A DNA stretch of 34,895 nt from Candidatus Gastranaerophilales bacterium. GTDB taxonomy: Bacteria > Cyanobacteriota > Vampirovibrionia > Gastranaerophilales > Gastranaerophilaceae. Where the stretch lies: the NCBI GenBank assembly GCA_944326535.1, contig CALVEJ010000015.1, positions 1-34,895 of the forward strand, read 5' to 3'. The position numbers and the translations under genes are program-made. Below the pieces are notes generated by a model. That model had not been told where the DNA came from. It ran no database searches and saw nothing but the letters and a program-made list of their open reading frames with translations. Positions 1 through 34,895 of the stretch are shown here, one piece after another (positions within the stretch are counted from its first letter, which is position 1; each line of letters opens with the position of its first letter).

Positions 1-110
1 GCGGATTTCCGGACGGGTGAAACCCGGTAAGTGAGGAACGAAATGAGCGGAAGCGAAAGCGCAGCGAATGACAGTTCTGAACGAAAAGGAAATCCAAGAA
101 GCGGATTTTG
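1..110. repeat. 110-bp direct repeat, copy 1
   Basis: This copy matches positions 228-337 with a single substitution (T at 78 versus C at 305), an offset of 227 bp. The unit has self-complementary ends: GGATTTCC near its start and GGAAATCC near position 90. A CCGG...CCGG mini-hairpin lies just inside the left end. No open reading frame with coding character crosses it. The element starts at the window edge, so its left boundary is unknown. Confidence 0.9.
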
Positions 111-227
111 GCAAGGCTGACCGAATGAAATGAGGGAATGCCGTCTTGTGAAAAAGTTTGACGAAGCAAGATTTGCGAAGCAAATCAAAGCAGAGTGCTA
201 AAACTTTTGAGCGCCAATAATCCAAGA
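111..227. repeat. Structured spacer between the 110-bp repeats
   Basis: The spacer is nested-palindromic. AAAAGTTT (152-159) pairs with AAACTTTT (201-208). Inside it, GATTTGC (170-176) and GCAAATC (180-186) form a perfect 7-bp stem with a 3-nt loop. The flanks are purine-rich. It reads as part of a compound non-coding repeat and not as a gene. Confidence 0.6.
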
Positions 228-337
228 GCGGATTTCCGGACGGGTGAAACCCGGTAAGTGAGGAACGAAATGAGCGGAAGCGAAAGCGCAGCGAATGACA
301 GTTCCGAACGAAAAGGAAATCCAAGAAGCGGATTTTG
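228..337. repeat. 110-bp direct repeat, copy 2
   Basis: Second copy of the unit at 1-110, 109 of 110 positions identical. The right flank diverges immediately after the shared GCGGATTTTG, so the repeat boundary on that side is sharp at about 337. Confidence 0.9.
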
Positions 338-367
338 AGCGGAGCTGACTAAAGAATCTTTTGTTTT

Positions 368-452
368 AGATTCTCCGGCTAAAGCCTCAGAATGACATGG
401 AATCGTCATCCTGAGGGCAATGCCCGAAGGATCTTTGTGTATTAGATTCTTC
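368..452. repeat. Imperfect palindromic repeat (AGATTCT family)
   Basis: The left arm AGATTCT...CAGAATGACA and the right arm GTCATCCTGAGG...GAAGGATCT are inverted relative to each other around a short AT spacer (368-434). A second left-arm start, AGATTCTTCG, follows at 444. The same left-right-left arrangement occurs at 34723-34851, so this is a dispersed family. No coding capacity is evident. The REP/MITE-like nature is inferred from the structure only. Confidence 0.8.
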
Positions 453-610
453 GCTCTGCTGTTTTGGATTATTGACATTCGGATGATCCCGCCCCGTTAT
501 GCAGGGAGCAGGCGCCCGTCCTCACATGACTGTTCGCTTGCCTGTTACACAGACTCGACTCTACAGCCGCATAAAATCCGCTCCTGAAGGAGAGTGAAAA
601 TAATAATATA
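453..610. other. GC-richer intergenic tract, no gene seen
   Basis: This tract between the palindromic repeat and the rhodanese leader is richer in G and C than the neighbouring genes and carries short hairpins, for example CTCCTGAAGGAG near 571-582. Open frames on either strand have no recognisable protein features and no ribosome binding site. It is most likely additional repeat or degenerate mobile material, but I cannot assign it. Confidence 0.4.
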
Positions 611-685
611 CAGTACTTTTGTCGAATGAAAACAAATATTACTTCCGTTATTTTAAAAGGGATACAAAATCCGGAGGTAATACAT

Positions 686-1105
686 ATGCATAAAAACCAT
701 GAAGAAATTTGTAAATTAACAAAAAATACCGGCAAGGCGGAAGACTTTTTTAAATCAATGCTGGCTTTCACAGTAGGACCTGACAGGCTAAAACACATGA
801 TGGAAAAACAGCTTGAAGAATATACGCTTGTAGACGTGCGAGAATACGATGATTACATAAAAGGACATATTCCGTTTGCGGTACATGTTCCGTTTGATCA
901 GCTTGAAGAACAAATGGTTCAATTTTCAAAAGATAAAGTAAACATTGTATACAGCTACTCTCCATTCTGCCAGCTTGCCAAAAAAGCCGCATATCATCTC
1001 GCAAGCGAGGGTTATCCGGTTAGAGAGCTTCTGGGCGGATTTAAGGCGTGGAAAAAACGAGACTTTGATATAGTCGAAAACGAATCGGATAATTATCAGG
1101 TCTGA
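686..1105 (+). CDS. Rhodanese-like domain protein with a displaced cysteine
   Basis: This is a 139-residue single-domain rhodanese homologue, probably cytoplasmic (no signal or membrane segment). The start at 686 is chosen because a full GGAGGT ribosome binding site lies at 673-678; the in-frame ATG at 626 has none. Family features are visible: VDVRE (49-53), GHIPFAVHVP (60-69), and the C-terminal GGFKAW (117-122). In the active-site loop, the position normally occupied by the catalytic cysteine (after V-Y) is Ser90, and a cysteine appears five residues later (Cys95 in SPFCQLA). It may therefore bind or transfer persulfide with different geometry, or be a non-catalytic sensor or scaffold. It stands alone; the next gene on the other side is convergent aroB. 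Function beyond the fold is not assigned. Confidence 0.85.
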   Translation: MHKNHEEICKLTKNTGKAEDFFKSMLAFTVGPDRLKHMMEKQLEEYTLVDVREYDDYIKGHIPFAVHVPFDQLEEQMVQFSKDKVNIVYSYSPFCQLAKKAAYHLASEGYPVRELLGGFKAWKKRDFDIVENESDNYQV

Positions 1106-1210
1106 TGCAGTAAATAATGCGTTGCCAGCGGGTTTTAAGCAAATGTTAAAAAACATTAAGCAAATATAACCCCAAAAGGCAATTATTTAATAAGTAAATA
1201 CTTTATATAT

Positions 1211-1361
1211 ATACGAGAGATAAATTAAGAGAGAAAAAGATTTTTTTAATACATACACACACTGACCTACCACACTAACCTACACACTTACTTACTTTAC
1301 TTACACACGAGGAATCAAACAAGATTCGACGGGAAATTCATTAAGAATTTCCCTTTTTTTT
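1211..1361 (+). other. G-depleted transcript candidate (small RNA or 3' UTR)
   Basis: A purine-rich start (1211-1240) is followed by 68 nt (1241-1308) holding only one G (at 1264), built from short CTAC, ACAC and CTTAC words. It then passes into a small hairpin (GAATC 1312-1316 with GATTC 1323-1327) and a strong intrinsic terminator. A TATATATA tract just upstream could serve as a -10 box. There is no plausible reading frame. It may be an independent small RNA or simply the 3' UTR of the rhodanese gene; sequence alone cannot decide. Confidence 0.3.
1331..1361 (+). terminator. Rho-independent terminator
   Basis: A perfect 9-bp stem, GGGAAATTC (1331-1339) with GAATTTCCC (1345-1353), has a 5-nt loop and is followed by eight T residues (1354-1361). 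On the plus strand it ends transcription from the rhodanese side. The A-rich left flank is weaker as a terminator for the opposing aroB transcript. Confidence 0.9.
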
Positions 1362-1370
1362 ATTTAATCC

Positions 1371-1439
1371 GGTGCAGAACAACTGCCACCTCGGGCCCCC
1401 ATCCCTCTCTGTGGCTGGCGTGGATGCAACTACTCAGGT
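1371..1439. other. GC-rich island between terminator and aroB
   Basis: About 70 bp of clearly GC-rich sequence in otherwise very AT-rich DNA. It can fold: GCCAC (1386-1390) can pair with GTGGC downstream, enclosing GGG/CCC pairs, and a GGGCCC palindrome lies at its centre. In the aroB strand it directly follows the aroB stop codon and could be an untranslated tail structure. I do not recognise an RNA family. It could also be a fragment of a dispersed repeat. Confidence 0.4.
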
Positions 1440-1441
1440 TT

Positions 1442-2533
1442 TCAAATAACATCAAAAATCTGTTTTTTTGTTATATCATCAGCAACACAAACACTGCAAA
1501 TACCATCAGGCAGAACAAATCTGAGCTTTCCGTTTTGTGCCTTTTTGTCAAGAAACATCTCTTCATAAAAAGAGTCTTTATCTAAATCAACAAAATCCGG
1601 AGCAATTTCGTAATCATCAATCAACTTCAATGCTTCTTCACAATATTCGGTATCTATATTGTTTTTTAATTTCGCAAGCCGAAATGCCATCTTCATTCCT
1701 ATTGCAACGGCTTCTCCGTGAGTGTATAAAGTATAATTTGTAAGATTTTCAATAGCATGAGCAAACGTATGACCAAGGTTCAAAACGGTTCTCAGTCCTT
1801 TTTCTGTTTCATCTTTGCTAACAACACTTGCTTTTAATTCACAGCATATTTTTATCATTTTTGAAATAATAAATGGATTCAAGCCAAAGATTTCCTGTCT
1901 GTTTTGTTTTAAAAAGTCAAAAAATCTGTAATTCAATGGTGCAGCACATGACTTTTCTATAAAAGCATATTTCAAAACTTCTGCAAGACCGGTTTTTAGC
2001 TGTCTCAAATCCAGTGTTTTTAGTACGAAAGTATCTGCAATAACAATCTTGGGCTGATAAAAAGCTCCTATGAGATTTTTTCCGTGTTCATGGTTTATCG
2101 CAACCTTTCCTCCTACAGAAGAATCAACCTGTGCAAGAAGAGTTGTCGGAATTTGTACAAAATCAATACCTCTCATGTATGTTGAAGCGGCAAACCCGGC
2201 TGCATCACCTGTAACACCCCCGCCAAAAGCAACAATACAGTCTGTTCTTTGCAGTTTATTCTCAACGGCAGTGTCCAGTATTTTTTTGTAAGTTTCAAAA
2301 TTTTTGTATTCTTCTCCGTCTTTGAGTACAAGCCTGATTGAATTTTTGATTTGCAAATCTTTTCCGTAGAGCTGTTCTACCTTTTCATTTGTTACAACAA
2401 GAACTTTTTTTGCTTTAGTATACTGTTCTATAAGTTCCTGTGCTTGTTTCAAAAGGTTTGTTCCTATTACTATGTCATAGGTATAAGCGTTTTTTTCAGG
2501 AATTTCAACTTTAAGATTTTGTGATTGATTCAT
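1442..2533 (-). CDS. aroB: 3-dehydroquinate synthase
   Basis: AroB converts DAHP to 3-dehydroquinate, the second step of the shikimate pathway, using NAD+ and a divalent metal in the cytoplasm. The family signatures are clear: the glycine-rich FGGGVTGDAAGF segment, the substrate loop PTTLLAQVDSSVGGK, NLIGAFYQP, and metal-ligand regions LNLGHTFAHAIE and THGEAVAIGM. The length (363 residues from ATG 2533) is normal. A TTG three codons upstream (2542), preceded by GGGAAAT, is an alternative start; both lie inside the 3' end of aroK, so the genes overlap and are probably translationally coupled. It is the last gene of aroC-aroK-aroB. Confidence 0.97.
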   Translation of the reverse strand: MNQSQNLKVEIPEKNAYTYDIVIGTNLLKQAQELIEQYTKAKKVLVVTNEKVEQLYGKDLQIKNSIRLVLKDGEEYKNFETYKKILDTAVENKLQRTDCIVAFGGGVTGDAAGFAASTYMRGIDFVQIPTTLLAQVDSSVGGKVAINHEHGKNLIGAFYQPKIVIADTFVLKTLDLRQLKTGLAEVLKYAFIEKSCAAPLNYRFFDFLKQNRQEIFGLNPFIISKMIKICCELKASVVSKDETEKGLRTVLNLGHTFAHAIENLTNYTLYTHGEAVAIGMKMAFRLAKLKNNIDTEYCEEALKLIDDYEIAPDFVDLDKDSFYEEMFLDKKAQNGKLRFVLPDGICSVCVADDITKKQIFDVI

Positions 2534-3038
2534 ATTTTTCAATTATTTCCCGTACTATTTCTATCAGTTCTTTTTTGTCCGTATCTATCTCAAAATCAGC
2601 CATTTTGTAATACGGTTCTCTTTTTTTCATGAGTTCTTTTATTTTTTCTTTTGGATTTGGATGTTTCAAAAGCGGTCTATGGGTTGTTTTTTTTACCCTT
2701 GCAAACAAATTGTCCACTGATGCTTTCAGGTAAAAAATCACTCCGTTTTTTCTCAAAAGATTTATGTTTTCAACATTTTCAACTATACCGCCGCCTGTTG
2801 CCACAATCTGATTGTGGTAATTTGAGTATTTTTGTATGAGTTCATGTTCAAGCTGTCTGAAATGCTGTTCACCGTCCTGTGCAAAAATTTCTTCTATGTG
2901 TTTTTGTGCAAGTTTTTCTATCTCTTTATCCATATCAAGATAAGAAAAATCTTTTTCCATTTCGCCAAGAAGATGTCCTATAGTGCTCTTTCCGGCACCC
3001 ATCATACCTATCAAAACTATGTTTTTTTTATTATCCAT
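2511..3038 (-). CDS. aroK: Shikimate kinase
   Basis: Shikimate kinase phosphorylates shikimate at the 3-hydroxyl using ATP. The 175-residue protein starts with a P-loop (GMMGAGKST), has the shikimate-binding acidic residue in YLDMDKEI, the glycine motif ATGGGIVE, and the adenine/lid region RPLLKHP. The ATG at 3038 overlaps the end of aroC in the sequence ATGGATAA, a typical coupling arrangement. A TTG at 3044 would add two residues and is less likely. The 3' end overlaps aroB. Confidence 0.96.
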   Translation of the reverse strand: MDNKKNIVLIGMMGAGKSTIGHLLGEMEKDFSYLDMDKEIEKLAQKHIEEIFAQDGEQHFRQLEHELIQKYSNYHNQIVATGGGIVENVENINLLRKNGVIFYLKASVDNLFARVKKTTHRPLLKHPNPKEKIKELMKKREPYYKMADFEIDTDKKELIEIVREIIEKYESITKS

Positions 3039-4119
3039 TTGCAAAATTCTTTTTTAATTCTTCCAAACTGTCCGCTCCGAATTTTTCCAGAAAAGCATCA
3101 GCAAAAACTATTGCACACATTGACTCTGCAACAACAGCACATGCTTCTACCGCACATGTATCAGAACGTTCAAAGTGTGCGGTGTAAGGTTCTTTTGTTT
3201 TTATATCAACGGAATTAAGCGGCTTTCTCAATGTCGGAATAGGTTTCATTGTGCCGGTAATGACAACTTCTTCTCCGTTCGTCATTCCTCCTTCTATGCC
3301 GCCGGCATTGTTTGTTTTTCTGAAATATTTTCCGTTTTCAAAAAATATTTCATCATGCATTTGAGAGCCTTTGAGTTCCGCTGATTTTGTTCCTGCACCA
3401 ATTTCAACAGACTTTACAGCCGGGATACTCATTACTGCCTGAGCAAGTCTGCCGTCAAGACGTCTGTCCCAATTTACAAAAGAGCCCAAACCAACCGGAA
3501 GGTTTTTAAATCTTACTTCAAATTTTCCACCCAGAGTGTCTCCTTCTGCTTTTGCTGTATCTATTTCGCTTTTCATGCCTGCTTCGTCAAAAGCAGTACC
3601 TATTTGAATAATTTTTGAAGAACAAGAAACACCAAATTCTTTTAAAAGACATTTTGCAACAGCACCCACCGCCACACGTGATGCTGTTTCTCTTGCACTT
3701 GAGCGCTCGAGTATATTTCTCACATCCTGCTGGTTATATTTTACTGCTCCTGCAAGATCAGCATGTCCTGGGCGTACACGTGTAATCGTTTTTTCTTCAA
3801 CTTTTTTTGCTGTTTCAGGATTACAAAAATCAACCTCTTCAACAGACATCGGGATTTTCCAGTTCTCCCAGTCTTTGTTTTTTATTTCAAGACAAATCGG
3901 AGCTCCGGTGGTTTTTGAAAATCTCACACCCGATTTTATTTCAACAGTATCTGATTCTATTTGCATTCTTCCGCCTCTGCCATAGCCCTGTTGACGGCGG
4001 GAAAGTTCAGAATTTATGAACTCTTTATCAACAAAAACATTTGATGGCATACCCTCTATAATTGCATTCAAACAAATGCCATGGGATTCTCCGGAAGTTA
4101 GAAATCTAAATTTATTCAT
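3031..4119 (-). CDS. aroC: Chorismate synthase
   Basis: AroC makes chorismate from EPSP with reduced FMN as cofactor, the last common step to aromatic amino acids and folate. Motifs are complete: SGESHG at residues 9-14, GYGRGGRM, the signature RPGHADLAGAVKY, RSSARETASRVAVGA, and NAGGIEGGMTNG. The 362-residue length is typical of the bacterial enzyme. The ATG is preceded by AAAGGT, giving a good ribosome binding site. It is first in the three-gene aro operon; its promoter must lie in the AT-rich gap shared with the divergent methyltransferase gene. Confidence 0.97.
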   Translation of the reverse strand: MNKFRFLTSGESHGICLNAIIEGMPSNVFVDKEFINSELSRRQQGYGRGGRMQIESDTVEIKSGVRFSKTTGAPICLEIKNKDWENWKIPMSVEEVDFCNPETAKKVEEKTITRVRPGHADLAGAVKYNQQDVRNILERSSARETASRVAVGAVAKCLLKEFGVSCSSKIIQIGTAFDEAGMKSEIDTAKAEGDTLGGKFEVRFKNLPVGLGSFVNWDRRLDGRLAQAVMSIPAVKSVEIGAGTKSAELKGSQMHDEIFFENGKYFRKTNNAGGIEGGMTNGEEVVITGTMKPIPTLRKPLNSVDIKTKEPYTAHFERSDTCAVEACAVVAESMCAIVFADAFLEKFGADSLEELKKNFANG

Positions 4120-4219
4120 TTTTACCTTTTTATATCATTCAATTTGTACTATTGTTTTTCAACAATTATAAACGATTATTAAAGTTCAATCAAAAATATT
4201 ATAAAAAAACAAATAATGC

Positions 4220-4248
4220 TGTAAATTGTAATTTGGGTGTATTATAAT
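4220..4248 (+). promoter_or_regulatory. Promoter placing the start site at the methyltransferase ATG
   Basis: A perfect TATAAT (4243-4248) ends seven bases before the ATG at 4256, with a weak -35 (TGTAAA, 4220-4225) at 17 bp spacing. There is no ribosome binding site. The expected transcription start coincides with the start codon, implying a leaderless mRNA. Confidence 0.6.
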
Positions 4249-4255
4249 TAATTTT

Positions 4256-5116
4256 ATGGCGGAACGAAAAAACAAAACTTGCTACAACTGCGGCTGCACA
4301 GATTATAAAATAATGCACAAAGGTGTTCGTGACAATGCCGATATTGACGTTTTACAATGCAAGAAATGCGGTCTTGTTTTTTTGTCTGACAATTCTCACA
4401 TTGGTCCTGATTTTTATGAAAACGGCGGTATGATAGCCGGATACAGCCTTGAAAGCTGGATAAACAATACAAAAATTGATGACAAACGACGTTTTTTGTT
4501 TCTCAAAAATAAAATAAAAAACAAAGTTCTGACAGATTTTGGCTGCGGGAATGCAGGTTTTTTGAACAATGCAAAAAATGTGTGCAAAAAAGTCTACGGT
4601 GTTGAGCTGCAAAAAGATCTTTATGAATATTTCAGGTCATGCTCGCTTGATATTTTTCAAAATATATCACAAATACCTGAAAAATCAGATATAATAACAA
4701 TTTTTCATGTTCTGGAACACACAAAAGATCCGGTAAAAACACTGGAAAGTCTAAAACCGGCTTTGAGTGAAAACGGTCGTATTTTTGTGGAGGTGCCAAA
4801 CACAAAAGACGCCTTGATAAGTCTTTATAAAAGCAAAAAATTTCAGGATTTTGTTTTCTGGAGTTGTCATTTATACATTTTTGACAAAAAGACACTTGAA
4901 CAAACAGTTAAAAAAGCGGGCTACAAAATAGAAAAATTCAGCTACATTCAAAGATACAGCCTAATGAATCATTTGTACTGGATTTTAAAGAAAAAGCCCG
5001 GAGGACACAAAGTTTGGGCAAAATATGACTTTAAAATAATAAATATTCTATATAGTTTCATTTTAAAACTATTTGGAATAACAGACACAATGATTGTAGA
5101 AATATCACCTTGTTGA
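4256..5116 (+). CDS. Zinc-ribbon class I SAM-dependent methyltransferase
   Basis: The 286-residue protein opens with a four-cysteine zinc-ribbon (CYNCGC, then CKKCG about 20 residues on), followed by a Rossmann methyltransferase core. SAM-binding motif I reads LTDFGCGNAGFL, a later strand carries IFHVLEHTKDP, and GRIFVEVPN follows. This layout (Methyltransf_23 type with N-terminal Cys cluster) is common among enzymes that modify sugars or small molecules in surface polysaccharide or secondary metabolism. The acceptor cannot be told from sequence. No membrane segment is evident. It is monocistronic, divergent from aroC and convergent with the CDF gene, whose stop lies 11 bp away. Confidence 0.85.
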   Translation: MAERKNKTCYNCGCTDYKIMHKGVRDNADIDVLQCKKCGLVFLSDNSHIGPDFYENGGMIAGYSLESWINNTKIDDKRRFLFLKNKIKNKVLTDFGCGNAGFLNNAKNVCKKVYGVELQKDLYEYFRSCSLDIFQNISQIPEKSDIITIFHVLEHTKDPVKTLESLKPALSENGRIFVEVPNTKDALISLYKSKKFQDFVFWSCHLYIFDKKTLEQTVKKAGYKIEKFSYIQRYSLMNHLYWILKKKPGGHKVWAKYDFKIINILYSFILKLFGITDTMIVEISPC

Positions 5117-5127
5117 TATTTAAAGTC

Positions 5128-7029
5128 TTATTCCTGAGCATTATTTTCTTGAATATCATCTTGTTCTTCTATCTGAGAAGAATCAACAAAAGGTGTCTCT
5201 CTGTACATTTTTATTCGGGAAATTCTTCTTCCGTCAATTTCAAGAATTGTATATGTAATATTTTTGTCTTCAATCACATCATTCAATTCCGGTTCACGAC
5301 CCAGCAAACCGAAAATATATCCGCCCAGTGTTTGGAAATCTTCGTTTGGAATATCAAGGTCAAATCTTTTATTTATGTCTTCAATATCCATTTTGCATGA
5401 GACATTGAGCGTGTTGTCATCAATTTTTACAACTTCAGGAGTTTCTACCTTGTCAAACTCATCATAGATTTCTCCGACAATTTCTTCAAGAATATCTTCA
5501 ATGGTTACAATCCCGGCAATTCCGCCATGTTCGTCCACAACGGCGGCAATTTGATTTTTTGAAGATGTAAAATCGCTCAGCAGGTCTGAGATAAATTTGT
5601 TTTCAGGAACAATAAGAATTTCTCTTGCGAGCGACTCAATAGAGAAGTTTTCGTCTATATTGTTGTTTTTGATTACTTTCAAGACATCTTTTGCATTTAT
5701 GATACCTATTATGTTATCCACATTGTCTCTGTATACAGGAATTCTTGTATGTCCTGAGCTTATGATTAGATCAGCCAGAGTATTAATATCCGCCTGAACA
5801 TTTATCATATATATTTCAGTACGTGGAATCATAATCTCTTTTACAACGGTATTTGCAAACCCAAAGAAATTTGAAAGCATTTTTGCTTCATGGCTGTCTA
5901 TTGTTTCTATTTTTTCGCCTTCTTTGATAAGTTTATGGAATTTCTCTTCCCAGTTGTCTTCCGCATCGTGCGCCTGAAGTTCGATTGTGATATGTGTAAT
6001 ATTTTTGATTTCTTTTTTGATTTTTCTCTCAAGCATGTCGGCAATATCGTCGGCATCTTTCATCTGTGTTTCGGGATCAACCTCTATTGTCATATTGATA
6101 ATCAATCCGGATGAGCCGAGATCAATTGTTTTTAATTCCAACACACCGGTAATGCCGTGAATAGTCGATGCAACCTGTCTGATTTTTTCTTCAACATCAG
6201 GTTCTGCCGATTGAACAGTTAAGCTGCTTACATTGTTTTTCAAAAGATATATTGCAAGGAAAAACAGTATCGTACCGATTATTATAGAAGCAATGGCATC
6301 GGGGACATAAGCCAATCCGTCCGGCATAACAAATTTTGCCGTTGTCAATGCCGCAAAAGCAACAATTACACCTGTTAGAGCGGCAGTATCTTCATACCAG
6401 ACAAATTTTGTTGTCGGGCTTTTAATTTCTCTTATATATTTTATTGAGCGGAAAAATTCTTTTACCGGATTTTTTTCTTCAATTCCGACTTCATGCAAAA
6501 CTGCTTTTGATGCACTCACAACAGCCCATGCTTCAAAACAAATACTGCAAATCAACGCAATGGCAATTGCATTGTAATGAAGAAGCAAATCACTGGCATC
6601 ATGTGCTTGAATAAGTTTTTCAAAACCATGGTATATTGCCACAAAAGTACCACCGAGCATCAATATAGAAGCAAACATTGCCCAGACATTTGCCTCCAGT
6701 CCGTAACCGAACGGATGGGCATTGTCGGCAGGTCTTGAGCCCCTTTTAATTCCGACAAGAAGACAGATGCTGTTGAATGAATCCACGCCTGAGTGAATGG
6801 CTTCAGCAAGCATGGCGGAACTGGAAGAGAAAAAGAAACAAATCAGTTTGACAAGGGCAATTCCAAGATTTGCAATCAGGGCTTTAATTACAGCCATGAA
6901 TTTGGAATTGTCTATTTTTTCTCTTTCAAGACAGCTCATCTCCTCTTGTGAGTATTCATCTATGCTGTCATTATCTTTAATATCCTGCGAGTCGTTTTTT
7001 AGTTCAAGGTTGTTACTGTCAGATGACAT
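5128..7029 (-). CDS. CDF metal transporter fused to CBS pair and CorC/HlyC domain
   Basis: This single 633-residue frame joins two transporter architectures. Residues about 42-270 form a cation diffusion facilitator membrane domain of the ZnT9-like type, with H79xxxD83 in TM2, the HPFGYGLE loop (105-112) and EDTAAL (213-218) replacing the second HxxxD. Residues about 275-352 are the CDF cytoplasmic dimerisation domain. After a linker come two CBS domains (about 398-455 and 462-520; signatures EIMIPRTEIY, SGHTRIPVY, VVDEHGGIAGIVT, EDILEEIVGEI), then a CorC_HlyC domain (about 535-610). CBS pairs plus CorC_HlyC normally follow a DUF21/CNNM membrane domain in Mg/Co transporters; here CDF replaces it. 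Metal-cation export gated by nucleotide binding is inferred. Upstream are AAGGA and a good promoter. No frameshift or internal stop is seen. Confidence 0.93.
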   Translation of the reverse strand: MSSDSNNLELKNDSQDIKDNDSIDEYSQEEMSCLEREKIDNSKFMAVIKALIANLGIALVKLICFFFSSSSAMLAEAIHSGVDSFNSICLLVGIKRGSRPADNAHPFGYGLEANVWAMFASILMLGGTFVAIYHGFEKLIQAHDASDLLLHYNAIAIALICSICFEAWAVVSASKAVLHEVGIEEKNPVKEFFRSIKYIREIKSPTTKFVWYEDTAALTGVIVAFAALTTAKFVMPDGLAYVPDAIASIIIGTILFFLAIYLLKNNVSSLTVQSAEPDVEEKIRQVASTIHGITGVLELKTIDLGSSGLIINMTIEVDPETQMKDADDIADMLERKIKKEIKNITHITIELQAHDAEDNWEEKFHKLIKEGEKIETIDSHEAKMLSNFFGFANTVVKEIMIPRTEIYMINVQADINTLADLIISSGHTRIPVYRDNVDNIIGIINAKDVLKVIKNNNIDENFSIESLAREILIVPENKFISDLLSDFTSSKNQIAAVVDEHGGIAGIVTIEDILEEIVGEIYDEFDKVETPEVVKIDDNTLNVSCKMDIEDINKRFDLDIPNEDFQTLGGYIFGLLGREPELNDVIEDKNITYTILEIDGRRISRIKMYRETPFVDSSQIEEQDDIQENNAQE

Positions 7030-7058
7030 CTTTTATCCTTATAGCTTTAACAGTATAT

Positions 7059-7087
7059 ATAATACCCAGAATATTCAATATATGCAA
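7059..7087 (-). promoter_or_regulatory. Sigma-70-type promoter of the CDF-CorC gene
   Basis: On the minus strand TTGCAT (7087-7082) and TATTAT (7064-7059) are separated by exactly 17 bp, about 30 bp upstream of the start codon at 7029. No metal-responsive operator palindrome is obvious. Confidence 0.6.
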
Positions 7088-7207
7088 TAGATACGTCTTG
7101 AGCACAATTGAAAAAAATTGTAAAATTGAATAGTAAACAATAGCAAAAATATTTTTGTTTGAACTTATATGAGTAGTTTGTGTAAATATTAAAAATCGGG
7201 AGTTATT

Positions 7208-8272
7208 ATGGACATCAAAGCTATCAGCACACTATCGTTGCCTTCTGTATCAAGTTACGCACAGCCTGCAAAAAGCCAAAACACTTCAACCGGTGCGTCA
7301 ACAACAAATATGCAGGATAAAATTTCTAAAAAAATACCTGCTGAAGTTAAAAAGAATTTGCCGTATTATGCAGGTTCGGCAGTGCTTGGTCTGGTGATAG
7401 GCTGTTTCATAAAAGGCAAAGGGAATATGAGTGAGAAAGCTCTTCAAAATTTAAAGAACAAAATTATAGAAGAATTAAATCAGGAACAAAAGAAAAATAT
7501 TACGGATGAAATTAAGCAGCTTTTAGACAAAAAAGATAAAATTCTTGCTGAACTGAAGGAAATTAGTCAGGAATTAAAAAATAAAACAGATGAAGTTAGA
7601 AATATTATGAAAGAAGAAACCAAACAAAAGACTGTAACAAATCTGGATGAACTGACTAATAATATGAAGAAAAATCTTTCTCAAAAAACAAATAGTCCTG
7701 CAGTCACAAAAACAGAAGAAGCAGTAAAAACAGAAATTAAAAACAAGCCTTTCTTGCTTTTGGCAGAACATAAAGCAACTGAGGAAGAAAAGGCTCTTAA
7801 AGAGGCAAAAAAATCCTTAAATCTTTTGAACGACGATATTATTTCAAAAATAATGAAAAACAGAAAGTCCGAGGCCTCTGAAATTGACAGAATTGTCGGA
7901 GAAAATATAAAAGACGGGCATGTTGATATGAATATTATGAGAAAAGTTGCCCGTGATTTTTCTGCTGATCAGAAAAATAGAGGAGAAAACCGTTTTCATC
8001 AGGCAGCGGATATTCTGGAACAATCATATCTGAGAGAATTTATTAAGGCTAATGAAAAAGGCTCTTTTGGATTGGATGAAATGTACAATACGATGAAGAA
8101 TGATTCTGATCTGTTCTCTATTTACAAACAAATGCCGGTTGAAGAATCCGCAAACAGACTAAACTATATTGTATACAATGATTTGCTTAAATATGCACCG
8201 GAAAAAGGAATGACAAAAGAAGAGTTCTTTGAAAAAATGCTGGCAAAATTGTTTATGCAGTCGCAGAAATAA
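7208..8272 (+). CDS. Uncharacterised coiled-coil membrane protein
   Basis: The family is not recognised. The 354-residue protein begins with about 40 Ser/Ala/Thr-rich, probably disordered residues with no signal peptide. One hydrophobic segment follows (about 51-67, YYAGSAVLGLVIGCF) and ends in a basic KGKG. Next is a long Lys/Glu-rich coiled-coil (about 70-165) and an alpha-helical C-terminal domain with acidic, Asn/Asp-rich patches. GGGAG seven bases before ATG is a clear ribosome binding site. The layout (short disordered leader, one membrane helix, coiled coil) resembles the gene at 13012. It is a single gene; its stop codon abuts that of the convergent PPC-domain gene. Role unknown. Confidence 0.8.
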   Translation: MDIKAISTLSLPSVSSYAQPAKSQNTSTGASTTNMQDKISKKIPAEVKKNLPYYAGSAVLGLVIGCFIKGKGNMSEKALQNLKNKIIEELNQEQKKNITDEIKQLLDKKDKILAELKEISQELKNKTDEVRNIMKEETKQKTVTNLDELTNNMKKNLSQKTNSPAVTKTEEAVKTEIKNKPFLLLAEHKATEEEKALKEAKKSLNLLNDDIISKIMKNRKSEASEIDRIVGENIKDGHVDMNIMRKVARDFSADQKNRGENRFHQAADILEQSYLREFIKANEKGSFGLDEMYNTMKNDSDLFSIYKQMPVEESANRLNYIVYNDLLKYAPEKGMTKEEFFEKMLAKLFMQSQK

Positions 8273-8704
8273 TTATTTCCACAGCGACAATTTTGTCTCT
8301 TCATCCGGCTCCCGAACTAAATCTTCACCGAGATATTCCCGGATAATCACTTCTGCCGCATAAACCGCCGTGCCCTGAACGAGATGTCCGCCTATACATT
8401 TACCTTTTCTGTCCGCAGCAATCAAATGTACATGACAGAATGGTTTGCCGTCTTTTACGGAAATATTTCCGCTGCATGAAACTATCTCCATCGGCTCATC
8501 ATATGCATATGTTGTATTTATGTACTGTTTTGTAATCTGATCAAAAAATGCCAGCTTGAGGCTGGATACAGCGCCTATCAGACTGATGGAACCTGCTTTT
8601 ATATTTTCATCAATGCATATCTTGTTCAACTCTTCCAGCAAGTCAGAATTGTATTGGAGTTTTGAAATAAATGTTCTTCCTGTCTCATACTGCTTTAAAT
8701 ACAT
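8273..8704 (-). CDS. PPC/DUF296 domain protein
   Basis: The 143 residues form one complete PPC (plant and prokaryote conserved, DUF296) domain: GRTFISKL at the start, the IGAVSSLKLAFFD strand, GNISVKDGKPFCHVHL, then GGHLVQGTAVYAAEV. Histidines in HVHL and GGHL match the usual metal-binding histidines. Bacterial members are small trimeric proteins often described as DNA-binding, but the AT-hook of plant members is absent here, so the ligand is uncertain. The start follows GGTAAA. It is monocistronic and convergent with the coiled-coil gene, with no bases between the two stop codons (TAATTA). Confidence 0.9.
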   Translation of the reverse strand: MYLKQYETGRTFISKLQYNSDLLEELNKICIDENIKAGSISLIGAVSSLKLAFFDQITKQYINTTYAYDEPMEIVSCSGNISVKDGKPFCHVHLIAADRKGKCIGGHLVQGTAVYAAEVIIREYLGEDLVREPDEETKLSLWK

Positions 8705-8873
8705 TTTACCGGCACCCGCTTTTAATCTACTCTATTTTATATATTTTAATTATTTCAAGAATAATATATAATAAGCAAGAATAATTTTTCTTTAACTTTT
8801 GTAAACATTCACAAAAAAAACATAAAGTTTTTGCTGGAAATTGTCGAAAGAAAAAGAGTAATATGGTGTATGT

Positions 8874-9995
8874 ATGGAAAACTTTGGATTATTAAAAGAA
8901 GATTCTTTTGAAGAAAGTCTCGGAGAAATTCTGCAGGTCAAACAAAAGAACGAAAAACATACTATTTTGCTCGTAGATGACGAAGTAAACAATCTTCAGC
9001 TTTTGAGAAGAACCCTTCGAAATGACTACAATATACTTACAGCTTCAAACGGAAAGGAAGCGCTCGAGATTGTAGAGGGCAAGGGGAATGAAATTGCGCT
9101 TATTGTCAGCGACCAAAAAATGCCTGAGATGGAAGGTACGGAGTTTTTGAAAAGAGTTACGGGCGAATATCCCGATATTGTAAAAATTCTGCTCACCGGT
9201 CATCTTGACGTTGATGCCATTGTTGATTCCATAAATGACTGCCACCTATACCAGTATATAGTCAAACCCTTTGACCCTGAAGAGCTTAAATTGACTATAG
9301 AAACAGGTATTCAAAAATTTGATCTTGTTAACAACAAAACAGTTATTCTCAAAGACTTGAGAGAACTTTTCTACAAGACAATAAAACTCATTGCTTCCGC
9401 TCTGGACGCAAAGGATCCGTACACCCATGGACATTCCCTGAGGGTTACAATGTATTCTCTTATTCTGGCAAAGGCGCTGAATTTGGATGATACAACTCTT
9501 GAAGAAATTGAAACAGCCGGTCTTCTTCATGACATAGGAAAAATAGGCATACCCCAAAAAATTCTTTGCAAACCCGGAAAACTTACGGATGAAGAATATG
9601 AAGTGATGAAATCACATCCCGAACAGGCTGAAAAAATGCTGATGGGTATCAAAAAACTGACAGTAATTTCAAACTGGCTGAGAACACACCATGAAAGATG
9701 GGACGGAAAAGGCTATCCGAACGGGCTCAAAGGTGAAGAAATTCCTATCTCGGGACGTATCATTGCCCTTGCGGATACATATGATGCAATGACTTCCACC
9801 CGTTCATACAGAAAAGCCCTTTCTCATGAAACGGCAATTGCTGAAATCCAGCGCTGCGCCGGTACACAGTTTGATCCGGTACTGGCTGAGCTTTTTGTAA
9901 AGTGCCAGGATGAAATCAAAGCAGCAAAAGAAGATCCTGAAACATATTATCCAAAATACAGTTATCTTCAAAAAGAAATAAACCGTACCGTTTAG
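8874..9995 (+). CDS. Response regulator with HD-GYP output domain
   Basis: An N-terminal receiver domain (about 29-148; acidic pair D35/D36, phosphoacceptor D80 in VSDQKMP, conserved K131 in VKPF) is joined to an HD-GYP phosphohydrolase domain (about 165-365). The latter shows HGHSLRV, HDIGKIGIP (H219-D220), HHERWDGKGYP with the GYP triad at 280-282, and ADTYDAMTS. HD-GYP proteins of this RpfG-like layout hydrolyse c-di-GMP, so it probably lowers c-di-GMP in response to a histidine kinase that is not encoded nearby. No ribosome binding site precedes the ATG; TAATAT (8859-8864) sits close by, so the mRNA may be nearly leaderless. It converges on secA with only 2 bp between stops. Confidence 0.95.
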   Translation: MENFGLLKEDSFEESLGEILQVKQKNEKHTILLVDDEVNNLQLLRRTLRNDYNILTASNGKEALEIVEGKGNEIALIVSDQKMPEMEGTEFLKRVTGEYPDIVKILLTGHLDVDAIVDSINDCHLYQYIVKPFDPEELKLTIETGIQKFDLVNNKTVILKDLRELFYKTIKLIASALDAKDPYTHGHSLRVTMYSLILAKALNLDDTTLEEIETAGLLHDIGKIGIPQKILCKPGKLTDEEYEVMKSHPEQAEKMLMGIKKLTVISNWLRTHHERWDGKGYPNGLKGEEIPISGRIIALADTYDAMTSTRSYRKALSHETAIAEIQRCAGTQFDPVLAELFVKCQDEIKAAKEDPETYYPKYSYLQKEINRTV

Positions 9996-9997
9996 TT

Positions 9998-12790
9998 TTA
10001 TTTATCTTTTCCGCAGCAGTTTTTGTATTTCTTTCCGCTGCCGCAAGGACACGGATCGTTTCTGCCTATTTTGTCGCCCTTTTGAATAGGAGCATGAGAA
10101 GGCTCTTCTTCTTCCGGAGATTTGAAAGACTGTGCTGCCTGTGAAAGCTGCGTTTCAATTACTTCGTCATCACGTCTGTTTACAATCTGTACGCCGAAAC
10201 GGGTTCTGAAGAGATATTTTACTGTTTCGGATTGGATTTCATACATCATGTTGTTAAACAGGTCGTACGCTTCTCTTTTGTATTCAATCAGCGGATCTTT
10301 CTGTCCGTATGCACGGAGACCGATACCGTCACGCAGCATATCTATGTTGTGGAGATGGTCTATCCATTTGTTGTCAACAACACGAAGAAGAATATCTTTT
10401 TCTATATTTCTCATTACATTTGTATGAGAGAAAGGTTCTTCCGGCGTATATTCAGATTCATACTGCATTTGGATACTGTTATAGAACTGAATTGTTTCTT
10501 CTTCATGTTCTCTGTATGCATCAATCGCAAGTTTTTTGAACTTTTCAAAAATAGATTCATAGCTCAGACCCTGTATATCTTTTACTTCAAGATAAGAAAG
10601 CTGCGGAACGAGCGAATGAACTTCTTTTATCATACCGAGCAAATCTTCATATATGTATTCCTGAGGATTTTGTCCGGGAGAAATGTAACTTTTTATTATC
10701 CTGTCCATTTCTCTTTCAATCATGTAATAAATATCAACCGTCAAATCTTCGCCTTTGAGCACCCTTCTTCTCTGGCTGTAGAATTTTTCTCTCTGAATAT
10801 TCATTACATCGTCATATTCAAGTACACTTTTTCTGATATCAAAGTGATAAGTTTCTACTTTTCTTTGAGATGCCTGAATTTGTCTTGTTATCAAGCCGGA
10901 TTCTATAGCCATATCGTCTTCAACTTTGAGCGTGTTCATAAGGTTGATAATATGTTGTCCGCCAAAAATTCTCATCAAATCGTCTTCCAAAGAAAGGAAA
11001 AATCTGGTTGAACCAGGGTCTCCCTGTCTTGCCGCACGACCTCTAAGCTGGTTGTCGATACGTCTTGATTCGTGTCTTTCTGTCCCGATTACGTGAAGAC
11101 CGCCCGCTTGAACAACTTTTGCATGTTCCGCTTCGGTAATTTCTTTTGCCTGTTTCAAAGCGGCTTCTTTTTCTGCTTCGTAATTCGGGTTGTCTTCCGT
11201 AATACCTTTTTGATCCAGCATGTCTTTTGCCAGATATTCTGCGTTACCGCCCAAAAGAATGTCTGTACCTCGTCCTGCCATGTTTGTGGCAATGGTAACC
11301 GCTCCAAATCGTCCTGCCTGAGCAATAATATAGGCTTCTTTTTCGTGGTGTTTTGCGTTCAGTACATTGTGTTTTATGCCTCTTTTTTTCAAAAGGTCTG
11401 ACAGATATTCCGACTTGTCTATACTGATTGTACCCACGAGAACGGGTCTGCCGATTGCATGCATTTTGACAATTTCATCGACTACCGCAATGTATTTTTG
11501 TTTTTGAGATTTGTAAACAACATCGGGATAGTTTATTCTGATATCCGGTTTGTTTGTCGGAATTGTTGTTACTTCAAGGTTATAAATTTTTCCGAATTCC
11601 GCTTCTTCTGTCATTGCGGTACCGGTCATACCGGCAAGTTTCGGATAAAGTCTGAAGAGGTTTTGGAATGTAATGCTGGCAAGTGTCTGGGTTTCATCTT
11701 GAATTTTTACGCCTTCTTTTGCTTCAACAGCCTGATGAAGCCCGTCAGACCACCGTCTGCCTTCCATCAAACGTCCTGTAAATTCATCAACAATAACAAC
11801 TTCGCCGTTTTTGATTACGTAATCCGTGTCTTTCTGATAAAGTTCTTTTGCTTTTAGCGCCTGCAAAAGATGGTGTGCATATTGGTTGTGAACATCAAAA
11901 AGATCCTCAATACCAAGCAATTTTTCGGCATGATCAATACCTTCTTCAGACAGGATAACATTTTTGTTTTTCTCATCGACTTCATAGTCCAGATCTTTTT
12001 TCAGCTGCGGTGCTATTTTCGCCATTGTTTGATAAAGCTGTGCCGACTGCTCAAGTCTGCCGGAGATAATAAGAGGTGTTCTGGCTTCATCAATAAGAAT
12101 AGAGTCAACTTCGTCTATGATTGCATAGTTGTAAGGACGTTGAACGAGCATGTCAACACTTCCCGCCATGTTGTCTCTCAAATAGTCAAAACCAAACTCA
12201 TTATTTGTTCCGTAGGTGATATCACAGGCGTATGCCGCTTTTTTGCGTTCAAACTCATCTGCGTCTCTTCCGCCGGAAAGGATTACTCCGACAGATAATC
12301 CGAGGAATTTGTAAATACGGCCCATCCATTCGCTGTCACGTTTTGCCAGATAATCATTTACCGTAATTACATGAACACCTTTGCCGGTAAGGGCGTTGAG
12401 GTATGCAGGCAGAGTTGCAACAAGAGTTTTACCTTCACCTGTTCTCATCTCGGCAATGTGCCCGTTGTGAAGAAATATACCGCCTATGAGCTGTACATCA
12501 AAATGTCTCATGTTCAAGACACGTTTTCCTGCTTCTCTGACTACGGCAAAGGCTTCCGGAAGGATTTCGTCCAATGCTTTTTTCTCAAGAGCACGATCTT
12601 TTTTGAAATCTGAAGATGTTTCTCTTTTTGCAAGATGCTCTTTAAACTCCTGTGTTTTTGCACGAAGCTGTTCGTCTGTCAGAGCTGCCATTTCCGGTTC
12701 AAGTTTGTTTATGTGCTCCACAATCGGCATCATTTTTTTTACTTTTTTGGCATTCGGATCGCCAAGCATTTTGAATAACAAGTCTAGCAT
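9998..12790 (-). CDS. secA: Preprotein translocase ATPase SecA
   Basis: SecA drives post-translational export through SecYEG. The 930-residue protein contains the first nucleotide-binding fold ([14 protein letters not shown]), the [20 protein letters not shown]-like segment, the preprotein cross-linking domain, the second fold ([30 protein letters not shown]), the helical scaffold/wing, and a C-terminal zinc-binding SEC-C motif ([18 protein letters not shown]). Length and domain order are standard. The start at 12790 gives the usual [15 protein letters not shown] opening. It is monocistronic and divergent from the coiled-coil gene at 13012. Confidence 0.98.
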
Positions 12791-13011
12791 TTATATTAAA
12801 ATTCCCCTGAGTATCTAATGTGTAAACTGATTTTACCACGCACATATCAAAAAAAACATAGCAAAAAGGGAATTAGCCGATGAGGATATAATACATCCGA
12901 GAAAAATTCTGTGATGATGAATTATTATGTTTTGTAAATTAAAATTTTGTTTATTTTGGCAAAAATAATTACAAATTTGTTTTAATATACATGTGAAGGC
13001 AAGGCAGTTCT

Positions 13012-14712
13012 ATGACTTTAAATATTTCAGGCAGAAACAATATATATAAAGATTTTTCAATGTCCGGACAAACCGTGGCACCTTTGTCTTCTCTGCCTGC
13101 CGGACAAACAGCACCTCCGCCTGTTGCCGCTGTAAGAGTATCTGATGTTGAGGGAGATAAAAAAGGCAACGGCAAAAAGATTTTCGGTATCATTGGTATT
13201 TCTGTCGGATCTGTTGCTTTGCTGACGCTTATAGGTCTTTTTACATTATCAAAAGGTTTTTCAAGCGGATTTTCACAAAAGCTGAACAAGTTGTCAAAAT
13301 CTTTGCAGAAAAAGATTTATGACCTTTCTTCAAGCACAAAAGAACTGACAGCTTCACAAAAAATGAAACTCAAAGTCAGCCAGACCCTAAAACCCATGGC
13401 AGATACCATGCAGGCAGCATCAAATATTTCTGCAATAAAAGACAGCTGGATCAGACACTGGCTCAAAAAACTTAAACTTGAACCGGTTATCAAAAAAATG
13501 AACAATGTTTTCAGAAATATTGTTATAAAAAACACAAAAAACTATTACTCAAAAGCTGAATCTGCAAATCTGAAATTCTGTTCATATCTCGATGATTTGA
13601 TAAAACAGGCTGATGATCCGCAAATAAAGTCACAACTGAAAGATTATGCCCAAAAGTTAAAAGATTCTTTCCAGAACAACTTTACAACCGCAGCTCATTA
13701 CGAACGTGCGGATAAGGCATACAAAAAAATGTACGGACTTGACGAAAAAGTTTACAACAAACTTTTTGGAGGAGACGGGCTTTTAAAGAATTTAAAAAAT
13801 GCAAAATCATATGTCACAACAGACTATGTTGCATATGACAAAAAATCCCTTGCAAAGTATTTATACGGACAAAAAGCAAAATTTTCAAACAACGTCAATG
13901 ACAGTTACAACAGCATAAAACAGCTGATAAACGAAATAAAAATCCATGTTGATCCTCAGGATACAAAAGCTGTGGATATTGTCAAAAAACTGAGCGAAGC
14001 GCTTGAAAAGTACAAAAACGCAGCAGGGGCACAGGAAGCAGAACTGAGAAAAGCCGCTGTTCAAGAACTCAGAACAGAAATGAAAAATCTGTCTCGAATA
14101 TTCAGAGAAAACGACCAATATGCCGATATTGTAAAAAATTCTCATGAAAAGATGACAGAGTTCTACAAAGCTATTGATGTACAAAGTACTCAAAAAGGTC
14201 TTGCTCAGGATGCAATTACCTTTATCAAAGAAAAATACGGAAAAAATTCTTCCCAATATAAAGAGGCAAAGCGGATTACAAATGAAATCAACAACAATCT
14301 CAATAATGCGATAAACTCGGAACTGAATTCATTTGACAAATTGGCTGAACTTCAGGTTGGCTCACTGCCTACGGATATTCTCGGCATTTTGGGTCCGACG
14401 GCGCTGGGCACACTGCTTGTTGTAAACTCAAAAGACAAGAATGAAAGAATTTCAAAAACACTTACACAGGGCGTTCCTATCATAGGCGGTGTCGGTGTTA
14501 CATACTATGGTACAACAAGGGGCTGGACAGGAGCCAGAAACCTTATGCTCGGTGCTGTTACCAGCGTACTATTGAATATAATAGGCACAAAAGCTGATGA
14601 ATTATACAAAAAATATGCGGAAAAACAGAGTATTTTACAAACCGCATATGATGCCTGGAATAAACTGCAAGGTAAAGACACAACCGTAATTGCATCTGCG
14701 GATCAAAAATAA
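13012..14712 (+). CDS. Uncharacterised large coiled-coil membrane protein
   Basis: The family is not recognised. The 566 residues start with a Ser/Pro/Ala-rich leader (1-55) without a cleavable signal peptide, then one strong hydrophobic segment (about 57-79) ending in a basic SKGF. About 350 residues of Lys-rich helical, coiled-coil-like sequence follow (about 85-440). The C-terminal part (about 448-535) is hydrophobic and Gly-rich (LPTDILGILGPTALGTLL, GVPIIGGVGVTYYG), probably two or three more membrane or membrane-associated helices. The overall plan parallels the protein at 7208 in expanded form. The ribosome binding site is weak (AAGGCAG). TATAAT at 12887-12892 in the AT-rich gap with secA could start a leader of about 115 nt. 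Role unknown. Confidence 0.8.
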   Translation: MTLNISGRNNIYKDFSMSGQTVAPLSSLPAGQTAPPPVAAVRVSDVEGDKKGNGKKIFGIIGISVGSVALLTLIGLFTLSKGFSSGFSQKLNKLSKSLQKKIYDLSSSTKELTASQKMKLKVSQTLKPMADTMQAASNISAIKDSWIRHWLKKLKLEPVIKKMNNVFRNIVIKNTKNYYSKAESANLKFCSYLDDLIKQADDPQIKSQLKDYAQKLKDSFQNNFTTAAHYERADKAYKKMYGLDEKVYNKLFGGDGLLKNLKNAKSYVTTDYVAYDKKSLAKYLYGQKAKFSNNVNDSYNSIKQLINEIKIHVDPQDTKAVDIVKKLSEALEKYKNAAGAQEAELRKAAVQELRTEMKNLSRIFRENDQYADIVKNSHEKMTEFYKAIDVQSTQKGLAQDAITFIKEKYGKNSSQYKEAKRITNEINNNLNNAINSELNSFDKLAELQVGSLPTDILGILGPTALGTLLVVNSKDKNERISKTLTQGVPIIGGVGVTYYGTTRGWTGARNLMLGAVTSVLLNIIGTKADELYKKYAEKQSILQTAYDAWNKLQGKDTTVIASADQK

Positions 14713-14840
14713 TACGCTTGGATTATATTAGCCTTGAGGGGCTTTTAAGATGGACTGTTTTGATGTAAGATAAATAATCGTTGAGGATGTCCGAAAGTTT
14801 GCGGCTCTGAATTAGTTTATTCATCAGGTTATTTATTGTT

Positions 14841-16277
14841 ATGCTAAAAGTTTTTAATTCATACTCCGGAAAAACAGAAGAATTTACCCCAATAAACGGA
14901 AACAAGGTTAATATGTATGTCTGCGGCCCGACAGTCTATGATCATCCGCATTTGGGACATGCACGCTGCTATATTACCTGGGATGTTTTGTACAGGTATC
15001 TGAAATTTCTGGGATATGACGTAAAATACTGCCGCAATGTCACCGATGTGGATGACAAAATTCTCAATAAATCGGTAAAAGAAAACTGCACACCGGATGA
15101 AATTGCAAAAAAATATTATGATATTTTCTCCGAGTCCATGAAAAAACTCAATAACCTAAAACCGGATGTTGAGCCTTTTGCGACAAAAACACTCGGCGAT
15201 ATGATAAAGATGGTAAAAACTCTTATAGAAAAAGGCTATGCTTATGAGGCTGACGGGGACGTGTATTTCAGAGTAAAAAAATTTCCGAAATACGGAATGC
15301 TTTCAAAACAGCCGATAGATGATCTTGAAGCCGGAGCAAGAGTTGAAACTTCTTCCATAAAAGAAGATCCGCTTGATTTTGCATTGTGGAAAAAAGATGA
15401 AAAATTCGGATATAAAAGCCCCTGGGGCATAGGAAGACCGGGATGGCATATTGAATGCTCTGCAATGAGCAAAAAACATCTTGCAGACGAAATTGACATT
15501 CATGCCGGCGGTGCGGATTTGATTTTTCCTCACCATGAAAATGAAATTGCTCAATCGGAATGTGCAAACGGCTGCCGGTTTGTAAAATACTGGATGCATA
15601 ACGGCTTTGTTACAATAAACAAAGAAAAAATGTCAAAGTCGCTGGGCAATTTTATTACAATAGACGGGCTTCTGGACAAATATGATGCAAATACAATCAG
15701 ATTTTTTATTTTGACAAATCATTACAGAATGCCGGTTGAGTTTAATGATGAAGCACTTTCAGCTGCACATGCCGGCGTCCAAAGACTCAAAAATGCGGCA
15801 AACAATGTTCTTGCATGGGTTGGAAAAGAGGCTATAATTGAAAATATTGAATCGGAAGAAATAGATGCTTTTAAAGAAGCCATGGATGATGACATAAACA
15901 CATCAAAGGCTCTTGCCGTATTGTTCGATGCCGCATCAAAGGCAAACAAGGCAAAAGATTCTTCTGACAGAGAAAATGCAATCAAATACATCTCGGTTTT
16001 GATTAAACTGGCAAGAGTTCTCGGTTTTGATTTTGAAAAAGTGGAACTTGATGAAAATCAATTGAAAGAAAAACTCGATGAAATTATAGATGAATTTGAC
16101 TTTATTTCTGACAAGAATGCTCCTGCAAAAGAAATTATGGAAAAAATCATAGAAACCAGAAACAGTGCAAGAGCACAGAAAAACTGGGCTGTTGCGGATG
16201 CAATAAGGAATTCTCTGGATAAAATCAATATTGTATTGAAAGATACAAAAGACGGTACTGTTTTCGAATTAAAATGA
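14841..16277 (+). CDS. cysS: Cysteinyl-tRNA synthetase
   Basis: CysS charges tRNA-Cys with cysteine. The class I signatures are intact: YVCGPTVYDHPHLGHAR (zinc-ligand Cys and the HIGH-type motif), WHIECSAM and HAGGADLIFPHHENEIAQSE (remaining zinc ligands and active site), and KMSKS. At 478 residues it is full length. A C-terminal helical anticodon-binding domain (about 330-478) is present. No clear ribosome binding site precedes the ATG, and no T-box leader is seen in the 128-bp upstream gap. It heads a co-directional group with coaE 27 bp downstream. Confidence 0.97.
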   Translation: MLKVFNSYSGKTEEFTPINGNKVNMYVCGPTVYDHPHLGHARCYITWDVLYRYLKFLGYDVKYCRNVTDVDDKILNKSVKENCTPDEIAKKYYDIFSESMKKLNNLKPDVEPFATKTLGDMIKMVKTLIEKGYAYEADGDVYFRVKKFPKYGMLSKQPIDDLEAGARVETSSIKEDPLDFALWKKDEKFGYKSPWGIGRPGWHIECSAMSKKHLADEIDIHAGGADLIFPHHENEIAQSECANGCRFVKYWMHNGFVTINKEKMSKSLGNFITIDGLLDKYDANTIRFFILTNHYRMPVEFNDEALSAAHAGVQRLKNAANNVLAWVGKEAIIENIESEEIDAFKEAMDDDINTSKALAVLFDAASKANKAKDSSDRENAIKYISVLIKLARVLGFDFEKVELDENQLKEKLDEIIDEFDFISDKNAPAKEIMEKIIETRNSARAQKNWAVADAIRNSLDKINIVLKDTKDGTVFELK

Positions 16278-16304
16278 GTTAACTTACGGAAAGTTGGCAA
16301 GTGT

Positions 16305-16895
16305 ATGTTAAAAGTGGGTCTCACCGGCAATATTGCCTCAGGAAAATCAATTGTACAAAGTTATTTTGAAAAAAAGGGTATACCAGTTATTGATGCTGAC
16401 TGGATATGCCACAGGCTGATGGACAGCAATGAAGAAGTCATTGAAAAAGTCTCGGAGCTGTTTAAGGGCAAGGATATTTTTCTGGATGACGGACGTCTCG
16501 GCCGCCACAAAATAGGGCTTATTGTTTTTTCAAATCCCGAAAAAATGGAGGCGCTTGAAAACATTTTGCATCCGCTTGCCGAAAAGAAAATTCTTGAGTT
16601 TTTTGAAGAACATCAAAACGAAGAAATAGTTGTTGCCTCTGTTCCTTTGTTGTTTGAAGCAAACATGCAAAATCTTTTTGACAGAACAATTCTCGTATGT
16701 GCTGACAAAAAAATCAGACTTCAGAGATTGATGAACAGAAACGGGTACAGCCTTGAACATGCTATTGAGAGAATAAACTCCCAAGTTTCACAGGAAGAAA
16801 AAAGGTACATGGCTGATTTTATCATTGAAAACAACAATGACCTCATAGAACTTGAAACACAGATAAACAAAACAATTGAAAGATTATGGACATGA
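16305..16895 (+). CDS. coaE: Dephospho-CoA kinase
   Basis: CoaE phosphorylates dephospho-CoA at the 3'-hydroxyl, the last step of CoA synthesis. The P-loop GLTGNIASGKS begins at residue 5; VIDADWICH, HPLAEKKI and VASVPLLFEA follow as in the family, with the lid arginine region RLQRLMNRN. The 196-residue length is typical. Its stop overlaps the next start in ATGA (16892-16895), so the downstream membrane-protein gene is probably coupled to it. Confidence 0.95.
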   Translation: MLKVGLTGNIASGKSIVQSYFEKKGIPVIDADWICHRLMDSNEEVIEKVSELFKGKDIFLDDGRLGRHKIGLIVFSNPEKMEALENILHPLAEKKILEFFEEHQNEEIVVASVPLLFEANMQNLFDRTILVCADKKIRLQRLMNRNGYSLEHAIERINSQVSQEEKRYMADFIIENNNDLIELETQINKTIERLWT

Positions 16896-17335
16896 TAAAA
16901 AAAATCCACAAAATCCCTGACAAAGTTTTTTTTAATGCGGTATTTCTTATTGTAATACTATGGAATTTGAAATATTTCTTTTTGCCTTTGCAGGTGCCGT
17001 TCACAATGATTGCAAAAGATTTTATATGGCAAAATCAATTCTATTCTGCCGTTGAGGCAATAAAAAATGAATCTTCAAAAATAGAAGGATTTCAAGATGA
17101 GGGACAGATAAGTTTTGTCTCTGATATTGCACAAAACAGTGTTTTTGACCTGACGGATACAATAAAATCTTTTTACATTGCACAGTATGCAATAGTTCCT
17201 TCTATATTGAAAAATGATCTAGAACGCAAATATGCGATTGCGGATTTTGAAAAGAAAATTTCGGTGCCGGACGGTTTTTCGGTAGAGAGAAAAGTTAACA
17301 ATAATATTTTTATATTAAAAAGGAATAATAAATGA
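16892..17335 (+). CDS. Small single-pass membrane protein, uncharacterised
   Basis: The family is not recognised. The start at 16892 overlaps the coaE stop in ATGA; an ATG two codons upstream (16886) is equally readable. The 147-residue protein has one N-terminal hydrophobic segment (about 14-36, rich in F/I/L/W) flanked by lysines, then a soluble domain of about 110 residues with mixed alpha/beta character. The topology suggests an anchored domain facing the periplasm. Its stop overlaps the start of the GT-C-like gene in ATGA (17332-17335), so the two proteins are probably made together. By position it may be an accessory subunit of that membrane enzyme; this is inference only. Confidence 0.8.
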   Translation: MIKKIHKIPDKVFFNAVFLIVILWNLKYFFLPLQVPFTMIAKDFIWQNQFYSAVEAIKNESSKIEGFQDEGQISFVSDIAQNSVFDLTDTIKSFYIAQYAIVPSILKNDLERKYAIADFEKKISVPDGFSVERKVNNNIFILKRNNK

Positions 17336-18657
17336 TAAGCGTTGCACTTGCTTTTGGGATTACTCTTTTGAGCGGATATTTTTCGGTTTCAATAATAGAC
17401 AGAGAAATGGAACTGCGTTTCAGACTGCTTTTGTCTATTCCTATGGGTTTTGCCATAAGCTCTGTATTTTATTTTTTGTATCAGTGTTTAAATCTGTATA
17501 ACTTTCAACAGTTTCAATGGTTTGAACTGATTGCGGTTTTGGTGCTTGCTCTTGTATATTTCAACCAGGAAAAACCGGAGTGGTCAAAACACAAATTTAA
17601 AAAACTAAGCAACTGGTTTTATGTAGTAAATATTTATGCACTTGCTATATTTTTAAAATATTTTATAAACAATCCCATGGGAAGCTGGGATGGTTTTCGA
17701 ATTTGGAATATAAAAGCGGAATTTTTGTATCTGCAAAGTCCTTTGTGGAAAAATGTTTTTTCCCTTCCGCATTTTATGTCTCACTGTGATTATCCCATGT
17801 TTTTGCCTTCGTCAGTTGCAAGAATATGGCAGTATGCGGGACAACAGTGTTTTTGGGCAAATATGGTTATAGGACTTTTGTTTACGTTCGGGCTTGTTTA
17901 TCTTTTGTATCAGGCGGTCTGTTATTTTAAAAGCGAAAAAACTGCTGCCGTAGTCTGTACGGTATTTATGATTTCCGATATATTTCTTGTAAACGGAGCT
18001 GCTCAATGCGCCGATATACCGCTTGCGATGTTCTTTTTGAGTGCGGTTGTCTGCCTTTTCTTTTATTTCAAGAACAAAAGATTTACCACTTTTCTTTTGA
18101 GTCTTACCTTTGCGGGTTTGAGCGCCTGGGTAAAAAATGAAGGTTTGATGTTTCTTGTTGTATATTCGATTGTTATGATGTGCTGGTTTGCAGCAAACAA
18201 AAGGATGAAAAAAACTGTTATTACCGCTATACTAACTGCAATTTTCGGTGCATGTATAGTTTTGTACAAAAAGTTTACGGGTGCTCCGAATGATCTGATA
18301 TACGGATTTGTTGAAGTTAAATCATATATGTTTGCATTTGATTTTCATAGATATCTGGTTGTTTTGCAGACATTTTTGACTTTGATGTTCGGAAAGTTTG
18401 TGCTTTTCCTTTCACTTGCAATTCTTGCTATCAAGGGATTTAAGATTAAAGAAAAACTAAAAAAACCGTTTTTGCTGTCCTCTTCGATTTTTTGGCTGAT
18501 GGTTGCAGGGTATATAGCTGTTTATATTCTTGCTCCGCATGATATAAACTGGCTGACCGAAAACTCGATGGAGAGAATAATCCTTCAAATCCTTCCTGTT
18601 TTTGTATTTCTTTTTTCAATCACTCTTAGAATCGGCAAGCCGGATAGTATAAACTAA
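17332..18657 (+). CDS. Polytopic membrane protein, probable GT-C-type glycosyltransferase
   Basis: The 441-residue protein has about ten to twelve predicted membrane helices. Polar residues outside the helices fit the GT-C fold used by lipid-linked-sugar glycosyltransferases: an acidic residue in the first loop (SWDGFRIWN, D120), HCDYP (151-155), QCADIP (D228) at a helix end, and WVKNEG before another helix. GT-C enzymes move a sugar from a polyprenyl-phosphate donor on the outer side of the membrane. No subfamily or substrate is assignable. It is translationally coupled to the preceding small membrane protein and is the last gene of the cysS group. Confidence 0.7.
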   Translation: MISVALAFGITLLSGYFSVSIIDREMELRFRLLLSIPMGFAISSVFYFLYQCLNLYNFQQFQWFELIAVLVLALVYFNQEKPEWSKHKFKKLSNWFYVVNIYALAIFLKYFINNPMGSWDGFRIWNIKAEFLYLQSPLWKNVFSLPHFMSHCDYPMFLPSSVARIWQYAGQQCFWANMVIGLLFTFGLVYLLYQAVCYFKSEKTAAVVCTVFMISDIFLVNGAAQCADIPLAMFFLSAVVCLFFYFKNKRFTTFLLSLTFAGLSAWVKNEGLMFLVVYSIVMMCWFAANKRMKKTVITAILTAIFGACIVLYKKFTGAPNDLIYGFVEVKSYMFAFDFHRYLVVLQTFLTLMFGKFVLFLSLAILAIKGFKIKEKLKKPFLLSSSIFWLMVAGYIAVYILAPHDINWLTENSMERIILQILPVFVFLFSITLRIGKPDSIN

Positions 18658-18688
18658 TTGCATACTTTTTGGGGTTATATGCTAAAAT
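18658..18688 (+). promoter_or_regulatory. Extended -10 promoter for the exported OB-like protein
   Basis: TGCTAAAAT carries an extended -10 (TAAAAT at 18683-18688), with TTGCAT (18658-18663) as a -35 at a long 19-bp spacing. It lies about 30 bp before the start at 18721. Confidence 0.5.
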
Positions 18689-18720
18689 GAGATTGCAAAG
18701 AAAATATAGAAGGTAAATTT

Positions 18721-19278
18721 ATGAAAAATATGAAAAATAAAATACTCACATCATTGATAGCCGCATTACTGCTTGCGGGCGGATTAGTCGCTTTTGCGAA
18801 CAAACCGTTTTTGTCTGAAACAAAATTGAATACTACCGTGCCGAAAGCAGTTGATTTAAATCTGGCTGCTGCAGCTAAAACGGAAACAAATCCGGTCGTA
18901 AATGAAAACGGTTATATTGAAGTAAAACCGCTCGATGTGGTAGCAAACCCGTCACAGTATGTGGGCAAACAGGTGAAATTTAAAGCGGTTTTTGATAAAT
19001 TTTCCACGCTGGGTCTTGATTACAAACCGGCTTTTCGTGATTCGCAAAAGTATATTTCTTATCTCATAAAAAGAGATGACGTGACAGACCACACTATTCC
19101 TCTTTCTGAGATGAAAATTTTTATCACACGCACATATGCCGAAAAATTTATTGATCTTGATTCCGGTGATGTGATAGAGATTTACGGCAAGGTATTTTCG
19201 GATGCATTGACCGACGCATGGGTTGATACAGACAAGCTCGTGATTGTTTCAAAGAAAAATAAAGATAAAAAAGCGTAA
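18721..19278 (+). CDS. Exported OB-fold-like protein of unknown function
   Basis: This 185-residue protein has a classical signal peptide (basic MKNMKNK, hydrophobic 9-25, probable cleavage near AFA/NK). After an Ala/Thr-rich linker, a domain of about 120 residues begins with VKPLDVVANPSQYVGKQV, has a central LDYKPAFRDSQKYISYLI block, and ends with GDVIEIYGKVFSDAL, which looks like a small beta-barrel of the tRNA_anti/OB type. Such domains in exported proteins are often annotated only as hypothetical. AGAAGG eight bases before ATG is a good ribosome binding site. It precedes the GH57 gene, but each gene has its own promoter-like sequence. Confidence 0.8.
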   Translation: MKNMKNKILTSLIAALLLAGGLVAFANKPFLSETKLNTTVPKAVDLNLAAAAKTETNPVVNENGYIEVKPLDVVANPSQYVGKQVKFKAVFDKFSTLGLDYKPAFRDSQKYISYLIKRDDVTDHTIPLSEMKIFITRTYAEKFIDLDSGDVIEIYGKVFSDALTDAWVDTDKLVIVSKKNKDKKA

Positions 19279-19281
19279 GAA

Positions 19282-19309
19282 TTGAAAAAAACAAAACAAA
19301 ATATATAAT
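19282..19309 (+). promoter_or_regulatory. Promoter of the GH57 gene
   Basis: TTGAAA (19282-19287) and TATAAT (19304-19309) are 16 bp apart, giving a leader of roughly 40 nt before the ATG at 19358. Confidence 0.6.
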
Positions 19310-19357
19310 ATTATCAGTTAGGTCAAATTTGTAGAAAAGTTGCGGAGTTACCGTTTT

Positions 19358-21889
19358 ATGGCAGAAAATAAAAACGAAAAGAAAAAGAATTATTTAACAA
19401 TACACGGGCATTTTTACCAGCCGCCGAGAGAAAACCCCTGGCTGGAAGCAATTGAGCTGCAAGATAGTGCGCTGCCTTTTCATGATTGGAATGAAAGGGT
19501 AAATCTTGAGTGTTACAATCCGAACTCCGCATCGAGAATTGTGGATGCAAACAACAAAGTTCTTGATATAGTCAACAACTATTCGTTGATGAGCTACAAT
19601 TTCGGACCGACTCTTTTGTCCTGGATGGAAAAACATGCCCCGAAAACCTATGAAAGAGTAATAAAAGCGGATATTGTGAGCCGTGTAAAATTTTCCGGAC
19701 ACGGAAATGCTATAGCACAGGTTTACAACCATATGATTATGCCGCTGGCAAACAGGCATGATAAAGAAACTCAGGTTAGATGGGGTATCAGAGATTTTGA
19801 ATACAGGTTTGGAAGAATGCCGGAGGGTATGTGGCTTGCAGAAACTGCTGTGGATGACGAAACCCTTGAGGTTCTTGCTGACAACGGTATAAAATTTACT
19901 ATACTTTCACCTTATCAGGCGCAAAGCTACAGAAAACTCGGTGACAAAGAATGGACCGATGCGGGCTGGGGAAATATTGACCCCGCAAAACCATACAGAT
20001 ATTTTATAAAATCAAATCCGAAAAAATTTATTGATCTGTTCTTCTATGACGGTGCAATTTCAAAATCCGTTGCGTTTGACAATATTCTCCAAGACGGCAA
20101 CAAATTTGTAAACAGACTCAAAGACGGATTGTCCGATGCAAGAGGATATTCACAGCTTGTGAACATCGGCACCGACGGTGAAAGCTACGGACACCATACA
20201 AAATTCGGCGATATGGCTCTTGCTTATGTTTTGAGGGTGAAAGCCAAAGATGCGGGATTTACTATTACAAATTATGCTGAATATCTCGACAGATACGGCG
20301 TAAAAGATGAAGTTGACATAAAACAGGCATCTTCATGGAGCTGTTTCCATGGTGTCGGCAGATGGAAAGAAGACTGCGGATGCTCTACAGGCGGACAGCC
20401 CAGCTGGAACCAGAAATGGAGAAAACCGCTGAGAGATGCATTTGATTATCTAAGAGACAAACTCGCCGTGTTGTACGAAAAACAAGGCAAGAAATTTTTC
20501 ACAAAAAATCCATGGGATGTTCGTAATGAATACATAAATGTTATTTTGGACAGAAGCGAACTTTCTATCAAAAATTTCTTCAGAAATAATCTTAAACCTG
20601 AATGCAATGATCAGGATAAAGTCGCCGCAATGAAACTTTTGGAAATTCAAAGACAGGCAATGCTTATGTATACAAGCTGCGGATGGTTTTTTGCCGATAT
20701 TTCCGGAATTGAAACAACACAGATTATGAAATATGCTGCCCGTGCAATGCAGCTTGCGGCAAGTTTCAGTGATGAAGATTACGAAACAGAGTTTGTAAAT
20801 ATCCTTTCAAATGCACACAGCAATATAAAAGAATTCGGCACTGGTGCCGATATTTACAAAAAATTCGTAAAACCCTCAGTTGTTACAATAAAACAAATTG
20901 CGAGCCTCTGGGCAATCGTGTCTCTGTATGAAGATGTGGAAGATGAAACAACATTGTACTGCTACGACATAAAACGCTTGAATTACAAAACTGTTTCAAA
21001 GGGTAAAAACGGTCTGTATATTGGTCGTGTGGCAATCAAATCTCAAATCACTCTTGAAAAATATGATCTGATTTTTGCTCTTCTGAAATATTCGGGCGGT
21101 GATTTCCATTGTGCAATAAAAGAATATTCTACGGCAGAAGAATTTAATGAAATCCAAAAAAATCTTACTTCCACTTTTGTAAATTATCCTCTGACAGAGA
21201 TAATAAGAAGTCTGGATAAAAACTTTGGAACAGAATATTACACGCTCAAGGATATCTTTATTGAAGAAAGAAGAAAAATCCTTAATGTAATGATTCAGGG
21301 CAAGACAAACAAATTCTCCGGTCTGTACAAAGATATTTACGAAGACGGAAAAGCATCTATTTTCCACTTCAAAAATCTCGGTTTAACTCCGCCGGACGAA
21401 TTCAAAATTGCGGCAAGATACGTACTGGGTATTGAGTTTAGCAAACAGTTTGAAAACGCTGACAAAATCATTAATGAACATGATTTGCAAGAAGCGATTG
21501 ATATTAACAATGAAGCAAAAATGCTTGATGTTACTCTGGATAAAAAACTGGCAAACAAAATCTTTACCGAAAAAGTTACGGATGCTATGTATGCACTTGC
21601 AAAAAATCCTGAAATACACAGAATTGAAACCGTGCTCAATTTGTTCAAATATGTTGACCTGCTTGAACTTCGTATTGATACATCAGAAGCGCAGAACACG
21701 TATTTTAACAAAATACATGAAATTCTTGAAGAAGTCGTTTCAAATATTGATGAACTCAAAGACGAGTATGACAGAAAATTTGTGCTTCTTCTGCTTGAAC
21801 TCGGCAACAAATTGAATATTAACACTGACTTTTACAAACAAACCTTTGATAAAGTTATGTCACCATTGTATTCACAAACAAAGAAATAG
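19358..21889 (+). CDS. GH57 family glycosidase with DUF3536 region
   Basis: The 843-residue cytoplasmic-looking protein begins with IHGHFYQPPRENPW, the first conserved GH57 region, and continues with GHGNAIAQVYNH, PEGMWLAETAVD (about 154-165, containing the expected catalytic Glu) and GTDGESYGHH (about 270-280, containing the acid/base Asp). The C-terminal half corresponds to the DUF3536 region of alpha-amylase/alpha-mannosidase-like proteins. GH57 enzymes cleave or rearrange alpha-glucans with retention, so a role in glycogen-type polysaccharide metabolism is likely but not proven. ATG 19358 is preferred over the in-frame TTG at 19340. There is no signal peptide. Confidence 0.88.
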   Translation: MAENKNEKKKNYLTIHGHFYQPPRENPWLEAIELQDSALPFHDWNERVNLECYNPNSASRIVDANNKVLDIVNNYSLMSYNFGPTLLSWMEKHAPKTYERVIKADIVSRVKFSGHGNAIAQVYNHMIMPLANRHDKETQVRWGIRDFEYRFGRMPEGMWLAETAVDDETLEVLADNGIKFTILSPYQAQSYRKLGDKEWTDAGWGNIDPAKPYRYFIKSNPKKFIDLFFYDGAISKSVAFDNILQDGNKFVNRLKDGLSDARGYSQLVNIGTDGESYGHHTKFGDMALAYVLRVKAKDAGFTITNYAEYLDRYGVKDEVDIKQASSWSCFHGVGRWKEDCGCSTGGQPSWNQKWRKPLRDAFDYLRDKLAVLYEKQGKKFFTKNPWDVRNEYINVILDRSELSIKNFFRNNLKPECNDQDKVAAMKLLEIQRQAMLMYTSCGWFFADISGIETTQIMKYAARAMQLAASFSDEDYETEFVNILSNAHSNIKEFGTGADIYKKFVKPSVVTIKQIASLWAIVSLYEDVEDETTLYCYDIKRLNYKTVSKGKNGLYIGRVAIKSQITLEKYDLIFALLKYSGGDFHCAIKEYSTAEEFNEIQKNLTSTFVNYPLTEIIRSLDKNFGTEYYTLKDIFIEERRKILNVMIQGKTNKFSGLYKDIYEDGKASIFHFKNLGLTPPDEFKIAARYVLGIEFSKQFENADKIINEHDLQEAIDINNEAKMLDVTLDKKLANKIFTEKVTDAMYALAKNPEIHRIETVLNLFKYVDLLELRIDTSEAQNTYFNKIHEILEEVVSNIDELKDEYDRKFVLLLLELGNKLNINTDFYKQTFDKVMSPLYSQTKK

Positions 21890-21891
21890 CC

Positions 21892-21919
21892 TTGTGTTTT
21901 CTTTGCTAAGTGGTACAAT
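21892..21919 (+). promoter_or_regulatory. Promoter of the 2-oxoacid oxidoreductase operon
   Basis: TTGTGT (21892-21897) and TACAAT (21914-21919) are separated by 16 bp. The -10 is preceded by TGG, giving an extended -10. The start site would fall about 30 nt before the first gene at 21957. Confidence 0.55.
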
Positions 21920-21956
21920 TGAGGTAGGTTAATAGACAAATTAGGCGTATTATTTA

Positions 21957-22166
21957 ATGGGCAGGATTGTAATAGACAGAGATGTGTGTAAGGGATGTTA
22001 TCTCTGTGTAAATGCATGTCCCAAAGGATTGTTGAAAAAAAGTGAAGAAGCAAATGTGAACGGATATTTTCCGGCAGAATTTGCTGATGAAAAACATGAG
22101 TGCATAGGTTGTGCAATGTGTGCACTAAACTGTCCCGATGTCGCAATTAGAGAGGTTTACAGATAG
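21957..22166 (+). CDS. 2-oxoacid:ferredoxin oxidoreductase, ferredoxin-like delta subunit
   Basis: The 69-residue protein carries two 4Fe-4S binding motifs, CKGCYLCVNACP and CIGCAMCALNCP, in the standard bacterial ferredoxin spacing. It passes electrons from the catalytic subunits to free ferredoxin. It is first in a four-gene operon (delta-alpha-beta-gamma), the usual order of KOR/VOR-type enzymes. Its stop overlaps the alpha-subunit GTG start by one base. Confidence 0.94.
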   Translation: MGRIVIDRDVCKGCYLCVNACPKGLLKKSEEANVNGYFPAEFADEKHECIGCAMCALNCPDVAIREVYR

Positions 22167-23248
22167 TGGCAAAAGAACTTGTAAAAGGAAATGAAGCAAT
22201 CGCAAAAGCCGCTATCAAAGCAGGCTGTCAGTGTTACTTCGGTTATCCGATTACACCCCAGAGTGAAATCGGAGAATACATGGGAGCACATTTGCCGGAT
22301 ATGGGCAGAGTGTTTATCACAGCAGAAAGTGAACTTGCTTCAATAAATATGGTTATAGGTGCCGGTACTACGGGTACAAAAGCAATGACATCTTCATCAT
22401 CATGCGGTATTGCCCTTATGCAGGAAGCTTTTTCTGCAATGTGCTGTGCGGAGGTTCCGGGTGTCATTGTCAGTGTAATGAGAGGCGGACCGGGTCTCGG
22501 AAATATTGCTCCTGCACAGGCGGACTATTTTCAGGCGCTTAAAGGCGGAGGAAACGGAGATTATCATTTGATTGTTCTTTCTCCTTCCACTGTTCAAGAA
22601 GCAATTGACCTTACATACAGAGCTTTCCATCTTGCTTTGAAATACAGAAATCCTGTTATGCTTCTTGCTGACGGAATGCTTGGACAAATGATGGAACCCG
22701 CTGAGTTTGGAGAGTATCCATACAAAGATCCAGATGTAACCGAATGGGCTCTGAACGGGGCAAACAACCGTAAACCGAGAAATATAGTTTCGCTTCATAT
22801 GCCTGAAGGCGAAATGGAAATCCTCACAAACAAACTGTTCGAAAAATATGAACGTGTTGCAAAAGAAGAAACAACTTATGAAAGCTATATGACAGCGGAT
22901 GCAAAACTTGTCCTGACTGCTTTTGGTACAGTCGGCAGGATTGCAAAATCTGCGGTTCAAAAAGCAAGAAAAGAAGGAATGAAAGTCGGTTTGTTCAGAC
23001 CTATTACTCTTTTTCCGTTCCCTGAAAAACAACTTAACGAAGTTGCTCAAAATGCGGAAATGATTTTGGATTTGGAATTGAACAAAGGACAAATGCTTTT
23101 GGATGTTCGTTCCGCAGTATTCGGCGCATGCCCTGTTGAATTTTTCGGAAGAACAGCAGGCGGTCTTCTTACGCCGGATATGATGTTTGAAAAAATCCAA
23201 GAGCTGTACAAAAAACTTGAACACAAAACGGAAGCAGGGGTCAGATAG
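22166..23248 (+). CDS. vorB: 2-oxoacid:ferredoxin oxidoreductase alpha subunit (VorB/KorA-like)
   Basis: The 360-residue subunit starts with a GTG that overlaps the preceding TAG. It opens with KGNEAIAKAAIKAGC and shows GYPITPQSEI, the MTSSSSCGIALMQE and VMRGGPGLGNIAPAQADYFQ blocks, and NPVMLLADGMLGQMMEP, all characteristic of the alpha subunit of branched-chain/2-oxoglutarate ferredoxin oxidoreductases. The match is closest in my judgement to VorB (3-methyl-2-oxobutanoate type). The complex oxidatively decarboxylates a 2-oxoacid with CoA to an acyl-CoA plus reduced ferredoxin. Whether the substrate is 2-oxoisovalerate or 2-oxoglutarate cannot be settled by eye, so the symbol is tentative. 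Confidence 0.9.
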   Translation: MAKELVKGNEAIAKAAIKAGCQCYFGYPITPQSEIGEYMGAHLPDMGRVFITAESELASINMVIGAGTTGTKAMTSSSSCGIALMQEAFSAMCCAEVPGVIVSVMRGGPGLGNIAPAQADYFQALKGGGNGDYHLIVLSPSTVQEAIDLTYRAFHLALKYRNPVMLLADGMLGQMMEPAEFGEYPYKDPDVTEWALNGANNRKPRNIVSLHMPEGEMEILTNKLFEKYERVAKEETTYESYMTADAKLVLTAFGTVGRIAKSAVQKARKEGMKVGLFRPITLFPFPEKQLNEVAQNAEMILDLELNKGQMLLDVRSAVFGACPVEFFGRTAGGLLTPDMMFEKIQELYKKLEHKTEAGVR

Positions 23249-23250
23249 AT

Positions 23251-24009
23251 ATGGAAACACTGGTTTATAAAAGACCCGAATCACTATTGAAAGACGGACA
23301 TTTTACTTTCTGCCCGGGCTGCGGACATGGTGTTGTTCTGAGAATTGTTGCAGAACTTTTGGATGAATACAATCTTCAAAAAGATACTATAGCAATTTCT
23401 TCCGTAGGCTGTTCAATATTTTTGGAAAAATTCTTTAACCTTGATGTTGCGGGAGCTTCTCACGGACGTTCCCCATGTGTTGCAACAGGGATAAAAAGAT
23501 GCAAACCCGACAAATTTGTTTTGACCTATCAGGGTGACGGCGATGCTGCAACAATAGGTTTCAATGAGACTATCCATACTGCCTGCCGTGGTGAGCATAT
23601 TACAACTATAATGATTAACAATACAAACTTCGGCATGACAGGCGGTCAAGCCAGTGCAACAACACTTGTCGGACAGGTTACCACTACCACTCCGCACGGC
23701 AGAAAGGCTGAATTGACAGGTTATCCTCTGCATGCAGCGGAAATAGTCGCAAAATGCGACGGAACAGCTTATAGTGCAAGAGTTGCAATTACTTCTTCAA
23801 AATGCATAAGGCAGGCAAAAGAAGCAATAAGAAAAGCTTTTGAAACTCAAATAAAAGGACTCGGGTTCGGTTTTGTTGAGGTTTTGGCTACTTGCCCGAC
23901 AAACTGGCATATGACACCTGTTGAGGCAGTAAAACATATAGAAAATATTACTGAAACGGTTCATCCTTTGGGCGTTTTCAAGGACATTACCGCTAAGGAG
24001 AAACAATAA
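23251..24009 (+). CDS. 2-oxoacid:ferredoxin oxidoreductase beta subunit (TPP-binding)
   Basis: The 252-residue beta subunit binds thiamine diphosphate. FCPGCGHG near the N terminus supplies the conserved cysteines, and the TPP/Mg signature reads YQGDGDAATIGFNE followed by NNTNFGMTGGQ. Length matches KOR/VOR beta subunits. It starts two bases after the alpha stop and lies three bases before gamma, so the operon is compact. Confidence 0.93.
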   Translation: METLVYKRPESLLKDGHFTFCPGCGHGVVLRIVAELLDEYNLQKDTIAISSVGCSIFLEKFFNLDVAGASHGRSPCVATGIKRCKPDKFVLTYQGDGDAATIGFNETIHTACRGEHITTIMINNTNFGMTGGQASATTLVGQVTTTTPHGRKAELTGYPLHAAEIVAKCDGTAYSARVAITSSKCIRQAKEAIRKAFETQIKGLGFGFVEVLATCPTNWHMTPVEAVKHIENITETVHPLGVFKDITAKEKQ

Positions 24010-24012
24010 AAT

Positions 24013-24585
24013 ATGAATATGAAAGATATTAGTGTAATAATTTCGGGTTTTGGCGGTCAAGGCGCTCTGTTTGCCGGTATTCTTCTCTGTCATGCTGCTG
24101 TCCTCGAGGGTAAACATACAACATGGTTTCCTTCTTACGGAGCGGAAATGAGAGGCGGGGCGGTAAACTGCTGTGTAAACATTTCAGAGGGTGATGTTCC
24201 TTCTCCTATTGTGGACAAGGCGGATGCTGTTATTGCCTTGAATGATGCTTCTCAAACAAAATTTGAAAGCAGGGTCAAAACAGGCGGTTTTATGATTATA
24301 AACTCCTCTCTGGTGCACATTCCGACAACAAGGACTGATATAAATTACATAAAAATACCGTTTAATGATCTTGCACAAAAACTTACGCAGCCTGCATTTG
24401 TAAATGTAATGGCACTGGGTGCGTTTATTGAAAAAACAGGTATTTTAAAAATAGAATCCATAATCGAAGTGATGAAGGATATGTCAAAAAAGGTCTCTGC
24501 GAAAAAAGCAACGCTACTTCCCAATAACATTGAATGTGTAAAATTTGGTGCTAATATTATAAAAAATCAATTGATTACAGTTTGA
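24013..24585 (+). CDS. 2-oxoacid:ferredoxin oxidoreductase gamma subunit
   Basis: The 190-residue gamma subunit has SGFGGQGALFAG near the N terminus, SYGAEMRGGAVNC, and DKADAVIALND, the hallmarks of the pyruvate/ketoisovalerate oxidoreductase gamma domain. It completes the four-subunit enzyme. The stop is four bases from the start of the nucleoside phosphorylase gene, which is probably co-transcribed although functionally unrelated. Confidence 0.93.
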   Translation: MNMKDISVIISGFGGQGALFAGILLCHAAVLEGKHTTWFPSYGAEMRGGAVNCCVNISEGDVPSPIVDKADAVIALNDASQTKFESRVKTGGFMIINSSLVHIPTTRTDINYIKIPFNDLAQKLTQPAFVNVMALGAFIEKTGILKIESIIEVMKDMSKKVSAKKATLLPNNIECVKFGANIIKNQLITV

Positions 24586-24589
24586 AGTT

Positions 24590-25390
24590 ATGAAAGAAAC
24601 AATAGAATTTATTCAAAAGAAAATCAGAGATTTTAAGCCGGAATTGGGGATTATACTGGGTTCCGGTCTTGGAGATTTTGCCGATAATATTGACGGCGTG
24701 AGAATAAAATATCAAGATATTCCCGGTTTTGAAACTTCTACGGTTGCAGGACACAAAGGTCAGCTTGTATTTGGTGAAGTACTGGGAAAAAAAGCTGTTA
24801 TTATGCAGGGAAGATACCATTTTTATGAAGGGTATCACATCAGCCGTATTGTTTATCCGATAAAAGTAATGAAAAAACTCGGAGTAAAAACTCTGATTAT
24901 TACAAATGCTGCGGGTAGTGTAAATAAATCCTACAAAGCGGGGGATTTGATGGTTATATCTGATCATATTAACCTGATGGGTGTAAATCCGCTTGTGGGT
25001 GAAAATGATGCGACACTCGGCGACAGATTTCCCGATATGAGCGAGGTATACAGTCATGCTCTTGTTGATTTTGTACAGAAAAAAGGCAAAGAGCTTGGTA
25101 TAACAGTAAGAAAAGGTGTCTATGCCGCTATGAGCGGTCCGAGCTATGAAACCCCCGCCGAAATAAATATGCTGCGCATAATGGGCGCAGATGCCGTCGG
25201 TATGTCTACGGTACCGGAGGCGCTGGTTGCAAATTACTGCTCAATGAGGGTGCTTGGTATCAGTTGTATAACGAATTCCGCTGCCGGTGTTCATCCTTCA
25301 AGACTGTCTCATGCAGAGGTTGTAGAAACTGCGGCAAAGACCAAAGATTCATTTATGAAACTTTTGATGGCGGTTATTGAAGAGATTTAA
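24590..25390 (+). CDS. punA: Purine nucleoside phosphorylase (type I, trimeric)
   Basis: This enzyme splits purine (deoxy)nucleosides with phosphate into base and (deoxy)ribose-1-phosphate for salvage. Key residues are present: phosphate-loop S25 in LGSGLG, H55 in AGHKG, the RYHFYEGY segment, ITNAAGS, GPSYETPAE with E187, M205, and N229 in TNSAAG. The Glu/Asn pair in the base pocket indicates preference for 6-oxopurines (inosine, guanosine). The 266-residue length is typical. It follows the gamma subunit with a 4-bp gap. Confidence 0.93.
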   Translation: MKETIEFIQKKIRDFKPELGIILGSGLGDFADNIDGVRIKYQDIPGFETSTVAGHKGQLVFGEVLGKKAVIMQGRYHFYEGYHISRIVYPIKVMKKLGVKTLIITNAAGSVNKSYKAGDLMVISDHINLMGVNPLVGENDATLGDRFPDMSEVYSHALVDFVQKKGKELGITVRKGVYAAMSGPSYETPAEINMLRIMGADAVGMSTVPEALVANYCSMRVLGISCITNSAAGVHPSRLSHAEVVETAAKTKDSFMKLLMAVIEEI

Positions 25391-25401
25391 AATTATAAAC
25401 A

Positions 25402-25527
25402 GCAGATTCTTTGCTTTGCTCAAAATAACGAAAAAGTTTTTGGGATAGAAACTCAACCTACAATCTTAATCTTTCACTTTTCCATCTGCATGGAAGGTGG
25501 AGAATTATTATTTGTTATTCTGAGGGG
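25402..25527. repeat. Degenerate AGATTCT-family palindrome reaching into the acyltransferase 3' end
   Basis: The left arm AGATTCTTTGC...AATAACG (from about 25402) and the right arm TGTTATTCTGAGGGG (ending near 25527) resemble the arms at 368-434 and 34723-34800 but are more diverged. The right arm covers the stop and last codons of the acyltransferase. A 6-bp hairpin, TTCCAT/ATGGAA, lies at 25480-25495 and has no T-tract, so it is not a terminator. Confidence 0.45.
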
Positions 25528-26608
25528 TTATTCTTTTTTTTATCCATTTTAGACCAACACCGATATAAGTAGAAATAAACATTGTCAGAACAAAATACAA
25601 ATATGTCGTCTGAACAGGGTTGTAAATCCAGTAAATATCGTGTTTTGCTCTTTCTGAAATGGGAATTCCGTTAAAATAAAAGAAAATCGCAGTAATAATA
25701 TACATAACAAGCAGGTGATTTGCCATGATATGATAAGTATTTTCTCCCATCAGTCTTACAAATTTGGAATTTTTTAAATATGGATATGTAATTTTTAAAA
25801 CCCACAGTGAAGCCCATATGCCGGTGACAGCAGTGATAACGGGAACTATCAGCTGCTGGTCAAATCTTGCCCATACAAGAACATAGCTCAAGCCAATACC
25901 ATGCTCAGGGTCAAAATCTCTGTTGAAAAGCCACATTACAGACTGAATTACAATAATAGACCAGAACCACTTATACGTAAAAATATCAATTTTGTCTTCA
26001 ACAAAATTTCTGTAATAATATCCGAGATACACAAAAAACAGTGAAAACATTGTCCTGACAACAACAAGAGTGAATGCATCAAGGTGAATAATTTTTGACA
26101 AAGGTATAGCAGCTACACCCAGCAGAGCAAAAAATATCAGATGAACAACACTGTTTTTAGATATATTTCTCAAAACTCTAAAAATGAAAAGGAAAACAAT
26201 CATCGTCATGAAAAGCTGTGTAACAAACCACAACGGACAGGACAGATCAAACTGATGACCGTTTAAAAAAGGAGTGATAAAAAAGTTTTTTAAACTAACC
26301 GGCATGCCCCAAAATTTGCCTGTTAGTTTTGCTATCAAAAGAGTTACGCAAAGATAAAAAATATTGTACAAAAAATAAGGAAGCAAAAGGCTTTTTGTCC
26401 TTCTTTGCACAAATGTTACAACATCATCAAGATATTTTTCTTTAAAAAGATAACCTGATATAAAGAAAAACAAAGCCAGCTGAAAAGAATACGGTGTAAA
26501 CATCCCGAACAAAGAAAACTCCAGATGTCCTGAAACAACAAGCAATATAGCAAGTGCTTTCAAAATATTAACTTTGTTTGAAAATTCTTTTTTTTCTTCT
26601 GTCTGCAT
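25508..26608 (-). CDS. Membrane acyltransferase, acyltransferase-3 family
   Basis: The 366-residue protein has about ten hydrophobic segments and the family hallmark early in the chain: ILKALAILLVVSGHLE, where H28 is the proposed catalytic histidine, followed by FQLALFFFISGYLFKEK. Members (OafA/YrhL type) O-acetylate or otherwise acylate surface sugars, lipids or peptidoglycan. The specific acceptor is not readable. No ribosome binding site is seen before ATG. It lies 15 bp behind the aminotransferase in the same strand, probably one transcript. The last codons (PQNNK) fall within a repeat-like sequence. Confidence 0.88.
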   Translation of the reverse strand: MQTEEKKEFSNKVNILKALAILLVVSGHLEFSLFGMFTPYSFQLALFFFISGYLFKEKYLDDVVTFVQRRTKSLLLPYFLYNIFYLCVTLLIAKLTGKFWGMPVSLKNFFITPFLNGHQFDLSCPLWFVTQLFMTMIVFLFIFRVLRNISKNSVVHLIFFALLGVAAIPLSKIIHLDAFTLVVVRTMFSLFFVYLGYYYRNFVEDKIDIFTYKWFWSIIVIQSVMWLFNRDFDPEHGIGLSYVLVWARFDQQLIVPVITAVTGIWASLWVLKITYPYLKNSKFVRLMGENTYHIMANHLLVMYIITAIFFYFNGIPISERAKHDIYWIYNPVQTTYLYFVLTMFISTYIGVGLKWIKKRITPQNNK

Positions 26609-26623
26609 GATGTCAATTTTGTC

Positions 26624-27751
26624 TTAAAAGTTCAATGAATGCAATAGCCTGCTTATCTCATTCAAACCTTTTTCCAGTTGTTCTTTATCTTTGCAAAATC
26701 CTATCCTGAAGCACTTTTCCATCTCAAAACAAAATCCGGGAGTCAAAAACACACCGTTTTCCTTGGCTAACCTGTCGCACAATTCTTTTGAACTTATATC
26801 TGTATCATAAAAAATCAATGCAGTCGTACCAGCCAGTGGTTTTTTATAGTGAACGTATTTTTCTGTTTTTACCCACTCATCCAGTATTTTGAGATTTTCA
26901 CGAATAGTTTTTTTGTTTCTTTCAATAATTTTTTGTGCATTTTCAAGTGCCAGAGCGGCAAACGTTTCATCATTAATTGAACATGAAATCATATTGTATT
27001 CTCTGTGGGAAACAGCTTCTTTAAGAAAATGTTTGTCTTTTGATGCAGCCCAGCCGAGTCTCAAACCTGCAAGAGAAAATGTTTTTGACATTCCTGATGT
27101 GCTGATTCCCTTTTCATACAAATCCGCAATTGAAGGAATATAAACATCTTCCTGATTCAACCCCCTGTATACCTCATCACAGAGAATATATGAATCGAAT
27201 TTTTCTGCAATTTCAACTATTTTGTTCAGAAAAATTTCGTCCATAAGAGATCCTGTCGGATTGTTCGGATTGTTCAGGCATATAAGTTTTGTGTTGTCTG
27301 TCATTAATGACTTCAATTCATCAAGATCGGGAAGAAAATTGTTTTCCGGTTTGAGATGCAAATATTGAACATCCGCACCAAATGAAGCAGGAATAGAATA
27401 CAGCTGCTGATATGTAGGCAAAACAGAAATGACTCTGTCTGACGGTTCAATAAGTGAGTAAAAAACAAGGTGGTTTGCTCCTGCCGTACCTATAGTGGTA
27501 ACAATTTCTTCCGGTGTAATAGTTTTGTAGAGCCTTGAAATTCCTTTTTTAAACTCCGGATTTCCCTGTACAAAGCCATAACTCTGTATGTTTTCACATA
27601 ATCCGCTCAAAAATTTTTGTTTGCCGGTTTTGCATATTTCAAAAAGCTTATCAATGGAGAGAGTATTCACTGTGGTATTGCCGAGATCGTATTTGCAATA
27701 CTTTTCGTACTCATTCATCCATTCTTCTACTTTGAAGGTTTGTATTTTCAT
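26624..27751 (-). CDS. Class I/II (PLP-dependent) aminotransferase
   Basis: The 375-residue fold-type I PLP enzyme shows YGFVQGNPEFKKGI, TIGTAGANHLVF, NNPNNPTG, the cofactor aspartate in LCDEVY (D192), and the Schiff-base lysine in SGMSKTFSLAGLRLGW (K223). The start is ATG 27751; an upstream TTG at 27775 is unlikely. Substrate is not assignable, though the N-terminal EEWMNEYE segment resembles amino-acid aminotransferases annotated near capreomycidine synthase. The ATG has no ribosome binding site and lies just after TAATAT-like sequence, so a very short or absent leader is possible. It precedes the acyltransferase. Confidence 0.9.
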   Translation of the reverse strand: MKIQTFKVEEWMNEYEKYCKYDLGNTTVNTLSIDKLFEICKTGKQKFLSGLCENIQSYGFVQGNPEFKKGISRLYKTITPEEIVTTIGTAGANHLVFYSLIEPSDRVISVLPTYQQLYSIPASFGADVQYLHLKPENNFLPDLDELKSLMTDNTKLICLNNPNNPTGSLMDEIFLNKIVEIAEKFDSYILCDEVYRGLNQEDVYIPSIADLYEKGISTSGMSKTFSLAGLRLGWAASKDKHFLKEAVSHREYNMISCSINDETFAALALENAQKIIERNKKTIRENLKILDEWVKTEKYVHYKKPLAGTTALIFYDTDISSKELCDRLAKENGVFLTPGFCFEMEKCFRIGFCKDKEQLEKGLNEISRLLHSLNF

Positions 27752-27780
27752 AGCGATATTATTACAGAAAAACAAAAATG

Positions 27781-27820
27781 AAAAAATATCCGAAAATTTT
27801 ACAATCTCCGGATATTTTTT
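27781..27820 (-). terminator. Terminator downstream of groEL
   Basis: A perfect 12-bp stem, AAAAAATATCCG (27781-27792) with CGGATATTTTTT (27809-27820), has a 16-nt loop. Read on the minus strand it lies 27 bp after the groEL stop and ends in a T-run. It also separates groEL from the co-directional aminotransferase gene. Confidence 0.8.
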
Positions 27821-27847
27821 GGAATATGTTTTATTTTTGGCTGATTA

Positions 27848-29515
<1,668 letters not shown>

Positions 29516-29520
29516 TTATC

Positions 29521-29580
29521 CGGTTCCACTCTGCGGGCTTCGAATTCTCGAACCCCTGCGAGTTTCACACACCTTATTCT
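29521..29580. repeat. 60-bp direct repeat in groESL, copy A
   Basis: This copy is identical at 58 of 60 positions to 29648-29707. The unit contains a hairpin around TTCGAATTCTCGAA with GGG/CCC extensions on either side, and ends in GAGTTTCACACACC. It lies wholly between the groES stop and groEL start. Confidence 0.9.
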
Positions 29581-29581
29581 T

Positions 29582-29640
29582 CCGCCTGTGCAATCAAAGA
29601 TTGCTTCATTTCAGAAACTCCGTTTCTTTCATAACGGCGG
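29582..29640 (-). other. Branched RNA-like core between the groESL repeats
   Basis: The outer stem CCGCC (29582-29586) with GGCGG (29636-29640) encloses two hairpins: CAATC/GATTG (29591-29603, 3-nt loop) and AGAAAC/GTTTCT (29613-29627, 3-nt loop). The result is a three-way junction within the groES-groEL transcript. No known RNA family is recognised. Confidence 0.5.
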
Positions 29641-29647
29641 TTTGGAA

Positions 29648-29707
29648 CGGTTCCGCTCTTCGGGCTTCGAATTCTCGAACCCCTGCGAGTTTCACACACC
29701 TTATTCT
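29648..29707. repeat. 60-bp direct repeat in groESL, copy B
   Basis: Differs from copy A at two positions only. Its last seven bases run into groES and supply the stop codon and the final Glu codon, so the repeat boundary and the end of groES coincide. Confidence 0.9.
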
Positions 29708-29988
29708 AATACGCCGAGAACTTCGTCAGCTGTCAAAATTTTGAATGTATCTTCACCAATTTTTACGTCGCTGCCTGCATATTTTGCAAACAAAACAACT
29801 TCACCCACTTTTATTTCCATCTCAGCCTTTTTACCGTCTTCAAGAGTTTTTCCGGGTCCTACAGCAACTACTTCACCTTTTTGAGGTTTTTCTTTTGCAG
29901 AATCAGGAATAAAAATACCGCCTTCTGTTTTTTCGGTATCTTCAATAAGTTTTACTACCAATTTGTCACCTAAAGGTCTGATTGACAT
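29701..29988 (-). CDS. groES: Co-chaperonin GroES
   Basis: GroES caps the GroEL chamber. The 95-residue protein has RPLGDKLVVKLIE at the start, the mobile loop TEKTEGGIFIPDSAKEKPQ, GEVVAVGPGK, and VLFAKYAGSDVK, all typical. AAAGGAGG six bases before ATG is a strong ribosome binding site. The last codon and stop lie inside repeat copy B. It is first in the groESL operon; an extended -10 TGGTATAAA sits about 60 bp upstream. Confidence 0.99.
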   Translation of the reverse strand: MSIRPLGDKLVVKLIEDTEKTEGGIFIPDSAKEKPQKGEVVAVGPGKTLEDGKKAEMEIKVGEVVLFAKYAGSDVKIGEDTFKILTADEVLGVLE

Positions 29989-30046
29989 AATGTCCTCCTT
30001 TTTTAATATTCCTCTGTTTTTATATATTTTTCTAACTTACCATACT

Positions 30047-30055
30047 TTTATACCA
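30047..30055 (-). promoter_or_regulatory. Extended -10 element upstream of groES
   Basis: On the minus strand TGGTATAAA gives TG-N-TATAAA, about 60 bp before the groES start. The -35 region is pure A/T without a clear box. No CIRCE (TTAGCACTC...GAGTGCTAA) is present in the 290-bp gap. Confidence 0.4.
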
Positions 30056-30109
30056 TTTTAATTTAAAATATTTTTAAAAATTAATGAAAAATTAATATTT
30101 GTTTTATGC

Positions 30110-30229
30110 TGTCATTCTGAAGCATTAGAAAAAGATAGAGCAGTATTCGGAATCTTACCGGATTGATGTTCTGACTAACTGTATGCAAGATTCTAAGCCC
30201 GGTCGATACTCTACTTTCTTGGAGTGACA
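30110..30229. repeat. Diverged palindromic repeat between groES and ftsI
   Basis: The ends TGTCATTCTGAAG and CTTGGAGTGACA are inverted relative to each other. Inner GGAATCTT and AAGATTCT are also inverted. The word content (GTCATTCTGA, AGATTCT) links it to the elements at both window edges, in a more degenerate form. It occupies most of the non-coding gap. Confidence 0.55.
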
Positions 30230-30255
30230 ATTTATTATTGTTTTTTATAAATTTA

Positions 30256-30285
30256 TTCACCCAAAAATAGTTACTATAGTATAAT
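30256..30285 (+). promoter_or_regulatory. Promoter placing the start site at the ftsI-type ATG
   Basis: TATAAT (30280-30285) ends seven bases before the ATG at 30293, with TTCACC (30256-30261) as -35 at 18 bp. No ribosome binding site exists. The sequence TATAATTAATTCTATGG is nearly the same as that before the methyltransferase gene (TATAATTAATTTTATGG). Confidence 0.65.
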
Positions 30286-30292
30286 TAATTCT

Positions 30293-32032
30293 ATGGGACG
30301 GAATTATAAGAATTACAAAAGCGACAAAGAAAAGTTCAAAGAGTTTGATAACAAACTTATTTTCTGGCAAATAATTTGTATAATTATAAGTTTTATAATT
30401 ATTGCCTACTTGTTTTTGATTATGGTTGTTGATGTAAAAAACTACCGTGGTCAGGCAAAACGTCAAAGAAGCGCAAAAAGTTTTGTTATGAGAGGTGCAA
30501 TTCTTGACAGAAACGGAATAAAACTCGCTTCTGACAAAACATCTTTTGATGTTTATGCTCACAAAGAATACTTTGACCATACTCCAAATGAACTTGCCGC
30601 TATTCTTGCACCTATTTTGGGTTTGAATAAAAATCAGCTGGCAAAAGAACTGGCAAAAGATGAAAAAATTATAGTTCTGAAAAAAGACGTTTCACGCACA
30701 ACAGCACAAACCATCAGAAAACTGGGGCTTCGTGAAATAAGCCTCGGGAAAAAAAATGAACGTGTATACCCGCAGGGTACAATGGCCGCCCATATTCTCG
30801 GATATTATAATCCGGATGCTGATGTGGCTGCAGGAGTCGAGCTTACCGCCAAAGATAAACTAGAAGAAGTGGAACAGGATGTAAACTTTGAAAAAACTCC
30901 TGACGGTGACATTATTTATGAGGTAAATACAGATCCCGCCGCTACAGCTACACCTTTGAGAGGAAAGTCTATTACCCTTACAATAGATTCTGCCATTCAG
31001 CATGTCTGTGAAGTTGAATTAAACAAAGTTGTCAAAGAAAAAGGAGCTCTAAGGGGTACTGTTATTGTTATGAACCCCAAAAACGGCGAAATTCTCGGTT
31101 ATGCAATTTATCCTTCATACAATCCGAATAACTATAAAAAAGCTACTTTAACCCAGCTCACAAATTGGACATTAACAGACGTATTTGAGCCCGGTTCTAC
31201 TTTCAAGGTTTTGACAATATCTTCTGCTATAGAAAACGGAAGACTTAATGAATATTCAAAAATATTGGATACCGGAAAACTTGAAATTGATAAATGGACT
31301 ATTAAAAACTACGACTACAACGTAAAACCACATCCGGGAAATATTGATTTATATTATCTCTTTGAACATTCAAGCAATGTCGGAAGTGCAAAGGCTGCTT
31401 TGATGATGACAAAGCAGGAACACTACAATATGCTCAAAAAATTTGGTATTGGTGAAAAAACCGGTATTGACCTTCCGGGTGAATCAAGAGGTATTATTCC
31501 GCCTGTAAGTGACTGGCACAAATCAACACATGCTTCTATAGGTTACGGATACAGTATTTCAGTTACGGCAATACAAATGGCATCTGCAATATCTGCTATA
31601 GCAAACAACGGGGTCAGAGTTACTCCTCATGTTATAAAATACTCTCCGGAAGAAGAAGCGGAAAAAATAAAACATATTCAAACAGTCAGCCCCCAAACCG
31701 CTCATACAGTAGCAAAACTTCTTGCGGGAAGTATAGGACGTTCAAAATCTCCGGTAAATCTTGAAGATTATAATGTAGCGGCAAAAACAGGTACAGCAAG
31801 AAAATCTTCATACGGAACAAAAGGATATACAAACAAACTTGTTACTTCAATAATAGGATTTTTACCTGCAAGTAATCCTCAGGTAGAAATTTATGTAGTA
31901 ATTGATTCTCCGTCAAAAGGTGCTCTGTGGGGAAGCACTGTTGCCGCTCCCGTATTCAGAGAAGTTGCTTTGCAGACAGCCAGAATATTAAATATTCCTC
32001 CTGACAAAGTTTCACCAAAGAAAAAAATGTAA
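30293..32032 (+). CDS. ftsI: Class B penicillin-binding protein, FtsI/PBP2 type transpeptidase
   Basis: This is a DD-transpeptidase for septal or elongation peptidoglycan cross-linking. The 579-residue protein has a short basic cytoplasmic N terminus, one membrane anchor (about 23-46), a PBP dimer domain starting at RGAILDRNG (68-75), and a transpeptidase domain with S302-T-F-K305, S360-S-N362 and K498-T-G500. Class B membership follows from the lack of a glycosyltransferase domain. Adjacency to murE (14-bp gap) is the usual division and cell-wall cluster arrangement and favours FtsI over MrdA. The mRNA is probably leaderless. Confidence 0.93.
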   Translation: MGRNYKNYKSDKEKFKEFDNKLIFWQIICIIISFIIIAYLFLIMVVDVKNYRGQAKRQRSAKSFVMRGAILDRNGIKLASDKTSFDVYAHKEYFDHTPNELAAILAPILGLNKNQLAKELAKDEKIIVLKKDVSRTTAQTIRKLGLREISLGKKNERVYPQGTMAAHILGYYNPDADVAAGVELTAKDKLEEVEQDVNFEKTPDGDIIYEVNTDPAATATPLRGKSITLTIDSAIQHVCEVELNKVVKEKGALRGTVIVMNPKNGEILGYAIYPSYNPNNYKKATLTQLTNWTLTDVFEPGSTFKVLTISSAIENGRLNEYSKILDTGKLEIDKWTIKNYDYNVKPHPGNIDLYYLFEHSSNVGSAKAALMMTKQEHYNMLKKFGIGEKTGIDLPGESRGIIPPVSDWHKSTHASIGYGYSISVTAIQMASAISAIANNGVRVTPHVIKYSPEEEAEKIKHIQTVSPQTAHTVAKLLAGSIGRSKSPVNLEDYNVAAKTGTARKSSYGTKGYTNKLVTSIIGFLPASNPQVEIYVVIDSPSKGALWGSTVAAPVFREVALQTARILNIPPDKVSPKKKM

Positions 32033-32046
32033 TAAAGGAATAAAAT

Positions 32047-33504
32047 ATGAAACTCAAAGAACTTGTTAAAAATGTAAAATCAAAAAAAATTGTAAACGAA
32101 AAAGATATTGATATTACCGGTATATCCTACAATTCTAAAACAGTAAAAAAAGGAGATATTTTTGTTTGTCTGAAAGGCGAACACTCGGACGGACATGATT
32201 ATGCACAAACGGCTGTAGAAAACGGTGCGGCAGCTTTGTATTGCGAAAAAGAACTTCCTCTTGATATTCCGCAGGTTATAGTAGAGTCAACACGTCATGA
32301 AATTGCCGATATTGCTGCAGAGTTTTACGGTTATCCGTCAAAAAAATTAAATCTCATAGGTGTAACCGGAACAAACGGAAAAACAACAGTCACTCACCTT
32401 ATACAAAGAATTGTTGAAGATGCAAATCACAAATGTGCTCTTATTGGTACTTTGGGATATAAACTGTCAGGAAAAGACTCTTACCACGATGCAAAGCACA
32501 CTACTCCACAGGCGCCTGAGCTTCAAAAAACTCTTGAAATGATTTGTGAACAAAATATTGATTATGTAGCTATGGAAGTTAGTTCGCACGCACTTGAACA
32601 AAATCGTGTCGGCGGATGTGATTTTAACGGAGCTGTATTTACTAACCTTACACAGGATCATCTTGATTATCACATTACAATGAAAAATTATTTTGAAGCA
32701 AAAGCAATTTTGTTCAGAGGACTAAAACCCGGCGCTTTTGCAGTAATAAACAATGATGATGAATATGCCGAAAACTTCAAATCTGTTGTTTCGGAAGGTG
32801 TAAAAATTTATACTTACGGCATAAAACAGCAGGCTGATATAATGGCTTGCGATATTGATTTTTCAATACACGGAGCAAAATTCAACTGCAAAATAAACGG
32901 CAGAGAAAAACCGGTAAATCTCCAAATGAACGGTATGTTCAGCGTATACAATGCACTTGCTGCACTGGCTGCCGGAATTGCAATGGGTTTTGATGAAAAT
33001 GTTTGCATAAAAGCACTTGAAGAAACAAAAAGCGTCGACGGCAGATTTGAAATTGTAAACAAAAAACCTCTTGTGATTGTGGATTATGCTCATACACCGG
33101 ACGGACTGGAAAACGTGTTAAAGGCTGCAAGAGAACTTACACCAAAAGAAAGCAATTTGATTTGTATGTTCGGATGCGGCGGGGATAGAGATGCTACAAA
33201 ACGTCCTAAAATGGGAAAAATTGCCGATGAAAATGCGGATATTGTTGTTGTTACTTCCGACAATCCAAGAAGCGAGGATCCGCAGCTTATTATATCCGAT
33301 ATTTTAGCGGGTATAAAATCAGTTAATACGCAAAAAGTTTTTGTTGAACCTGACAGAAGAACAGCAATTTCTATGTTGAAAAATATTGCAAAAGAAAATG
33401 ATGTTGTTGTTTTGGCAGGCAAAGGACACGAAGATTATCAAATTTTGAAAGACAAAACAATACATTTTGATGACAGAGAAGAAGCAAGAAAAGTTTTTTC
33501 TTAA
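32047..33504 (+). CDS. murE: UDP-MurNAc-tripeptide synthetase (meso-DAP-adding)
   Basis: MurE adds the third amino acid to UDP-MurNAc-L-Ala-D-Glu in the cytoplasm. The 485-residue protein has the three Mur-ligase domains, the ATP loop GVTGTNGKTT (105-114), EVSSHALEQNRV, and the DNPR motif (405-408, in DNPRSEDP) that marks meso-diaminopimelate specificity. This predicts DAP-type peptidoglycan. AAAGGA precedes the ATG. It is transcribed with the upstream PBP gene. Confidence 0.97.
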   Translation: MKLKELVKNVKSKKIVNEKDIDITGISYNSKTVKKGDIFVCLKGEHSDGHDYAQTAVENGAAALYCEKELPLDIPQVIVESTRHEIADIAAEFYGYPSKKLNLIGVTGTNGKTTVTHLIQRIVEDANHKCALIGTLGYKLSGKDSYHDAKHTTPQAPELQKTLEMICEQNIDYVAMEVSSHALEQNRVGGCDFNGAVFTNLTQDHLDYHITMKNYFEAKAILFRGLKPGAFAVINNDDEYAENFKSVVSEGVKIYTYGIKQQADIMACDIDFSIHGAKFNCKINGREKPVNLQMNGMFSVYNALAALAAGIAMGFDENVCIKALEETKSVDGRFEIVNKKPLVIVDYAHTPDGLENVLKAARELTPKESNLICMFGCGGDRDATKRPKMGKIADENADIVVVTSDNPRSEDPQLIISDILAGIKSVNTQKVFVEPDRRTAISMLKNIAKENDVVVLAGKGHEDYQILKDKTIHFDDREEARKVFS

Positions 33505-33528
33505 ATTTAACTTTTTATTTAATTATGT

Positions 33529-33567
33529 TTGAGAAAACTTTGCTCACATTTCTTGTCTCAATTTTTT
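33529..33567 (+). terminator. Weak intrinsic terminator after murE
   Basis: TTGAGA (33529-33534) pairs with TCTCAA (33556-33561), with limited inner pairing, and is followed by six T residues. It is the only candidate in the gap after murE. Confidence 0.35.
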
Positions 33568-33640
33568 GGAATGACACATTAACAACATCAGGTTAGACAA
33601 TAATTCGATTTTGTATGTTATATAGTGGGTCTGACGTAAA

Positions 33641-33961
33641 TCATTCACCATAAACATTAACTGTAACTTTTCTCCAAAAGATGAAAACCATTCTCTCGTT
33701 TACATCAATGTAACTAATCTTTTTGATGTCTGCATTTTTTGCCGCAGTATCAATCCCAGCATCGCCAACTTCTACCAGAAACAGAATGTTTGTCGAATGA
33801 GATGTTCCTTTTTTTAATGCGGAAAGATCCTTTACCTCATTGCCCGTTGCCGTAACGGGATATGTTGAGTTGGTGTAAAAAAGACCAAAGGCATCTGCCG
33901 TCGTCTGGCTGAAAAGTACAAACATAAATGACAGCATTGTAAAGATAAACAGTTTTTTCAT
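33641..33961 (-). CDS. TRL-like family exported protein (downstream copy)
   Basis: The 106-residue protein has a signal peptide (MKKLFIFTMLSFMFVLFS, cleavage likely near ADA) and one TRL-like domain: GLFYTNSTYPV at the start, LSALKKGTSHSTNIL, then the hallmark VGDAGIDTAAKNADIKKI and a terminal VYGE. The start at 33961 is chosen because GGAG lies upstream within the end of the preceding gene; an overlapping ATG at 33976 is the alternative. It is paralogous to the gene just upstream, from which it is separated by 4 bp. TRL proteins are small exported proteins of unknown function. Confidence 0.85.
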   Translation of the reverse strand: MKKLFIFTMLSFMFVLFSQTTADAFGLFYTNSTYPVTATGNEVKDLSALKKGTSHSTNILFLVEVGDAGIDTAAKNADIKKISYIDVNERMVFIFWRKVTVNVYGE

Positions 33962-33965
33962 TTTC

Positions 33966-34340
33966 TTATTCTCCATAAACAATTGTTTTTGTTTCTTTAA
34001 CATAAATTGGTATAAAAAACAGAGGAATATATACTTTACCAACTTTTGAATCAACATAATGAATTTTTTTGATGTTTCCGTTCTTTGCGGCGGTATCAAT
34101 TCCCGCATCACCAAGCTCAATCAGGCTAAAGATATTGTGCATGGAAGCTTCACCCTTTTTGAGTTTTGAAATATCTATGTTTGAAGATGTATTATCATTT
34201 CTACTTGCGGAGCTTTGAGGGAATGTTGTGTTTGAATATATTATCCCCATGTCCGAGTAGCAGGATGAATTGTATGTTTCTGCGTTTGCGGATAATATAA
34301 ATAAACTAAAAAGACAAAGACACATAATAATTTTTTTCAA
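33966..34340 (-). CDS. TRL-like family exported protein (upstream copy)
   Basis: The 124-residue paralogue has a signal peptide (MKKIIMCLCLFSLFILSANA) and a TRL-like domain with GIIYSNTTFP, SKLKKGEASMHNIF, LGDAGIDTAAKNGNIKKI and a terminal VYGE. The best start is TTG at 34340: AAGGA lies eight bases before it and it supplies the basic n-region; the next ATG (34325) lacks both. An insertion before the end (VYIPLFFIPIYVK) distinguishes it from its neighbour. Its promoter region contains one of two 17-bp operator-like repeats shared with the divergent XRE gene. Confidence 0.82.
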   Translation of the reverse strand: MKKIIMCLCLFSLFILSANAETYNSSCYSDMGIIYSNTTFPQSSASRNDNTSSNIDISKLKKGEASMHNIFSLIELGDAGIDTAAKNGNIKKIHYVDSKVGKVYIPLFFIPIYVKETKTIVYGE

Positions 34341-34354
34341 TTTATTATTCCTTT

Positions 34355-34371
34355 ATATTCATATATGTGAA
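34355..34371. promoter_or_regulatory. Operator-like repeat, copy 1
   Basis: ATATTCATATATGTGAA, matching copy 2 at 16 of 17 positions and centred 51 bp from it. TTCA and TGAA are inverted around the core. It overlaps the probable promoter of the TRL gene pair. Confidence 0.6.
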
Positions 34372-34405
34372 CTATATTACAAATAAATTAAGCTAGTATC
34401 AAGAG

Positions 34406-34422
34406 ATATTCATACATGTGAA
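34406..34422. promoter_or_regulatory. Operator-like repeat, copy 2
   Basis: ATATTCATACATGTGAA, one mismatch from copy 1. It lies 18 bp before the XRE gene start, where a bound repressor would block transcription or translation initiation of that gene. Confidence 0.6.
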
Positions 34423-34440
34423 ATTCTTTTTTACAAAATT

Positions 34441-34686
34441 ATGACAAATAAAGATTTTAACAAAATCATATGCAATAGAATATCTGAATTGAGAAAGAAG
34501 CAAGGTCTAAAAATAGAACAACTAGCTTATCAAAGTGGTATTTCAAAGGGCGGATTGAGCGAAATTGAAAGATGTATGAAAGAGCCAAGAATTCTTACTA
34601 TTTTTAAATTGTGTTGTGGTCTTGGTATTACAACAAAAGAGTTTTTTGATTTTAAAGAAATAGATAATTTTTCAAATAACATGTAA
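34441..34686 (+). CDS. XRE-family (Cro/CI-type) HTH regulator
   Basis: The 81-residue protein is essentially one helix-turn-helix domain: RISELRKKQGLKIEQLAYQS, then GISKGGLSEIERC as recognition region, and LCCGLGITTKEFFDF at the end. There is no sensor domain. No ribosome binding site precedes the ATG. It is divergent from two TRL-family genes, and the shared 100-bp gap holds two near-identical 17-bp repeats, so it is the likely regulator of both itself and the TRL pair. That link is inferred. Its small size is also compatible with a phage or toxin-antitoxin origin, but no partner gene is seen. Confidence 0.88.
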   Translation: MTNKDFNKIICNRISELRKKQGLKIEQLAYQSGISKGGLSEIERCMKEPRILTIFKLCCGLGITTKEFFDFKEIDNFSNNM

Positions 34687-34722
34687 AGAGAGTAGAGAGT
34701 AGGTTGGGCATACTTGCCCAAC

Positions 34723-34800
34723 AGATTCTTCGGTCATTTCGTTCCCTCAGAATGACGTGTTTACATTCGTCATCCTGAGGGTGAAAACCCGAAGGATCTT
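34723..34800. repeat. Imperfect palindromic repeat (AGATTCT family)
   Basis: The left arm AGATTCTTCGG...CCCTCAGAATGACG and right arm CGTCATCCTGAGGG...CCGAAGGATCTT are inverted around a 10-bp AT spacer. Same element type as 368-434. Confidence 0.85.
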
Positions 34801-34809
34801 CTGCTTTTT

Positions 34810-34851
34810 AGATTCTTCGGTCACTGCGTTCCCTCAGAATGACGTATTTAC
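34810..34851. repeat. Second left arm of the palindromic repeat
   Basis: 38 to 39 of 42 positions match the left arm at 34723-34764. It is followed by unrelated sequence to the window edge, so the right arm is missing. The remaining bases to 34895 hold no gene. Confidence 0.8.
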
Positions 34852-34895
34852 GGTTGCCATCCAAGTCTGACGAATAATATATTGAACAGTATGTT

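Follow-up and report, generated by a model that had tools for sequence, protein, structure and literature searches.

The join of a ZnT9-like CDF transporter to a CBS pair and a CorC_HlyC domain is real, ancient and retained within the class Vampirovibrionia. The gene described here lies in a stretch of 34,895 nucleotides from a Candidatus Gastranaerophilales bacterium (contig CALVEJ010000015.1, hereafter the window), part of an assembly of 1.97 Mb in 107 contigs, and occupies positions 5128-7029 of the minus strand. On present sequence evidence there is a somewhat better than even chance that the product is a dimeric ZnT9-like CDF exporting a divalent metal, with an activity controlled at its CBS-CorC part by an adenine nucleotide, most likely MgATP. 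The fuller proposal, that of an ancient, class-wide CDF exporter gated directly by MgATP or cell energy charge, its CBS-CorC module being rigidly joined to the dimerisation domain, would fall slightly short of an even chance.

Frame and domain architecture

The fusion gene runs unbroken from ATG to stop over 633 codons, and the sequence AAGGA, likely its ribosome-binding site, is found 6 nt 5' of the ATG (7036-7040). The complete 633-residue protein begins with a variable N-terminal tail (residues 1-44; 6898-7029), with a conservation of 20% and a pLDDT below 40, followed by a CDF transmembrane domain of six helices with the YiiP fold (residues 45-272; 6214-6897) and by the CDF cytoplasmic dimerisation domain, ZT_dimer, with the fold of the MamM cytoplasmic domain (residues 277-350; 5980-6201). 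A two-helix linker, which by alignment and model is the counterpart of the CorB acidic helical bundle (residues 355-395; 5845-5967), then leads to a CBS pair with a predicted MgATP-type pocket (residues 396-522; 5464-5844) and to a CorC_HlyC domain (residues 535-610; 5200-5427), all of these features being on the minus strand. Every Pfam match exceeds its curated cut-off: Cation_efflux at 50-270 (E 1e-31; 110 bits, cut-off 26.6), ZT_dimer at 277-350 (2e-11), two CBS stretches (8e-15), of which the first covers 396-454, and CorC_HlyC at 535-610 (6e-20). NCBIfam places residues 48-354 in the CDF superfamily (146 bits, cut-off 82) and gives CorC/GldE-type matches across approximately 353-608, while sequence matches in the PDB split by half, the first half matching FieF/YiiP and the cytoplasmic domain of MamM and the second CorC/CorB. 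Pfam, PDB sequence and fold matches all give the same order, a CBS pair and then CorC_HlyC. The first-pass annotation, which had described a single uninterrupted CDF-CBS-CBS-CorC_HlyC frame and had read its tail as a CBS pair with CorC_HlyC, agrees with these searches. The CNNM/DUF21 domain (PF01595) was absent from the fusion protein in the Pfam search; for comparison, the separate CNNM protein of one relative matched the same profile at 189 bits.

An AlphaFold2 model of the window protein, built as a single chain with 31 relatives, reached a mean pLDDT of 72 and a pTM of 0.42; its single domains are usable and the relative placement of the domains is not. In the model the linker forms two helices (360-373 and 379-395). 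Foldseek retrieved CorC, MtCorB and YiiP with this model, and VIA-align superposed residues 276-355 on the MamM cytoplasmic domain (Z 13.8, rmsd 1.5 over 79 residues), residues 357-520 on residues 164-324 of MtCorB R235L (Z 15.7, rmsd 3.0) and residues 531-611 on a CorC domain (Z 14.8, rmsd 1.4). Residues 37-356 share the CDF fold of YiiP/FieF (Z ~20), with a large rmsd of ~10, as would be expected if the two domains of the chain are placed differently.

Distribution, authenticity and origin

A domain search over related genomes had been proposed as the check on the first description, and it found the fusion conserved: 128 full-length fused frames were recovered from many Vampirovibrionia genomes, and dereplication at 88% identity reduced them to the 48 sequences used for the residue counts. 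These frames come from Gastranaerophilales and from three further families (f10, f50 and f51), reaching down to about 36-44% identity. Each same-genus genome that was examined encodes the fusion as a single frame, as do most other families of Gastranaerophilales; the fusion is missing from most other genera within the window's own family, which suggests loss or a patchy distribution there. Within a class-wide sample, a match at E <= 1e-70 occurred in 94 of 382 genomes and in 25 of 97 genera, and almost all of these matches were full-length (609-690 aa), the exception being one frame that ends at a contig edge. Among near relatives, dN/dS is about 0.02-0.10 in every domain and at the junction where it was estimable, some estimates being saturated, so that strong purifying selection acts on all domains of the fusion, junction included, wherever the ratio could be estimated. 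That an assembly or frame error merged two adjacent genes, the possibility raised against the fusion when it was first annotated, has a negligible probability, since it is contradicted by 128 independent single-frame fusions, by a linker length constant in 48/48 and by the selection on the junction; the one setting that lends it colour is a plasmid of Azospirillum ramasamyi on which a CDF gene and a hemolysin-family (CNNM-type) gene stand side by side, unfused and 399 nt apart. Chance or misassembly as the source of the fusion is excluded.

Other public sequences were also searched. The all-species contig scan used seeds from the window sequence alone and missed even relatives at 39% identity, which makes it uninformative on other phyla. 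Plasmid records gave 494 matches, and none among the matches listed is annotated as a fusion. One public record labelled 'uncultured Clostridia bacterium' (L016) contains the fusion, at 85% identity, and is apparently a Gastranaerophilales genome under a wrong label.

Each half of the fusion has a single origin. A maximum-likelihood analysis of their CBS-CorC parts groups the 48 fusions in one clade (100/99), which splits broadly by family and stands apart from the CNNM modules that these genomes also encode; a quick tree for the CDF half, calculated without eukaryotic ZnT9, again gives one clade (SH-aLRT 92), which adjoins standalone relatives and lies far from FieF. In a phylum sample, at E <= 1e-18, all 37 of the 37 in-class matches to the CDF half belong to fused frames, no such match came from class genomes that lack the fusion, and the matches in 12 other cyanobacterial genomes are all standalone proteins. 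Outside the fusion, the ZnT9-like CDFs of this sample stand alone and its CBS-CorC modules are carried by CNNM domains. The first-pass annotation had supposed that the membrane part had been 'swapped', and the CNNM ancestor implied by this wording is not shown by the CBS-CorC tree, the fused modules being a clade of their own. A simple replacement of CNNM is likewise unsupported, because many genomes carry the fusion together with a separate CNNM protein. Adjoining CDF and CorC genes in sister lineages were considered as the precursor and rejected, as no CorC-type gene was present within ~3-4 kb on each side of the standalone CDFs at 12 cyanobacterial loci. On the Azospirillum plasmid (L134:3905-6586) the CDF gene is ZnT9-like and the hemolysin-family gene follows it on the same strand; as evidence of a precursor this pair is a lone case.

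The neighbours of the fusion gene in the window encode a methyltransferase, a PCC-domain protein and a response regulator, and are common to near relatives only; no conserved partner or metal-homeostasis neighbour was found in the loci examined, and a search for metal riboswitches in the window and 11 relatives gave no Rfam match but tRNAs. At nine loci of families f10 and f51 (L102, L114-L118, L121, L123 and L130) the fusion lies closely 3' of an FlhA (FHIPEP) gene on the same strand, a pair that is usually preceded in turn by FlhB- and FliR-type genes. A small membrane-like protein is encoded between FlhA and the fusion at L130:4233-4712 and similarly elsewhere, in seven loci (median gap 163 nt); this protein, of ~160 codons in L130, has no Pfam match and is a possible partner of FlhA or of the fusion. 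Elsewhere in the window, the frames 7208-8272, 13012-14712 and 17332-18657 (354, 566 and 441 aa) had no Pfam match at the thresholds used, and an 849-aa frame (19340-21889) carries a GH57 domain and then DUF3536, with TTG as its called, though uncertain, start.

The CDF half

The metal motif of TM2 is H79-xxx-D83 (6781-6795), where E. coli FieF has D45-xxx-D49, and that of TM5 is V210-WYE-D214 (6388-6402), with E213, where FieF has H153-xxx-D157. The ZnT9-like cluster is marked by VxxxD in TM5 and by a His at signature position 10 in TM2 (Montanini 2007, PMC1868760), and both marks, H79 and V210xxxD214, are present in 48/48 fusions, in keeping with the original assignment of the CDF part as ZnT9-like. 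H79, D83, E76, E112, E166, V210, E213, D214 and D244 are invariant among the 48 fusions. The same HxxxD and VxxxD motifs are found in ZnT9-like (SLC30A9-like) CDFs, and the cyanobacterial standalone members, at 29-38% identity, also share E76, E112, E166 and E213 with the fusion; the standalone proteins differ in being only 309-376 aa long, with neither CBS nor CorC. The extended CDF signature, from TM2 to the start of TM3, is matched as a whole by 0/48 fusions and, up to its conserved Gly, by 43/48, the break being at the K/Q/R position, here L111. As 7/12 standalone ZnT9-like relatives match it, this signature is not strict for the ZnT9-like cluster, and profile and fold evidence are decisive for the CDF membership of the fusion despite the mismatch. 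The most likely substrate would be Zn2+, possibly with Mn, Fe or Co; zinc is here a default guess, and a review of CDF sites holds that site composition does not determine selectivity (PMC7949119).

YiiP has a site A of the D/D/H/D type, a zinc-binding site C and a K77-D207 charge interlock (PMC6465983), and the latter two are missing from the fusion. By alignment, the FieF site-C residues H232, H248, H283 and D285 are not retained as a set, the position of K77 is L111 in 48/48, and that of D207 is mostly V or G. The G-x-G-K position, in which the Lys is Lys77 of YiiP, corresponds to residues 108-111 of the fusion (6697-6708 of the window); standalone ZnT9-like relatives mostly have Gln at the Lys77 position, and the invariant Leu111 is a marker of the fused clade. 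Loss of site C as a result of the fusion was rejected, given that the standalone ZnT9-like CDFs are equally without site C and D207, and these losses therefore predate the fusion or are independent of it. With the site-C ligands and both interlock partners absent, the tail might act mainly as a dimer clamp or stability domain that stands in for the missing zinc and interlock and has no physiological gating role, as CorB CBS pairs are known to dimerise with nucleotide; we regard this as improbable, because the standalone proteins lack the same ligands and D207 and yet have no tail, and because a plain clamp would not need the conserved ATP contacts described below. The absence of the YiiP site-C ligands and interlock makes it plausible that another regulatory input exists.

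The CBS-CorC half and its possible working

Residues 361-519 of the fusion align with residues 167-323 of MtCorB, in which an acidic helical bundle (166-199) precedes the CBS pair (200-324) (PMC8242095). Between the dimerisation domain and the first CBS domain (350-396), 48/48 fusions have 47 residues and no indel, and such a fixed length over such divergence suggests a structured connection and not a floppy tether. The MgATP contacts reported for MtCorB are T207, S234, R235, I311, T313 and D316 (PMC8242095). The phosphate contacts S234 and R235 correspond to T428-R429 (5743-5748), with S or T in 48/48 at the first position and R in 46/48 (K in 2) at the second; the ribose contacts T313 and D316 correspond to T509-I-E-D512 (5494-5505), with both T509 and D512 present in 48/48; and I311 corresponds to I507, hydrophobic in 48/48. 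T207, also a ribose contact, is not kept and is replaced by I/V401. The core contact residues are thus retained in 46-48 of the 48 fusions, the T207 equivalent excepted, which makes nucleotide gating plausible.

It has been reported that MgATP closes the CBS pairs of MtCorB into a disc and that loss of ATP parts them, a separation that was proposed to lock the membrane part (PMC8242095). For the fusion we infer the dimer geometry, the predicted ATP binding and the direction of export. In the proposed working, the two CDF cytoplasmic domains of the dimer would pair and both linkers would extend from them as a helical bundle; the two CBS pairs would form a disc that is closed with MgATP and apart without it, and the linker would transmit this change to the CDF cytoplasmic domain and through it to the TM3-TM6 scaffold, which would then allow or block metal/proton exchange. 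By analogy with MtCorB, ATP may be the 'on' signal.

The main rival to nucleotide gating is cation sensing by the tail, in which the CBS-CorC part would read Mg2+ or the transported metal through the acidic linker or through CorC residues and the nucleotide would be structural or constitutive, making the fusion a cation-gated and not an energy-gated exporter. CorC or CBS-CorC domains have been proposed as cytoplasmic cation sensors in Salmonella (PMC12421838), the CorB acidic bundle is thought to bind cations (PMC8242095), and the fusion linker averages 9.7 acidic residues per 37; however, its conservation (mean 0.61, with one invariant position) is poorer than that of the nucleotide contacts, and we consider this explanation rather unlikely, though clearly less so than that of a dimer clamp. 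Nucleotide gating is kept as the preferred reading.

The module itself is known from several contexts. CNNM/CorB/CorC transporters (MtCorB, TpCorC and PaeA) share with the fusion the acidic helical bundle, the CBS pair with MgATP contacts and the CorC_HlyC domain, and differ from it by their CNNM/DUF21 membrane domain. The first-pass annotation had placed CBS/CorC_HlyC modules 'normally' behind such a domain; this statement was too strong, as Salmonella has CBS-CorC on TerC in MgpA/YoaE and YegH, and, with no membrane domain, in CorC (PMC12421838). MgpA (YoaE) and YegH of Salmonella and E. coli resemble the fusion in having an unrelated membrane transport domain before the CBS pair and CorC_HlyC, and differ from it in that this domain is TerC and not CDF and that ZT_dimer is lacking; the tail of E. 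coli YoaE has 28% identity to that of the fusion and falls outside the fused clade. MgpA eases cation stress (PMC12421838). Salmonella CvrA is likewise a transporter carrying CorC_HlyC, in this case a Na/H exchanger (PMC12421838), with RCK and without the CBS pair, and it belongs to another transporter family. Since CBS-CorC already occurs on TerC and in soluble form, and CorC_HlyC on an exchanger, the fusion is one more swap involving a mobile control module that was already known.

CBS domains are treated as plug-in modules in a review of transporter regulation, which for CDFs names metal binding at the cytoplasmic domain as the small-molecule control (PMC10710835). No description of a CDF with CBS or CorC was found in the open-access papers searched, which is weak evidence of absence and accords with the earlier impression that the architecture is undescribed. 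What appears to be new is thus the combination, module and transporter family both being known, although the architecture may already stand, uncommented, in protein databases.

The literature suggests a role for CBS-CorC tails in the regulation of transporters, and the CorC_HlyC domain is still without a known function. A CBS-CorC tail conserved on an unrelated and structurally well-understood exporter family amounts to a domain-swap experiment performed by nature. Should the tail gate the CDF, it would be a general switch, and CDFs would gain a nucleotide input besides metal sensing by the cytoplasmic domain; if the gating is by MgATP, the allosteric route would be one that is not known for CDFs, and the CorC module would be a switch that can be transferred between transporters. 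For Vampirovibrionia, relatives of cyanobacteria that lack photosynthesis and live in the gut and the environment, the fusion is a lineage-defining transporter.
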